Part shown: one piece after another, positions 1-64,000 of the stretch
Position numbering within the stretch: position 1 is the first letter of the stretch
How the letters are laid out: each line of letters starts with the position of its first letter
Assembly (NCBI GenBank): GCA_016214145.1
Contig: JACRPA010000005.1
Span: 372,001-436,000 of the forward strand
Length of the DNA: 64,000 nt
Direction of reading: 5' to 3'
Origin: Rhodocyclales bacterium
GTDB taxonomy: Bacteria; Pseudomonadota; Gammaproteobacteria; Burkholderiales; Rhodocyclaceae
Notes under the pieces: model-generated
What the model was told of the DNA's origin: nothing
The model's input: the letters and a program-made list of their open reading frames with translations, nothing else
Databases searched by the model: none
Position numbers and translations under genes: made by a program

Positions 1-16
1 CGGCGACTTCGCGCTG

Positions 17-553
17 TTGCAGCAGGCAGGGCAGGAACACGGCTTCGGCGTCGAAGCGATGGAAACCCTGGTGCATGAAGGCGAGCGCGTCTCCAGTTCG
101 GCGGTGCGCGAGGCGCTCGATGCCGGTGATCTCGAGCACGCCGAGCGCCTGCTCGGGCGGCCCTACTGCATCGCCGGCCGCGTCATCCACGGCGAGAAGC
201 TCGGCCGCAAGCTCGGCTACGCCACCGCCAACATCCAGCTCAAGCGCCTGAAGGCGCCGCTGTCGGGCATCTTCGTCGTGACGGTGGACGGCATCGCCGG
301 GCGCCCGCTGGAAGGGGTGGCCAGCCTTGGTGTGCGGCCGACGGTGAGTTCGAGCGGCCTGCCGACGCTGGAGGTTTTCATCTTCGATTACCAGGGCGAC
401 CTCTACCGCGCGCACCTGCGGGTGAATTTTCTGCACAAGCTGCGCGACGAGGCGAAATTCGATTCACTCGAAGCACTGACGGCGCAGATCGCGCGCGACG
501 TTTCCGATGCAAAGGCGCACCACGCGGCGCTGCGCACACAGATGGCGAAATAA
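17..553 (+). CDS. ribF: Bifunctional riboflavin kinase/FAD synthetase, C-terminal part (5' end outside window)
   Basis: ORF with [28 protein letters not shown](I/V)FVV and [17 protein letters not shown] motifs of riboflavin kinase; followed by ileS-lspA as in many proteobacteria. Confidence 0.9.
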
Positions 554-554
554 A

Positions 555-3356
555 ATGGCTGACTACAGAAAAACCCTGAACCTTCCCGACACCCCCTTCC
601 CGATGAAGGGCGATCTCGCCAGGCGCGAACCGCAGTGGGTGGCCGACTGGCAGAGCCGCAGGCTGTACCAGAAGATCCGCAAGGCCTCCGCCGGACGGCC
701 GAGGTTTGTACTGCACGACGGCCCGCCCTATGCCAATGGCGACATCCACATCGGCCATGCCGTCAACAAGATCCTCAAGGACATCATCGTCCGCTCGAAG
801 ACCCTGGCCGGCTTCGACGCGCCCTACGTGCCGGGATGGGACTGCCACGGCCTGCCCATCGAGCACCAGATCGAGAAGCTGCACGGCAAGCACCTGCCGG
901 CCGACCAGGCGCGCGAGCTGTGCCGCGCCTTCGCTGCCGAGCAGGTCGAGCGGCAGAAGAAGGACTTCATCCGCCTCGGCGTGCTCGGCGAGTGGGACGA
1001 CCCCTATCTGACGATGGCCTTCCGCAACGAGGCCGACGAGATCCGCGCCCTCGGCGAGATTCACAAGCGCGGCTTCCTCTTCAAGGGCCTCAAGCCGGTG
1101 AACTGGTGCTTCGACTGCGGCTCGGCGCTGGCCGAGGCCGAGGTGGAGTACCAGGACAAGGAATCGCCGGCCATCGACGTGGCCTTTCCGCTCGCCGATG
1201 CCGAACGCGCCCGCGTGGCGCATGCCTTCGGCCTGCCGGCTCTGCCCGACGGCCCCTGCTATGCCGTCATCTGGACGACGACGCCGTGGACGATTCCCGG
1301 CAACCAGGCACTCAACCTGCACCCGGAGTTCACCTACGAACTGGTGCAGACGCCGCGCGGCCTGCTGCTGCTGGCGGCCGAACTGCGCGGCCAGGCGCTG
1401 GCGCGCTTCGGCCTGGAGGGCACTGTGCTCGGCGCCTGCCAGGGCGCGGCGCTGTCGCTGGTGAAGTTCCGCCACCCTTTCTACGACCGCGAATCGCCGG
1501 TGTATCTCGGCGACTACGTCACGCTGGATACCGGCACCGGCGTAGTGCACAGCGCGCCGGCCTACGGCCTGGAGGACTTCGAGTCCTGCAAACGCCACGG
1601 CATGCGCAACGAGGAGATCCTCACGCCGGTGCAGGGCGACGGCCGGTTCAGTGAAAGCCTGCCCTTCTTCGGCGGCCTCAACGTCTGGAAGGCCAACGCG
1701 GCGATCATCGAGAAGATCTGCGAGTCCGGCTGCCTCTTCGCCTCTGGGAAAATCACGCACAGCTACATGCACTGCTGGCGGCACAAGACGCCGATCATCT
1801 ACCGTGCCACGTCGCAATGGTTCGTCGGCATGGATCGCAAGCCCGTCGAGGGCCGCACCCTGCGCGAAACGGCCCTGGCCGCGGTCGAAGCGACGAAGTT
1901 CTTCCCCGACTGGGGCCAGGCGCGCCTGCACGCCATGATCGCCAACCGGCCCGACTGGTGCGTCTCGCGCCAGCGCAACTGGGGCGTGCCGATCCCCTTC
2001 TTCCTGCACAAGGAAACGGGCGAGCTGCATCCGCGCACGCCGGAGTTGCTCGAACAGGTGGCTCAGCGCGTCGAGCAGGAGGGCATCGATGCCTGGTTCA
2101 AACTCGATGCGGCCGAACTGCTGGGCGCCGAAGCGACACAGTACGACAAGATGCGCGACACGCTTGACGTCTGGTTCGATTCCGGCACGACGCACTGGAC
2201 GGTGCTGCGCGGCAGCCATCCCGACGGCAGCAAGTGGCCGGCGGATCTTTATCTCGAAGGTTCCGACCAGCATCGCGGCTGGTTCCACTCCTCGCTGCTG
2301 ACCGCCTGCGCGCTCGACGGCCGCGCGCCCTACGACGGCCTGCTCACGCACGGCTTCGTCGTGGACGGCCAGGGCCACAAGATGTCGAAGTCCAAGGGCA
2401 ACGTCATCGCGCCGCAGAAGGTCTCCGACACGCTGGGCGCCGAGGTGCTGCGCCTGTGGGTGGCGGCGACCGACTACTCGGGCGAGCTGTCGATCTCCGA
2501 CGAGATCCTCAAGCGCGTGGTCGAGTCCTACCGCCGCATCCGCAACACCCTGCGCTTCCTGCTCGCCAACACCGCCGACTTCGATCCGGTTCGGGACATG
2601 CTGCCGCTGGCCGACTGGCTGGAGATCGACCGCTATGCCCTGGCGCTGACGCGCCGGCTGCAGGAACAGGTGACGGCCGACTACGGTCGCTACGAGTTCC
2701 ACCGCGTCGTTCAGGCGCTGCAGGGTTTCTGCTCCGAGGAACTGGGCGCCTTTTATCTCGATATCCTCAAGGACCGCCTGTACACGGCCGGCGCGGATTC
2801 GAAGCCGCGCCGCGCGGCGCAGAGCGCGCTGTGGCACATCCTGCAGGCCATCGTTCGCCTGATGGCGCCGGTGCTGACGTTCACCGCCGAGGAGATATGG
2901 CAGTTGTTGATGAAGAACCCGGAGGACAGCGTGATGCTGGCCACCTGGCATGCGCTGCAGGAGCAAGAGGAAGAGTCAGTCCTCGTGACACGGTGGCAGC
3001 GGATCCGCGAGGTGCGCGCCGAGGTGTCGAAGGTGCTGGAAGCGCTGCGCGTCGCCGGCAGGATCGGATCGAGCTTGCAGGCCGAGGTGGAGATCCGCGC
3101 CGCCGGGGAGAAGCACGACCTGCTGGCCTCGCTCGGCAACGACCTGCGCCTGGTGCTGATCTGCTCGAAAGCCACGCTGGTCAAGGTCGACGACGCCGCG
3201 GCCGAGGGCGTCTCCGCCGTGCCCAGCCCGCATGCGAAATGCCCGCGCTGCTGGCACTGGCGCGAGGACGTCGGCGTGAATGCCGAACATCCCGAGCTGT
3301 GCGGCCGCTGCGATGCCAACCTGCACGGGGCCGGCGAGCCGCGCGCCCATGCCTAG
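555..3356 (+). CDS. ileS: Isoleucine--tRNA ligase
   Basis: HIGH-type [20 protein letters not shown]-terminal zinc-binding CPRCWHW...CGRC; ATG at 555 (ORF track starts upstream at 507). Confidence 0.97.
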
Positions 3357-3825
3357 GTTCGCTTTCTGGCTGGGCCTGTCTGCGCTGGTCATCGTCCTCG
3401 ACCAGCTGGCGAAGCTATGGGTTCTGGCCGCGCTGCAGCTCGGCGAGCGCATCGAGGTGACGACGTTCTTCAACCTGGTCCTCGTCTTCAACCGGGGCGC
3501 CGCCTTCAGTTTTCTCTCGGACGCCGGCGGCTGGCAGCGCTGGTTCTTCGTCGTCCTTGCGCTCGCCGTGTCCGGGTGGTTGACTTTTCTGATTCGCCAG
3601 CATGCCGCCGAGCGCCTGCTGCCGCTGGCGGCGGCGCTGATTCTCGGCGGCGCGCTGGGCAACGTCATCGACCGCGTCCGCTTTGGCGCGGTGGCGGATT
3701 TCCTCGACGTGCACGCCGCCGGCTGGCACTGGCCGGCCTTCAACGTCGCCGACTCGGCGATCACGGTTGGCGTGGCGCTGCTCGTCTGGCAGCAGCTCTT
3801 TTTCGCCCAGAAGGACAAGAAATGA
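3349..3825 (+). CDS. lspA: Lipoprotein signal peptidase
   Basis: [44 protein letters not shown] motifs; ATG at 3349 overlaps ileS end. Confidence 0.96.
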
Positions 3826-4253
3826 CTGCAGTCGTCCGGGAAGACAGCCTGCTCACGCTGCATTACCGCCTGGCGCTGGCCGACGACACCGAACTGGTGA
3901 GCACCTTCGGCGCCCAGCCGGCCACGCTGCAACTGGGCAGCGGCGAGCTGGCGCCGGTGCTGGAGCGCTGCCTGATCGACCTGCCGGTCGGCGAGCGCAC
4001 GGTATTCCTGCTCGAAGCGGAGCAGGCCTTCGGGCCGCACAACCCGCAACTGATGCAGCGCTTTGCCCGCAGCGAACTGCCCAACCCCGGGGAACTCCGC
4101 GAGATGGCGCTCATCGAATTCAAGGCGCCCAACGGCGCCACCTACACCGGCCTGGTGCGCGAACTGACGGAGGAGGGCGCGTTGATCGACTTCAACCACC
4201 CCCTTGCCGGCAAGGCCATCCGCTTCGAAGTGGACGTGATCGGAATACTGTAG
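3822..4253 (+). CDS. fkpB: FKBP-type peptidyl-prolyl cis-trans isomerase (SlpA/FkpB-like)
   Basis: [29 protein letters not shown]... SlpA-like; ATGA overlap with lspA; followed by ispH as in the common lspA-fkpB-ispH order. Confidence 0.88.
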   Translation: MTAVVREDSLLTLHYRLALADDTELVSTFGAQPATLQLGSGELAPVLERCLIDLPVGERTVFLLEAEQAFGPHNPQLMQRFARSELPNPGELREMALIEFKAPNGATYTGLVRELTEEGALIDFNHPLAGKAIRFEVDVIGIL

Positions 4254-4312
4254 GTCGGCCTTCAGGCCGACAGACAGCTGGCGCCCAAGTCGGGCTGAAG
4301 CCCGACCTACAG
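4251..4312. repeat. REP-like element, copy A: TAGGTCGGCCTTCAGGCCGA...TCGGGCTGAAGCCCGACCTACAG
   Basis: Two small palindromes bounded by inverted TAGGTCGG/CCGACCTA; same unit at 14866, 35470 and 45060; begins with the TAG stop codon of fkpB. Confidence 0.85.
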
Positions 4313-4333
4313 CGGGCATGACGGAGCAGTCAA

Positions 4334-5266
4334 ATGGACATTCTTCTCGCCAATCCGCGCGGCTTTTGCGCCGGCGTCGAGCGCGCCATCGAGATCGTCG
4401 AGCGGGCGCTGGCGCTGTATGGCGCGCCGATCTACGTGCGGCACGAAGTGGTGCACAACCGCTTCGTCGTCGACGACCTGCGCGCAAAGGGCGCGGTGTT
4501 CGTCGAGGAGCTCGACGAGGTGCCGGACGGCGCCACGGTGATCTTCAGCGCCCACGGCGTATCGCAGGCGGTGCGGCTGGAGGCCGGTCGGCGCGGCCTG
4601 CGCGTGCTCGACGCCACCTGTCCGCTGGTGACCAAGGTGCATCTCGAAGTCTCGCGCATGCACGATGCCGGGCGCGAGGTCGTCATGATCGGCCACCGCG
4701 GCCACCCGGAAGTCGAGGGTACGATGGGGCAGTCGCAGGGCGGCATGCACCTCGTCGAGAGCGTCGGGGATGTGGTGAAGCTGGATGTGAAGGACGAGAA
4801 TGCCCTGGCTTACGTGACGCAGACAACCTTGTCCGTCGACGATGCGGCGGCCATCGTGGAGGCGCTGAAGCGCCGCTTCCCCGCCATTGTCGGGCCGAAG
4901 AAGGACGACATCTGCTACGCCACGCAGAATCGCCAGGATGCCGTGAAGCAGATGGCCGGGCGTTGCGACCTGGTCATCGTCGTCGGCTCGCCGAACAGCT
5001 CGAACTCCAACCGCCTGCGCGAAGTGGCGAAGAATCGCGGCGTCGAAGCCTACCTGGTGGACGGCGCCGATGAAATCCGGCCGGAATGGCTGTCCGGCAA
5101 GCGGCATGTCGGCGTCACGGCCGGCGCCTCGGCGCCGGAAGTGCTGGTGCAGCAGGTGATCGGAAGGCTGGAAACCCTCGGGGCCGGCAAGGTGCTTCAC
5201 CTGGATGGCAACCCGGAGAACGTGGTTTTTTCGCTGCCCAAGGAGTTGCAGAAGGCTGACCGTTAA
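4334..5266 (+). CDS. ispH: 4-hydroxy-3-methylbut-2-enyl diphosphate reductase
   Basis: [66 protein letters not shown] motifs. Confidence 0.97.
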
Positions 5267-5856
5267 CGCGCCGGCAGCATCGCGCCGGACGGAGGCGGGA
5301 CGTTGCCGCCTTCGAAGGTGATCTCTACGAACATCTGGCTTTTCACGGGTGTTTCGCCGCGCAGGCCGGGCTGGAATTTCGCTTGGGCGAAAGCCAGTCG
5401 CGCCAGGGCTTCCAGTTCCCCCGGCACATCCGCCGTCTCCACGATGATCTTGTCCACATCGCCCGCTTCGCTGATCAGCAGGCGCAGCACCACATGGTTT
5501 TTCGCAACGAGCGGCGCATTCTCCGGGTAGTCGAGCGGCACGGGTGCGGCCGCCTGCGGCTTCCGGCTCAATTCCTGGGGCGGGAAGTAGTAGGGCCCTG
5601 GCAGGGAGACAATTCCTTCGGGCAGGGAGACGGATGCGCCGCCTGCCGCATCGGGACCCAGGCCGGCGGATTCGTTTCCCAGGGAGGCCATTCGCGCGTC
5701 GAGGAAAACCACGCGAAGCGGCGCCTGATGCCTTGCGATCCGGGCCCCGCCGGAGAGAGGCGCCCCGTAGTAGGCATCCATCAGGGCAAGGCCGCCGGCG
5801 TGGAGCGCCAGCGACGTCATCAGGGGAGCCAGGAGGGAGGACGTGTTTCTCAGCAT
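5263..5856 (-). CDS. Energy-transducer TonB family-like protein
   Basis: N-terminal hydrophobic segment, [31 protein letters not shown]...[32 protein letters not shown] resembles a TonB C-terminal domain. Confidence 0.6.
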
Positions 5857-5893
5857 GGAGGCAGCAACCTGCTTGCGCGACGGCCGCCGAAAA

Positions 5894-5925
5894 CAGGGCG
5901 GGCCGGATGTCTCCGGCCCGCCCTG
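5894..5925 (-). terminator. Intrinsic terminator-like hairpin downstream of pilY1
   Basis: Perfect 14-bp arms cagggcgggccgga/tccggcccgccctg with 4-nt loop; followed on the minus strand by TTTT. Confidence 0.75.
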
Positions 5926-5932
5926 CTGAAGC

Positions 5933-8900
5933 TTATTGCGTGATTTCGCGCCAGGAGACGCGCCTTACCTTGCCGCTTGAGCTTCCCGTTACGCCACTGG
6001 TCGTCTTCTCGCCGCCGGCGAAGGTGGTCACCACCTTGAGGGCGCCGCTCGGCAGGCGGATCACGATGAAGCCCACCACGATCGAGTTGCCGAGCTTCGT
6101 GCCGACCTGCTGGTTCGGCGAGGCCAGGAGATAGCTGCCGGTGCAGTAGTTGAACTCGTACTTGTAGCTGCTGCCGCCGGTGGTGCAGGCCGTGATGTCG
6201 GACGGTTGGTTGGTGATCACCAGCAGGTTGCCGAAGATCAGGGCCGGGTCGAGGTTAACCCGTTCGCCGCTGTTCTGGTCGAAATCGACATACCAGCCGG
6301 GGGTGGCGGCCAGATCGACCGGGTTGTTGCTGACTGTGTAGCCACCGCCGCCCAGCGGCGAGAACGACTGCTGCACGGCCGAGGTGGTACGGAAGACACC
6401 GTACGTAGCCGTGCTGTCCTTGACGCCGTACATGGACTGCCGCTGGGTGTTGGTCAGGTCGCTGACGCCCAGGTACCTTCCGGTCCCGGCAAAGACCATA
6501 ATGGTGTTGTCGCACTTGCCGAGTTCCGGCCGGCTGGTGATGGGCTGCGCCACACCGAGATAGTCGGTCACCGCGGCGAGCTGCGTTACCGTGGCGGTGG
6601 CCATGTCGAGGCGCCACAGATTGCCGAGGAGATCGCCGCCATAGACGGTTTCCACGGTGTTGTCGGTCTGGGCGTTCTGCGCCAGGCCGGTAATCCGGGC
6701 CAGCCCGCTCGGCGTGGTGGTGTCGCCGACCAGGGTGCTGACCTTGTTCAGCAGCGTGCCGTCGGCGGCATCGACGACATAGAAATACCCTTTGCCGTCG
6801 CCCGGGCTGACGTTGTTGTAGCCGGAGGTGAAGACCACCACCCACTTGCCGTCGGACTGGCGCTTGGTGATGATCGGGTTGCCGTAGGTATAGCCGAGAT
6901 CGGCATCGGCGAGGTTGCACAGCGCCGCGTCCGCGCAGAACTCCCACAGTATGACCGGATCGGTCGGGTCGGTGATGTCCAGCGCGTAGTAGCCGCGCCC
7001 GCCTTTGTTCAGGCCGCCGACCAGGATGGTGCGCCAGGCGCCGTTGATGTAGACGTCGCCGGCTTCCGGGCTGCCGTCGACGTAATAGCGGTGGTTGTTC
7101 TGGTAGTTGGTGTCCGCCAGCTTGTAGAGCTCGGGATAGATCATGCGCGGGATGTAAGCCCACAACTCCTCGCCGGTCGACGCGTTCAGCGCATGCATCA
7201 TGCCGTCGTTGGCCGCGACATACACCATGGCTTGCCGCGTCGCTTGGGCGGACTTGAAGGCGGCATAGCCGATATCGCCGTAGTTGCGGCGCGGGTTGCG
7301 CACGTAGGCCGGCTTGGCGCTGGCGATGTCGCCCAGCACGTGCTCCCGGTCGCGGTAGAGGGGCGGCACGGTGATCTCCATCTCCTTCCGGCCGCGGAGG
7401 TACTCCACCATCTTCTGGCCGTTGTTGGCCTGCGCCCTCTCGGCGGCGCTGAGCGATGCGCACTGCGACATCTGCGAGGCGCCGGTGCACTTGTTGTCGA
7501 AATAGGCGCGCTCGGCGGCGGTCAGGTCCGCCCAGGTGAAGGCCTTGCGCGTCGGCGTCGCGGTTGCGGCATCCATAGTGTAGAGGGTGCGGCTGTCGGA
7601 GGTGTTTTGCACCTTGTCGTCGAGCAGCGCCTGGGCTTCCCAGGTGACGGTGGGCAGCAGGTTCCCCGTCGCCGTGTCGATCTTCTGCGCGACCAGCTCG
7701 CCGTCCCACTTCACGGTGCGGAAGGTGGCGCTGAATATGTCGTTGTCGTCCTGGGTGACGTTCGGCGTGCTGGTGGCCGAGGCCGAGGCCGCCGCGTTCC
7801 TCACCTTCAGGTTGGTCAGGGCGTCGGCCAGGCCACGCGCCATGGATTCCGGGTCCTTGGCGCTGAAGTAGCTGCCGTGGCCGTTGACCGCGGCGTGCCA
7901 CAGGTCGTCCACCGCCGTTTCGGTGTCTGCCGCCGGCACGGGCCAGTTGCAGACAGTGCCGGCAGTCTGCCAGCTGCAGTCGGAGGCCGAAGCCGTGGCG
8001 CCCGTCTTGATCTTGTAGAAATCGCCCGAGGCGGCAGTCGCATAGCCCTCCTGGAAGGTCATGACGCCGTCCACGCCGAGACCGATGGTGAAGGTGGTCA
8101 TGTGCTGGGCGGGATTCGGATCGTTGGTCGAGGTCGGCACATTGTTGTCCATCGACGGCCGCAGGTCGCGCTTGTAGTAGTACATGGCGACGTCGGCCAG
8201 CGAATTGGCGGAGCCGCCGCCCAGGTTGCCGTCGTAGCAACCGATATTGCGGTTGCAGAACGGCGCGCTCTGGGCATTGCCGCCGCTATCCACGTTGTCT
8301 TGGTCGCCGTAGCCGGTGAAGCTCTGGTTCCAGTAGCCGTCCGTGGTCAGGATGGTGAAGTTCTGCTGGCAGGAATACTCGACGGGATCCGGTGCGCCCG
8401 ACAGCGTGCCTTCGTACAGCTTGCCCATGCGGTCCAGCGCGCTGCGCAGCGGTGTCGAGCCGCTGGGGGTCTGCGCGTAGAGCTTGGTATACCAAGTCTG
8501 CTTCTGGGTCGAGTCGAGATCGGCCAGGGCCAGCCAGCGCGTGCCGCTGGTGCCGGAGAAAGTGGTGTTGTTGATGGTGGTGAATCCCAGCCGGTAATCC
8601 GTGTTCAGCGGCAGGAAGGCCTGGCCGACCGAGGTCTTCATCATCTGCATGCGCGTCCGGTAGTAGGCATACCAGTTGGCGTAGTTCGTCATTTCCTCCT
8701 CGTAGGTGCAGGAGCTCGCATCGGCGATGCAGTCGCTGCGGTTGGCCCCGCGCGGGTATACGCTGCCCGGCGCGATATCCACGCGCGCGAAGGCGCTGAC
8801 CGAGCCGATGGAGGTGATGTTGGTGGGGATGAACCGTGACACGCCGCCGGCGAACTTGAGGGAGGTCAGGGAGATGCCGCCGCCGCCGGAGGTCGTGATG

Positions 8901-10504
8901 TTGAATGCGTAGCCGTTGGCGATGGCGCCGGGCGCAGAAGGCGGCGCGGGCGGATAAACACAGATCTTGTTGGCGGCGTTGCAGTTCGTCCCCGCCACAT
9001 TGGTTGCCGCGGTGTACTCCCACGGTGTGGTGTTGAGGTAGGTGTTGATGCGGGCGGCGATGGCGTTGGCGGCGGCTGTCCGGTTGGCGGTGCTGTTGTT
9101 GCCGAAGTTGGCCAGGCCGCCGTTCTGGATTTCCACGCCGTTAACCGTGATGCTGGTGGTCTTGCTGCCGCCGCTGCCGGAATGGCCGACGGTGATGACG
9201 CCGTAGGGCCGTGTTATATGCGTGGACGGGGCGGTGACCGTCATAGGGGGGTAGGAGGCCGCTGCCACGGCGGGATATACGGCCACCGTGTCTGTCGGTA
9301 GGCTGACCCCGATCGGACCCAGGCAGGCCGCGCCCGCGCAGGCAAGATATTCCGGCGCGGAAATCCTGGTGTTGATCGATGCGGCCAGCAGCGTCGCGAG
9401 CGCGGCGCGATCACCGGGTGTCGAAGTGCCACCTGGAGCCACCACCGCAGCGTTGGTGATGACAACGGCACCGACCTTCACGTCGCTGATCGAGACCGAG
9501 TCCGTGGAACCCGAGTTGTCGATTTTGATGGTGCCATAGGGGGTTGCGCTTTGCGCAAAGGTCGCAAAGCGCGCGTACTGGAATGCGCCCGACTTCTTGG
9601 CCCGGCAGGTGCCGGTATTCGGCTGATTATTGTTCGGTCCCGGTCCCGCTATATTGTAGGTCCTGTTGGCTTCTGTTGCGGAATTGCACCATCTCACTTT
9701 CGCCGGAAACCAGCCTGCCGGTGGCGTTGCCCCCTTCTGGAGGTACGTGCAGTTATTCAGGCTCGCGTCCGAGCAGTACTCGGCCGCCGCGATGCTGAAG
9801 TAATAGGGTGGACCGAAGTCGTAACGGTTGTTGTTCGCTCCACCGTCATAATTGTAACGGTAGGTGCCGCCCGCGCCTTCCGGAAAGGCATAATCGCCCG
9901 TGTTGTTGACGCAGGTGGTTCCCGCGGCATCGTTGCACCATTTGCGCGACGGGACGGCGAGGGTGAGGTCCACGCTGGTGGCCGCTCCTTCCAGCTGGTT
10001 CAGGTTCTGCTGGTTGAACCCGTCGGTCAATACCGAGGTCCACCCGGTGGTGTTGGCACTGGTCTGGTTTGTGTAGCTGCTGCCCAGATAATCGATCGGA
10101 GGGGTATATGAAATCTCGGGGTTGTAGTACTGCTTGTTGAAGTCGGCGCTCATGTAGGGCGGGTCGCCCAGTACGCACAGGTCGCGGTTGGCATTGCTGT
10201 CGGTAATGGTGCTGCCGGGCGTGATCCGTACCGTGGTGTCCAGGCTGTTTCGGCAATGCATGTCGCTCGTGGCCGGGGCGCCCCAGCGCTCGCTGACGTA
10301 GTCGGGGGTGTATTGCTGCATCATGGAGCCGGAGTCGTCCAGCAGGAACATGATATTGGGCTTGACCGCCGCGGTGCCGGAGACGTTGGCCAGCGGGTTA
10401 TTCGACAGGTCGGTCGTGGCGGCGTAGCCCAGCGTGCTGGTCGCCACATGCAGTGCGGCAACGAGCTGGGCGAGGATTCGTGTTCGGTTGGTCATGCGAT
10501 TCAT
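5933..10504 (-). CDS. pilY1: Type IV pilus assembly/adhesion protein PilY1
   Basis: 1523 aa; N-terminal MIDAS-like FLLDDSGSM, C-terminal beta-propeller (YVAANDGMMHALNASTGEELWAYIPR, RGYYALDITDP); in minor pilin cluster. Confidence 0.93.
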   Translation of the reverse strand: MNRMTNRTRILAQLVAALHVATSTLGYAATTDLSNNPLANVSGTAAVKPNIMFLLDDSGSMMQQYTPDYVSERWGAPATSDMHCRNSLDTTVRITPGSTITDSNANRDLCVLGDPPYMSADFNKQYYNPEISYTPPIDYLGSSYTNQTSANTTGWTSVLTDGFNQQNLNQLEGAATSVDLTLAVPSRKWCNDAAGTTCVNNTGDYAFPEGAGGTYRYNYDGGANNNRYDFGPPYYFSIAAAEYCSDASLNNCTYLQKGATPPAGWFPAKVRWCNSATEANRTYNIAGPGPNNNQPNTGTCRAKKSGAFQYARFATFAQSATPYGTIKIDNSGSTDSVSISDVKVGAVVITNAAVVAPGGTSTPGDRAALATLLAASINTRISAPEYLACAGAACLGPIGVSLPTDTVAVYPAVAAASYPPMTVTAPSTHITRPYGVITVGHSGSGGSKTTSITVNGVEIQNGGLANFGNNSTANRTAAANAIAARINTYLNTTPWEYTAATNVAGTNCNAANKICVYPPAPPSAPGAIANGYAFNITTSGGGGISLTSLKFAGGVSRFIPTNITSIGSVSAFARVDIAPGSVYPRGANRSDCIADASSCTYEEEMTNYANWYAYYRTRMQMMKTSVGQAFLPLNTDYRLGFTTINNTTFSGTSGTRWLALADLDSTQKQTWYTKLYAQTPSGSTPLRSALDRMGKLYEGTLSGAPDPVEYSCQQNFTILTTDGYWNQSFTGYGDQDNVDSGGNAQSAPFCNRNIGCYDGNLGGGSANSLADVAMYYYKRDLRPSMDNNVPTSTNDPNPAQHMTTFTIGLGVDGVMTFQEGYATAASGDFYKIKTGATASASDCSWQTAGTVCNWPVPAADTETAVDDLWHAAVNGHGSYFSAKDPESMARGLADALTNLKVRNAAASASATSTPNVTQDDNDIFSATFRTVKWDGELVAQKIDTATGNLLPTVTWEAQALLDDKVQNTSDSRTLYTMDAATATPTRKAFTWADLTAAERAYFDNKCTGASQMSQCASLSAAERAQANNGQKMVEYLRGRKEMEITVPPLYRDREHVLGDIASAKPAYVRNPRRNYGDIGYAAFKSAQATRQAMVYVAANDGMMHALNASTGEELWAYIPRMIYPELYKLADTNYQNNHRYYVDGSPEAGDVYINGAWRTILVGGLNKGGRGYYALDITDPTDPVILWEFCADAALCNLADADLGYTYGNPIITKRQSDGKWVVVFTSGYNNVSPGDGKGYFYVVDAADGTLLNKVSTLVGDTTTPSGLARITGLAQNAQTDNTVETVYGGDLLGNLWRLDMATATVTQLAAVTDYLGVAQPITSRPELGKCDNTIMVFAGTGRYLGVSDLTNTQRQSMYGVKDSTATYGVFRTTSAVQQSFSPLGGGGYTVSNNPVDLAATPGWYVDFDQNSGERVNLDPALIFGNLLVITNQPSDITACTTGGSSYKYEFNYCTGSYLLASPNQQVGTKLGNSIVVGFIVIRLPSGALKVVTTFAGGEKTTSGVTGSSSGKVRRVSWREITQ

Positions 10505-10540
10505 CGCAATTCTCCTGTTGAGTCTTTCTGTGGCGCCGGA

Positions 10541-11146
10541 TCAGGTGACCGGAACCAGCATCAGCGTCTGGATGTAGCTGGTGCTGTTGCGCGGGCCGAC
10601 GACCTTGGCCGTGACGCGGAAATAGATGTAGGTGATGCCGATGAAGGCGGGAGCGTCGCTGGCCAGGCTGCCGCCGACATTGCTGTTGTTGGAACTGGTG
10701 TAGCTGGCGCACTGGTTGGCGCCTTCGTTGTAGGCCAGGCCGGGCTGGGTGCACAGGCGATGGATGATGTAGGTGGCGGTGTTGCCGCCCGTATCCTGCG
10801 CGACGCTGACGGTGCCGGAACCCGGCCAGCTGGTCACGGGATCCCAGCTGGGGTCGTTGGCATGCTGGGAAGAGTAGTAGCCCGCCCCCGTATTGGTGCT
10901 GTTGAGGTCGACCGGTGCATTGGCGGCTTTGTCCTGCAGCCAGACGTAGGCCGCCCGCACGCCCTCGTCGCCGGCGTGCACGGTGCGCTGCTTGTAGGTC
11001 AGGTTGCCGGCGACCATGGTGGCGGTATCGACGGCGCGGAAGAGGGCTATCGCGGCCAGGATCATGGCGACCAGCATGATGAGCGCGATGGGCAGGGCGA
11101 TGCCGTCCTGGCCAGGATGCAAGCGGAATCTGTTGGACTGGATCAC
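10541..11146 (-). CDS. pilX: Type IV pilus assembly protein PilX
   Basis: GIALPIALIMLVAMILAAIALFRAVDTATMVAGNLTYKQ; GTG at 11146 overlaps the end of pilW. Confidence 0.82.
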   Translation of the reverse strand: MIQSNRFRLHPGQDGIALPIALIMLVAMILAAIALFRAVDTATMVAGNLTYKQRTVHAGDEGVRAAYVWLQDKAANAPVDLNSTNTGAGYYSSQHANDPSWDPVTSWPGSGTVSVAQDTGGNTATYIIHRLCTQPGLAYNEGANQCASYTSSNNSNVGGSLASDAPAFIGITYIYFRVTAKVVGPRNSTSYIQTLMLVPVT

Positions 11147-12330
11147 GACTGCGGCCTCCACATCATGTTGCGCAATGGCACGACCGTTTCGAACACCTTG
11201 TACTTGTAGCATTGCCAGTCGGCGGACATCGATGCCGCCGTCACGGCTCCCCAACTCCACGAAGGCGGGGCGGCGGTTGCGCTGCACGATCCGTCCGGGT
11301 TGATTTCAGGCTGGCGGTTGCGCACCACGATGGCGATGCGCACGGCGCCCACGCGCAGCCAGTCTCCCGAGTTGCCCACTTCGCCGTTGCCGTCCGCGTC
11401 GATCATGGCATCGCTGTAGGCCCCGACCTGCAGGTCCGTCTGGGTGCCGCCGCGCGTATCGAGGCCGAACTGGGCTTGGAAAGTGACGACGTTGTCCAGA
11501 AGAACGGTCGTCGTTCCGCTCAGCCCCTCGGTAAATATCAGCCTGTTGTCCTGCACGGTATAGGCATTGCTGATCGGGTTGGGGCCAAGGTTGAAGACCT
11601 TGGTCTTGTTGGCCTCGAACTTGGCGCCTGCCTGCACCACGCCGCCGACCGTGATGCCCAGGCCGCCGGCCTTGTTGAAGCGGGAGGGAACGGTCGCTCC
11701 CGTCAAGTTGGTGTAATTGGCGTAGCGGTGTTCGACCGTGTCCACTTCATCTGCGGCGGTCGGCAGTGCGGTAACCTGATACATCGAGCAGTCGCGCGGC
11801 GCGATGGTCGGATCGATATTGGCGCGTTTCGGCGAGTCGGCGAGGACGATGACATCGCCGGGGTTGAAGCCGTAGCGGCTGGTCAGCTTGAGATTGGTCA
11901 TCTCGTCGCCGGGGAAATCCTGGATCAGTATGGTCGCCGATGCCAGCATCGGTGAGTTGCTGTAATTCACCGTGATGGTGTCGGGTGCGCTGCCGACGCC
12001 CTGGTTGATCAGGACGGGATAGATCGAGAAATTGAAGTCGCGCGCCGTCAAAGGCGTGTCCGGGCGTGCTTCGTGGGCCTGGATGCGGCAGGCCGTCAGG
12101 TCGGGGTCGATGATGCCGTAGCCGGCGCCCATGATCTCGCGCCGGAGGGTGTACAGGGCCACCGCGCCCTCGTCCATGGACTCGGCGGCGCCCACCGTCG
12201 AGCGCTTCTGGGCCTGGAAGGTGATGGCGAACTGCGTGACCACCAGGATGGTGATCAAACCGATCACCATCGCGATCATCAGTTCGATGAGGGACAGGCC
12301 GCGTTGCCTGAGGGGAAGCGGGGCGGTCAT
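11143..12330 (-). CDS. pilW: Type IV pilus assembly protein PilW
   Basis: RQRGLSLIELMIAMVIGLITILVVTQ prepilin motif; operon context. Confidence 0.88.
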   Translation of the reverse strand: MTAPLPLRQRGLSLIELMIAMVIGLITILVVTQFAITFQAQKRSTVGAAESMDEGAVALYTLRREIMGAGYGIIDPDLTACRIQAHEARPDTPLTARDFNFSIYPVLINQGVGSAPDTITVNYSNSPMLASATILIQDFPGDEMTNLKLTSRYGFNPGDVIVLADSPKRANIDPTIAPRDCSMYQVTALPTAADEVDTVEHRYANYTNLTGATVPSRFNKAGGLGITVGGVVQAGAKFEANKTKVFNLGPNPISNAYTVQDNRLIFTEGLSGTTTVLLDNVVTFQAQFGLDTRGGTQTDLQVGAYSDAMIDADGNGEVGNSGDWLRVGAVRIAIVVRNRQPEINPDGSCSATAAPPSWSWGAVTAASMSADWQCYKYKVFETVVPLRNMMWRPQS

Positions 12331-12332
12331 GG

Positions 12333-12770
12333 TCAGTTTTCCGGATTCTGGTTGATGTTGGCGACAACCACGTGGTTATGCACCGTGCCGCCCGGAGGCG
12401 ACCAGCGGATGGTGACGGTGACCAGGTTGTCCGCGCCGATGGTGACCGTCGGCTTGAAGGTGTCTGCGCCCGGCAGCGCGCCGCTGCCCGTGGTGACGTT
12501 GGCGTACCAGGCCGCCAGCGGCCCGGGCACGGCGCCGGAGCCGCCATAGGCGTAGTTGGCGAGATTGATCGGGTCGACCCACATCTCCGCGATCAGGCGT
12601 TCGGCGAAGGCGCCGGCATCGACGCGGTAGCGCGCATCGCTGGTCAGGGCGATCGAGTTCGCCTGCAGTCCGATGATGCCGAGGATGCCGAAGGAAACGA
12701 TGAGGATGGCGATCAGCACTTCCAGCAGCGCGACGCCGCCTTGCGATGGTCGGGTTCCGGGATTCGTCAT
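12333..12770 (-). CDS. pilV: Type IV pilus modification protein PilV
   Basis: QGGVALLEVLIAILIVSFGILGIIGLQANSI prepilin motif. Confidence 0.88.
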   Translation of the reverse strand: MTNPGTRPSQGGVALLEVLIAILIVSFGILGIIGLQANSIALTSDARYRVDAGAFAERLIAEMWVDPINLANYAYGGSGAVPGPLAAWYANVTTGSGALPGADTFKPTVTIGADNLVTVTIRWSPPGGTVHNHVVVANINQNPEN

Positions 12771-12783
12771 GGTGTCCTCTTCG

Positions 12784-13389
12784 CTAGCAGCGGCGCGGAT
12801 CGCCGGCGGGCAGGCGCCAGTTCGCTGCGCTGGCGGGCGGATTCAGGTCGGTGGCGTCGCCGGTCCAGGGGGCGCACATGCGCATGCCGCCGCTGGCGGT
12901 GACGCGGATTTCCATCGGGCGTTCCTGGGTCGAATCCAGAACGATCGAGCCGACATTGATCTGGGCGATCGGGTTGGCGGAACAGGATCCTGTCGTCCAT
13001 CCGGTCGGCGTGAAGGTCACTGACGTCGCGCCGGCTCCGGCGGTCCCGGTGACGGCGACCGTGGCCTTTTCCGAACCCTCGGACCCCGAGCGCGTCTGGA
13101 TGGTGGCGATTATTCCGCAGGCGACGCCGGAAGTCGGCGGGTTGATCTCGGACACAGTCCACCCCGTGCCCGGCCCGAGCACGAACTGCGTGTGGGCGTT
13201 GCGACGCACGGCTTCCGAGCGGGCCACCTGCAGGCCGTCCAGGATCGATTCCGCCGCGGTACGCACTTGTGTGTTCTGGAGCATTTCCATCAAGGAAGGA
13301 ATGCCGAGGGTCGCCAGGATCGCGAGGATCGTGATCACGACCATCAACTCGATGAGGGTAAATCCCCTCTGTTCAGACGGGCGGCGCAT
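12784..13389 (-). CDS. GspH/FimT family pseudopilin
   Basis: [28 protein letters not shown] plus GspH-type body. Confidence 0.88.
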   Translation of the reverse strand: MRRPSEQRGFTLIELMVVITILAILATLGIPSLMEMLQNTQVRTAAESILDGLQVARSEAVRRNAHTQFVLGPGTGWTVSEINPPTSGVACGIIATIQTRSGSEGSEKATVAVTGTAGAGATSVTFTPTGWTTGSCSANPIAQINVGSIVLDSTQERPMEIRVTASGGMRMCAPWTGDATDLNPPASAANWRLPAGDPRRC

Positions 13390-13805
13390 CAGGTGCAGCT
13401 CCCGCCCTTCCTCACCACCCAGCAGTTGACCGGAACGCCCGCAGCCGGCGCCCAGCCCGCCTTGGTGCCGGTTGTCTGGCGCGTGTTGGTTTCATTGATG
13501 GTGAATACGAAGCCGGCCATCGTTCCTTGCCCCGTGGCGGAGATGGTATAGGTGGTTGCGTCCCCGTTACAGGCATACACCCAAAGCGCCGTATTTGCAG
13601 GGCAGGGAAACCCCGCATAAGTGCGCTGGTCCTGGAACCATTGTTCAGCCCGCACGCGTCCAGTGGATAAACCACCTTGCGCTTCGGGCAATCGGCTGCG
13701 CGTGACGTAGTCCGTATAGACCGGCAGCGCAACGGCCGCGAGAATGCCGACGATCGCCACCACGATCATGACTTCGATGAGGGTGAAACCGCGTTGCTTG
13801 GACAT
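13389..13805 (-). CDS. pilE: Type IV minor pilin PilE
   Basis: [45 protein letters not shown]. Confidence 0.87.
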
Positions 13806-13971
13806 AGGACGCTCCTTGTGACAATCAGATGTTAGGCGGGCATGAAGGGCGAAAGCCAGCCCGAACCGATAAAACGCCCGTTGGGCCGGACAAACGGCCG
13901 GCAGGCGTGAATTATTACCCGGCCGGCGTTTGCCTGGGGGCCCGGCGCTCGTTTATAATCCGTCCCCCCGT

Positions 13972-14047
<76 letters not shown>

Positions 14048-14101
14048 AAAATTCAATGGCTTGCGGCTGCGCAGGCCATTTCTTTTTGATCCGGAGGTTG
14101 C

Positions 14102-14869
14102 ATGCAGATCAAGGACAGCGTGTTCATCGTCACCGGCGGCGCGTCGGGACTCGGTGCGGGCACGGCGCGGGCATTGGCGGCGCAGGGCGGCAAGGTGGTC
14201 GTCGCCGACCTCAACAAGGCGGCCGGCGAGGCGCTGGCGAAGGAACTGGGCGCCGGCGCACGCTTTGCCGAATGCGACGTGTCGTCGGAAGCCAGCGCAA
14301 AGGCTGCGGTGGAGCTTGCCGTGAGCGCCTTCGGCGGACTGAACGGCCTGATCAATTGCGCCGGCATCGCCATTGGCGAGAAGACGATCGGCAAGGAAGG
14401 CCCGCACCAACTGGCCACTTTCGTCCGCGTCATCAACATCAACCTGATCGGCACCTTCAACATGATCCGCCTGGCGGCGGACGCCATGAGCCGCGGCCAG
14501 CCGAATGCGGCGGGCGAGCGCGGCGTGATCGTCAACACCGCCTCGGTGGCTGCCTTCGACGGACAGATCGGCCAGGTTGCCTATGCCGCCTCCAAGGGCG
14601 GCGTGGTCGGCATGACGCTGCCGATCGCGCGCGACCTGTCGCGTTCCGGCATCCGCGTCATGACCATCGCCCCCGGCATCTTCGAGACGCCGATGCTGCT
14701 CGGCATGCCGCAGGAGGTGCAGGACGCGCTGGGCAAGATGGTGCCCTTCCCGCCGCGCCTGGGCAAGCCGGCCGAGTACGCGGCGCTGGCCCTGCACATC
14801 ATCCAGAACGAGATGCTCAACGGCGAGGTGATCCGCCTCGACGGCGCGATCCGCATGCAGCCGAAGTAG
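14102..14869 (+). CDS. SDR family 3-hydroxyacyl-CoA dehydrogenase-like oxidoreductase
   Basis: [57 protein letters not shown]. Confidence 0.88.
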
Positions 14870-14948
14870 GTCGGGCTTCAGCCCGATGACCGAAGGAAAT
14901 CCCTGTGGGACACCGGCTGCCGAAGTCGGGCTGAAGCCCGACCTACAG
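14866..14948. repeat. REP-like element, copy B (contains inner GACCGAAGGAAATCCCTGTGGGACACCGG)
   Basis: GTAGGTCGGGCTTCAGCCCGA...TCGGGCTGAAGCCCGACCTACAG; stop codon TAG of the SDR gene lies in the element. Confidence 0.88.
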
Positions 14949-14960
14949 TCTGCCCATACG

Positions 14961-17402
14961 ATGACTGACGCCTGCTACCACTGCGGTCTGCCCATTCCGC
15001 AGGGAACGCACTTCACAGTGGCCATTGAAGGCGCGCCGCGCGAGATGTGCTGCGCAGGCTGCCAGGCGGTGGCGCAGGCCATCGTCGACAACGGCCTGGA
15101 CGACTACTACCGGCATCGCGACGCGCTGCCGGAAAGCCCGCGCGAGGCGCTGCCCGCCGTACTGGGGGAACTGACTTTGTTCGACCACCCCGACGTGCAG
15201 AAGAGCTTCGTGCGGCCGCTGTCGGAACACGAGCGCGAGGCTTCCCTCATCCTCGAGGGCATCACCTGCGCCGCCTGCGTCTGGCTCAACGAACAGCACC
15301 TGACGCGCCAGGCCGGCGTCACCGCGGTGGAGATCAATTACGCCACGCGGCGCGCCCGCGTGCGCTGGGACGAGCGGCGCATCAGGCTCTCCGGCATCCT
15401 TGCCGCGGTGGCCGCCATCGGCTACCAGGCCCATCCCTACGATGCCGCCCGTTCCGAAGAGATCGCCAAGCGCGAGCGCCGCGCCGCGCTGTGGCGCCTC
15501 TTCGTCGCCGGCTTCGGCATGATGCAGGTGATGATGTACGCGGTGCCGGTGTACCTGGCGGACGAGGGCACCATGAGCGCCGACATCGAAAGCCTCATGC
15601 GCTGGGCCAGCCTGGCGCTGACGCTGCCGGTCGTGCTGTATTCCGCCGCGCCCTTCTTCCGCAATGCCTGGCGCGACCTGCGCCTGAAGCGCGTCGGCAT
15701 GGACGTGCCGGTGGCGCTGGGCGTCGGCGCCGCCTTTGCCGCCAGCCTGTGGGCGACGCTCATCGACGCGGGGGAGGTGTATTTCGACTCCGTGACGATG
15801 TTCGTTTTCCTGCTGCTGGGCGGGCGCTACCTGGAGATGCTGGCGCGCCACCAGTCCGTGCGCTCCATTGAGCGCGTCGGCCGCGCCCTGCCGGCGTTTG
15901 CCGAACGATTGATGGCATTTCCTTCGGTGCAGACGGAGCGCGTCGTGGTATCTGCGTTGCTGCCGGGCGACCGCGTGCTGGTGGCGCCCGGGCAGACCAT
16001 TCCCGCCGACGGCAGCGTGCTGCAGGGGGAGAGCGAGGTCGATGAATCCCTGCTCACCGGCGAGAGCCGTCCTATCGCCAAGGCAGTGGGCAGCGATTTG
16101 ACTGGAGGCACGGTGAACATCCGCAGTCCACTGGTTCAGCAGGTGGAGAGGGTCGGCGAGGCAACGCGGCTCGCCTCGATCGTGCGCCTGATGGAACGGG
16201 CCATCACCGAGAAGCCGCGCGTGGTGCAGTTGGCGGATCGTGTTGCCGCCTGGTTCGTCGCGGCACTGCTGCTCCTGGCGCTGGCCACCGGCATCGTCTG
16301 GAGCCAGATCGACGCCTCGCGCGCCTTGTGGATATTCGTGTCGGTGCTGGTGGTGAGCTGTCCCTGCGCGCTTTCACTCGCCACGCCGGCGGCGCTGGCG
16401 GTGGCCACCGGCGCCTTTTCGCGCCTGGGCCTGCTCGTATCGCGCGGCCACGCCATCGAGACCCTGGCCCGCGCCGACCACTTCGTGTTCGACAAGACCG
16501 GCACGCTGACCTGGGGCAGGCTGCGCCTGCGCGAGACGCTGCCGCTTGCCGGCGTGTCGGTTGTGGAGGCAATGCGCCTGGCGGCTGCGCTGGAGCAGGG
16601 GTCTGAACACGCCATTGGCGCTGCGCTGCGCGAAGCAGTTGCGAACGGAGGATCCCTGCCCGTGGCGCAGGCGCCGCAAAGCTTCACCGGCCAGGGGGTC
16701 GAGGGCGTGCTCGATGGCCGCAAACTGCGCCTGGGTCGGGCGGAGTTTGCCGGCGAGCTGCACAAACAGCCGCTGCCGTTCGAAGCGGAGGCGCTATTCG
16801 CCACGGGCGACACCTGCGTGACGCTCGCCGATGAGACCGGTTGGCTCGCCGTTTTCCGGCTTGGCGATCAATTGCGTGCCGAGGCGGGCGAACTGGTGCG
16901 CCGATTGCGCGATCTCGGTTGCCGCGTGACCCTCCTCTCCGGCGATTCGGCCGAGGCGGTGGGGCAGGTGGCGGCGGCTTTGGTTCTCGAAGATGCCCAC
17001 GGCCGCATGACGCCGCAGGGAAAGCACGACTTCATTGCCGCCTTGCAGGCGCAGGGCGCCGTGGTGGCGATGGTGGGGGATGGGGTGAACGATGCGCCGG
17101 TGCTGGCCCAGGCCCAGGTTTCCGTGGCCATGGGCGGGGGGACGGAACTCGCACGCAACCAGGCCGACATCGTGCTGCTGGGTGAGAATCTCGAACGCCT
17201 GGCCGAGGCCGTGGCGCTGGCGCGGCGCACCCGGCGCATCGTGCGGCAGAATCTGGCTTGGGCTTTCGCCTACAATCTGTCCGCCATTCCGCTGGCGATG
17301 CTGGGCTGGATCACCCCCTGGATGGCCGGCATCGGCATGTCGGCCAGTTCCCTGCTGGTGGTTGCCAATGCGCTGCGGCTTCAGCGCGGGGGGCAAAACT
17401 GA
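14961..17402 (+). CDS. ccoI: Cation (Cu)-translocating P-type ATPase CcoI/FixI
   Basis: N-terminal CYHCGLPIP...MCCAGCQAV, HMA ITCAACVW, CPC membrane motif, DKTGTLT, GDGVNDAPVL; followed by ccoS. ORF-track start at 14886 lies in the REP element, so ATG 14961 preferred. Confidence 0.93.
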   Translation: MTDACYHCGLPIPQGTHFTVAIEGAPREMCCAGCQAVAQAIVDNGLDDYYRHRDALPESPREALPAVLGELTLFDHPDVQKSFVRPLSEHEREASLILEGITCAACVWLNEQHLTRQAGVTAVEINYATRRARVRWDERRIRLSGILAAVAAIGYQAHPYDAARSEEIAKRERRAALWRLFVAGFGMMQVMMYAVPVYLADEGTMSADIESLMRWASLALTLPVVLYSAAPFFRNAWRDLRLKRVGMDVPVALGVGAAFAASLWATLIDAGEVYFDSVTMFVFLLLGGRYLEMLARHQSVRSIERVGRALPAFAERLMAFPSVQTERVVVSALLPGDRVLVAPGQTIPADGSVLQGESEVDESLLTGESRPIAKAVGSDLTGGTVNIRSPLVQQVERVGEATRLASIVRLMERAITEKPRVVQLADRVAAWFVAALLLLALATGIVWSQIDASRALWIFVSVLVVSCPCALSLATPAALAVATGAFSRLGLLVSRGHAIETLARADHFVFDKTGTLTWGRLRLRETLPLAGVSVVEAMRLAAALEQGSEHAIGAALREAVANGGSLPVAQAPQSFTGQGVEGVLDGRKLRLGRAEFAGELHKQPLPFEAEALFATGDTCVTLADETGWLAVFRLGDQLRAEAGELVRRLRDLGCRVTLLSGDSAEAVGQVAAALVLEDAHGRMTPQGKHDFIAALQAQGAVVAMVGDGVNDAPVLAQAQVSVAMGGGTELARNQADIVLLGENLERLAEAVALARRTRRIVRQNLAWAFAYNLSAIPLAMLGWITPWMAGIGMSASSLLVVANALRLQRGGQN

Positions 17403-17605
17403 TGGAAATCCTCTACCTGCTGATCCCGCTTTCGGTCGTACTGGTCTTCGTGATCGGCGCGATCTTCTGGTGGTCGGTGAAAAGCGGGCAATTCGACGAT
17501 ATGGAAGGGCCGGGCTATCGCATGCTGATGGATGACGACCGCCCCAGACCCCAGGACAATGCGACCCAGGGTTCGGTCGATGCGGGGACAGAACAGCAAA
17601 AGTAA
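17402..17605 (+). CDS. ccoS: cbb3-type cytochrome oxidase assembly protein CcoS
   Basis: MEILYLLIPLSVVLVFVIGAIFWWSVKSGQFDDMEGPGYRML. Confidence 0.93.
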   Translation: MEILYLLIPLSVVLVFVIGAIFWWSVKSGQFDDMEGPGYRMLMDDDRPRPQDNATQGSVDAGTEQQK

Positions 17606-17625
17606 TGTCCGGAATCGATCACAAT

Positions 17626-17639
17626 TTGACCCACATCAA
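17626..17639. promoter_or_regulatory. FNR/ANR box TTGAC-CCAC-ATCAA
   Basis: Matches TTGAY-N4-ATCAA; centre 17632.5, with CATACT at 17662-17667 giving predicted TSS about 17674 (-41.5). Confidence 0.75.
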
Positions 17640-17673
17640 TTCTTTCTCAAGGTTCTTTATCCATACTTCACGC

Positions 17674-17752
17674 AAGGTTTTGGGCTTGGCAACGAGCCCG
17701 GAGTCTTGTCTCTCTGTTGGGGTTGGGGTGCGCATTGCGCACCCTTTTTTTT
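17674..17752 (+). ncRNA. Candidate FNR-activated small RNA
   Basis: FNR box and -10 upstream, 5' stem GGGCU/AGCCC, U/C-rich single-stranded stretch, perfect terminator hairpin and U8; no convincing CDS in the spacer. Confidence 0.6.
17726..17752 (+). terminator. Rho-independent terminator
   Basis: GGGTGCGC-ATT-GCGCACCC followed by TTTTTTTT. Confidence 0.9.
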
Positions 17753-17840
17753 GCCCCGGCATGCCTGGCAGGGATCCCCGGATATGCGGTGCGAGCCATC
17801 ATTGCCGGCTCAGGATTTGCGCGACCATGGCCAATTTGTA

Positions 17841-17864
17841 TATTAAGATACGCATATCTCAATA
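17841..17864. promoter_or_regulatory. Palindromic operator candidate upstream of the rrf2 gene (TATTAAGATACGCATATCTCAATA)
   Basis: 10/12 symmetric positions; overlaps predicted -10 TATATT (17839-17844); core GATA-N4-TATC recurs at 19408 and 20769. Confidence 0.6.
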
Positions 17865-17886
17865 GGCCTCCGCCAGGGGCTTCGAC

Positions 17887-18456
17887 ATGATCCTGTCCCG
17901 CACCAGCCAATACGCCATTCAGGCCCTGATTTTTATCGCAACCCAGCCCCGCGGGGTTCCCGTGCTGATTCGCACAGTCGCCGAGCACCTCGGCGTCCCC
18001 CCGCCTTACCTTGCGAAAATCATGCAAAGCCTCGGCCGTGGAAAACTGGTCGATTCCTTTCGCGGGCGGCAGGGCGGCGTGTGTCTGCGCGAGGGCGCCG
18101 AAACGACCGATTTGATGCAGATTCTCACCCTGATTGAAGGTCCGGGCTTGACAGAGAATTGCGTGCTCGGGCTGAAGGTATGCGGCGACGAAACGGCCTG
18201 TCCCGTGCATACCCAGTGGAAACCGATCAAGACACGAATCGTGAATCTCCTGAATCAGCAGACTCTGGGCAAGCTCGCCGCGGCCGTCCGGAGCGGGAAG
18301 TATCGGCTCACGGACCTACCGTTTGCCGCGCTGGAATCCGGGGGTGCCGCGAGAGGCGACGTGCAGGCGATACTTGCCCGTCCGCCAGGAGTCCGGGCGC
18401 GCCGTGCAGGCAGTGCGAAGTCGGTGCGCGCCGAAAACGTTGGCAAGCGCCCATAA
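17887..18456 (+). CDS. Rrf2 family transcriptional regulator with putative Fe-S cysteines
   Basis: MILSRTSQYAIQALIFIATQ...VAEHLGVPPPYLAKIMQSLGRGKLVDSFRGRQGG wHTH; ENCVLGLKVCGDETACPVH three-Cys cluster. Confidence 0.9.
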   Translation: MILSRTSQYAIQALIFIATQPRGVPVLIRTVAEHLGVPPPYLAKIMQSLGRGKLVDSFRGRQGGVCLREGAETTDLMQILTLIEGPGLTENCVLGLKVCGDETACPVHTQWKPIKTRIVNLLNQQTLGKLAAAVRSGKYRLTDLPFAALESGGAARGDVQAILARPPGVRARRAGSAKSVRAENVGKRP

Positions 18457-18481
18457 TTGCGCAACAGAGACGGTATTAGAG

Positions 18482-19237
18482 ATGTCCGGATCGAAGGTAA
18501 CGCCACTCCGTTCCGCGCTCGGTCAGCGGTGCGAGCCCATTGCCTGCGCGCAATGCGGAGTCTATCAATTGTGCCTTCCCCTCGGCCTGCATCAGGCCGA
18601 CTTGACGCTGCTGGAGAGCATCGTCAAACGCAAGGAAACCTACAAGCGCGGGCAACTCCTCTTCAGATCGGGTGAGCGCTTCGATTTCATTTATGCGATC
18701 CGCAGCGGCTCGGTAAAGACCTACGTCGGCGCACCGGATGGGCGCGTGCAGATCACCGGCTTCCATATCGCGGGAGAACTTCTGGGATTGAGCGCGCTTG
18801 AGTCGGGGCATTACAGTTGCGAAGCGCGGGCGCTCGAAACGACATCCGTCTGCAAGGTGGAGGCCGAGCGGCTTGGCGAACTGGCGCAAAGAATCCCTTC
18901 GATCCAGTACCAGATGCTGAAAATCATGAGCGGCCATATCCGTCAGGACGAGGAACTCATATTGCTGCTCGGGAAGAGGAATGCCGAGGAACGACTGGCC
19001 GAATACCTGATCGGCCTGTCCAGGCGCTTCGCCGCCCGTAATTATTCCCCGACGCAGTTTCACTTGAGCATGTCCCGCAGCGACATCGGCAACTATCTCG
19101 GCATTGCCGAGGAGACAGTCTGTCGCGTTTTGACCCGCTTCCAAAATGCAGGTCTCATCGCCACAAATCGGCGCTACGTTCGTCTGATCGATCTCAGGCA
19201 ACTGGAGGCGGTGGCGCGAATAAGCGTTGCCGCCTGA
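18482..19237 (+). CDS. FNR-type Crp/Fnr regulator (paralog 1)
   Basis: N-terminal CAQCGVYQLC, central HYSCEA cysteine, C-terminal HTH FHLSMSRSDIGNYLGIAEETVCRVLTRFQ. Confidence 0.9.
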   Translation: MSGSKVTPLRSALGQRCEPIACAQCGVYQLCLPLGLHQADLTLLESIVKRKETYKRGQLLFRSGERFDFIYAIRSGSVKTYVGAPDGRVQITGFHIAGELLGLSALESGHYSCEARALETTSVCKVEAERLGELAQRIPSIQYQMLKIMSGHIRQDEELILLLGKRNAEERLAEYLIGLSRRFAARNYSPTQFHLSMSRSDIGNYLGIAEETVCRVLTRFQNAGLIATNRRYVRLIDLRQLEAVARISVAA

Positions 19238-19357
19238 CCCCCGGCCCGCTTGTCGATTCCCGCACCTGCGCCAGCCTTTCCCCCGTTTCACCGGCAATTG
19301 AGTGCTCAGTTGGGGCAAGCCATTTGATTTGCAGCGTTACTTCTGCGGACACAAAGG

Positions 19358-19371
19358 TTGACGCATGTCAT
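19358..19371. promoter_or_regulatory. FNR-like box TTGAC-GCAT-GTCAT
   Basis: One position off a perfect palindrome; upstream of bacteriohemerythrin. Confidence 0.65.
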
Positions 19372-19407
19372 GGTTTCGGAATGACCGCCGTTCTTTTCCT
19401 GTATTAA

Positions 19408-19419
19408 GATAAATCTATC
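19408..19419. promoter_or_regulatory. GATA-N4-TATC operator candidate (within GTATTAAGATAAATCTATCC)
   Basis: Shares ATTAAGATA-N4-TATC with the rrf2 promoter. Confidence 0.5.
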
Positions 19420-19444
19420 CGATTATCTTTACAGGGGGGGCGTG

Positions 19445-19918
19445 ATGGATGCCTTGTTTGCCTGGTCCGACAATCTAAGCGTCGGCATCCAGGAAATCGA
19501 TGAGCAGCACAAGGTGCTGGTTGGATTGCTCAACGAACTCCATTCGGCAATCGCCGGACACAGGGGATCCACCGAGTGCAGGGGCGTTCTCGACCGGCTC
19601 GCCGAATACACGCGCGTGCACTTCGCCGTGGAGGAGAGCCTGATGCGCATCCTGGGTTACCCGGACCACGAGAACCACAAGCACGAGCACGAGTTGCTTA
19701 CCGCGCAGGTGGTCGATCTTCAGCAAAAGCTGGATGCCGGCAAGGCGGCGATCAGTTTCGAACTCCTCCACTTTCTCAAGGTGTGGCTGACCAGGCACAT
19801 CCACGAAAGCGACAAGCGATACGGAAGCCATTTTCTCGCGCGCGGCATCGAGGCTCGCTGGCCGGCGAAGGAAGCCGCCCCGGAGAAGAGGCGCTCCTGG
19901 ATGTTCTGGAGTCGCTGA
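19445..19918 (+). CDS. Bacteriohemerythrin
   Basis: W...LSVGIQEIDEQHKVLVGLLNELHSA, HFAVEESLM, HENHKHEHELL, HIHESDKRYG iron ligands; alternative GTG start at 19442. Confidence 0.94.
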   Translation: MDALFAWSDNLSVGIQEIDEQHKVLVGLLNELHSAIAGHRGSTECRGVLDRLAEYTRVHFAVEESLMRILGYPDHENHKHEHELLTAQVVDLQQKLDAGKAAISFELLHFLKVWLTRHIHESDKRYGSHFLARGIEARWPAKEAAPEKRRSWMFWSR

Positions 19919-19960
19919 ACCGATGCATTCAGCACCTGTTTTCTACTTGAGGAGTTCTTG

Positions 19961-20611
19961 ATGAAACGATCGATAAAACGGCTTCTGGCCCTGGCAGTCG
20001 CCTCCGCAGCATTGCCTGCGCACACGGCGTTCGCCGACGATGGCCCCTGGATGGTTCGCGCGCGCGCGGTCTATCTCGACACGGCAAACAAGTCCGGGGC
20101 GATCCCGCTGCTTGCCGTGCCGGCGGATGCCATCCACGTCGCTGACAAGACCATTCCGGAAGTCGATATCAGCTATTTTTTCACCAAGAACATCGCGGCC
20201 GAACTGATCCTTACCGTGCCCCAGAAGCATGGCGTAAAGGTCACGCAAAGCGCTATCGGATCCTTCAAGGCAGGCAGCTTCAGGCATCTGCCGCCGACGC
20301 TGACGCTGCAGTACCACTTCCTTCCGGACAGCCAGTTCCGTCCTTACATCGGCGCCGGCATCAACTACACGCGCATCACTAGCGACGACCTGGCCGTGCC
20401 AGGGGTCACCAAACTGCATCTCGATAACGATTCCTGGGGCGGGGCGCTGCAGGCGGGTGTCGATGCGAAACTCGGCAAGAGCCTGTTCCTCAACCTTGAC
20501 GTCAAGAAGATCTACATTCGCAGTGACGTGACGGCGTCCGGCCTGGGCAAGATCAGCCATGTCAAGGTTGATCCGCTTGCGGTCGGCATCGGTCTCGGCT
20601 GGCGTTTCTGA
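19961..20611 (+). CDS. OmpW family outer membrane protein
   Basis: Signal peptide; PWMVRARAVYLDTANKSG, PEVDISYFFTKNIAAELILTVPQKH, LPPTLTLQYHFLPDSQFRPYIGAGINYT. Confidence 0.93.
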   Translation: MKRSIKRLLALAVASAALPAHTAFADDGPWMVRARAVYLDTANKSGAIPLLAVPADAIHVADKTIPEVDISYFFTKNIAAELILTVPQKHGVKVTQSAIGSFKAGSFRHLPPTLTLQYHFLPDSQFRPYIGAGINYTRITSDDLAVPGVTKLHLDNDSWGGALQAGVDAKLGKSLFLNLDVKKIYIRSDVTASGLGKISHVKVDPLAVGIGLGWRF

Positions 20612-20719
20612 TGAATTCGAAGGTCCTGCGGGGTTACGGGGGCCCTATCTCCCACAGCACCCGGTTTTTATGCCCCCATAAAAACTTCGATAATTGTCAA
20701 AGAGTGGCGGTAGTTACTT

Positions 20720-20733
20720 TTGACATGAATCAA
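20720..20733. promoter_or_regulatory. FNR/ANR box TTGAC-ATGA-ATCAA upstream of ccoN
   Basis: Consensus match; TATCCT -10 at 20756-20761 gives TSS about 20768 (-41.5). Confidence 0.8.
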
Positions 20734-20768
20734 TCAGGAAATGATTATTTACAGGTATCCTTGTAATT

Positions 20769-20780
20769 GATAAGGGTATC
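20769..20780. promoter_or_regulatory. GATA-N4-TATC operator candidate at the predicted ccoN TSS
   Basis: GATAAGGGTATC; same core as at 17847 and 19408. Confidence 0.45.
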
Positions 20781-20830
20781 TTGCCTGTGCCCGAATACAA
20801 TCCTGCATTCCCAAAGTGAGGCCTTCCGTT

Positions 20831-22255
20831 ATGGACAACCAAGCGACGTACAACTACAAGGTAGTGCGCCAGTTCGCCGTGATGACGGTGATATGGGGCA
20901 TTGTCGGCATGCTGGTCGGCGTGATCATTGCCGCCCAGTTGGTCTGGCCGGAACTCAATCTGCATGAGTTTCTCGGTTACGGGCGATTGCGGCCGCTGCA
21001 CACCAATGCCGTGATCTTCGCCTTTGGCGGCTGCGCCCTGTTTGCCACCTCCTACTACGTGGTGCAGCGCACCTGCCACACGCCGCTGTTTGCGCCGGGC
21101 CTGGCCGGCTTCACCTTCTGGGGCTGGCAACTGGTGATTGTCCTCGCGGCGGTGACGTTGCCGCTGGGCATGACCAGCGGCAAGGAATACGCCGAGCTCG
21201 AGTGGCCGATCGACATCCTGATTACGCTGGTGTGGGTTTCCTACGCGGTGGTCTTCTTCGGCACCATCATGAAGCGCAAGGTGCCGCACATCTACGTCGC
21301 CAACTGGTTCTACGGCGGCTTCATCCTCACCGTGGCGCTGCTGCATCTGGTCAACAGCTGCGAGATTCCGGTCTCGCTGACCAAGAGCTACTCCTGCTAC
21401 CCCGGCGTGCAGGACGCCATGATCCAGTGGTGGTACGGCCACAACGCGGTGGGCTTCTTCCTCACCGCCGGCTTCCTGGGGATGATGTACTACTTCGTGC
21501 CCAAGCAGGCCGAGCGCCCGGTGTATTCCTACCGCCTCTCGGTGGTGCACTTCTGGGCGCTGATCTTCACCTACATGTGGGCCGGCCCGCACCATCTTCA
21601 CTACACCGCGCTGCCCGACTGGGCCCAGTCGGTCGGCATGATCTTCTCGCTGATCCTGCTGGCGCCTTCCTGGGGCGGCATGATCAACGGCATCATGACC
21701 ATGTCGGGCGCCTGGCACAAACTGCGCGACGACCCGATCCTCAAGTTCCTCATCACCAGCCTGTCCTTCTACGGCATGAGCACCTTCGAGGGCCCGATGA
21801 TGTCGATCAAGACGGTGAACGCCCTGTCGCACTACACCGACTGGACGGTCGGCCACGTGCATAGCGGCGCCCTCGGCTGGGTGGCGATGATCTCCATCGG
21901 CTGCATCTACTACCTGATCCCGCGCCTGTTCGGCAAGGCCCAGATGCACAGCGTCAAGCTGATTACCGCGCACTTCTGGATCGCCACCATCGGCGTCGTG
22001 CTCTACATCGCCGCCATGTGGATTGCCGGGGTGATGCAGGGGCTCATGTGGCGCGCCACCAACCCGGACGGCACGCTCACCTACGCCTTCGTCGAGAGCG
22101 TCAAGTCCACCTATCCGTTCTGGACCATCCGCCTGCTGGGCGGCCTGATGTTCCTCGGCGGCATGCTGCTGATGGCCTGGAACGTCTTCAAGACCATCGC
22201 CGGCGGCAAGGCCTATGACGCACCGGTGCTGGCGCCTGCCGGGCACCACGCCTGA
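20831..22255 (+). CDS. ccoN: cbb3-type cytochrome c oxidase subunit I
   Basis: [88 protein letters not shown]. Confidence 0.97.
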
Positions 22256-22273
22256 GATCGGGGAGAAACAATT

Positions 22274-22885
22274 ATGAAACTCACGCATGACTTCATCGAA
22301 CGCAACATCGGCTGGATGATTGGTCTCACGATTCTCGTGGTCAGCTTCGGCGGCCTGGTCGAGATCGTGCCGCTGTTCTTCCAGAAATCCACCACCCAGC
22401 CGGTGGCGGGCCTGAAACCCTACGATCCGGTGCAACTGACCGGGCGCGACGTCTATATCCGCGAAGGCTGCTACAACTGCCACTCGCAGATGATCCGTCC
22501 CTTCCGCGCCGAGACCGAGCGCTACGGCCACTACTCGGTGGCCGGCGAATTCGTCTATGACCACCCCTTCCAGTGGGGCAGCAAGCGCACCGGTCCTGAC
22601 CTGCACCGCGTCGGCGGACGCTACTCCGACGAATGGCACCGCGCCCATCTGATCAACCCGCGCGACGTAGTGCCCGAATCGAACATGCCGGCCTACGCCT
22701 TCCTCGATCGTCCGGCCCAGGCCGGCGACATCGAGGCCAAGATGCGCGCGCTGCGCATGGTCGGCGTGCCCTACCAGGACGCGGAGATCGCCGGGGCGAA
22801 GAAGCTGCTCGAAGGCAAGACCGAACTCGATGCCCTGATCGCCTACCTGCAGGGCCTGGGCACGGCCCTCAAGCAGACGAGGTGA
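22274..22885 (+). CDS. ccoO: cbb3-type cytochrome c oxidase subunit II
   Basis: [53 protein letters not shown]. Confidence 0.97.
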
Positions 22886-22888
22886 GCC

Positions 22889-23071
22889 ATGGACATCATC
22901 GACCTGCGTTCGATCATGACGGTGCTGGCGTTTGCCACCTTCGCCGGCATCGTGGTCTGGGCCTATAGCGGGCGGCGCCGCGCGGCTTTCGAGGAAGCCG
23001 CCAACCTGCCCTTTACGGAAGACGAGCTGCCGGGCGAAGCCCGCCAGCAGAAGGAAGGGAAAGCATCATGA
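22889..23071 (+). CDS. ccoQ: cbb3-type cytochrome oxidase subunit CcoQ
   Basis: Short single-TM protein MDIIDLRSIMTVLAFATFAGIVVWAYSGRRRAAFEEAANLPF between ccoO and ccoP. Confidence 0.92.
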   Translation: MDIIDLRSIMTVLAFATFAGIVVWAYSGRRRAAFEEAANLPFTEDELPGEARQQKEGKAS

Positions 23072-23997
23072 GCGATTTCGTCAGCGGATTCTGGAGCGCC
23101 TATGTGGCGCTCATCACCCTGGTCAGCATCGTCGGCTGCGGCGTGTTCCTCTGGTTCCAGGGCAAGGCCCGCGCGACCGCCGCCGCCACCGGCACGGTCG
23201 AGACCATGGGCCATGTGTGGGACGAGACCCTGGAGGAGTACAACAACCCCCTGCCGCGCTGGTGGAGCTGGCTGTTCTACATCACCGTGTTCTTCGCGCT
23301 GGGCTATCTGGCCGTCTATCCGGGTCTGGGCGCCTACCAGGGCGCCTTCGGCTGGAGTTCGAAGGGGCAGTACGACGGAGAGATGAAGCAGGCCGAGGCG
23401 CAGTACGCGCCGATCTTCGCCAAGTTCGCCCAGCAGGAGGTCAAGGCGGTGGCCGCCGACCCGGAGGCGAGGAAGATGGGCGAGCGCCTCTTCCTCACCT
23501 ATTGCGCGCAGTGCCACGGCTCGGACGCGCGCGGCGCCAAGGGCTTCCCCAACCTGGCCGACAAGGATTGGCAGTGGGGCGGCGAGCCCGAGCAGATCAA
23601 GACCTCCATCCTGGAGGGCCGTCAGGGCGTCATGCCGCCACATGCCCACCTCGGCGCCGAGACGGTGAAGGACCTGGCGCATTTCGTGCGATCGCTCTCG
23701 CCCGACAAGCTGGCCCACGACAGCGCCCGCGCCGCGCGCGGCAAGGAGGCCTTCGCCACGGTCGGCTGCGCCGGCTGCCACGGCCCCGACGCGAAGGGCA
23801 TGGCCGCGGTGGGCTCACCCAACCTGACCGACTCGACCTGGCTCTACGGCTCCTCGGAGGCCACCATCATCGAGACCATCGGCAAGGGCCGCAGCAACAA
23901 GATGCCCGCCCACAAGGAGTTCCTCGGCGAGGCCAAGGTGCATCTGCTCGCGGCCTACGTCTATGGCCTCTCGCAGGGCGGAACCGAGAAGAAGTGA
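23068..23997 (+). CDS. ccoP: cbb3-type cytochrome c oxidase subunit III (dihaem)
   Basis: HVWDETLEEYNNPLPRWWSWLFYITVFF; two haem c motifs CAQCH and CAGCH. Confidence 0.97.
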   Translation: MSDFVSGFWSAYVALITLVSIVGCGVFLWFQGKARATAAATGTVETMGHVWDETLEEYNNPLPRWWSWLFYITVFFALGYLAVYPGLGAYQGAFGWSSKGQYDGEMKQAEAQYAPIFAKFAQQEVKAVAADPEARKMGERLFLTYCAQCHGSDARGAKGFPNLADKDWQWGGEPEQIKTSILEGRQGVMPPHAHLGAETVKDLAHFVRSLSPDKLAHDSARAARGKEAFATVGCAGCHGPDAKGMAAVGSPNLTDSTWLYGSSEATIIETIGKGRSNKMPAHKEFLGEAKVHLLAAYVYGLSQGGTEKK

Positions 23998-24019
23998 AGT
24001 AAAGCTGTCACAATAACGA

Positions 24020-24051
24020 CCCCGGGGACACCGTCCCCGGGGCATCTTTTT
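24020..24051 (+). terminator. Intrinsic terminator after ccoP
   Basis: CCCCGGGGAC-ACC-GTCCCCGGGG followed by CATCTTTTT. Confidence 0.85.
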
Positions 24052-24071
24052 CCCCAATAGCGAACGGCACC

Positions 24072-25499
24072 ATGGCGCAGCCCGCCTCCAAGCTGGAACA
24101 GACCGGCGCAAAGGTCATTCCGATCCAGGAATCGTCCCTCTACGAGCCGCACAGGAAGATCTATGCCCGCAGCGTGACGGGGGTGTTCGCCACCTGGCGC
24201 TGGGCGCTGGTGTGGATCACCCAGGTCCTCTATTACGGACTGTGCTGGATGGAATGGAACGGCCGCCAGGCCGTGCTGTTCGAACTGGTCGAGCGCAAGT
24301 TCTACATTTTCGGCCTGGTGTTCTGGCCGCAGGACGTGTTCTACCTGTCCATCCTGCTCATCATTTCCGCGTTGTCGCTGTTCCTGTTCACCGCCGTTGC
24401 CGGGCGCCTGTTCTGCGGCTACGCCTGCCCGCAGACCGTCTACACCGAAATCTTCATGTGGGTCGAGAAGCTCATCGAGGGCGATCGTTCCGCACGCATT
24501 AAATTCGACGCCGCGCCGATGAGCGCCGGCAAATTCGCCCGCAAGACGGCCAAGCACGCCGTCTGGCTGGCAATCGCCTTGTGGACCGGCTTCACCTTCG
24601 TCGGCTATTTCACGCCGATCAAGACCCTGGCGGGTTCGGTGATGGGCTGGCAGCTCGGTCCCTGGGAAACCTTCTGGATTTTCTTCTACGGCTTCGCCAC
24701 CTGGGGCAACGCCGGCTTCATGCGCGAGCAGGTGTGCAAGTACATGTGCCCCTATGCCCGTTTCCAGGGCGTCATGTTCGATCCCGACACGCTGATCGTC
24801 ACCTACGACGCCGAGCGCGGCGAACCGCGCGGCGCGCGCTCGAAGAAGCTCGACTACAAGGCTGCCGGCAAGGGCGAATGCGTCGATTGCGGCATCTGCG
24901 TGCAGGTCTGCCCGACCGGCATCGACATTCGCGAGGGCATGCAATACGAATGCATCGGCTGCTCGGCCTGCATCGACGCCTGCGATCAGGTGATGGACAA
25001 GATGGACTATCCGCGCGGCCTGATCCGCTACTCCACCGAGCATGCCCTGGCCGAGCACTGGGGCCGCAAGGAAATCATCCACCATATCCTGCGTCCGCGC
25101 ACGCTGCTCTACGGCGCCATTCTTTCAGCGATCGTCATCGCCGCCGCGGCGGGACTGACTTTGCGCCAGCCGCTCAAGGTGGACGTCATCCGCGACCGCG
25201 CCACGCTGGCCCGTGAAGTCGAGGGCGGCCTGATCGAGAACGTCTATCGCCTGCAGATCATGAACCTGGCCGAGGAGCCGCGCCGCTTCGCGCTGGCCGT
25301 GAGCGGCCTCAAGGACATACAGATCGCCACCGACCCCATCGTCGAGATACCGGCCGCCGCCACCCAGGCCGTTTCGGTGCGCGTGCGCGTCGAGCCGGAC
25401 GCCGGCCCGCGCGGCTCCCACCGCATCCATTTCGAAGTGCGCGCCCTCAACCACGACGATGTGTTCGTGCGCGAGAAGGCGAGCTTCCTGCTGCCATGA
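24072..25499 (+). CDS. ccoG: Cytochrome c oxidase accessory protein CcoG
   Basis: GRLFCGYACPQTVYTEIFMWVE, CVDCGICVQVCPTGIDIREGMQYECIGCSACIDACD. Confidence 0.96.
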   Translation: MAQPASKLEQTGAKVIPIQESSLYEPHRKIYARSVTGVFATWRWALVWITQVLYYGLCWMEWNGRQAVLFELVERKFYIFGLVFWPQDVFYLSILLIISALSLFLFTAVAGRLFCGYACPQTVYTEIFMWVEKLIEGDRSARIKFDAAPMSAGKFARKTAKHAVWLAIALWTGFTFVGYFTPIKTLAGSVMGWQLGPWETFWIFFYGFATWGNAGFMREQVCKYMCPYARFQGVMFDPDTLIVTYDAERGEPRGARSKKLDYKAAGKGECVDCGICVQVCPTGIDIREGMQYECIGCSACIDACDQVMDKMDYPRGLIRYSTEHALAEHWGRKEIIHHILRPRTLLYGAILSAIVIAAAAGLTLRQPLKVDVIRDRATLAREVEGGLIENVYRLQIMNLAEEPRRFALAVSGLKDIQIATDPIVEIPAAATQAVSVRVRVEPDAGPRGSHRIHFEVRALNHDDVFVREKASFLLP

Positions 25500-26110
25500 G
25501 CGCTCCCGCCGGGCCGTCCCAAGGGGGCGCAGTCAATAGCATGGAGCGGGCGCAGTCCGCGAACGCCAGTCACCCCCTTCCTCGGGAAGGGGGAAGGGGG
25601 GAAGGGCGTCCATTCCCGGACAGCCGTCCCTGGTATCGCCACCACTGGCCGTGGATCCTCATGGCCGGGCCGGGCGTAGTGGTGGTGGCCGGGATCGTCA
25701 CCGCCTGGATCGCGGTGACCACCAGCGACGGACTGGTGGCCGACGACTACTACAAGCAGGGACTGGCGGTTAACCAGAAACTGGCGCGCAACGATGCCGC
25801 AGCCGCGATGCAACTCGAAGCTCGTCTGCGCATAGCCGTGGATCGCATCGAACTGCGCATGGTTTCGCGTGCCGGCGCACCGCTGCCCTCGCGGGTACGG
25901 GTCACGCTGGCGCATCCGACCCGCGGAGGCGAGGACCAGAAACTGCTCCTGGCGGGCGAGCAGGGCGCCTACGCGGGCCAGCTAGTGGCGCCGGGCCCGG
26001 GCCGCTGGCAGGTGGTGATCGAGGATGAGGCCAATACCTGGCGCCTTGCCGGCAGCGTGCAGTTGCCGGATGCGCCGGAAACCCTGCTCATGGCAGCCGG
26101 AAAAAGATAA
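25496..26110 (+). CDS. ccoH: FixH/CcoH family protein
   Basis: RPWYRHHWPWILMAGPGVVVVAGIVTAWIAVTTSDGLVADDYYKQGLAVN; overlaps ccoG stop; N-terminal ~40 aa partly encoded by a repeat. Confidence 0.88.
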   Translation: MSAPAGPSQGGAVNSMERAQSANASHPLPREGGRGEGRPFPDSRPWYRHHWPWILMAGPGVVVVAGIVTAWIAVTTSDGLVADDYYKQGLAVNQKLARNDAAAAMQLEARLRIAVDRIELRMVSRAGAPLPSRVRVTLAHPTRGGEDQKLLLAGEQGAYAGQLVAPGPGRWQVVIEDEANTWRLAGSVQLPDAPETLLMAAGKR

Positions 26111-26146
26111 CGATAAAAATACAGCGACACCCAAACGGAGAGAGAC

Positions 26147-26428
26147 ATGCAAAGACTGATCTGGATCCTGTGGCCGTCCTTCGTCGTGGCCGGCATCGCC
26201 GAGGCGGTTTTTTTCACCCTTATCGATCCGCAGGAGCTCTACCTGTTCGGCGAACCGGTGAGCTTCTCGCGCATCGCGACCTATTCCCTCGGCTTTTTCG
26301 CCTTCTGGGCGCTGTGTGCGGCTTCCAGCATGTTCACCTGCTTCATCCAGCGCTCCTCGCGTGAAATCAACAGCTGCCCCCTGCCGAAGCGCGAACGTCC
26401 CTCCGACTGTCCCAAGTTCGACGAGTAG
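26147..26428 (+). CDS. Small two-TM membrane protein, unknown function
   Basis: MQRLIWILWPSFVVAGIAEAVFFTLIDPQELYLFGEPVSFSRIATYSLGFFAFWALCAASSMFTCFIQ; SD GGAGAGAG. Confidence 0.75.
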   Translation: MQRLIWILWPSFVVAGIAEAVFFTLIDPQELYLFGEPVSFSRIATYSLGFFAFWALCAASSMFTCFIQRSSREINSCPLPKRERPSDCPKFDE

Positions 26429-26560
26429 GGCTGCCGCCTGCCTGGCCGCCGGGTGTAGAATCGTTCCATGCCAGCGCTCCCCGGAATCCGGAGCGCGGCC
26501 ACAAAAAAATAACGACGGCAGCGCAGGGCGGGCTGCTGACACCTCCGCGAAGGCGAGGTT

Positions 26561-27619
26561 ATGGCGGATACGGACGAATGCGATGTGCTGGTTGTCGGGC
26601 TGGGCCCGGCTGGCGCCGCGGCCGCAACGGCAGCGGCCAAGGCGGGCGCGCGCGTCCTGGCCGTCGAGCGGCGGCAATCCCTGGGCGGCGTCGCCAACTG
26701 TCCCGAGTTCATTCCCATCCCCCTTGGCCTGCATGCCCGCGCAGATCATGTGGTGATCCAGAGTATCGTCGGTACGCGCAACCATCTGGGCGACGGCACG
26801 TGCGCGGACAGCCTGTTGCCGGGCTGCGTCGTGAATCGCGATGCCTTCGACCGGGCGCTGGTGGACTTCTCCCGCGCCGCCGGCGCTCAACTGCGCCACG
26901 ACATCGTATTCGCCGGCCTGGATGCCGACCATAGCGAGGCGACGTTGAATCAGAACGGGCGTTCGCGCAAGATGCATTACCGCGCGCTGGTGGCCGCCGA
27001 CGGGCATGCCTCCTCCGTGGCGCGCCTGCTCGGATTGCCCGCACTGAAGAAAATGTACACCCGGCGTTATCGCGTTGCGCTGCATGTGCCGCAGGACGCG
27101 GTGGACGTCTGGATATCGCCGCGCTATCCCGGCGGCTACGGCTGGCTGATCCCGGCGGGGCGGGAGGCCATCCTCGGCACGGGCATGGAAGAGCGGGTCG
27201 CCCGCGAGGCGCTGGATGCCCTGCACCGGCAGCTTGCCGGGGCCGGGCTGGTGGGCAGCGAAGTGCTTGGCCAATCCGCCGGGGCCGTTCCGGTGGAAGG
27301 TCTCCGCGAGAAACTCTCCTTTGGCAATATCCTGTTTGCGGGCGATGCAGGCGGACTCGCCCATCCCCTCACCGGCGCGGGCATCCATCCCGCCGTGGTT
27401 TCCGGCGAAGCGGCGGGTCGCGCAGCAGCCGAATGGTCGGTTGGGCATCTCGGCGCGCTCCCTGCCTATGAGGCAAAAATGCGCGGGCAGTTTGGCGAGA
27501 CGCTGGCGCGGGCGTTGAAGCGGCGCGGGCCGCTGGAATCGCCTCTTGGCACCGATGGCGGCGCCTCCGACCTGGAAGCCGGCGGCTGGAGTGTCGTGCG
27601 CGGGGCGTTCGAGCAGTAG
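26561..27619 (+). CDS. FAD-dependent oxidoreductase (geranylgeranyl-reductase-like)
   Basis: CDVLVVGLGPAGAAAATAAAKAGARVLAVERR; FAGDAGGLAHPLTGAGIHPAVVSGEAAG. Confidence 0.82.
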   Translation: MADTDECDVLVVGLGPAGAAAATAAAKAGARVLAVERRQSLGGVANCPEFIPIPLGLHARADHVVIQSIVGTRNHLGDGTCADSLLPGCVVNRDAFDRALVDFSRAAGAQLRHDIVFAGLDADHSEATLNQNGRSRKMHYRALVAADGHASSVARLLGLPALKKMYTRRYRVALHVPQDAVDVWISPRYPGGYGWLIPAGREAILGTGMEERVAREALDALHRQLAGAGLVGSEVLGQSAGAVPVEGLREKLSFGNILFAGDAGGLAHPLTGAGIHPAVVSGEAAGRAAAEWSVGHLGALPAYEAKMRGQFGETLARALKRRGPLESPLGTDGGASDLEAGGWSVVRGAFEQ

Positions 27620-27620
27620 C

Positions 27621-28214
27621 TCAGGCAGTTGTGCGCGAGGGCCCGACGCCGATCGGCGGCGGGGCGAGATTGACGATGCGCGAGAAGAGCGAGCGGAACT
27701 CCTGATCCGGTTCGGCGCCGAAGCGCGGATCGCCGTTCGTGCCGAAGGCCTGCGCGATCTCCACCCAGTCCTCCGCCTGCAGGTGCTGCTTGGCGATGGG
27801 GATGACGACGTTCTCTTCCAGCGCCATGTGTACGGCGATTTCGTCGGCGAAGGTTTCCGCCGCCGCCATGAAAGCCTCGCGGCCGCCGGGCGCGCCCGCC
27901 TCGTAGCGTCCCAGGGCCATTTCCAGCGCCTTGACATGCTCTGCGCCGGCACGGTGCTGCCTCTCCAGTTCCATGATGGCCTTGTCCGCCTCTCGCGTGC
28001 GCATCTTGAGGCGGCGGAACAGGTAGGCCTCCTCCTTCGGGTGGTGCAGCTTTTGCGGGAAGGTGTCGATGTAGTAAAGCATCGCCCAGAGCAGCTTGCT
28101 GTCGGGTTCGATGCCTTTCTCGCGCATCTCGCGGACGATGAAGCGCAGACCGTGCGTGACGGCGGCAAGGGAGCGGTGCTCGTCGAGGATGATGGTGAGT
28201 GCGGTGTTGAGCAT
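27621..28214 (-). CDS. Hemerythrin domain-containing protein
   Basis: LDEHRSLAAVTHGLRFIVREM, HPKEEAYLFRRL, HMALEENVVIPIAKQHL. Confidence 0.88.
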   Translation of the reverse strand: MLNTALTIILDEHRSLAAVTHGLRFIVREMREKGIEPDSKLLWAMLYYIDTFPQKLHHPKEEAYLFRRLKMRTREADKAIMELERQHRAGAEHVKALEMALGRYEAGAPGGREAFMAAAETFADEIAVHMALEENVVIPIAKQHLQAEDWVEIAQAFGTNGDPRFGAEPDQEFRSLFSRIVNLAPPPIGVGPSRTTA

Positions 28215-28226
28215 GACGCTTGGATC

Positions 28227-28670
28227 CTATCGATAGACCAGGACGGGCACCTTGGAATGGGTCAGCACTTTCTGCGTTTCCGAGCCGAGCAGCAGCCCGG
28301 ACAGGCCGCGCCGCCCATGCGATGCCATGAAAATGAGGTCGCAGCCGCTTTCAGCGGCTGCCTTGATGATCGCTTCGTAGGGCACATCGCTGGTGGTTGC
28401 GGCGACGGTGCAGGGCACGCCGGCGGCGGCGGCCAGTTTCTGCGCCGCAGCGAGGATTTCCTGCGACTGCTTTTCCGCCATCTCGGCGAACTTCTCCGGC
28501 GTGGTCGGGTCGATCAGCGCGCCTTCGCCATAGAAGGCCACGGGATAGTCGGGCTTGGAATAGAAAAACGTGACCCTGGCGCCGGTTTCCCGGGCGAAAT
28601 CGACGGCTTTTTTCACGGTGTCGGTGGACAGCGCCGAACCGTCGGTGGGGACGAGGATATGCTTGAACAT
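28227..28670 (-). CDS. Universal stress protein
   Basis: FKHILVPTDGSALSTDTVKKAVDFA; MASHGRRGLSGLLLGSETQKVLTHSKVPVLVYR. Confidence 0.95.
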   Translation of the reverse strand: MFKHILVPTDGSALSTDTVKKAVDFARETGARVTFFYSKPDYPVAFYGEGALIDPTTPEKFAEMAEKQSQEILAAAQKLAAAAGVPCTVAATTSDVPYEAIIKAAAESGCDLIFMASHGRRGLSGLLLGSETQKVLTHSKVPVLVYR

Positions 28671-28696
28671 GCTGCCCTCCTGTGAGAGATGGAATC

Positions 28697-28737
28697 ATTA
28701 TAGGAAGCGCAACCCGATAGCGATTGACGCAGATCAA
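28697..28737 (-). promoter_or_regulatory. FNR-dependent promoter: FNR box TTGAC-GCAG-ATCAA (28724-28737) and minus-strand TATAAT (28697-28702)
   Basis: Box centre lies about 40.5 nt upstream of the TSS predicted from TATAAT on the minus strand. Confidence 0.75.
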
Positions 28738-28771
28738 GCATGATACTGCTATCACGGGAACAGAATGCAGC

Positions 28772-30226
28772 ATGCGTATCACTTTTCATGGCGCCGCCGG
28801 GGAGGTGACCGGTTCCTGCTTCCTGGTCGAAACGGAGGAAGTGCGTTTCCTCGTCGACTGCGGCATGTTCCAGGGCGGCCGCGATGCCTGGCGGAAAAAC
28901 CTGCGTGCGTTGTCCTTCGACCTGCGCAGCCTGGACTTTATCCTGCTCACGCACGCCCATCTCGACCACTCAGGGCTGCTGCCGCGCGCCGCCGCCCTGG
29001 GGTTCCGCGGGCCGGTGCATGCAACGGCGGCGACAGTGGATCTGCTCGGCGTCATGCTGCTCGATTCGGCCCACATCCAGGAAAAGGAAGCGGAGTGGGA
29101 GGCCAAGCGCGCCCATGCCGGGCGCACCCCAAGAGTACTTCCTCAGGGCGGCTTCGCCGGCCCTTCAGGGCGCGGCCGGGGCCAGCCGGGCGCCCTGCTG
29201 TACACCGTGGCGCAGGCGCAGGCTTGCCTGCGGCAGTTGCGCAGGGAGGGATACGACCGGGCCTTCCAGCCGCATCCAGCGGTCAAGGTGTGCCTGCGCG
29301 ACGCAGGGCATATCCTCGGTTCGGCCATCGCCGAGGTCTGGGTCGAAGCGGCGGGGCGCACGCGCAAGCTGGTGTTTTCCGGCGACCTCGGCATGCCGGC
29401 GCGTCCGGTGCTGCGCGATCCGCAGCCGATCGAGTCGGCGGACGTGCTTTTCGTCGAATCCACCTACGGCAACCGCCTGCACAAGACGCTCGAGGCGACC
29501 GAGGACGAACTCGTCGAGGCGATCGAGAACACCTTGCACCGCAAGCACGGCAACGTCGTCATGCCGGCTTTTTCCGTCGGCCGCACGCAGGAGGTGCTGT
29601 TCGTGCTGGCCGATCTGGTGCGGCGCGGGCGCCTCAGGCACCTGCAGGTCTATGTCGATTCGCCGATGTCGATGGCCGCCACCGAAATCACCCTGCGGCA
29701 CACCGAGTTGCTCGATGACCACACGCTCGAATTGATCGAATGGCAGCGCGCCCATCCCGATGCGATGCAGGTGCGCTTCGTGCAGGACGTCGAGGAGTCG
29801 ATTTCGCTCAACCAGGTGAAGAGCGGCCTGGTGATCCTTTCGGCCAGCGGCATGTGCGACGCCGGGCGCATCAAGTACCACCTGCTCAACAATCTCGGGC
29901 GACGCGAGGCCTCGGTGATCATCACCGGCTTCCAGGCGGCGGGCACGCTGGGCCGGCGCCTGGTGGAGGGCGCCCGTTCCGCCACCATTTTCGGCCAGAG
30001 CGTTCCCGTGCGCGCCGACATCCACACCATCGGCGGCCTCTCCGCGCACGCCGACCAGGACGGGCTGCTCGGCTGGCTGGGGCATTTCCGCCGGCCGCCG
30101 CAACGGACGTTCGTCGTCCATGGCGAGGTGGAAATCGCCGAGGCCTTTGCCGGCGCTGTCGAGCGGCGGTTGAAGTGGAATAATGTCAGCGTGCCGCAAT
30201 ACGGCAGCAGCGTCGATTTGTCATAG
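28772..30226 (+). CDS. MBL-fold/beta-CASP nuclease (RNA exonuclease-like)
   Basis: MRITFHGAAGEVTGSCFLVE, LTHAHLDHSGLLP, STYGNRLH, SASGMCDAGRIKYHL, FVVHGE. Confidence 0.9.
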   Translation: MRITFHGAAGEVTGSCFLVETEEVRFLVDCGMFQGGRDAWRKNLRALSFDLRSLDFILLTHAHLDHSGLLPRAAALGFRGPVHATAATVDLLGVMLLDSAHIQEKEAEWEAKRAHAGRTPRVLPQGGFAGPSGRGRGQPGALLYTVAQAQACLRQLRREGYDRAFQPHPAVKVCLRDAGHILGSAIAEVWVEAAGRTRKLVFSGDLGMPARPVLRDPQPIESADVLFVESTYGNRLHKTLEATEDELVEAIENTLHRKHGNVVMPAFSVGRTQEVLFVLADLVRRGRLRHLQVYVDSPMSMAATEITLRHTELLDDHTLELIEWQRAHPDAMQVRFVQDVEESISLNQVKSGLVILSASGMCDAGRIKYHLLNNLGRREASVIITGFQAAGTLGRRLVEGARSATIFGQSVPVRADIHTIGGLSAHADQDGLLGWLGHFRRPPQRTFVVHGEVEIAEAFAGAVERRLKWNNVSVPQYGSSVDLS

Positions 30227-30236
30227 GGAATTCACC

Positions 30237-31982
30237 ATGTCCAGGCAAAAGGAAAACCACAACGCACCGGTCGTCGCCAGCCCCGCCGCGACGTGGAAGG
30301 CCGTGCACGATGTCACCGAGGCCGGCATCGATCCGCTCGGCATCGCCGCGCCCCTCAGCCATGCCCAGGTGGCGTGGATGATGCATCCGCAGGAACTGGC
30401 CGAGCTGGGGGCGAAATTCTCCGGCGACCTGATGGCGTTCACCTGGCACGCCTGGAACCGCGCGCTCGGCCTGCCCAGCGAAGACCCGATCCAGCCGCAT
30501 GCCGACGACACGCGCTTCGCCGATCCGGCGTGGAAGGACTCGGCCACCTGGGACATCGTCAAGGAGTGGTATCTCCTGCTCACCCGCAACGTGCAGGATG
30601 CGCTCTACGACACGCCGGCGCTGTCCGGCAAGGAGCGCCGGCGCGCCGCCTTCTGGTGGCGCAAATGGCTCAATGCCATGGCGCCGACGAATTTTCTGCT
30701 GACCAACCCGGTCGCCATGGCCAAGGCCGCCGAGACCAACGGCGAGAGCCTGGTGCGCGGCATGCACAACTTCCTCGAGGACCTGCGCGCCGGCAATGTG
30801 CGCATGACGCGGCCGGAGGATTTCACCGTCGGCAGGAACCTGGCGACGACGCCGGGGGCGGTGGTGTTCCGCAACCGGCTGCTGGAGGTGATCCATTACG
30901 CGCCGACGACGCCGCAGGTGCAGGCCATGCCCATCGTCATCGTCACGCCGTGGATCAACAAGTTCTACATCCTCGACCTGAACCCGAAGAAGAGCCTGGT
31001 GAAATACCTGCTCGACCAGGGCTTCCCGGTGTTCATTACCAGCTGGAAGAACCCGACGCCGGAGATGCGCGATGTCACCTTCGAGGACTACATCCTCGAG
31101 GGCGTCAACGAAGCCATCGAGGCGGCGCGCGGTTTCTGCGGCGTCAAGCAGGTGCATGCCGTCGGCTACTGCATCGGCGGCACGGCGCTGTCGACCTGGA
31201 TGGCCTGGGCCAACCGCAAGTACGGCGACGTCGACAAGGTGCCGGTGGCGCACTGGACGCTGCTCACCACGCTGGTCGATTTCAGCCGGCCGGGCGACAT
31301 CGAGGTCTTCATCGACGAGGGCAGCGTGCGCTGGCTGACCCAGGCCATGCAGGGCAAGGGCTTCCTCGACGGCAAGGAAATGGCTGCCGCCTTCAGATTG
31401 CTGCGCTCGAACAGCCTGATCTGGCAGTACGTCGTGCACGGCTACCTCTACGGCGAGGCGCCGCCGCCCTTCGACGTGCTCTACTGGAACATGGACACCA
31501 CGCGCATGCCCTTCGCCATGCACGAGTGGTACCTGCGCGAACTGTACCTGCACAACAACCTCATCCGGGGCGACGCGCTCACGCTCGGCGGCCAGCCGAT
31601 CGACCTCGGCCGCATCCGCCAGCCGCTGTATGCCGTCTCCGCCGAGGACGACCACATCGCCCCCTGGCAGCAGTGCTTCCGCATTTGCACCCATGTGCCG
31701 GCGGAGAAGCGCTTCGTGCGGTCCTCCTCGGGCCACATCCTCGGCATCGTCAATCCGCCGGTGACCCCGCCCAAGCGCAGCTACCACGTCGGCGTGGCGC
31801 ACCGGCGCGACCGCTTCGAGCAATGGCAGTCACGCGCCGAGGAACATCCCGGCAGCTGGTGGGAAGACTGGATGGCCTGGCTCAAGCCGCAGGCCGGCGA
31901 ACGGGTCGACGCCTACCCCGCAGCGACGAAGCGCTACCCGAAGCTCGCCGAAGCGCCGGGCACTTACGTTCTTGAATCCTGA
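30237..31982 (+). CDS. phaC: Class I poly(3-hydroxyalkanoate) synthase
   Basis: PWINKFYILDLNPKKSLVKYLLDQGFPVFITSWKNP; lipase-like box GYCIGG; SSSGHILGIVNPP. Confidence 0.92.
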   Translation: MSRQKENHNAPVVASPAATWKAVHDVTEAGIDPLGIAAPLSHAQVAWMMHPQELAELGAKFSGDLMAFTWHAWNRALGLPSEDPIQPHADDTRFADPAWKDSATWDIVKEWYLLLTRNVQDALYDTPALSGKERRRAAFWWRKWLNAMAPTNFLLTNPVAMAKAAETNGESLVRGMHNFLEDLRAGNVRMTRPEDFTVGRNLATTPGAVVFRNRLLEVIHYAPTTPQVQAMPIVIVTPWINKFYILDLNPKKSLVKYLLDQGFPVFITSWKNPTPEMRDVTFEDYILEGVNEAIEAARGFCGVKQVHAVGYCIGGTALSTWMAWANRKYGDVDKVPVAHWTLLTTLVDFSRPGDIEVFIDEGSVRWLTQAMQGKGFLDGKEMAAAFRLLRSNSLIWQYVVHGYLYGEAPPPFDVLYWNMDTTRMPFAMHEWYLRELYLHNNLIRGDALTLGGQPIDLGRIRQPLYAVSAEDDHIAPWQQCFRICTHVPAEKRFVRSSSGHILGIVNPPVTPPKRSYHVGVAHRRDRFEQWQSRAEEHPGSWWEDWMAWLKPQAGERVDAYPAATKRYPKLAEAPGTYVLES

Positions 31983-31986
31983 AGCC

Positions 31987-32010
31987 GCCGTCCCACAGGG
32001 ACTGACTTTT
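31987..32010 (+). repeat. 24-bp dispersed motif (GCCGTCCCACAGGGACTGACTTTT)
   Basis: Intergenic, just after phaC stop. Confidence 0.85.
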
Positions 32011-32078
32011 GCGCGGCGACTGCACGCCCCGTCGCGCTGCCACCCTCAGATCAGGAGGGTTTATCCCTGCATCGATTC

Positions 32079-32092
32079 TTGACAGCCGTCAA
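32079..32092. promoter_or_regulatory. FNR/ANR box TTGAC-AGCC-GTCAA
   Basis: Perfect inverted repeat upstream of hemerythrin; no obvious -10 at the ideal distance. Confidence 0.6.
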
Positions 32093-32154
32093 GGCCCAAC
32101 TCCCTGCCGAGCAAGGAGAATCCCTTCTCAAGCAAGACGGAAGGAGACAAGCGA

Positions 32155-32595
32155 ATGAGCGGCATCACCAGCGCCCTGCAACACCATCACAAGCAGTGCG
32201 ACGAGGACTTCGCCGAGGCCGAGGACGCCGCCCGCAAGGGCGACTGGGCGACCTGCGCGGCGAACTACGGCAAGTTCCGCACCGAGCTGCTGGCGCATTT
32301 CGGCGTCGAGGAAGAAGTGCTCTTTCCGGCCTTCGAGCAGCGCACCGGCATGGCCGGCGGCCCGACCCAGGTCATGCGCGGCGAACATGTGCAGATGCGC
32401 GACCTGATCAAGCAGATGGACGAAGCCCTGGCGCAGAAGAACGCCGATGGCTTCGGCGGCGCCGCGGAAACCCTCCTCATCATGATGCAGCAGCACAACA
32501 TGAAGGAGGAGAACATCCTCTATCCGATGATCGACCAGGCCCTCGGCCAGGACGGCGAGATCCAGTCCCGCGTCACGGCCGGCCTGAACGCCTAG
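32155..32595 (+). CDS. Hemerythrin domain-containing protein
   Basis: ALQHHHKQCDEDFAEAED, HFGVEEEVLFPAFEQ, GEHVQMRDLI, MMQQHNMKEENILYPMID. Confidence 0.94.
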   Translation: MSGITSALQHHHKQCDEDFAEAEDAARKGDWATCAANYGKFRTELLAHFGVEEEVLFPAFEQRTGMAGGPTQVMRGEHVQMRDLIKQMDEALAQKNADGFGGAAETLLIMMQQHNMKEENILYPMIDQALGQDGEIQSRVTAGLNA

Positions 32596-32606
32596 ACGGA
32601 ACCGAC

Positions 32607-32828
32607 ATGGCCGAGGAAAGGGTGATCGACGGCCGGGGGCTGATGCCGCCGGAACCGATGGAGCTGACCCTCACCGCCCTGGACACGCTGCCGGACGGGG
32701 AGGAGCTGACCCTGCTGCTCTATTGCGAGCCGCACCCGCTTTACGGCATCCTCAGGCAGAACGGCTACACGCACCGCTCGCAAACCCGCCCCGACGGCAC
32801 CGTAGAAATCCATATCCGGAAAGTCTGA
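32607..32828 (+). CDS. DUF2249 domain-containing protein
   Basis: VIDGRGLMPPEPMELTLTALDTLPDGEELTLLLYCEPHPLYGILRQNGYTHR. Confidence 0.85.
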   Translation: MAEERVIDGRGLMPPEPMELTLTALDTLPDGEELTLLLYCEPHPLYGILRQNGYTHRSQTRPDGTVEIHIRKV

Positions 32829-32837
32829 AGGGCAGCC

Positions 32838-34154
32838 ATGCAACCCGGCCTCTCCTTCGAGCAGGCGCCGCCCATCTCGGTGCCTTTCCGCTTCTTCCTC
32901 ACCGCGCCGCTTTTCGGCATGGCGGCCGGCCTGCTGCTGCTCTGGCAGGGGCCGGCGGCGCTGGCCTCGCGCTGGACCTCGGCGGCGCTGGCGCTCACCC
33001 ACCTCCTCGCCGTCGGCTTCATGCTGCAGGCGATGTGCGGCGCGCTGCTGCAGATGCTGCCCGTGGCGGCGGGGGCCAACATCTGGCAGCCGCGCCGCGT
33101 CACGCAGTTCACCCATGCCGGCCTGACCGTCGGCACGCTGCTCCTGGTGGCCGGCTTCCTTTTCGAGACGGCATGGTTTTTCCGCATCGCCGTGCCCTTC
33201 ATGACGGTATCGCTGGGCGCCTTCGCGCTGATCGTGCTCATCGCGCTGTTCCGCACGCCGGCGCAGGGGCCGACCATCATCGCGCTGCGCATTGCGGTGT
33301 TCGGCCTGATCGTGACGATTACCCTGGGCGCCACCCTGGCGAGCAGCTTCGGCTGGCAGCTGGCGCTGCCGCTGACCGAAATAACGCATGTCCACGCGGC
33401 CTGGGGATTGGGCGGCTGGAGCCTGCTGCTGGTGGCCGGCGTGGCCTACCTGGTGGTGCCGATGTTCCAGTTGACGCCGCCCTATCCGGCCTGGCTCACG
33501 CGCAGCTTTTCGGTGACCCTGTTCTTCCTGCTGGCGGCCTGGTCGATCACCTGGCTGCCGCTGCAGCGGCCTGACGGCTTTCAGGTCGCGCTGGCGTGCG
33601 CCGCGGCGCTGCTCGCCGTGGTGTTCGCGGCGGTGACGCTGCGCCTGCAGGCGCAGCGTCGGCGCAAGGTGATCGAGCCGACCCTGCTGTTCTGGCGGGT
33701 GGCGATGGCGAGCCTCGTCGTGGCGGCTTCAGCCGTCATCGTGCAGCAGCTCAACCCGGGGACCGAGGACTATGCCGGAACGCCCTTCCTGCTCGGCGTG
33801 CTGCTCATGGTGGGGGTGTTCATGCCGGTCATCAGCGGCATGCTCTACAAGATCATGCCTTTCCTCAACTGGATGCATTTGCAGAAGATCGGCAGGCCGG
33901 GCCTGGTGGTGCCGAACATGCGCCAGATGATCCCGGAGCCGCGCATGATGATGCAGTTCAGGCTGCACCTTGCGGCGCTGGCGTTGCTGCTCGGCGCGGT
34001 GCCGTTGCCCTGGCTGGTCTATCCCGGCGGCGTGGCGCTGATCGCCTCGTGCATCTGGCTGGAGTGGAACCTGGTCGTGGCGACGCGCAACTTCGCGCGC
34101 TTCAGCCGCGAACTGGAAGAACGGCTGGCCCAGGAGCAGGCGCCGTCCTCATGA
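32838..34154 (+). CDS. Uncharacterised polytopic membrane protein with conserved-looking intramembrane His/Met
   Basis: 438 aa, many TM segments; ALTHLLAVGFMLQAMCGALLQMLPVAAG, FTHAGLTVG, EITHVHAAWGLGGW, MPFLNWMHLQKIG. Confidence 0.8.
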   Translation: MQPGLSFEQAPPISVPFRFFLTAPLFGMAAGLLLLWQGPAALASRWTSAALALTHLLAVGFMLQAMCGALLQMLPVAAGANIWQPRRVTQFTHAGLTVGTLLLVAGFLFETAWFFRIAVPFMTVSLGAFALIVLIALFRTPAQGPTIIALRIAVFGLIVTITLGATLASSFGWQLALPLTEITHVHAAWGLGGWSLLLVAGVAYLVVPMFQLTPPYPAWLTRSFSVTLFFLLAAWSITWLPLQRPDGFQVALACAAALLAVVFAAVTLRLQAQRRRKVIEPTLLFWRVAMASLVVAASAVIVQQLNPGTEDYAGTPFLLGVLLMVGVFMPVISGMLYKIMPFLNWMHLQKIGRPGLVVPNMRQMIPEPRMMMQFRLHLAALALLLGAVPLPWLVYPGGVALIASCIWLEWNLVVATRNFARFSRELEERLAQEQAPSS

Positions 34155-34233
34155 CCCCGCCCAGCGGGCGGGGCTGGCCAGTCGCCCCCTCGCTTGGCGG
34201 GGGAGGATGGGTGGGGGTGCCCTGAAATGCTTC

Positions 34234-34264
34234 GGGCAAGGGCGGCGCAGCGCCGCCCTTGCCC
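34234..34264. terminator. Bidirectional hairpin between convergent genes
   Basis: 15-bp perfect arms GGGCAAGGGCGGCGC/GCGCCGCCCTTGCCC around a single A. Confidence 0.65.
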
Positions 34265-34266
34265 GA

Positions 34267-34959
34267 TCAGGGCTCGTATTCGCGCAGCCGCTTCACGCCA
34301 TGCACCGTGACGTGCTTGCCGTGCACGCTGATGAGCTTGGTGGATGCCAGGTCGTGGAAAATGCGCGAGAGGGTTTCCGGCGTGAGGTTGAGCCGCGACG
34401 CGATGACCTGCTTGCTGGTGGGCAGGTCGATCTCGACATCGCGCGACTCGTCCTCGCCATGATCGGTGCGCTGCAGCAGGAAACCGATGACGCGCTGCGT
34501 GCTGGAGCGCAGCGAGTAGGATTCGACGTCGCGGATCAGGCCGTGCAATCTCAGGGCCAGGCCGGCCAGCATGCGGCGGGCGAAGGAGGCGTCGGTTTCG
34601 AGCATCTCGAATACGGCCTGGCGGGCGATGTGCAGCAGCAGCGAGTCGGCGAGCGACTCGGCGAAGACGGGGTAGGGACGGTCCATGAACATGACGGCCT
34701 CGCCGAAGCTCTGCTGGGGCCCCAGGATCTCGACCACCTTCTCGTTGCCGGCGGCCGAGGGGAAGGCGAGCTTCATCTGGCCGTACACGATGGCGTAGAA
34801 GCCGCGCGACGGATCGCCCTTCTGGAACAGCATCTCGCCCTTGTGCAGGCGCTTCTCCCGCGTTTGCGAGGCGAGAAGTTCGATCTGTTCCGGACTGAGC
34901 TCCTGGAACAGGGGAATTCTTCGGAGTATTTGAGCTATGTCGAGCTTGTCGTTATGCAT
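34267..34959 (-). CDS. Crp/Fnr family regulator (DNR-like, no N-terminal Cys cluster)
   Basis: MHNDKLDIAQILRRIPLFQELSPEQIELLA; C-terminal LPTSKQVIASRLNLTPETLSRIFHDL; ATG 34959. Confidence 0.9.
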   Translation of the reverse strand: MHNDKLDIAQILRRIPLFQELSPEQIELLASQTREKRLHKGEMLFQKGDPSRGFYAIVYGQMKLAFPSAAGNEKVVEILGPQQSFGEAVMFMDRPYPVFAESLADSLLLHIARQAVFEMLETDASFARRMLAGLALRLHGLIRDVESYSLRSSTQRVIGFLLQRTDHGEDESRDVEIDLPTSKQVIASRLNLTPETLSRIFHDLASTKLISVHGKHVTVHGVKRLREYEP

Positions 34960-35085
34960 TGAGAGACCCTTACCGGCTCTGACGGGGGCGCGGCGCGTGA
35001 AACATACCATGGAAAGCCCGGCTCAGGCGAGTCGTCCTGCCTCAAGCTGCGGCCCGACGGCCTGCAGGGGTAGAATTCGCCCCCC

Positions 35086-35484
35086 ATGACATACCTCATT
35101 CTCAAGCACCTCCACGTCACCTGCGTGGCGATCTCGATCGCCGGCTTCTTCCTGCGCGGCATCTGGATGCTGAAGGATTCGCCGATGCTCGACCGGCTCT
35201 GGGTGCGGGTGGTGCCGCATGTGAACGACACGCTGCTGCTGGCCGCCGCCATCGGCCTGTCGATCGTGCAGCGGCAGTATCCCTTCGTGCACGGCTGGGT
35301 GACGGCCAAGGTGCTGGGCCTGCTGGCCTACATCGGCTTCGGCATGTTCGCCCTGCGGCGCGGGCGCAGCAAGGCGCTGCGCACGGGCTTCTGGCTGGCC
35401 TCGCTGGCCAGCTTCGCCTACATCGTTTCGGTGGCGCTGACGAAAGACCCCTGGGGCTTTCTGGCCTTGCAGGTCGGCCTTTAG
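35086..35484 (+). CDS. SirB family membrane protein
   Basis: MTYLILKHLHVTCVAISIAGFFLRGIWML...RVVPHVNDTLLLAAAIGLSI. Confidence 0.88.
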   Translation: MTYLILKHLHVTCVAISIAGFFLRGIWMLKDSPMLDRLWVRVVPHVNDTLLLAAAIGLSIVQRQYPFVHGWVTAKVLGLLAYIGFGMFALRRGRSKALRTGFWLASLASFAYIVSVALTKDPWGFLALQVGL

Positions 35485-35546
35485 GCCGACGATGGCCGGT
35501 GTCCCACAGGGATTTCCTTCGGTCATCGGGCTGAAGCCCGACCTAC
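35470..35546. repeat. REP-like element, copy C (contains GGTGTCCCACAGGGATTTCCTTCGGTCAT)
   Basis: CAGGTCGGCCTTTAGGCCGAC...TCGGGCTGAAGCCCGACCTAC; contains the SirB stop codon. Confidence 0.85.
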
Positions 35547-35551
35547 GTTCT

Positions 35552-36337
35552 TCAGCGCGGCTGGTGGTTCAGAAGTTTCTTCAGGCCGGCGCCGTCGAGG
35601 ATGCGGATGTGCTTCTGCTGCACGGCGATGAGGCCTTCCTCCTGGAAGCGCGAGAAGGCGCGGCTCACCGTTTCCAGCTTCAGGCCGAGGTAGCTGCCGA
35701 TTTCCTCCCGCGTCATGCGCAGGTGGAATTCCGCCGCCGAATAGCCGCGCGAGGTGAAACGCTGCGACATGTTGAGCAGGAAGGCGGCCAGCCGCTCCTC
35801 GGCGCGCATGGTGCCGAGCAGCATCATCAGGCCCTGGTCGCGCACCAGTTCCCGGCTCATGACCTTGTGGAAATTATGCTGCAGCGTCTTGATTTCGCGC
35901 GACAGCTGCTCCAGCTGGGAGAAGGGGATGATGCAGACTTCGCTGTCCTCCAGCGCGACGGCGTTGCAGGAATGCACCTCGGTGCCGATGCCGTCCATGC
36001 CGAGGATCTCGCCGGCCATCTGGAAGCCGGTGACCTGGTCGCGGCCGTCCTCGAGCAGGATGTCGGTCTTGAAGAAGCCGGTGCGCACGGCATAGATGGC
36101 CTCGAAGGGATCGCCGGCCCGGTAGAGGTTCTGCTGGCGCTTCAGCTTGCGGCGGGCGCCGACCAGGCTGTCGAGCTTGGCCAGTTCCTCCTTGCTCAGG
36201 CCTTCGGAAAGGCACAGTTCATGCAGGCTGCATTGGGAACAGGCCGCCTTGATGGCGACCAGGCTGACGGGAACGGCGGATTTGTTGGGCAATTCCGTCT
36301 CGCTTTCTCTCTCTGTTGATTGGCCGCTTTGATCCAT
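35552..36337 (-). CDS. fnr: FNR-type Crp/Fnr regulator (paralog 2)
   Basis: CSQCSLHELC, central VHSCNA Cys, recognition helix LETVSRAFSRFQ; divergent from hemN; alternative start 36367. Confidence 0.93.
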   Translation of the reverse strand: MDQSGQSTERESETELPNKSAVPVSLVAIKAACSQCSLHELCLSEGLSKEELAKLDSLVGARRKLKRQQNLYRAGDPFEAIYAVRTGFFKTDILLEDGRDQVTGFQMAGEILGMDGIGTEVHSCNAVALEDSEVCIIPFSQLEQLSREIKTLQHNFHKVMSRELVRDQGLMMLLGTMRAEERLAAFLLNMSQRFTSRGYSAAEFHLRMTREEIGSYLGLKLETVSRAFSRFQEEGLIAVQQKHIRILDGAGLKKLLNHQPR

Positions 36338-36342
36338 GTCAA
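36329..36342. promoter_or_regulatory. FNR box TTGAT-CCAT-GTCAA between fnr and hemN
   Basis: Perfect palindromic half-sites; overlaps the assumed fnr ATG; suitably placed upstream of hemN. Confidence 0.75.
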
Positions 36343-36404
36343 TACGATAAGCAGGTCGATGCGGCATCTTTCCTCATCGTCCCGCAGCACTGCTCCAGTA
36401 CCGC

Positions 36405-37799
36405 ATGAACGCGACTTTTCAGGATCTTATTTTCGACCCGCAACTCATTCGCCGGTTCGACGTGAACGGACCCCGTTACACCTCGTACCCGACGGCCGAC
36501 CGCTTCGTCGAGGCCTTCGATGCCGACGCCTATCGGCTTTGGCTGGGCAAACGCACCGTCGGCGGCATCAGCAGACCGCTTTCATTATACGTGCACATCC
36601 CCTTCTGCAACACCATCTGCTACTACTGCGCCTGCAACAAGATCATCACCAAGGACCATGGCCGTTCCGCCAAGTACCTGAAATACCTGGGCAAGGAGCT
36701 GGCCCTGCAGTCCGGCTACCTGGAGGGCAGCCACGACGTGGTGCAGCTGCACTGGGGCGGCGGCACGCCGACCTTCCTCTCCCACGACGAGATGCGGCAG
36801 CTGATGGGCTCGATCCGCGAGCATTTCCGCCTGCTGCCCAACGGCGAGTATTCCATCGAGGTCGACCCGCGCAAGGTCGACGAGGCGACGGTGGCCCTGT
36901 TGGGCGAACTGGGCTTCAACCGCATGAGCCTGGGCGTGCAGGATTTCGATCCCGCGGTGCAGGAAGCGGTCAACCGGGTGCAGAGCATCGAGGAGACGGA
37001 AACCGTGCTGCGCGCGGCGCGCGCCAACGGCTTCAAGTCGATTTCCGTGGATCTCATCTACGGCCTGCCCAAGCAGAACGTCATCAGCTTCAACCGCACG
37101 CTGGAAGAGGTTATTCGCCTCTCGCCCGACCGCCTGTCGATCTACAACTACGCGCACCTGCCAAGCCTGTTCAAGCCGCAGCGGCGCATCGCCGATGCCG
37201 AGCTGCCCACGGCCGACGCCAAGCTGCAGATCCTCCAGCTGGCCATCCGCCGGCTCACCGAGGCGGGCTACGTGTACATCGGCATGGACCACTTCGCCAA
37301 GCCCGACGACGAACTGGCCGTGGCCCAGCGCCAGGGCCGGCTGCACCGCAATTTCCAGGGCTACTCGACGCACGCCGAGTGCGACATGATGTCCTTCGGC
37401 ATTTCCTCCATCAGCATGGTCGGACCCAGCTACTGCCAGAACGTCAAGACGCTCGACGAGTACTACGACCGGCTCGACAACGGCGCGCTGCCGGTGATGC
37501 GCGGCATCGAGCTGACGCCGGACGACCTGCTGCGGCGCTCGATCATCCAGGCGCTGATGTGCCACTTCGAGGTGTCCATCGAGGCGCTCGAGGTGGCCCA
37601 CCTGATCGACTTCAAGCGCTACTTCGCGGCCGAGATCGACGACCTGCGCGAGATGGAGAAGGGCGGCCTGATCAAACTCGACGACAAGTGGATCAGCGTG
37701 CAGCCGCGCGGCCGCATGCTGGTGCGCGCCATCGCCATGGTGTTCGACCGCTACCTGCGCGCCGACCGCGAGCGGGCGCGTTACTCGAAAGTCATTTAG
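36405..37799 (+). CDS. hemN: Oxygen-independent coproporphyrinogen III oxidase
   Basis: GPRYTSYPTADRF, radical SAM CNTICYYCACNK, GVQDFDPAVQ, YIGMDHFAKPDDELA. Confidence 0.97.
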   Translation: MNATFQDLIFDPQLIRRFDVNGPRYTSYPTADRFVEAFDADAYRLWLGKRTVGGISRPLSLYVHIPFCNTICYYCACNKIITKDHGRSAKYLKYLGKELALQSGYLEGSHDVVQLHWGGGTPTFLSHDEMRQLMGSIREHFRLLPNGEYSIEVDPRKVDEATVALLGELGFNRMSLGVQDFDPAVQEAVNRVQSIEETETVLRAARANGFKSISVDLIYGLPKQNVISFNRTLEEVIRLSPDRLSIYNYAHLPSLFKPQRRIADAELPTADAKLQILQLAIRRLTEAGYVYIGMDHFAKPDDELAVAQRQGRLHRNFQGYSTHAECDMMSFGISSISMVGPSYCQNVKTLDEYYDRLDNGALPVMRGIELTPDDLLRRSIIQALMCHFEVSIEALEVAHLIDFKRYFAAEIDDLREMEKGGLIKLDDKWISVQPRGRMLVRAIAMVFDRYLRADRERARYSKVI

Positions 37800-37884
37800 T
37801 GAGGCGTGAGGGGTGAGGAGTGAGGGGTAACACCCTCGATGTTTTTACTCCTCACTCCTCACCCCTTACTCCTCACGCCTCACG
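37800..37884. repeat. GTGAGG(C/G)GTGAGG tandem/inverted repeat hairpin
   Basis: gtgaggcgtgaggggtgaggagtgaggggtaa vs ctcctcactcctcaccccttactcctcacgcctcac, approx 25-35 nt complementary arms. Confidence 0.8.
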
Positions 37885-38589
37885 ATGCCCGACACAGGTT
37901 ACATCGCCGTTTTCCTCATCGGCCTGCTCGGCGGCACGCACTGCATGGCCATGTGCGGCGGCATCGTCGGCGCGCTGACGGTCGGAACGCCTGCCGGCCG
38001 GCCGCAGTGGCCGCTGCACCTCGCCTACAACCTCGGCCGCATCTCCAGCTATGCCCTCGCCGGCGCTATCCTGGGCGCCGTCGGCAGCGCCGGCCTGCTG
38101 CTCAACGACGCGCTGCCGGTGCAGATGACGCTCTACGTGCTGGCCAACCTGATGCTGGCGGCGCTCGGCCTGTATCTCATCGGCGTGCCGCAGGGACTGA
38201 CTTTCCTCGAACGGGCCGGACAGAAGATCTGGGCGCGCATCCAGCCGCTGACGCGCCGCTTCCTGCCCGCCACTTCCGTCTCGCGCGCGCTGCCGCTCGG
38301 CATGCTGTGGGGTTTCCTTCCTTGCGGCATGGTCTATTCGGTGCTCACCACGGCGCTGCTCACCGGCAGCGCCCTGCGCGGAGCGGGGCTGATGCTGGCC
38401 TTCGGCGCAGGCACCTTGCCCAACCTGCTGCTGGCAGGGTTTCTCCTGCGGCGCTTCCGCGATATCGTTCAGGGCCGCCCCGTGCGCCTCGCCTCCGGTC
38501 TGCTGGTGCTCGGTTTCGGCGTGTGGGGCCTGTTCAACGCCACCTCGCTCGGCGGACGGCTATGGCAGGGAATTGTCTGCGCGGTCTAG
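37885..38589 (+). CDS. Sulfite exporter TauE/SafE family-like protein (CcoS/CcoI-associated type)
   Basis: MPDTGYIAVFLIGLLGGTHCMAMCGGIVGAL; MLWGFLPCGMVYSVLTTALLTGS. Confidence 0.88.
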   Translation: MPDTGYIAVFLIGLLGGTHCMAMCGGIVGALTVGTPAGRPQWPLHLAYNLGRISSYALAGAILGAVGSAGLLLNDALPVQMTLYVLANLMLAALGLYLIGVPQGLTFLERAGQKIWARIQPLTRRFLPATSVSRALPLGMLWGFLPCGMVYSVLTTALLTGSALRGAGLMLAFGAGTLPNLLLAGFLLRRFRDIVQGRPVRLASGLLVLGFGVWGLFNATSLGGRLWQGIVCAV

Positions 38590-38601
38590 AATCGAATTGT
38601 T

Positions 38602-40808
<2,207 letters not shown>

Positions 40809-40812
<4 letters not shown>

Positions 40813-41291
40813 AGCTGCACCGCCTTGCATTCGCCGTGTTGTGCGGACTGACTTTTGCCGCGCAGGCGCAGACGACCCTCGGCGCCAACGAGCCGCCCAT
40901 TTTCGACGCCGCGCGTCTGGGCGCCGCCGCGGAGACTGCGAAGATCCTCAAGGCCGATCCGGCCATGCGCGATGCGCGCAACCAGCTCGGCTCGACGCCG
41001 CTGCATCTGGCCGCCACCAACGGCGACAGCGGGCCGCTTAAGGCGCTGATCGCCGCCGGCGCCGACGTCAATGCGCGCGACAAGGAGGACAACACGCCGC
41101 TGCACATGGCGGCCTATGCCGGCAAGTCGGAAGCGGCCCGCCTGCTGCTCGAAGCCGGCGCCGATGTGAACGCCAAGTCGACGGGCGGGCGCACGCCGCT
41201 GTCGCTGGCGCGCAAGTCGCGCGCCGACGAGACGGCCGGCATCATTTCGTTGTGGGTGCTCAAGGGCTGCAAACCCGGCAAGCCCTGCTGA
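40809..41291 (+). CDS. Ankyrin repeat domain-containing protein
   Basis: [74 protein letters not shown]. Confidence 0.94.
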
Positions 41292-41302
41292 AAGGAAACA
41301 TC

Positions 41303-41509
41303 ATGGAAACGACAACCATCAAGGTCGAAGGCATGTCCTGCGGCGGCTGCGTCAAGAGCGTCACCAACGTGCTCGGCGCGCTGCCCGGTGTCGCCAAAGC
41401 CGAAGTCTCGCTGGAGAACAAGAGCGCCCGCGTCGAATACGAGGCGGGCCGCGTCACGCGCGAGGACATGAAGCGCGTCATCGTCGACGCCGGTTTCGAG
41501 GCGGAGTGA
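41303..41509 (+). CDS. Heavy-metal-associated domain protein (CopZ-like)
   Basis: METTTIKVEGMSCGGCVKSVTNVLGALPGVAKAEVSLENKSARVEY. Confidence 0.92.
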   Translation: METTTIKVEGMSCGGCVKSVTNVLGALPGVAKAEVSLENKSARVEYEAGRVTREDMKRVIVDAGFEAE

Positions 41510-41529
41510 GCGCGCGAGATTGTCTCCAT

Positions 41530-41557
41530 GTGGGAGCGGCGTGGACGCCGCTCCCAC
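41530..41557. repeat. REP-like/terminator hairpin GTGGGAGCGGCGT-GG-ACGCCGCTCCCAC
   Basis: 13-bp perfect arms immediately after copZ. Confidence 0.8.
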
Positions 41558-41594
41558 GGGGGCGGAGGCAGGCTTTACTCAAGCTGATTTCCGC

Positions 41595-42758
41595 ATGAGC
41601 TTTTCCTCGCATCCGCTCTGGCTGGTCGGCTTTCGCCCCTTCTTCGCGCTGGCCTGCCTGTCCGGACTTTCCCTGCCGGTCGTCTGGGCGCTGATGTTCT
41701 CCGGCGCGATCGAGGCGCCGGCGCATGCCTTCTCCAGCACGCAGTGGCATGGCCACGAGATGTTCTTCGGCTTCGGCCTGGCCGTGCTCGGCGGCTTCCT
41801 TCTCACCGCGAGCAAGAACTGGGTGAAGATCCGCGGCTACCACGGCGCCCCGCTGGTCTTCCTGGCCGGCGCCTGGTGCTTCGAGCGGCTCGGCATGTGG
41901 TTCGGCGGCGCCTGGCCGCAGCCGCTGTTCCTGCTCTCGAACCTCCTGTTCCTCGTTTCCCTCGTGGCGATGCTGCTGTGGACGCTGCTGCGCCACCGCG
42001 ACACCGACGGCTACCGCCGCGACAACGTCTTCTTCCTGCTCGCCCTGCCTTGCTTCATCGTCGCCAAGCTGCTGCTGCTGGGCGAGTCCCATGCCCAGGC
42101 CGGCCAGGTCATGGTGCTCGGCCTCTTCCGCCTGGCCTACCTCATCATGCTCGAACGCACGCTGACCGAATTCATGCGCGGCGTCTTCAAGGCGGACATC
42201 CTGCGCCAGCCGCTGCTCGACGGCGCGATCAAGGCGCTGGCGCTGCTGCTGGCGTTCGCGGACTTCCTGCCGCCCCTGCCGGCGGCGGGCCTCGCGCTGC
42301 TGCTGGCGCTGCTGCTGCTGGTCCGCTTCGCCTTCTGGAAGCCCGGCCTGGCGTTCTCGCGGATCGACATCGGCATCATGTATCTCGGCTATCTCGCGCT
42401 GACCGCCCAGCTGCTGGTGGCGGCGCTGGAAGCGTTGGTGCGCATCGTCTGGGTCGGCAGCGTCTCCATCCACCTGTTTACATTCGGCGTGATGGGCCTC
42501 ATCGCTCCCGCCATGCTGATCCGCATATCGAGGGGGCACACCGGGCGCAAGGTCGCGTTCGACGCCGCCGATCGCGGCGTGCTGCGGATCATGATCCTGG
42601 GGCTGCTCCTGCGCGTGATCGCGCCGCAGGTCTTCCCCGCCGCCTACCTGCTGTGGGTCGGGCTGGCGGCGGCCTGCTGGTTCGCCTGCTTCGCCACGCT
42701 GGCCTGGCGCCTGATTCCCATGCTGCTGCGGCCGCGGGTCGACGGCAGGGAACACTGA
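41595..42758 (+). CDS. nnrS: NnrS family protein
   Basis: HPLWLVGFRPFFALACLSGLSLPVVWALMFSG, QWHGHEMFFGFGLAVLGGFLLTASKNW, HLFTFGVMGLIAPAMLIRISRGHTGR. Confidence 0.93.
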   Translation: MSFSSHPLWLVGFRPFFALACLSGLSLPVVWALMFSGAIEAPAHAFSSTQWHGHEMFFGFGLAVLGGFLLTASKNWVKIRGYHGAPLVFLAGAWCFERLGMWFGGAWPQPLFLLSNLLFLVSLVAMLLWTLLRHRDTDGYRRDNVFFLLALPCFIVAKLLLLGESHAQAGQVMVLGLFRLAYLIMLERTLTEFMRGVFKADILRQPLLDGAIKALALLLAFADFLPPLPAAGLALLLALLLLVRFAFWKPGLAFSRIDIGIMYLGYLALTAQLLVAALEALVRIVWVGSVSIHLFTFGVMGLIAPAMLIRISRGHTGRKVAFDAADRGVLRIMILGLLLRVIAPQVFPAAYLLWVGLAAACWFACFATLAWRLIPMLLRPRVDGREH

Positions 42759-42854
42759 CGGGCCGTCTCCCGCAGGACCGCATCCCGCAACGCCCCCGCA
42801 CCCGCAAGGGACTGCGCGCTAGAATTCCATCGTTGCCAGAGCGCGGGAGGAAGC

Positions 42855-43304
42855 ATGAAAGGTCTGTTTCAGGGGTTCGTCATGCTGGCGGCGGCGCTGC
42901 CGGCGCTCGCCCAGGACGTCACGTATCGCCAGCACATCCGCCCCGTGTGGGAGGATCAGTGCGAGCGCTGCCACGGCAGCAGCGCGCCGAACTACGAAAC
43001 ATTCATGGGCGAGCCGAAGAAGTACGAGGCCGACGACAAGGGGCCGCGCATGGACAGCTACGAGAGCCTGGTCTTCTTCGTCAGCGGGCCCCGGGAAGCC
43101 GGCGCCCTCATGCGCCGCCTCGACGACGGCGCCAATACGAAGGACGGCCAGCCCGGCAACATGTACCGGCACCTTGGCCGCAGCGACAAGCGCAAGGCCA
43201 ATCTCCAGCTCTTCAAGCAGTGGATCGGCGAGGACGCCTGGGTCGTGAAGCAGACCGGCGAGCTTAACCAGGAAGATCTGCAAAAAATCAAGGCCGCCAA
43301 CTGA
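42855..43304 (+). CDS. Periplasmic c-type cytochrome-like protein (single CERCH)
   Basis: Signal peptide, RPVWEDQCERCHGSSAPNY; LFKQWIGEDAW C-terminal. Confidence 0.82.
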   Translation: MKGLFQGFVMLAAALPALAQDVTYRQHIRPVWEDQCERCHGSSAPNYETFMGEPKKYEADDKGPRMDSYESLVFFVSGPREAGALMRRLDDGANTKDGQPGNMYRHLGRSDKRKANLQLFKQWIGEDAWVVKQTGELNQEDLQKIKAAN

Positions 43305-43381
43305 CAGATTCGCGCCTTCGGCTGGCTGGACGATTCGCTGCAAGGCGTCGTCGCCGCGCACCTGCGGGCGGTGCGGAGTTG

Positions 43382-43405
43382 AAAAGTCAGTCCCCGCGAT
43401 ACGGC
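43382..43405 (-). repeat. 24-bp dispersed motif (GCCGTATCGCGGGGACTGACTTTT)
   Basis: One of 11 clear copies of GCCGTNYYGCNGGGACTGACTTTT in the window. Confidence 0.85.
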
Positions 43406-43425
43406 GGCCAATGGCATCGGGAGGC

Positions 43426-44340
43426 TCAAGGCGGCCAGAGTCGCGTCACGCGATAGCCGTCCTTCCGCAGCAGCGAAAGCAGGCCCTGGCTGCCGTACAG
43501 GTGCGAGGCGCCGACGGCGACGAAGACGCCGCCCCCGCGCAGGGGCATGAAAAGCCGGTGGTGCATGAGCAGCGTGCGGTTGTGGATGAGGTGCCGCGTG
43601 AACTGCCGGTAGTGATATTCCATGGCGGGATGGCGCTCGACGCTGCGGTCGGCGATGCGCGCGAGCGCGGCGAGATCGCCGCGCAGCCAGGCGTCGATGG
43701 CCGGCCCGGTCGTGGCGGCGAGGGCGTCGCGGTTGCGCAGCAGGTGCATCAGCAGGGCGACCTGCGAGTCGGGCGGGATGGCGTCGAACGAGGCGATCTG
43801 CTCCTCGACCAGTTCGAGCGAGATCACGCGCAGGCGAAGGCTTTGCGCCGCCTGCAGCAGCCGCTCGTCGAGCGTGGGTTCGCCGCCGTTGCGCGGCTGC
43901 CGGGCGATGCGCATCATGGCCGCCCAGGGTTTCAGCCGTTCGATGGTGCGCCCGGGCACGTCCTGCGCCAGCAGTTCGGCGCGCACTTGCGCGAACGCTT
44001 CGGCGCCGATCAGCGGTTCGAGGCGGCGGCCGTCGTCGAATTCCTCCAGTTCGGCCACGCGCGCGTCGAACGTCTCGGCGAGGGGTTCCATGGCCAGGGT
44101 GCGTGTGCGCGCCAGCGCGTCGCGGACCGGCGGTGCAATCGCGGAAACGCGCGCATCGGCGACGTGGATCGTGCCGAGGACGAAGCTGTCGGCCTTGCCC
44201 TTGCCGGAAATGCGCCACAGCAGGCCGTCGCCGAAGGGCTCGCGGCCGCCCGCCGCGGCCGGGCCGAAATGCAGCAACGCCGCAGCGGCGATGCCGCACG
44301 CAAGGCGCTGCCAGCGCCGGATTGCCCTTGTTCGCGTCAT
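43426..44340 (-). CDS. TraB/GumN family protein
   Basis: LLWRISGKGKADSFVLGTIHVADARV; RNRTLLMHHRLFMPLRGGGVFVAVGASHLYGSQGLLSLLRKDGYRVTRL. Confidence 0.9.
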   Translation of the reverse strand: MTRTRAIRRWQRLACGIAAAALLHFGPAAAGGREPFGDGLLWRISGKGKADSFVLGTIHVADARVSAIAPPVRDALARTRTLAMEPLAETFDARVAELEEFDDGRRLEPLIGAEAFAQVRAELLAQDVPGRTIERLKPWAAMMRIARQPRNGGEPTLDERLLQAAQSLRLRVISLELVEEQIASFDAIPPDSQVALLMHLLRNRDALAATTGPAIDAWLRGDLAALARIADRSVERHPAMEYHYRQFTRHLIHNRTLLMHHRLFMPLRGGGVFVAVGASHLYGSQGLLSLLRKDGYRVTRLWPP

Positions 44341-44551
44341 GGTCGATTCCCGCGGCGGTTTCGTCCCGCATTCTCCGCCGTGGGGTCGCCATGCTCAAGC
44401 CGGCCGGCGCGGCGCATAATGGCCGGCAGCTTCAGCCGACCGAGGAGACGCACATGACGACCGCCCCCGCAGACGGCAACCCCCTCGTCCTGGAACGCAG
44501 CCCCAAGGCCCCGCGCAAAAGCATCCGGCGCAGTCGCCCTGAGCGTCTCCC

Positions 44552-44977
44552 ATGAAACAGGCCATCAGCTTCATCACCCTCGGCGTCGGCGATCTGGCGC
44601 GCAGCCGCGCCTTCTACCGCGCGCTGGGCTGGCGCGAATCCTCCGGCAGCCAGGCGGAGGTGGCCTTCTACCAGGCGGGCAGCGTGGCCTTCGCGCTCTT
44701 CGCGCGCGAATCGCTTGCCGAGGATGCCGGCGTGCCGTCCGACGGCGCAGGATTTCCCGGCTTCGCGCTCGCGCACAACGTCGCCTCGGAGGCAGTGGTC
44801 GACGCCACCCTGCGCGAAGCGGTGGCGGCGGGCGGCCGCCTGGTGCGCCCGGGCGAGAAAGCGCCCTGGGGCGGCTACCGCGGCTACTTCGCCGACCCCG
44901 ACGGCTTCCTCTGGGAGGTCTGTTTCAATCCTTTTTTTCCGCTGGAAGAAAACGGCTTCGTGCGGCTGCCGGAGTAG
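44552..44977 (+). CDS. VOC family (glyoxalase-like) protein
   Basis: AISFITLGVGDLARSRAFYRALGWRES...GYRGYFADPDGFLWEVCFNPFF. Confidence 0.92.
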   Translation: MKQAISFITLGVGDLARSRAFYRALGWRESSGSQAEVAFYQAGSVAFALFARESLAEDAGVPSDGAGFPGFALAHNVASEAVVDATLREAVAAGGRLVRPGEKAPWGGYRGYFADPDGFLWEVCFNPFFPLEENGFVRLPE

Positions 44978-44990
44978 GCGGGTTATTGCG

Positions 44991-45187
44991 GGAAAAGTCA
45001 GTCGCTGCGATACGGCGATGGATTTTCGGAATGGGTGCTTTCGGCCAGGAGCGGCCTTGTAGGTCGGGCTTCAGCCCGACTTGAGCGCCCGAGCAACCGC
45101 CGCTGTCGGCCTGAAGGCCGACCTACAGACAAACGGCCGCTCCGGGTCGAAAGCACCCGTCGCCGTACTGCAGAGACTGACTTTTCC
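44991..45187. repeat. Composite ~200-bp inverted-repeat element (24-bp motif at both ends, REP-like copy D in the centre)
   Basis: Left GGGAAAAGTCAGTCGCTGCGATACGGCGA...GGTGCTTTCGG..GGAGCGGCC matches reverse complement of right arm GGGAAAAGTCAGTCTCTGCAGTACGGCGACGGGTGCTTTCGACCCGGAGCGGCC. Confidence 0.85.
45060..45128. repeat. REP-like element, copy D
   Basis: TAGGTCGGGCTTCAGCCCGAC...GTCGGCCTGAAGGCCGACCTACAG. Confidence 0.85.
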
Positions 45188-45226
45188 CAGCGGATTGCAA
45201 CGTAATTCAACAGCGCAGGATTCCGC

Positions 45227-45250
45227 GCCGTCCCGCAGAGACTGACTTTC
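45227..45250 (+). repeat. 24-bp dispersed motif (GCCGTCCCGCAGAGACTGACTTTC)
   Basis: Intergenic; abuts the stop codon of the 45249 CDS. Confidence 0.8.
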
Positions 45251-45518
45251 AGTTCAGCATGCCGGCGGCTGCGCCGGGCGTGAGGACGGGCCGCCGGGCA
45301 TCCGCCGTCCTGTCGCGATCGAGGATGTCGACCAGCTCGCGTGCGTGTTCGCGCAGGTGCGGATCGGCCTCCGCGTCGGCGGCGACGCGCTCCAGCAGCA
45401 GCGCCGCCAGTTGCGCGGCGCGCGGGCAGCCGGTGGTCATGTGACGGGCCAGGTGGGCCAGCGCGCCGGCGACCAGGCGCGCGGGGGCGGGTTCGTCGCG
45501 GGTGTCGGTTTCGTTCAT
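45249..45518 (-). CDS. Small hypothetical protein
   Basis: 89-aa ORF MNETDTRDEPAPARLVAGALAHLARHMTTGCPRAAQLAALLLERVAADAEADPHLREHARELVDIL; downstream in iron operon. Confidence 0.6.
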   Translation of the reverse strand: MNETDTRDEPAPARLVAGALAHLARHMTTGCPRAAQLAALLLERVAADAEADPHLREHARELVDILDRDRTADARRPVLTPGAAAGMLN

Positions 45519-45540
45519 GGGCGTCTCCGCTGGGTTGCGA

Positions 45541-45690
45541 TCATTGCGCCGCCTTGCCGCGCGCGGCGAGTTGGCGCTTGTAGGCGCGCGCCTGCCGGCG
45601 GGCGTGCAGGCCGTGGGCGAACAGCCACAGGCCGGCGAGCACGCCTGCTCCGGCGAGGGTTGCGAGCAGGAGGGCAAGGGCTTCAGCCAT
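45541..45690 (-). CDS. Small single-TM protein, unknown
   Basis: MAEALALLLATLAGAGVLAGLWLFAHGLHARRQARAYKRQLAARGKAAQ; overlaps end of the PepSY gene. Confidence 0.6.
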   Translation of the reverse strand: MAEALALLLATLAGAGVLAGLWLFAHGLHARRQARAYKRQLAARGKAAQ

Positions 45691-46447
45691 GCAGGGTCTC
45701 GAACTGTTTGCGCGCGACGTCGCGCCGCCTGGTCTGGCTGCGCCACCACAGATAAAGGCCGGTGACGCCGAGGAAGACCCAGACGAAGCCGAGCAGGTCG
45801 ATCCAGAGCCATTCCGCTTCCTTGCCGAGGAAGGCGCGGCCGGTGTGCAGGTCGAGCATCAGCTTGCCGAGGGTGATGCGCTCCATGGCGGCTTCGCCCG
45901 CCGGCAGGGCGGCGAGCGCCTGGCGGGCGGCGTCGTCGGTGCGCCAGGTCGCGCCGTCGCGGCTGGCGACGAGGCCCTCGTCCTTTACCGCGACGGCCAC
46001 GCTGCCGTCGGGGTTGAGCTGGGCGTTCCAGGCGTCGCCCTTGTAGGCGCGGCGCCAGCCTTCGGCGGTATGCGTCCAGATGCCGCTTCTCGCGGCGACG
46101 ACGAGGCCCCAGGGCGCGGCGACGAGGTCGCGGATCGGGGTGCCGCCGAGTTCCCTTGCTGCGATGGCTTCGTTGCCGACGATGCGGTAGAGGCCGGACT
46201 GCGTGCCGATCCAGCGGCTGCCGTCGGCAAGCGTGAGGCTGCTGCGCACTTCCGTGCGCTGCTGTTTCATTGCCATCTCGCCGTAGCCCGGCAGCCAGGC
46301 GACGGCGCGGGTGAGGTCGATGTCGTTGAGGCCGAGTTCCTTCTTGTGGGCGAGGAAGATCGTCGTCAGCCCGACCAGCAGCATGGGGACGATGAGGAGG
46401 GCCGACACCCAGTTGTGCCAGTCGCGCGCCTTCAGGTTGAGTTGCAT
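45683..46447 (-). CDS. PepSY-associated TM helix domain protein
   Basis: MQLNLKARDWHNWVSALLIVPMLLVGLTTIFLAHKKELGL; DLHTGRAFLGKEAEWLWIDLLGFVWVFLGVTGLYLWW. Confidence 0.85.
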   Translation of the reverse strand: MQLNLKARDWHNWVSALLIVPMLLVGLTTIFLAHKKELGLNDIDLTRAVAWLPGYGEMAMKQQRTEVRSSLTLADGSRWIGTQSGLYRIVGNEAIAARELGGTPIRDLVAAPWGLVVAARSGIWTHTAEGWRRAYKGDAWNAQLNPDGSVAVAVKDEGLVASRDGATWRTDDAARQALAALPAGEAAMERITLGKLMLDLHTGRAFLGKEAEWLWIDLLGFVWVFLGVTGLYLWWRSQTRRRDVARKQFETLHG

Positions 46448-46466
46448 GAAACCTCCTTGGTTGGGG

Positions 46467-48656
46467 TTACCACTTGCCTTCGAGGGCGACATACAGCGCG
46501 CGGCCGCCGCGCTCGGATTCGAAGGTCTGCTTGGTGAGACGGCCGGCGGCGTTGTACTCGTATTTGTCCTTGTCCTTCGTCATGTCGAGCAGGTTGGCCG
46601 CGGTGATGCGGACGGCGAGGTCGCGCGACAGGCGCTTCATGACGTAGAGGTCGAGCAGCTTCTGTTCGGCTTCCGGGTCGAGCTTGAGCGTCTCGGCCGG
46701 GTTCTTGATGAAGCGCGGCGTGTAGTTGTAGTTCACGCCCCAGGCGGCGCCCCAGCGCGGCAGTTGCCAGTCGAAGCCGAGGTTGTAGACCCAGGGCGGC
46801 TGATCCTTGATGCGCGTGGTCGTTCCGGTGGCGCTGTTCTCCAGCCGCGAGAACAGCCGTGTGTAGTTGAAGCGCAGCATCAGCTCCGGCAGGCCGAGGA
46901 AATCCATGCGCGGGCGGGCGTCGAGTTCCAGGCCCCACACCCGGGCTGCGCCGACGTTCTGCGGCCGCGCGACGTAGCGCGCGCCTTCGAGCGCGGTGCG
47001 CTCCTCGATCTTGTCGCGGATGTCGCGGCGGAACAGGTTGGCGCCGAGCACGCCGCCGCCGCGCGGCAGGAAGTGTTCCCAGCCGAGTTCGATGCCGCGC
47101 GCCTGTTCCGCCTTCAGCGCCGGGTTGCCCGATTTATCCGGGTCGCCGAGCGTGCCGGTCTTCGTCTCGGTGACGGGCGACAGTTCGTCGAACTTGGGCG
47201 GCTTGAGGGTCTGCGTGACGCTGGCGCGCAGGTTGTTGCGGCCGTCGGCCTGCCACAGGTAGTGCAGCGAGGGCGAGGCGAAGCGGTAGGTGCCGTCGTA
47301 GCGCCGGCCGGCGCCGTCGACGCCGCGCTGCTCGACGTGCAGCAGGCGCAGGCCGGGTGTCAGGAAGTGGTTCGCCGCCAGCGACCACTCGTCCTGCACG
47401 AAGGCGACCCAGCGCCGCTCGTCGATGCGGAAGTTGTCGCCGCGGCCGGGCGTCTTGGGCAGGCCGTTCTCGACGGTGCGCTTCTCGTCCTCGCGCGTCT
47501 TGTCGGCATACTCCAGCCCGGCGCCGAGCTTGTGGCTGCCGAAGGGACGGCTCCAGCGCAGGCCGCCGAAGCCCTCGCGCTCGTCCTGGGTGGCGTCTTC
47601 CAGCGTGGTCTTGGTCAGCGCGCCGGCGGCGTTGTATTCGCGGGTGGTCTTGTCCTTGGTTTCTCCGCCGCCGCGCACGCCGCCGAAGACCGACAGTTTG
47701 CCGCCGCCGTCGAGGGCGTGCTTCCATTCGCCGCGCAGGCGGGCGAGTTCGCGCTGCTTGTCCTCGGCCTCGATCTTGCGGCCGTCGCGCACGTAGTTGA
47801 GGCCCGTGGCCGGCGGCGTGAAGGCGAATTTCTCCACGGCCTTGTCCTTGGATTCATCCGTGCGCGAAATGAAGGGCGTGATCACCAGTTCGTCGCCGGC
47901 GCCGAGGCGGATGTTCACGCGCGGCGAGAAATCGAAGCCGTCCGAGCGCGTGCGCTCATCCTCGAATTCCTCCTTCCAGCTCGTGCGCACGCCGGTGACG
48001 GGATGGAAGCCCCGCTCGTCCTTGGACTTGGTCTTCGGCTCGCCGCGGCGGCCGACCGAGGCGGAGAGCAGCCAGCGGATGTCGCCGCTGCCGTCGCCGG
48101 CCTGGCCCGAGGCGTTCCAGATGTCCATGTCGGTCTTCTCGCCGAAGACGCGGCCGCCGACGAGGCGGGCATTGGCGATGCGCTGGCCGGGTACGTCGCG
48201 CAGGACGATGTTGATGGTGCCGGCGAGGCCCTCGTTGGGCAGGTCGGCGCCGGGCGCGCGGATGATTTCGATGCGTTCCACCATGTCGAGCGGCAGGCGG
48301 TCGACCTGGATCTGGCGCTCCTTGCCGCCGCCCGGCACCGGCTCGCCGTCGATGAGGATCTGCGTGTAGCCCTTGTCCATGCCGCGAAGGCGCACGTCCT
48401 TGGGCGCGCCGGGCGGGCCGGTGAAAGTAACGCCGGGCAGGCGGCGCAGGTAGTCGCCGACGGTGAGCTCGTTCATGCGGTCGAGCTCCTCGCGGCCGTA
48501 GACGAGGCGCGTCGAGCGGGCGTCGCGGCGGGCCTCGAAGTCGTCGCGCTCGGCGCCGACCTCGACGACGGGCAGGGCGGTGTCGGCGCGCGCCGGGCCG
48601 GCAGAGAGGAAGGGCAGGACGAGCAGGAAGGCGGGAAGATGAGTGTTGCGGATCAT
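46467..48656 (-). CDS. TonB-dependent outer membrane receptor
   Basis: Plug LPGVTFTGPPGAPKDVRLRGMDKGYTQILIDGEPV, EIIRAPGADLPNEGLAGTINIVLRD; barrel; C-terminal aromatic residue W. Confidence 0.93.
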   Translation of the reverse strand: MIRNTHLPAFLLVLPFLSAGPARADTALPVVEVGAERDDFEARRDARSTRLVYGREELDRMNELTVGDYLRRLPGVTFTGPPGAPKDVRLRGMDKGYTQILIDGEPVPGGGKERQIQVDRLPLDMVERIEIIRAPGADLPNEGLAGTINIVLRDVPGQRIANARLVGGRVFGEKTDMDIWNASGQAGDGSGDIRWLLSASVGRRGEPKTKSKDERGFHPVTGVRTSWKEEFEDERTRSDGFDFSPRVNIRLGAGDELVITPFISRTDESKDKAVEKFAFTPPATGLNYVRDGRKIEAEDKQRELARLRGEWKHALDGGGKLSVFGGVRGGGETKDKTTREYNAAGALTKTTLEDATQDEREGFGGLRWSRPFGSHKLGAGLEYADKTREDEKRTVENGLPKTPGRGDNFRIDERRWVAFVQDEWSLAANHFLTPGLRLLHVEQRGVDGAGRRYDGTYRFASPSLHYLWQADGRNNLRASVTQTLKPPKFDELSPVTETKTGTLGDPDKSGNPALKAEQARGIELGWEHFLPRGGGVLGANLFRRDIRDKIEERTALEGARYVARPQNVGAARVWGLELDARPRMDFLGLPELMLRFNYTRLFSRLENSATGTTTRIKDQPPWVYNLGFDWQLPRWGAAWGVNYNYTPRFIKNPAETLKLDPEAEQKLLDLYVMKRLSRDLAVRITAANLLDMTKDKDKYEYNAAGRLTKQTFESERGGRALYVALEGKW

Positions 48657-48663
48657 GGTGCTT

Positions 48664-49080
48664 TCACGGGTTGGGTAAAGTGACGAAGCCGAGCTTCGCG
48701 ACGCCGGCGTTGTGGATCTCGGCCATGATTTCGGCGAGGCGTTCGTAGCGCGTGCTGCGGTCGGCGCGCAGGTGCACTTCCGGCTGCGGCGCGTGCGCCG
48801 CGGCTTCGCGCAGACGCGCGCTCAGGTCGGCATCCGAGATCAGCCGGTCGTTCCAGTAGATATCGCCGTTGTCGTTGAGGGCGAGACGCACCGCGTCGGG
48901 CTTGTGCAGTTGCGGGGCGGCGCTGGCGCGCGGCAGGTCGACGTTCACCGCGTGGGTGAGCATCGGCGCGGTGACGATGAAGATGATGAGCAGCACCAGC
49001 ATCACGTCCACCATCGGCGTGACGTTGATCTCCGCCATGGGAGCGCCGTCGGCGTCCGCTTCGAAGCCGCCGAAGGCCAT
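48664..49080 (-). CDS. exbD: Biopolymer transporter ExbD
   Basis: MAEINVTPMVDVMLVLLIIFIVTAPMLTHAVNVDLP. Confidence 0.95.
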   Translation of the reverse strand: MAFGGFEADADGAPMAEINVTPMVDVMLVLLIIFIVTAPMLTHAVNVDLPRASAAPQLHKPDAVRLALNDNGDIYWNDRLISDADLSARLREAAAHAPQPEVHLRADRSTRYERLAEIMAEIHNAGVAKLGFVTLPNP

Positions 49081-49808
49081 CAGGCGCCTCCCTTCGCCAC
49101 CCGCAGCGCACGCGCTTCCGCGTGCGGCCGCGCACCCGCCGTGAAGCAGGCATGCAGGTCGCGGGCGAAGGCATCGAGTTCCGCGAGCAGCTCGCGGTTG
49201 AGGCGGCCGATGGCGTTGTAGGCGAGCACGGCGGGGAGCGCCACGCCGATGCCGGCGGCGGTCATCACCAGCGCCTCGCCGACCGGGCCGGCGACCTTGT
49301 CGAGGGTGGCCTGCCCCGTCACCGAGATGGCGACGAGGGCGTGGTAGATGCCCCAGACGGTGCCGAAGAGGCCGACGAAGGGGGCGGTGGCGCCGATGGA
49401 GGCGAGCAGGGTGAGGCCGCGCTCCAGGCGCGAGCGGCTGTCGACGAGGGCGCGGCGCAGGGCGCGGGTGAGCGCGTCGCCGCGATCGAGTCCGTCGGCA
49501 AGCCGCAGCGGCTCGCGCGCATCGAGCCGCTGCGCCGCCCCGGCGGCGGCCGCTGCCAGTCGCTCGGCCGGCGTGCCCGGCGCGAGGCGCCGCAACCCGG
49601 CGAGGCCGGACTCCGCATCGGCGGCCTCCCAAAAAGCCTCGATGTGGCGGGCGCTCGGGCGCAGGCGCTGCCACACCCAGAGGCGGGCCAGCGTCCAGTA
49701 CCAGGCGGCGACGGACATGGCGAGCAGCAGCAGGGCCACGGCGTGGGTCACTGCGTCGCCCTGCGCCCACAGTCGGGCGAAGCCGAAGTCGGGGGTGTCG
49801 TTCATCAT
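49080..49808 (-). CDS. exbB: MotA/TolQ/ExbB proton channel family protein
   Basis: LERGLTLLASIGATAPFVGLFGTVWGIYHALVAIS; VGEALVMTAAGIGVALPAVLAYNAIGR. Confidence 0.95.
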   Translation of the reverse strand: MMNDTPDFGFARLWAQGDAVTHAVALLLLAMSVAAWYWTLARLWVWQRLRPSARHIEAFWEAADAESGLAGLRRLAPGTPAERLAAAAAGAAQRLDAREPLRLADGLDRGDALTRALRRALVDSRSRLERGLTLLASIGATAPFVGLFGTVWGIYHALVAISVTGQATLDKVAGPVGEALVMTAAGIGVALPAVLAYNAIGRLNRELLAELDAFARDLHACFTAGARPHAEARALRVAKGGA

Positions 49809-50455
49809 CGTTTCTCCAGTCGGAAGGCAATCGGTACGCGCACCCAGGCGGCGACGGCGGTCTCGCCCTGGCGCGCGGGGACGAAGCGCCAGTGGCGCAC
49901 GGCCTCGAGGGCGGCCTCGTCGAGGCGCGGGCTGCCGGCGCTCTCCGCCAGATCGATCTGTCCGGGCAGGCCCTCGGGCGTGACGAAGACGCGCAGCGTC
50001 GCCTTGCCTTCCTCGCCCATGCGGCGGGCGAGGGGCGGGTAGGGCGGGCGCGGGTTGTTCAGGTAGGCGGCGTCGAAGCGCGGCGGCAGGATGGGTGCCG
50101 GCGCGGCGGGAGCGGCGGGGGCGGCGGAGGAAGCGGCGGCGACCGCCAACTGCGCCGGCGCGGCAGCCGTTGCATGCGATGACTGGGCAGGCGCCGCCGC
50201 CCGCGTGTCCGGCTCGGGGCTGGCAAGCGGGGTGGCCAGGGGTAGGGCCTGGCGCGGCGTCGGGACGGGCTGTTGTTGCGGACGGGCAGGCGCCGCGGGT
50301 GCGGAGGCCGGCGGCGCGACGAGGGCGACGGCGAGCGCCTGGGGCGGCGCGAAGCTGCGCGCCGCCGGAACAAAAGTCAGTCCCAGCAGGACGGCGCCGT
50401 GCGCCGCGGCAACGATGCCCAGCAGCCAGCGGGGGGCTTCATCCAGCCTGCTCAA
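49805..50455 (-). CDS. tonB: Energy transducer TonB
   Basis: N-terminal TM, Pro/Ala-rich linker, NPRPPYPPLARRMGEEGKATLRVFVTPEG...RLDEAALEAVRHWRFVPARQG. Confidence 0.93.
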   Translation of the reverse strand: MSRLDEAPRWLLGIVAAAHGAVLLGLTFVPAARSFAPPQALAVALVAPPASAPAAPARPQQQPVPTPRQALPLATPLASPEPDTRAAAPAQSSHATAAAPAQLAVAAASSAAPAAPAAPAPILPPRFDAAYLNNPRPPYPPLARRMGEEGKATLRVFVTPEGLPGQIDLAESAGSPRLDEAALEAVRHWRFVPARQGETAVAAWVRVPIAFRLEKR

Positions 50456-50536
50456 TGTGCGTCCTCACGTTCGTCGAGTCATCCATGTCGAATCTGGCTG
50501 GCTCGTCCGAACGGGCGGACTGGCTGGCTAAGGTTC

Positions 50537-50632
50537 CCGTCATTCCCGCCGTCATCCTCGGACTTGATCCGGGGAAAGCGGGAATCCAGGGATTGCTAAC
50601 TGCGTGGGTTCCCGCCTTCGCGGGAACGACAA
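50537..50632. repeat. Dispersed repeat (RGNP...VPAFAGTT type) between bfr and tonB
   Basis: GTTCCCGCCTTCGCGGGAACGAC palindrome, GCGGGAATCCAGGGATT; related copy at 53369-53427. Confidence 0.8.
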
Positions 50633-50636
50633 GTTC

Positions 50637-51113
50637 TTACGACAACTCTCCCATCTGCGACTGCAGGTAGTTCTGCAGACCGACTTTGGCGACGAGCTCG
50701 ATCTGCGTTTCGAGGAAGTCGATGTGTTCCTCGGTGTCCTCGAGGATTTCCTCGAAGAGTTCGCGCGAGACGTAGTCGTTGCAGGTCTCGCAGTGGGCGA
50801 CGGCTTCCAGCAGCGTGGCGCGCGCGAGGTGCTCGAGCTTGAGGTCGCCGGCGAGGGTCTCGGGCACGCTCTCGCCGATCATCAGCTTGCCGAGCATCTG
50901 CATGTTCGGCAGCCCTTCGAGGAAGAGGATGCGTTCGATCAGCTTGTCGGCGTGGTGCATCTCCTCGATGGATTCCTCGTATTCCTTCTTGCCCAGCCGG
51001 TTGAGGCCCCAGTTCTTGTACATGCGCGCATGCAGGAAGTACTGGTTCACCGCGGTGAGCTCGTTGGTCAGGGCCTTGTTGAGGTGCTGCAGCGTTTTCT
51101 TGTCGCCTTTCAT
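50637..51113 (-). CDS. bfr: Bacterioferritin
   Basis: [72 protein letters not shown]. Confidence 0.97.
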
Positions 51114-51337
51114 TTTTGTTTCTCCTTGGATCGGGGGCAGTGGCCGCAATCCTTGTTGCATCGCGGGTTCTTGGTCTGCGTGTCGCCCCGCAGCAGCCCC
51201 TGGGCGTAGCCGGCGCAGCGGCCGCATTCGAGGGCGATGCCGAGGTGGGCCTGCAGACTGCGCAAGCTGCGCACGCCGGCTTCCGCCGCCCGGAGGACCT
51301 GGGAGTCGGTTACCGCATTGCAGACGCAGACATACAT
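51110..51337 (-). CDS. bfd: Bacterioferritin-associated ferredoxin
   Basis: [18 protein letters not shown]...[18 protein letters not shown]. Confidence 0.94.
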
Positions 51338-51368
51338 AGTTTAGTCCTCAAGAAAAATGCTTGCCGGG

Positions 51369-51548
51369 TCATTTCGTCAGGATCAGCTTGCCGTTGCGGG
51401 TTTGCTGCAGGCGGTAGGTTTCGCCCTGATGCACGATGACAATCACCCGCCGGCCCTGCATGAGTTCGGTGCTGGTGAGCGTGGCTTGCGGCGGCACGGG
51501 TGCGTCCCCGGCCGGCCTGGCCTGCTTGGGCTGTTCCGGTTTCACCAT
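51369..51548 (-). CDS. hemP: Hemin uptake protein HemP family
   Basis: LTSTELMQGRRVIVIVHQGETYRLQQTRNGKLILTK. Confidence 0.9.
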   Translation of the reverse strand: MVKPEQPKQARPAGDAPVPPQATLTSTELMQGRRVIVIVHQGETYRLQQTRNGKLILTK

Positions 51549-53029
51549 ACGTAGAACACCAGCGTCCAGGCCGTGCCGACGGCAGCCAGCGGCACGGCCA
51601 GCCCGGGCAGCGCCAGCACGGCGCGCCGCGGGTTTGCCGCGCGGCCGAAGAGCAGGCGTGCGCCGAGCCAGCCCGACCAGGCGATGCCCAGCGCCAGCAG
51701 GGCGCCGCGCGCGATGGGCAGCCAGCCGAGCGGCGCGCCTTCGGCGCGCAGGTGGGTGGCGGTCATCATCGACAGGCCGAGGAAGAGGCCGATGCCGGCG
51801 AGCGGGATCAGCGACAGCGAGAGCGCGCGCCAGTCGATGCGGCTGATGCGCGCGGCAAAAGTCAGTCCCAGCAATACGGCGCCGCCGAGCACGGCTGCCA
51901 CGGCGCCGATGTAGGCGAGGATCAGCGCGCCGTCGAGCCAGGTGAACACGTCGTTCGCTTCCGGGTAGTGGGTGAGCAGCCACCAGGGCGCATCGGTTTC
52001 CAGCGGCCCGAACAATTCATGTTCGACCAGCCACTCCGCCGCTTTCTGCCGCAGGGCGACGAACCACGGGCTGACGGTCCACTGGAAGGCGCCGATGGCC
52101 ACGCCGAGCATGCCGAAGACCAGCAGCGCGGCTTCAGCGGTGCGCGGTGTTTTGGCGGCGAGGATCTCGGCGTTGGGTGAACGCGCGGCGAGTTCGACGG
52201 CGTCGCGGTGGCCGCTGCAGCGCCCGCAGGCGTGGCACTGCGCGGCGCTCGTCATGTGCTTGACGTCGAGCAGCGGGGCGCAGTCGACGGCGGCGCTGCG
52301 TCCGGGTTGGCTGTCCCAGGCGGCGCGGTCGATGCGGAAGTGGATCGGCGAAATGCGCGCGAGCAGGGCGAAGACGCCGGAGACGGGGCAGAGGTAGCGG
52401 CACCAGACGCGCTTGCCGCGGCCGAAAAGCCAGCCGACGGCGACGGCGGCCACCGTCGAGCCGCCGAGGATGAGCAGCGCCGCCTGCGGGTATTCGTACA
52501 CGCTGACCAACTGGCCGTAGAGCGTGGTGAGGACGAAGGCTGCGAAGGGCCAGCCGCCCCAGCGCAGCCACTTCGGGATGGCGTAGCCCTTGCCGTGGCG
52601 CGAGGCGAATTCGGCCAGCGCGCCTTCCGGACAGAGTACGCCGCACCAGACGCGGCCCATGAACATGATGGAGAGGATGACGAAGGGCCACCAGACGCCC
52701 CAGAAGAGGTACTGGGCGAGGAGCACCAGGCGCTCGTGCCACTGCGGCGCGTAGGGTGCTTTTTCCTGCGGTGGCAGCGGCGTGCCGTCGGGGGCGCAGG
52801 CTTCACCGTCCACGAATGAAGACGCGCCGAAGTCACCCGAGAACAGCCGCGCCTCCGGATGTGGATGGGGCAGGAAGGCGGGCAGCACGACGAGCACGGC
52901 GTAGAACGCGACGATCGCCCATTGCACGCCGAGAATCAGGCGGCGGTGCTCCGCCATCCAGTCGCCGAGGCGGGCGAGGCGCGGCTTGCGGCGCGGGTGG
53001 AAGACGAGGGTGGCGGTTTGCACGCTCAT
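51542..53029 (-). CDS. Polyferredoxin-type 4Fe-4S membrane protein (FtrD/NapH-like) with extended C-terminal TM region
   Basis: GRVWCGVLCPEGALAEF, CRYLCPVSGVFALL, CHACGRCSGH; about five further TM segments at the C-terminus. Confidence 0.82.
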   Translation of the reverse strand: MSVQTATLVFHPRRKPRLARLGDWMAEHRRLILGVQWAIVAFYAVLVVLPAFLPHPHPEARLFSGDFGASSFVDGEACAPDGTPLPPQEKAPYAPQWHERLVLLAQYLFWGVWWPFVILSIMFMGRVWCGVLCPEGALAEFASRHGKGYAIPKWLRWGGWPFAAFVLTTLYGQLVSVYEYPQAALLILGGSTVAAVAVGWLFGRGKRVWCRYLCPVSGVFALLARISPIHFRIDRAAWDSQPGRSAAVDCAPLLDVKHMTSAAQCHACGRCSGHRDAVELAARSPNAEILAAKTPRTAEAALLVFGMLGVAIGAFQWTVSPWFVALRQKAAEWLVEHELFGPLETDAPWWLLTHYPEANDVFTWLDGALILAYIGAVAAVLGGAVLLGLTFAARISRIDWRALSLSLIPLAGIGLFLGLSMMTATHLRAEGAPLGWLPIARGALLALGIAWSGWLGARLLFGRAANPRRAVLALPGLAVPLAAVGTAWTLVFYVW

Positions 53030-53445
53030 TTCGCGATGACCGTGAGTTCGCCGGTGATCGGGTTGAACTCGTCGACGAAATCATACTGGCCGGGCTTGAG
53101 CGGCGGCAGCACGACGAAGGAGCGGGCGCCGGCATTCAGCACCTTTTCGATGTGCATCTCGTCGTTCTCGAATTCGAGCGGGCCGGGGCCTTCGTTGATG
53201 AGGATCAGCTTGACGCGGCGGCCGGCCGGGACTTCGATGCGCTTCGGCTTGAAGTAGCCGTTGTTGACGACGATCTCGAAGGCGGGCAACTCCCCGGCGG
53301 CGACTGCCATGCCGCCGGGGAGCATTCCCGACCACGTGAGAACTATGAGGACGGTGAGCGAGCGCAGCCACGTCGTCCCCGCGAACGCGGGTACCCATGG
53401 ATTCCCGCGTTCGCGGGAATGACGGGTATTGAGCGTGTCGCGCAC
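53026..53445 (-). CDS. Periplasmic cupredoxin-like protein (FtrB-like)
   Basis: ELPAFEIVVNNGYFKPKRIEVPAGRRVKLILINEGPGPLEFENDEMHIEKVLNAGARSFVVLPPLKPGQYDFVDEFNP. Confidence 0.82.
   Translation of the reverse strand: MRDTLNTRHSRERGNPWVPAFAGTTWLRSLTVLIVLTWSGMLPGGMAVAAGELPAFEIVVNNGYFKPKRIEVPAGRRVKLILINEGPGPLEFENDEMHIEKVLNAGARSFVVLPPLKPGQYDFVDEFNPITGELTVIAK
53369..53427. repeat. Dispersed palindromic repeat (SRERGNPWVPAFAGTT type) overlapping the cupredoxin 5' end
   Basis: CGTCGTCCCCGCGAACGCGGGTACCCATGGATTCCCGCGTTCGCGGGAATGACGG. Confidence 0.85.
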
Positions 53446-53459
53446 GATTCAGTCACCCA

Positions 53460-54884
53460 TCAGAAGCCGAGCTTGGCGCGCAGGCCGACGACCTTGACGG
53501 TCGGTGCGCCGCCGTCGCCGCCCGGGCGCTGGATGAACTGGAAGTCCGGCGTCAATTCGAGCAGGCTGTTCACCTTGAAGCGGTAATAGATCTCGCCGAT
53601 GCGCTCGGTGCCGGAAGCGCGCGGATCGAGCACGCCGTCGCCGTCGAGGTCCAGCGCGACCGAATCCCTGCGGTAGGAGGAACTGGTGCGCAGGACGCCG
53701 AAGGCTGCTCCGAGCGAGTCGGCGCCGCGTCCCCAGGCATTGCCGGCGATCTCGACGCCGGCGGTGAGGGCGCGATCGAAGCGTACCTTGCCGGAAGTTT
53801 CGTGACCGTAGCGGCCGAACAGCGTGACGTAGTCGGCGACCTTCTGGTCGATCGACATGCCGATGCCGGAGTGGCGCCGCTCGATGCCGTCGTAGCCCAG
53901 GCCGCGGCCGTTGCTCCACAGGTAGGCGCGGTAGTTGCCCGGCAGGTGGTTGAAGCGCCAGGTGGTGTCGGCCTGGCCGATGACATAGGGCTTGCCCGGC
54001 GAGCCGGAGAAATTGGCGCCCGGGCCGGAGCCGAAGGCGCCGAGCGAGAGGCCCCAGGTCTCGGCCTTGTTGCGCTCGTTCTCGTAGCGGAGGATGGCGC
54101 CGGGGGCGAAGCCGTAGGCGTCCGCCCGGATGTCGCCGCCCGAATCGAGCAGCGGGTTGTGCACGAAGGCGTTGTTGAGGAACTTCGCCGACTCGTCGTC
54201 GGCCGCGGCGTTCTGGTCGAAGAAGACGAAGGAGTCGATCTTGCCGGCGGTGAGGAGCAGGCGCTCCTTCGAGTTGGCCTTGACGCCGTCGCGCGGCAGC
54301 GGCACCTTGAGCTGGTACCAGGCCTGGGCGAGGATGGCGAAGGAGTCGTCGGGGCCGGCGTTGGTCTCGAAGGCGGTGGTGTTGGGCGTGCTGGTGAAGG
54401 TCGGGCGCAGCCCCACGCCGTTGCCCTGGCCGAAGCGGAAGTGGCTGAAGATCTTGCCCTCGATGTCGCCCATTTCGCCGCCGGGCAGGGTGACGGAGAC
54501 GTCGCCGCGGTAGTTGGCGCGCGACTGGCGCGAGGCGGTGCCGGCGACGCCGTCGCGGTTGGCGCGCTGCGCCACGCCGGTCAGGCTGGCGCCGACGCTG
54601 ATGCCTTCCAGCTTCTCGACCTGGCGCGCCTGCTTCTGCATGGAGAGGGTCTGGAATTCGACGGCCTTGAGACGGGTGGCGATTTCCGGTTCCTTCTCGG
54701 AGAGGCGCTCGGTGGAGAGGGACTTTTCCAGTTCCTTGTTGTGCTTCTCCAGCGACTCGACGCGGTCTGCCAGGCGCTTGACCTCGGCCAGCAGGGCCTT
54801 CATGTCGTCGCTGGCGGCGGCCGGGCCGGCCGAGCCAACGAAAAGCGCCGCGGCCAGGGCGAGCGGTTTCAGCTTCAAAGACAT
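53460..54884 (-). CDS. Carbohydrate-selective-porin (OprB)-like outer membrane protein with N-terminal coiled coil
   Basis: Signal peptide, EVKRLADRVESLEKHNKELEKSL coiled coil, beta-barrel with SIDQKVADYVTLFGRYGHETSG and terminal F. Confidence 0.75.
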   Translation of the reverse strand: MSLKLKPLALAAALFVGSAGPAAASDDMKALLAEVKRLADRVESLEKHNKELEKSLSTERLSEKEPEIATRLKAVEFQTLSMQKQARQVEKLEGISVGASLTGVAQRANRDGVAGTASRQSRANYRGDVSVTLPGGEMGDIEGKIFSHFRFGQGNGVGLRPTFTSTPNTTAFETNAGPDDSFAILAQAWYQLKVPLPRDGVKANSKERLLLTAGKIDSFVFFDQNAAADDESAKFLNNAFVHNPLLDSGGDIRADAYGFAPGAILRYENERNKAETWGLSLGAFGSGPGANFSGSPGKPYVIGQADTTWRFNHLPGNYRAYLWSNGRGLGYDGIERRHSGIGMSIDQKVADYVTLFGRYGHETSGKVRFDRALTAGVEIAGNAWGRGADSLGAAFGVLRTSSSYRRDSVALDLDGDGVLDPRASGTERIGEIYYRFKVNSLLELTPDFQFIQRPGGDGGAPTVKVVGLRAKLGF

Positions 54885-54885
54885 C

Positions 54886-55434
54886 TCAGTACCCGCCCTT
54901 CTTGCCGATGCCGGCGAAAGTGAATTCCCACTCGACCTCGACGGTCTTGAACCAGGGGCGCACGCCGGTGGCGCGGTCGGTGTGGCGGCCGAACATGTTG
55001 CCGGCGGGGTTCTCTTTGGCGTTGGGCGGGTAGACGATGAACTTGACCTTGTACTTGCCCGGACCCTTCAGCTTGACGTTGTCGCCGTAGTGCGGGCCGT
55101 CGGAGGCGACCATCGGCATCATGTCGCCCTTGATGACCTCGCCGGAGCCCTGCTTGGTGAGTTCGTACTTGACGAGGAGATGCGGCATCCAGAAGCCTTC
55201 GGGAAAGCCGTTCGGGTTGTTGGCGAGGGCGTGAATGTCGGCCTCGAGGTGGATGTCGGTCTCGGCCGCCTTCTTCATGTGGCCTTCCGGCTCCATGTCG
55301 ATCGGCTGCAGGTAGACCGCGGCGATCTCCATGCCGGCGACGTTGTGCGGCGTGCCGATCGGGTATTCGAGGGCATGGGCGGCGGCGGACAGGAGCAGGC
55401 CGGCGCCGAGAGCAAGGCTTTGCAGACGATTCAT
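54886..55434 (-). CDS. P19/Tpd-family periplasmic iron-binding protein (FtrA-like)
   Basis: YPIGTPHNVAGMEIAAVYLQPIDMEPEGHMKKAAETDIHLEADIHALANNPNGFPEGFWMPHLLVKYEL; HYGDNVKLKGPGKYKVKFIV. Confidence 0.92.
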   Translation of the reverse strand: MNRLQSLALGAGLLLSAAAHALEYPIGTPHNVAGMEIAAVYLQPIDMEPEGHMKKAAETDIHLEADIHALANNPNGFPEGFWMPHLLVKYELTKQGSGEVIKGDMMPMVASDGPHYGDNVKLKGPGKYKVKFIVYPPNAKENPAGNMFGRHTDRATGVRPWFKTVEVEWEFTFAGIGKKGGY

Positions 55435-55458
55435 TGAATTCCCCTTAAAGAAAACGCT

Positions 55459-55477
55459 AATGCGAACGATTCGCATT
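55459..55477. promoter_or_regulatory. Fur-box candidate AATGCGAACGATTCGCATT
   Basis: Near-perfect 19-bp palindrome 25 bp upstream of the P19 start codon. Confidence 0.75.
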
Positions 55478-55632
55478 GTGCTTGTATGGGAGGGGGCTGT
55501 CAAGCGCCTATCGCAACCAGCCGGGAGAGATCATGCTGCGCTGCGAAAAATGTGCGCAGTAGACTGTATCCAACAGGGATTTCCTTCGGTCATAATCAAG
55601 GCTTTTATGACAGAGAGCAGAGGGAGAGCAGC

Positions 55633-56181
55633 ATGAACCTCGACCGCGTGACCCCGGGGCGCGACATCCCCAACGACTTCAACGTCATCATCGAAATCCC
55701 GATGAATGCCGATCCGATCAAGTACGAAGTCGACAAGGCGACGGGCGCCATGTTCGTCGACCGCTTCATGTCGACGGCCATGCACTACCCGTGCAACTAC
55801 GGCTACATTCCGCACACCATTTCAGACGACGGCGACCCGGTCGACGTGCTGGTGCTTTCGCCCGTGCCGCTGATCACCGGCGTCGTGGTGCGCTGCCGCC
55901 CGGTGGGCATGCTGAAGATGGAGGACGAGGCCGGCGGCGACGCCAAGCTGCTGGCCGTGCCGGTGGACAAGCTGTGCAGCCTGTACCGGCACATCCAGTC
56001 GCCGCGCGACCTGCCGGAGATGGTGCTGTCGCAGCTCTCGCACTTCTTCGAGCACTACAAGGACCTGGAAGCCGGCAAATGGGTCAAGGTGCAGGGCTGG
56101 GTCGGCGCCGAGGAGGCGAAGCAGGAAATCCTCGACGGCATCGCCCGCTACGGGGCGGCCGCCACCAAGCCGATGTTCTAG
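55633..56181 (+). CDS. ppa: Inorganic pyrophosphatase
   Basis: [58 protein letters not shown]. Confidence 0.97.
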
Positions 56182-56190
56182 AATCCGGGA

Positions 56191-57804
56191 ATGTCTGCAA
56201 TCCGCATCGCGCTCGCCCAGATCAACAGCACGGTTGGTGATCTGGAAGGCAACGCCGACCGCATCGCCGGCTTTGCTAAACGCGCGCGCGCCGCCGGCGC
56301 CCACCTGATGGTGACGCCGGAACTGGCGCTGGCCGGCTATCCGCCCGAGGACCTGTTGCTGCGGCCGGATTTCTACCGCGCCTGCGCGCGCACGCTCGCC
56401 GAACTGGCGCGGCGCATCGAGGGTATCGCCGTGGTCGTCGGCCATCCCCTTGAAGCCGACGGCGAGTACTTCAACGCCGCCTCCCTGTTGCGCGACGGCA
56501 AGGTTGTCGCCACCTACCGCAAGCACCGCCTGCCCAACTACGAGGTGTTCGACGAGCAGCGCTATTTCGCTGCCGGCTTCGAGCCCTGCGTGGTTGAGGT
56601 GAATGGCGTGCGCTGCGGCATCAACATCTGCGCCGACGTCTGGGAGCCGGGTGCGGCGGATGCCGCCCGCCAGGCCGGCGCCGAACTACTGCTGGCGCTG
56701 AATGCCTCGCCCTACCACATGAACAAGCAGGCGACACGCTATGAGGTCCTGCGCGAACGCACCCAGGCGACGGGCATGCCGGTGCTGTACGCGAACCTGG
56801 TCGGCGGCCAGGACGAGCTGGTGTTCGATGGCGCCTCCTTCGCGCTGGACCGGCAGGGACGGCTGACGCACCAGCTGCCGCAGTTCGCCGAGGCCCTGGA
56901 AATCGTCGAATGCGAGGACGGCGAACTGCGTCCCGGCAAGATCGAACCGTCTCGCCCGCTGGAGGAGGAAGTGTATGAGGCCCTCGTCCTCGGCGTGCGC
57001 GATTACCTGGGCAAGAACGGCTTCCCCGGCGCCATCATCGGCCTGTCGGGCGGCATCGATTCGGCCCTGACGCTGGCCATCGCCGTCGACGCGCTGGGCG
57101 CCGCCAAGGTGCGCGCGGTGATGATGCCCTCGCCCTACACCGCGCAGATCAGCCTGGACGATGCGCGCGAGATGGCGCGGACGCTGGGCGTGCGCTACGA
57201 CGAGCTTCCCATCGAGCCGGCGATGAAGACCTTCGCTGCGATGCTGGAGCAGGAGTTCGCCGGCCGGCCGGCGGATACCACGGAGGAGAACCTGCAGGCG
57301 CGCATCCGCGGCATGCTCCTCATGGCGCTGTCGAACAAGGTCGGCTCGATCGTCCTCACCACCGGCAACAAGAGCGAGATGGCGGTGGGCTACGCCACGC
57401 TGTACGGCGACATGGCGGGCGGCTTCGCCGTCATCAAGGACATCTACAAGACGATGGTCTGGCGCCTGTCGCGCTACCGGAACGGCATTGCGCCGGTGAT
57501 CCCGGAGCGCATCATCACGCGGGCGCCGTCGGCCGAGCTGAAGCCCGGCCAGACCGACCAGGACACGCTGCCGCCCTACGAGGTCCTCGATGCGATCATC
57601 GAGGCCTACATGGAGCGGGATCTTTCTCCGCGCGAGATCGTCGCGCTCGGCTACCTGGAGGCCGACGTGCGGCGCACGGTCGGCATGCTCAAGCGCAGCG
57701 AGTACAAGCGGCGCCAGGCGCCGGTCGGCATCCGCGTCACCAAACGGGGCTTTGGCAAGGATTGGCGTTATCCGATAACATCCGGCTACGCGGATGAATG
57801 GTAA
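56191..57804 (+). CDS. nadE: Glutamine-dependent NAD+ synthetase
   Basis: Nitrilase domain (TPELALAGYPPEDLLLRP, INICADVWEP) plus SGGIDSALTLAIAVDALG, TTGNKSEMAVGYATLYGDMAGGFAVIKDI. Confidence 0.97.
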   Translation: MSAIRIALAQINSTVGDLEGNADRIAGFAKRARAAGAHLMVTPELALAGYPPEDLLLRPDFYRACARTLAELARRIEGIAVVVGHPLEADGEYFNAASLLRDGKVVATYRKHRLPNYEVFDEQRYFAAGFEPCVVEVNGVRCGINICADVWEPGAADAARQAGAELLLALNASPYHMNKQATRYEVLRERTQATGMPVLYANLVGGQDELVFDGASFALDRQGRLTHQLPQFAEALEIVECEDGELRPGKIEPSRPLEEEVYEALVLGVRDYLGKNGFPGAIIGLSGGIDSALTLAIAVDALGAAKVRAVMMPSPYTAQISLDDAREMARTLGVRYDELPIEPAMKTFAAMLEQEFAGRPADTTEENLQARIRGMLLMALSNKVGSIVLTTGNKSEMAVGYATLYGDMAGGFAVIKDIYKTMVWRLSRYRNGIAPVIPERIITRAPSAELKPGQTDQDTLPPYEVLDAIIEAYMERDLSPREIVALGYLEADVRRTVGMLKRSEYKRRQAPVGIRVTKRGFGKDWRYPITSGYADEW

Positions 57805-59752
<1,948 letters not shown>

Positions 59753-59774
59753 GGTGCCTCGGTGGGTGATTCGG

Positions 59775-61318
<1,544 letters not shown>

Positions 61319-61442
61319 TTATACTGGAGGCGGCAGGGGAGGTTAAGGAAGCTCTGAACAAGTCCTGAAAGGTCTTATAATCTTCCCTGGACTCAAGAAT
61401 AAGAATTGCCGCGTGGCCGTGTCCGCGCTGGAGGAATCTCGC

Positions 61443-62117
61443 ATGACACAAGGAAACAGCGTCACCGTCGATGCCCTGCGCTCGATGCCGATATTCGAGT
61501 CGCTGTCCGTCGAGCGCCTCGTCCCCATAGCCCGCGTCGCCGTATTCCGCAAGATGCCGCGCGGCTCCGCCATCCTGCGGGCGGGGGATCGCACCGACTT
61601 CGTGTATTTCGTCCTGTCCGGCGCATTGAAGGTGCTGGTCTCGGACGAGGAGGGCCGCGAAGTCATCCTGTCCAATCTCGGCCCCGGCGAGTTCTTCGGC
61701 GAAATGGGCGTGCTCGACGACAACCCCCGTTCGGCCACGGTGATGACGACTTCGCCCTGCGAACTGGTGGTGATTTCCAAGGCCGATTTCAAGCGCTGCC
61801 TGGCCGAGAATTTCGACGTCTCCCTCTACATCATGCGCGCCCTGGTCAAGCGCCTGCGCACGGCCGACCGCAAGATCGAAAGCCTCGCGCTGATGGATGT
61901 CTATGGCCGGGTCGCCCGCCTGCTGCTGGAAATGGCCGAAGAGGACACCGACGGCCGGCAGGTGGTCATGAAAAAGATTTCCAAGCAGGACATCGCCAAG
62001 ATGATCGGCGCCTCGCGCGAGATGGTCAGCCGCGTCATGAAGGACTTGAGCCTGCAGGGCCTGATCGAGGAAGGCGGCGGCCGCATCCTCCTGCGCGAAA
62101 AGATCAACCTGATCTGA
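61443..62117 (+). CDS. Crp/Fnr family transcriptional regulator
   Basis: FEMGVLDDNPRSATV-type cNMP domain (GEFFGEMGVLDDNPRSATVMT) and KISKQDIAKMIGASREMVSRVMKDL HTH. Confidence 0.92.
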   Translation: MTQGNSVTVDALRSMPIFESLSVERLVPIARVAVFRKMPRGSAILRAGDRTDFVYFVLSGALKVLVSDEEGREVILSNLGPGEFFGEMGVLDDNPRSATVMTTSPCELVVISKADFKRCLAENFDVSLYIMRALVKRLRTADRKIESLALMDVYGRVARLLLEMAEEDTDGRQVVMKKISKQDIAKMIGASREMVSRVMKDLSLQGLIEEGGGRILLREKINLI

Positions 62118-62262
62118 GAGCTTGTGAATAAATCTACTGCGCGTGCCGGATCGGGGCTTGGGCGGTGCTCGCTATCCTCATGTACAGAAACGTACATTCC
62201 GGTAGCTGCGCTCCGGCCGCACCCCGCTGCGGCCCGCTCGCTACGATTTCTTCACAAGCTCT
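62117..62262. repeat. MITE-like element with 18-bp terminal inverted repeats (AGAGCTTGTGAAtAAATC / GATTTcTTCACAAGCTCT)
   Basis: 17/18 TIR identity, inner palindrome ATGTAC-AGAAAC-GTACAT; begins in the stop codon of the upstream gene. Confidence 0.85.
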
Positions 62263-62321
62263 GAGGCGTATAATCCCGGCATTGGCCGGCACTGCCGGTT
62301 TGCGCCTGTACCTGATCGAGC

Positions 62322-64000
62322 GTGCAAGAAAAAACCGCCCAACAACCCCTGCCGGAAAAGATCGTTGCGCTGCTGCAGGAAGCGCGCTGGCTGGTGCTTG
62401 GTGGCGTCGCCCTCTATCTCGGCCTGATCCTCTTCGGCTACAGCAAGGCCGACCCCGGCTGGTCGCATGCCGCCCAGGTCGATCGCATCGCCAATCCCGG
62501 CGGCCGCGTCGGCGCCTGGGTGGCCGATCTCCTGCTCTACCTGTTCGGCCTGTCCGCATGGTGGTGGGTGCTCTTCCTGCTGTTCCTGGTCATCTGGGGC
62601 TATCGCCGCCTGGAAGGCATCTTCCATACCGACCGGCGGCCTTTCTTCATCGCCCTGTCCGGATTCATCGTCCTGATTGCGGCTTCCAGCGGCCTGGAAG
62701 CGTTGCGCTTCCACAGCACGAAAAAGCTCCTGCCGCTCGATCCGGGCGGCATGCTCGGCCTGGAAGTCGGCCGGCTGTTCTCGCAGTTCTTCGGCCATAC
62801 CGGCGGCACGCTTCTGCTGATCGCGCTGTATGCCGCCGGCCTGTCGATTTTCACGGGACTGTCCTGGCTGAAGCTGATCGAGCGCATCGGGGCGCTGCTG
62901 GAGGGCATCTGGTTCGGCGGCAGCCACCTCTACCAGCGCTGGCAGGATCGCCGCATCGGCCGCGAGATTGCGCAACAACGCGAGGCCGAGGTTGAGGTCG
63001 AGCGCAAGCGCATCGGCGAGTTTCACGTCGAGCCGATTCGAATCGAGCCGGCCGAAATGGCCATCCCGAAATCGCCCAGAAGGGAAAAGGAGCGCCAGGC
63101 GCCGCTGTTCATCGACATTCCGGGCGGGGCGCTGCCGCCGCTGCATCTGCTCGAGGAGCCCTCGGGCGACGTCGAGCCGCCCTCGGCCGAGACGCTGGAA
63201 TTCACCTCGCGCCTGATCGAGCGCAAGCTCGCCGACTTCGGCGTGCAGGTGAAGGTGCTGGCGGCCTATCCCGGCCCGGTCATCACCCGCTACGAAATCG
63301 AGCCGGCCGTCGGCGTGAAGGGCGCCCAGATCGTGAACCTGGTGAAGGACATCGCCCGAGCCCTTTCCGTGGTGAGCGTGCGCCTGGTCGAGACCATTCC
63401 GGGCAAGTCCTGCATGGGTCTGGAACTGCCCAATCCGAAGCGGCAGACGGTGCGCCTGTCCGAGATCCTCGGCTCGAAGGCCTACCACGACATGGGTTCG
63501 CCGCTGACGCTGACGCTGGGCAAGGACATCAGCGGGGCGCCGGTCGTCGTCGACCTGGCCAGGATGCCGCACCTGATGGTGGCCGGCACCACCGGCTCGG
63601 GCAAGTCGGTCGGCATCAACGCCATGATCCTCTCGCTGGTCTACAAGTCGGAACCGTCCGAGGTGCGCCTGATCCTGGTCGATCCGAAGATGCTGGAACT
63701 GTCGATCTACGAGGGGATTCCGCACCTGCTGGCGCCGGTGGTGACCGACATGAAGCATGCCGCCAATGCGCTGCAATGGTGCGTCGCCGAGATGGACCGC
63801 CGCTACCGCCTGATGTCGGCGCTGGGCGTGCGCAACCTGGCCGGCTTCAACGGCAAGATCAAGGACGCCGCCAAGGCCGGCGCGCCCGCCGGCGGGCACA
63901 TTGCCAATCCCTTTTCGCTGACGCCGGAGAATCCGGAGCCCCTGATCACGCTGCCCTACGTGGTGGTCATCATCGACGAACTGGCCGACCTGATGATGGT
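62322..64000 (+). CDS. ftsK: DNA translocase FtsK (3' end outside window)
   Basis: GTG at 62322: [50 protein letters not shown]...; [24 protein letters not shown] Walker [15 protein letters not shown]. Absent from the ORF track because no stop falls in the window. Confidence 0.96.

Follow-up and report, generated by a model that had tools for sequence, protein, structure and literature searches.

Between ccoS and rrf2 in the cbb3 oxidase locus of a Rhodocyclales bacterium lies a conserved element which we interpret, with a probability of roughly 0.86, as a stand-alone gene for an FNR-activated small RNA that would act in trans on aerobic and oxidative-stress genes, from superoxide dismutases and peroxidases to sulfur and iron-sulfur genes, by blocking their ribosome-binding sites (RBSs). 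The anatomy of the gene, its conservation and the position and pairing of the target sites are read from the sequence, and from these we infer the transcript, its dependence on FNR and the repression. Coordinates refer to the window, i.e. the whole stretch of 64,000 nucleotides that was analyzed, and are collected in Table 1.

Anatomy of the gene and its place in the cbb3 oxidase locus

Table 1. Features of the putative small RNA gene and its neighborhood in the window
Feature	Position	Strand	Remarks
ccoS (FixS)	17402..17605	+	Gene directly upstream; synteny anchor
FNR box TTGACCCACATCAA	17626..17639	+	Class II position, about -41.5; centre 17632.5
-10 element CATACT	17662..17667	+	22 nt 3' of the FNR box
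Predicted sRNA, about 79 nt	17674..17752	+	Sequence, fold, conservation
5' hairpin, 15 bp	17674..17707	+	17674-17688 pairs with 17693-17707; fold and covariation
Target-pairing core GUCUCUCUGUUGGGGUUGGGG	17708..17728	+	Conserved; antisense to RBSs; invariant 18-mer at 17711-17728
Intrinsic terminator	17725..17752	+	Stem 17725-17745, then T8
Separate FNR box TTGACATGAATCAA of ccoN	20720..20733	+	ccoN coding region 20816-22255

The FNR box follows the stop codon of ccoS after a gap of 20 nt, and with a transcription start at 17674 its centre falls at -41.5. Box, CATACT element and start had all been proposed in a preliminary description of the locus and were recovered at the same positions. The promoter is thus very probably a class II FNR promoter that would be switched on at low oxygen. 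Of the RNA layout proposed in the same description, the 5' hairpin, the unpaired U/C stretch and the U8 terminator stood, while the length of the stem had to be corrected from 5 to about 15 bp; GUCUU is therefore part of the stem, which leaves GUCUCUCUGUUGGGGUU as the unpaired stretch running into the terminator. The predicted 79-nt RNA folds with -37.6 kcal/mol as compared to -24.0 kcal/mol for dinucleotide shuffles (z -4.7, none of 200 shuffles as good). In total, the 64-kb window contains five perfect FNR-type boxes (at 17626, 20720, 28724, 32079 and 36329), where about 0.07 would be expected.

The gene arrangement was compared in a sample of 80 fetched, named Rhodocyclales loci, 76 of which were scored as RNA genes. 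In 69 of the 80, ccoS is the nearest recognized gene upstream, and the nearest gene downstream is ccoN, likewise in 69, typically 200-300 bp after the core. With ccoN so close on the same strand in nearly all loci, the element could be conceived as a cis-acting leader or attenuator of ccoNOQP, with transcription from the FNR box reaching the terminator and the terminator gating read-through into ccoN. However, ccoN is equipped with an FNR box of its own 3' of the terminator in 66 of the 76 loci and also in the window (at 20720), so that the RNA gene and ccoN present themselves as separate FNR units. In the window, moreover, rrf2, fnr and ompW take up about 3 kb in between and the RNA is still conserved, and an attenuator would leave the antisense matches at RBSs elsewhere unexplained. 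We rejected this explanation on account of ccoN's own FNR box past the terminator and consider it highly improbable.

The intervening block in the window (17887-20611) consists of rrf2, a gene for a Crp/Fnr-type regulator and ompW. The same rrf2-fnr-ompW insertion is found in one other locus (L098), and in most relatives ccoN directly follows the sRNA gene. Another arrangement is seen in loci L123 and L347 (G058), in which ompW has the invariant core and the terminator as its 3' UTR, right behind the stop codon; in L123 an FNR box is situated 768 nt ahead of the core.

Conservation within the Rhodocyclaceae

The region is kept in 15 of 16 genomes of the window's genus, the exception being a genome that is 53% complete. 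In whole-genome searches the core UCUCUGUUGGGGUUGGGG was detected with at most two mismatches in 99 of 121 Rhodocyclaceae genomes, representing 58 of 68 genera, and in only three of about 290 genomes from the other families of the order. Two of these three matches (L325 and L334) resemble the sRNA gene, including an FNR-type box, which is not true of the third. When a single genome per species was scanned, at least 119 stretches with the exact 18-mer TCTCTGTTGGGGTTGGGG turned up, nearly all of them from Rhodocyclales; among the matches listed are Azoarcus, Aromatoleum, Thauera, Dechloromonas, Azonexus, Zoogloea, Accumulibacter, Uliginosibacterium, Denitromonas and others, plus Tepidiphilus.

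A perfect TTGA[TC]N4[AG]TCAA box precedes the core in 74 of the 76 loci. Among the 65 loci with an exact listed -10 sequence, 62 have it 21-22 nt past the box, and a terminator is present in essentially all orthologous loci. Conservation in 15 of 16 genomes of the genus and the box in 74 of 76 loci exclude a chance origin. Core and terminator are invariant among 13 members of the genus, in which five pairs of the 5' stem are changed on both sides; the covariation score exceeds those of all 500 shuffles, and 96.7% of the cells are paired as opposed to at most 55.5% for slid versions of the stem. With its fixed spacing of box and -10 element, covarying stem, invariant core and terminator, the FNR-activated sRNA of the general FnrS/AniS layout that the preliminary description had suggested has strong comparative support, and box and hairpin proved to be conserved in relatives from 58 genera.

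It is conceivable that the sRNA is real, yet constitutive or controlled by another member of the Crp/Fnr family, e.g. of the Dnr/NnrR type, given that several paralogues can recognize a box of the FNR type and that there is an fnr-like gene 0.8 kb downstream. What speaks against this is that almost all loci have consensus FNR half-sites at class II spacing, that the RNA gene resides inside the cbb3 locus and that the ccoN of this locus bears the same type of box, and we regard constitutive expression or control by a regulator other than FNR as unlikely.

A variant core, TCTCTGTTGGGGTTCGGG, occurs in several genera (L297, L310, L312, L313 and L330), and the sRNA gene is present twice in full in one genome (G010), on separate contigs (L011 and L020).

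Candidate targets of the conserved core

In the mechanism that we propose, falling oxygen would lead FNR to switch on the stand-alone sRNA gene. A single-stranded core, framed by the hairpins of the 5' end and of the terminator, could pair over 12-21 nt with the C-rich/purine RBS regions (CCCCAACCCCAACAGAGA...AUG) of trans-encoded mRNAs. By covering the Shine-Dalgarno sequence together with the C-rich stretch upstream of it, the core would block ribosome entry, and less protein for aerobic and oxidative-stress life would be synthesized. Decay of the mRNA and a role of Hfq may be part of this scheme.

Short second blastn matches were considered as paralogous sRNAs and dismissed as such; they are located on the opposite strand and are the RBSs of protein genes. 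The position of such sites was evaluated, without selection by gene, for 63 sites with at most two mismatches to the antisense core among the matches listed, with the tusE/dsrC sites and the sRNA genes set aside. A site was counted as positive when the ATG of an open reading frame of at least 57 amino acids was found within -2 to +22 of its end. This applies to 39 of the 63 near-perfect sites (62%) as compared to 29% of matched RGAGA sites in the same loci and 14% of random places (binomial p 7e-8), and to seven of 63 in the opposite-strand control. None of five sites from genomes without a detected core lies at an ATG (post hoc hypergeometric value about 0.006, calculated by hand). Two conserved antisense-core sites, L374 (G056) and L376 (G115), have a hairpin behind them instead of a nearby start codon.

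The strongest antisense match belongs to a gene for a 109-aa protein of the TusE/DsrC family (Pfam DsrC, 3.7e-39; NCBIfam TIGR03342 above cut-off) with a single C-terminal cysteine, and the core is antisense to the RBS of tusE/dsrC-like genes in the window's genus and in several other genera. The leader reads CCCCAACCCCAACAGAGAGA-N7-ATG in many members of the genus and CCCCAATCCCGACAGAGAGA in the genome from which the window is derived (G000, contig 3, 970053), where, over 20 nt, the site departs from perfect complementarity at two positions and keeps a G-U pair at both. TusE/DsrC-family genes are present in 32 of 121 genomes and close orthologues (at least 62% identity) in 21 of these. For the 19 genomes that combine a close orthologue with the sRNA, the genome's own core and own leader were paired, and the result was compared with 200 leader shuffles. 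Most leaders outperform every one of their shuffles; weaker ones are those of G068, G130 and G080, which are beaten by two, one and nine shuffles, respectively, and the leader of G055 does not pair with its own core. The orthologues of G047 and G095, genomes in which the sRNA was not found, pair poorly.

In G146, sRNA core (GGGGUUCGGGG) and tusE/dsrC target (CCCCGAACCCC) both deviate, and the target pairs with -45.2 kcal/mol with its own core and with -41.8 kcal/mol with the standard core. This pair constitutes one clear compensatory change. The variant pair of G099 (core GGGGUUAGGGG, tusE target CCCCUAACCC) brings an energy gain near nil (-35.9 versus -35.6 kcal/mol), and the Lipoprotein_15 sites of G146 and G099 do not follow the sRNA variants of their own genomes. 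Owing to the unusually long near-perfect sites and to this compensatory change that occurs in nature, the pairing lends itself directly to testing. Alternatively, the invariant GUUGGGGUUGGGG could serve as a sponge titrating a protein, the RBS matches being secondary. Such a function would be in keeping with two G4 tracts and with a core whose invariance goes beyond the demands of seed pairing with few targets, but it would explain neither the concentration of near-perfect antisense sites at start codons nor the clear compensatory change in G146, and we give a sponge hardly more credit than an attenuator.

Beyond tusE/dsrC, the candidate targets, with their proteins confirmed by Pfam, comprise Cu/Zn-SOD, Fe/Mn-SOD, AhpC/peroxiredoxin, glutathione peroxidase, FolE2, a ferredoxin-reductase-like oxidoreductase (fpr), a WrbA-like flavodoxin, cytochrome bd subunit I (cydA), rubredoxin, Lipoprotein_15, a DsrE-like protein and a Radical-SAM protein that is NifB-like by eye. 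A site at sodC, the gene for Cu/Zn-SOD, exists in G000 (contig 3, 321939) and in G001; that of G000 pairs with -43.4 kcal/mol, with none of 500 shuffles as good. The TusE/DsrC-family gene and sodC are the best candidate targets in the window's genome, and a gene for a small secreted protein (contig 5, 117970; -43.5 kcal/mol) is possibly a further one. A value of -37 kcal/mol is also reached by the start of ccoS, which we do not propose as a target, so that duplex energy alone is not specific and has to be weighed along with site length and conservation.

Family-wide, short sites in front of an ATG (CCCAACAGAGA or CCCAACAGGAGA) are not clearly above permuted controls (33 versus 25 and 32 versus 16); of the 32, about ten represent the antisense of the sRNA itself, and several belong to tusE/dsrC. 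Only long sites are thus convincing, and we do not claim genes with a single short site, e.g. erpA and DUF2249, as targets. Nor could we uphold the small membrane protein gene at 26147, once suggested as a target on the basis of nine contiguous base pairs: its site contains three mismatches in 16 positions, and its orthologues keep the Shine-Dalgarno purines and not the complementary stretch.

The surroundings of the TusE/DsrC-family gene deserve mention in their own right. In many leaders inspected by eye (L264-L275), a dyad resembling IscR type I sites (e.g. ATACCTGACTAATAATATCAAGTAT) overlaps the promoter of the gene, and in G000 a gene for a CDGSH iron-sulfur protein is found on the other side. 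As a lead only, such a dyad would fit a double repression of tusE/dsrC without oxygen.

Relation to known small RNAs

None of the Rfam families reaches its gathering score at the sRNA region. The best sub-threshold scores are those of SorY (RF02651) and SorX (RF02784) from Rhodobacter, a host from another bacterial class, which match over CUCNCUGUUGG plus the terminator and were rejected with 31.9 and 25.2 bits versus gathering scores of 111 and 46.6. The same models return repeatedly with 23-32 bits over CUGUUGG plus the terminator in loci L001, L117 and L130. To our knowledge, FNR has not been described for SorY or SorX. A limited search of the open-access literature retrieved no description of an FNR-dependent sRNA in Azoarcus, Thauera, Aromatoleum or the Rhodocyclaceae. 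By sequence, the RNA would therefore represent a new family of a kind that is already known, the FNR-activated base-pairing sRNAs.

Among betaproteobacterial sRNAs, AniS of Neisseria meningitidis is FNR-controlled and responds to oxygen limitation (PMC4423775). It shares the succession of 5' hairpin, U/C stretch and terminator and lacks the GUUGGGGUUGGGG core; its model (RF02274) was discarded with 20.6 bits versus a gathering score of 50. Among the published sRNAs of betaproteobacteria, S17S of Bordetella comes closest in its way of working; in S17S, a highly conserved C/U-rich single strand is complementary to many RBSs; an S17S-like sequence has been reported in Aromatoleum and Ca. Desulfobacillus denitrificans (PMC11722255). 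A location beside coq7, processing by RNase E and a link to BvgA characterize S17S, whereas the core described here is nearly absent outside the Rhodocyclaceae. The model of the S17S/bdhR1 'toxic sRNAs' of Burkholderia and Bordetella (RF02278) finds no match here at E-values up to 10. As S17S is reported to be near-identical, in the region concerned, to a member of RF02278, we take the two RNAs to be different, a distinction made via the model.

FnrS of E. coli is activated by FNR from -42.5 and represses sodB, folE, folX and cydDC among others (PMC3688515). Both RNAs have their FNR site near -41.5/-42.5, are short, end in an intrinsic terminator and are directed, here by prediction, at genes of aerobic life, with sodB, sodC, folE2 and cydA among the predicted targets in the Rhodocyclaceae. 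In contrast, FnrS resides in E. coli and other enterobacteria, i.e. in a different class of Proteobacteria, matches the RNA neither in sequence nor in Rfam searches even at permissive E-values, and differs from an RNA that is encoded in the cbb3 oxidase locus and whose core would pair over 12-21 nt with C-rich RBSs. Overlapping functions (sod, GTP cyclohydrolase, cytochrome bd) without sequence relation suggest convergence.

Taking all this together, we lean towards a family-wide, FNR-switched sRNA in the cbb3 locus of the Rhodocyclaceae, whose frozen 18-nt core would form the hub of a regulon turning aerobic genes off, with convergence on FnrS-like targets and a target set that turns over between genera; in a few lineages the same core is found in the 3' UTR of ompW. 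If this is true, the Rhodocyclaceae, a large and environmentally important family of facultative anaerobes that includes denitrifiers, perchlorate reducers, degraders of aromatics and phosphate accumulators, would gain the missing post-transcriptional arm of their oxygen response. Together with FnrS, they would then provide a clean case of convergence, in which a different RNA under the same regulator has arrived at overlapping target functions.

Follow-up and report, generated by a model that had tools for sequence, protein, structure and literature searches.

Two promoters within the cbb3 oxidase cluster of a Rhodocyclales bacterium carry a conserved palindromic operator of about 28 bp, with the general form TATATTAAGATA-N4-TATCYKATTATC. 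One promoter precedes rrf2, the gene of an Rrf2-family regulator, and the other precedes the bacteriohemerythrin gene bhr. At bhr the operator is coupled at nearly fixed spacing to an FNR-type box, and the operator occurs in the same genomes as rrf2. The reading that we hold to be probable from these comparisons is that Rrf2 binds and represses at both operators whereas FNR activates bhr. The signal for Rrf2 would not be NO but redox, O2 or Fe-S status.

The window (the whole 64,000-nucleotide stretch that was analysed) is part of a 3.42-Mb genome and holds a cbb3 oxidase cluster with rrf2, fnr, bhr and ompW placed between ccoS and ccoN. The rrf2 gene (17887-18456, + strand) encodes a putative Fe-S regulator of the Rrf2 family, assigned by Pfam PF02082 (E 8.7e-28), a score above the cut-off of the rrf2_super model and an alignment of 27 orthologues. 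The product of fnr (18482-19237, +) belongs to the FNR subfamily (NF008365, 252.6 bits, cut-off 228), and an N-terminal C-X2-C-X5-C motif was read in its sequence. They are followed by bhr (19445-19918, +; NF033749, 151 bits, cut-off 84) and by a gene for an OmpW-family outer membrane protein (19961-20611, +; PF03922, E 1.6e-40). Only 42 bp separate bhr from ompW, and the two genes probably form one operon.

Alignment with relative L135, together with gene maps, delimits the rrf2-fnr-bhr-ompW cassette to 17757-20656 (+). In L135 the counterpart of window positions 17600-17756 directly abuts that of 20657-21000, which leaves an empty site immediately downstream of a terminator. A ccoS to ccoN order free of the module was also seen in genomes of the same genus (G073, G010 and G121) and of other genera (G069, G124 and G131). 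Whether the cassette stands between ccoS and ccoN varies across genomes. The nearest named relatives of the locus are bins of Betaproteobacteria that bear the labels Rhodocyclaceae, Rhodocyclales or Sulfuritalea. Between ccoS and rrf2, the segment 17627-17752 (+) contains an FNR box (TTGACCCACATCAA), a conserved CTCTCTGTTGGGGTTGGGG stretch and, at its end, a strong terminator. It is a probable FNR-driven small RNA and is kept in most relatives, the rrf2-less ones included. Its Rfam matches, SorY (31.9 bits), SorX and AniS, are all under the gathering scores.

The original prediction had proposed one operator common to the rrf2, bhr and ccoN promoters, and the three strings on which it rested are indeed present. 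The rrf2 site, TATATTAAGATA-CGCA-TATCTCAATAGG, occupies 17839-17866 (+; core 17847-17858), and the predicted symmetry of 10/12 over 17841-17864 was confirmed. The bhr site, TGTATTAAGATA-AATC-TATCCGATTATCTTTA, occupies 19400-19431 (+; core 19408-19419) and is conserved in 18 loci. When the window was scanned with a matrix trained on relatives alone, the rrf2 site scored best (32.1) and the bhr site second (29.5), the next best score, in the symmetrised matrix, being 1.8. The core GATA-N4-TATC occurs four times in the 64-kb window against 0.16 expected from shuffles. The genome holds nine copies (a control pattern gave one), of which four lie within 11 kb at this locus; the other five look intragenic or, in one case, lie in a short AT-rich repeat. 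Genome-wide, exact degenerate patterns were used rather than the matrix. The extended motif WTYARGATA-N4-TRTC was found exactly twice in the 3.42 Mb, in the rrf2 and bhr promoters, and its control was found nowhere, so the motif survived the proposed test against background frequency.

The symmetry of the sites is centred on the N4 spacer. In rrf2-type sites 0.78 of half-position pairs agree at the GATA-N4-TATC centre and 0.57 at the second best centre. The corresponding values for bhr-type sites are 0.69 and 0.62, the latter owing to one more TATC that is conserved downstream. This TATC (19424-19427, eight bases past the core) is present in 17 of 18 bhr-type promoters, is not a feature of rrf2-type promoters, and might serve as an additional half-site or as a -10 element. 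L055 and L057 carry almost perfect 28-bp palindromes centred on the N4. The spacer preference is strict: RGAY-N6-RTCY was found in 16 of 44 cco-linked rrf2 promoters, against 0-1 at any other spacer length and 0.9 in shuffles. In both promoters the operator overlaps TATATT, a probable -10 element, and at rrf2 the left arm, which contains this hexamer, may double as the -10. As TATATT and other -10-like hexamers lie inside the block, its conservation might be that of nothing more than a core promoter, with -10 and start region. A palindrome of about 28 bp with a strict N4/N6 spacer preference, common to two unrelated promoters and missing from the FNR-driven promoters of rrf2-less genomes, argues against this explanation, to which we give almost no weight.

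Among relatives, the palindrome also precedes rrf2 in L040, L041, L044, L046, L049 and L050, whereas several other close relatives have no such palindrome before rrf2, and hence autoregulation is not general. Phylogenetic footprinting of the three promoters, one of the checks proposed at the outset, recovered the bhr site and, in some relatives, the rrf2 site, but the ccoN site was not conserved.

The coupling to FNR was examined in 80 gathered Rrf2 relatives with flanks of up to 10 kb, which with the window gave 81 loci. The ccoN gene is nearby in 44 of these, usually with fnr in between. In 18 loci (the window and 17 relatives) an FNR-type box, AAAGGTTGAC-N4-RTCA, precedes the palindrome in the promoter downstream of fnr; in the window this conserved box is TTGACGCATGTCAT (19358-19371, +). 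The distance between the centres of box and operator is 49.0 bp in 12 loci and 48.0 bp in 6. This bears out the proposed coupling at bhr, and the spacings of 49 bp (bhr) and 48 bp (ccoN) first reported for the window were reproduced. Information content resolves two conserved blocks, the FNR box at -4 to +13 and the operator at -9 to +23 around the G of GATA, and the DNA between them is variable with little conservation. The segment immediately upstream of the bhr FNR box (19346-19357, GGACACAAAGG) is conserved almost like the box itself.

The original prediction also had both FNR boxes acting from -41.5. This geometry fits ccoN, where the box TTGACATGAATCAA (20720-20733, +) and the -10 candidate TATCCT (20756-20761), 29.5 bp from the FNR centre, are both conserved in L040 and G073. 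It does not fit bhr, because the -10 position expected for FNR at -41.5 is variable in the 18 loci. The conserved -10 candidates at bhr, TATATT and TATCYT, are 6 and 30 bp downstream of that position and would put FNR at -47.5 and -71.5, respectively. As FNR would then not be at -41.5, even its activation of bhr is putative.

The bhr coding sequence has been deleted repeatedly. In L041, L042, L044, L046 and L050 the 19434-19844 region is affected and a 3' remnant is left, most breakpoints falling immediately past the operator and close to codon 133 of bhr. The FNR-operator promoter is nevertheless kept upstream of ompW or ccoN in these five loci, as it is in L043, L047, L048, L051 and L056, where no bhr was found. 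The idea that the operator exists solely because of hemerythrin was therefore rejected. Since the promoter that stays behind faces ompW or ccoN, an indirect influence of Rrf2 on the cbb3 (cco) genes by read-through is possible.

The GATA-N4-TATC string at ccoN (20769-20780, +) is a look-alike that we judge not to be an Rrf2 operator. The nearest rrf2-containing relative, L040 (ccoN 94% identical), reads TTATGTGGGTATCTTG at this site, having lost the GATA half, and the remaining rrf2-containing relatives have a different ccoN promoter from which the site is absent. Conversely, G010, a genome of the same genus that lacks this Rrf2, reads GATAGGGGTATC at the position, and G073 does not. A string lost in L040 yet present in rrf2-less G010 is not tied to Rrf2. 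Nor was it among the top ten window matches of the relatives-trained matrix, and the same was true of the fourth GATA-N4-TATC (28742-28753, +), which lies between usp (- strand) and a beta-CASP MBL gene (+ strand) and is judged a chance occurrence. The latter was rejected as an operator because the core is not conserved in the usp promoters of relatives, whereas the FNR box is. This usp promoter (28696-28737, - strand) has its FNR box at 28724-28737 and a TATAAT at roughly the distance expected.

These observations bear on the three-promoter proposal in its full form, in which one operator directly joins rrf2, bhr and ccoN under an NsrR-like protein sensing O2/NO. The proposal can draw on GATAAGGGTATC, 48 bp from the FNR box before ccoN, and on an operator match outside the training set in L106, a distant relative, where it lies some 200 bp ahead of ccoN. 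Its difficulties are the distribution and low rank of the ccoN string just described and the lack of the NsrR Asp8 in Rrf2, and we regard it as highly improbable. What stands is the operator shared by rrf2 and bhr, in both the degenerate motif and the matrix.

The presence of this operator follows that of Rrf2. An orthologue (at least 74% identity; next best about 30%) was found in 6 of 151 family genomes, and the FNR-operator pair was found in exactly the same six. Odds such as 1/C(151,6) overstate this co-occurrence, as the genomes are related. The operator site being linked to rrf2, the co-occurrence is also partly co-inheritance. A slightly looser FNR-operator pattern gave three scattered matches in 368 other genomes of a class-wide sample. 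In G087, fnr is kept before ccoN, and neither rrf2 nor the operator is present. Outside its training set, the matrix matched sites before rrf2 (L115), ompW (L094) and ccoN (L106), and in L063 and L069 it matched before multihaem cytochrome operons 2-5 kb from rrf2. At that threshold no match arose in random sequence of equal size, and matrices with mirrored column permutations averaged 0.7 matches (maximum 7). It is most likely, judging from these sequence patterns and from the presence of only one other Rrf2-family gene in the genome, that the neighbouring Fe-S Rrf2 binds the rrf2/bhr palindrome, as had been proposed.

Rrf2 relatives adjoin multihaem cytochrome operons (L063, L069, 10000-18300), haem O synthase/cytochrome oxidase genes (L081) and nitrogenase-like genes (L107). 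For relatives with no cco genes nearby, these neighbour names rest on reading of the sequences.

The palindrome might instead be the site of another regulator, cassette-borne or general, such as IscR or Fur. The genome encodes one other Rrf2-family protein, which is IscR-like by score, and the GATAA...TTATC of the bhr site is faintly like a Fur box. However, IscR-like proteins are encoded in nearly all family genomes, whereas the operator is confined to the six with this Rrf2. The Fur box is a 19-bp GATAATGATAATCATTATC sequence, and the Fur assignment was rejected on geometry: the symmetry centre at the N4 of GATA-N4-TATC and the near-perfect palindromes of L055 and L057 do not fit this form. 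Binding by another regulator is quite improbable.

Rrf2 belongs to its superfamily by both models searched (PF02082, 97.5 bits, cut-off 30; TIGR00738, 98.5 bits, cut-off 73.3), although it passes no curated subfamily cut-off. It scored 57.6 bits against a cut-off of 207.55 for the IscR equivalog TIGR02010, and 46.3 bits against 182 for the NsrR equivalog NF008240. The ligands of E. coli IscR are Cys92, Cys98, Cys104 and His107, and the fourth ligand of S. coelicolor NsrR is Asp8 (PMC5411485). In 27 orthologues, down to 55% identity, C92, C99, C105 and H108 are invariant, in agreement with the Cys3His set of IscR except that the first two cysteines are spaced C-X6-C rather than C-X5-C. Position 8 is an invariant Gln, and the NsrR-type Asp8 is absent. 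Set against the known ligands, these residues make the ligand set IscR-like, from which our guess, by analogy, is that Rrf2 carries a [2Fe-2S] cluster. NO sensing, part of the original prediction, is not indicated, given the invariant Gln8 in place of Asp8 and the IscR-like ligand set. An AlphaFold2 model (pLDDT 75.5) matches the structures of RsrR, CymR, IscR and NsrR. The gene is not located in an isc or suf operon; its neighbours are ccoS, fnr, bhr, ompW and ccoN. In the open-access papers searched for an Rrf2 regulator of cbb3 or bacteriohemerythrin, this subgroup is not described.

The following mechanism would accommodate these data. Fe-S Rrf2 would bind the palindromes of about 28 bp at the promoters of its own adjoining gene and of bhr. 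At low O2 the bhr(-ompW) promoter would be activated by an FNR dimer whose centre is 48-49 bp ahead of that of the operator, and Rrf2 lying over the -10/start region would shut out RNA polymerase until its Fe-S cluster was lost or changed. The promoter would fire with FNR active and Rrf2 off; NO would not be the signal to Rrf2, which would sense redox, O2 or Fe-S status. In this strain Rrf2 would likewise limit expression of rrf2. Alternatively, Rrf2 could bind the same operator as an activator or a cluster-dependent dual regulator, acting with FNR rather than against it. IscR, another member of the Rrf2 family, both activates and represses, and the nearly fixed 48/49-bp spacing would also suit cooperation. 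However, in both promoters the operator lies over the likely -10/start region, which favours occlusion, and we consider this alternative unlikely.

A broader picture may be drawn, which we put forward tentatively. An undescribed Fe-S Rrf2 subfamily, having an operator of its own of about 28 bp, might act together with FNR as a two-sensor switch that is carried by an exchangeable rrf2-fnr-hemerythrin-ompW cassette in cbb3 clusters. As FNR needs low O2 and Rrf2 would leave only when its cluster is changed, the promoter might open only in a narrow O2/redox band. The near-fixed FNR-operator spacing and the presence or absence of the cassette provide a natural system for the combination of two Fe-S sensors on one promoter. 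An uncharacterised Rrf2 subgroup of sulfur-oxidising and related Betaproteobacteria, whose genes adjoin those of FNR, cbb3 oxidase or multihaem cytochromes, gains a candidate DNA site and a first list of targets, for which the ccoN look-alike is a clear negative.

Among known systems, NsrR shares with this Rrf2 the family, three cysteines and repressor sites (putative ones for Rrf2) that cover the promoters of genes related to NO or respiration. It differs in having Asp8 and in its motif, gATGyAT-N5-ATrCATc, which has GAT-N13-ATC spacing (PMC1274295) where the operator described here has GAT-N6-ATC, a distinction that the original prediction had drawn correctly. NsrR identity and the NsrR motif were rejected on these grounds (a model score below cut-off, no Asp8 and GATA-N4-TATC in place of the NsrR site). 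RsrR and CymR are the best structural matches of the Rrf2 model. Identity to them is about 25%, and the conserved C92/C99/C105/H108 set of the protein studied here is IscR-like. FNR-activated cbb3 clusters resemble this locus in having FNR boxes before cco genes and fnr in or near the cluster; here an rrf2-fnr-bhr-ompW cassette that is absent from sister genomes lies inside, with its own operator. The E. coli [2Fe-2S] protein IscR is similar in fold, family, Cys3His ligands and a long palindromic operator. In contrast to IscR, Rrf2 has one residue more between the first two cysteines and Ala rather than Glu at position 43, its putative operator is GATA-N4-TATC, and its partners are FNR and respiratory genes rather than isc.
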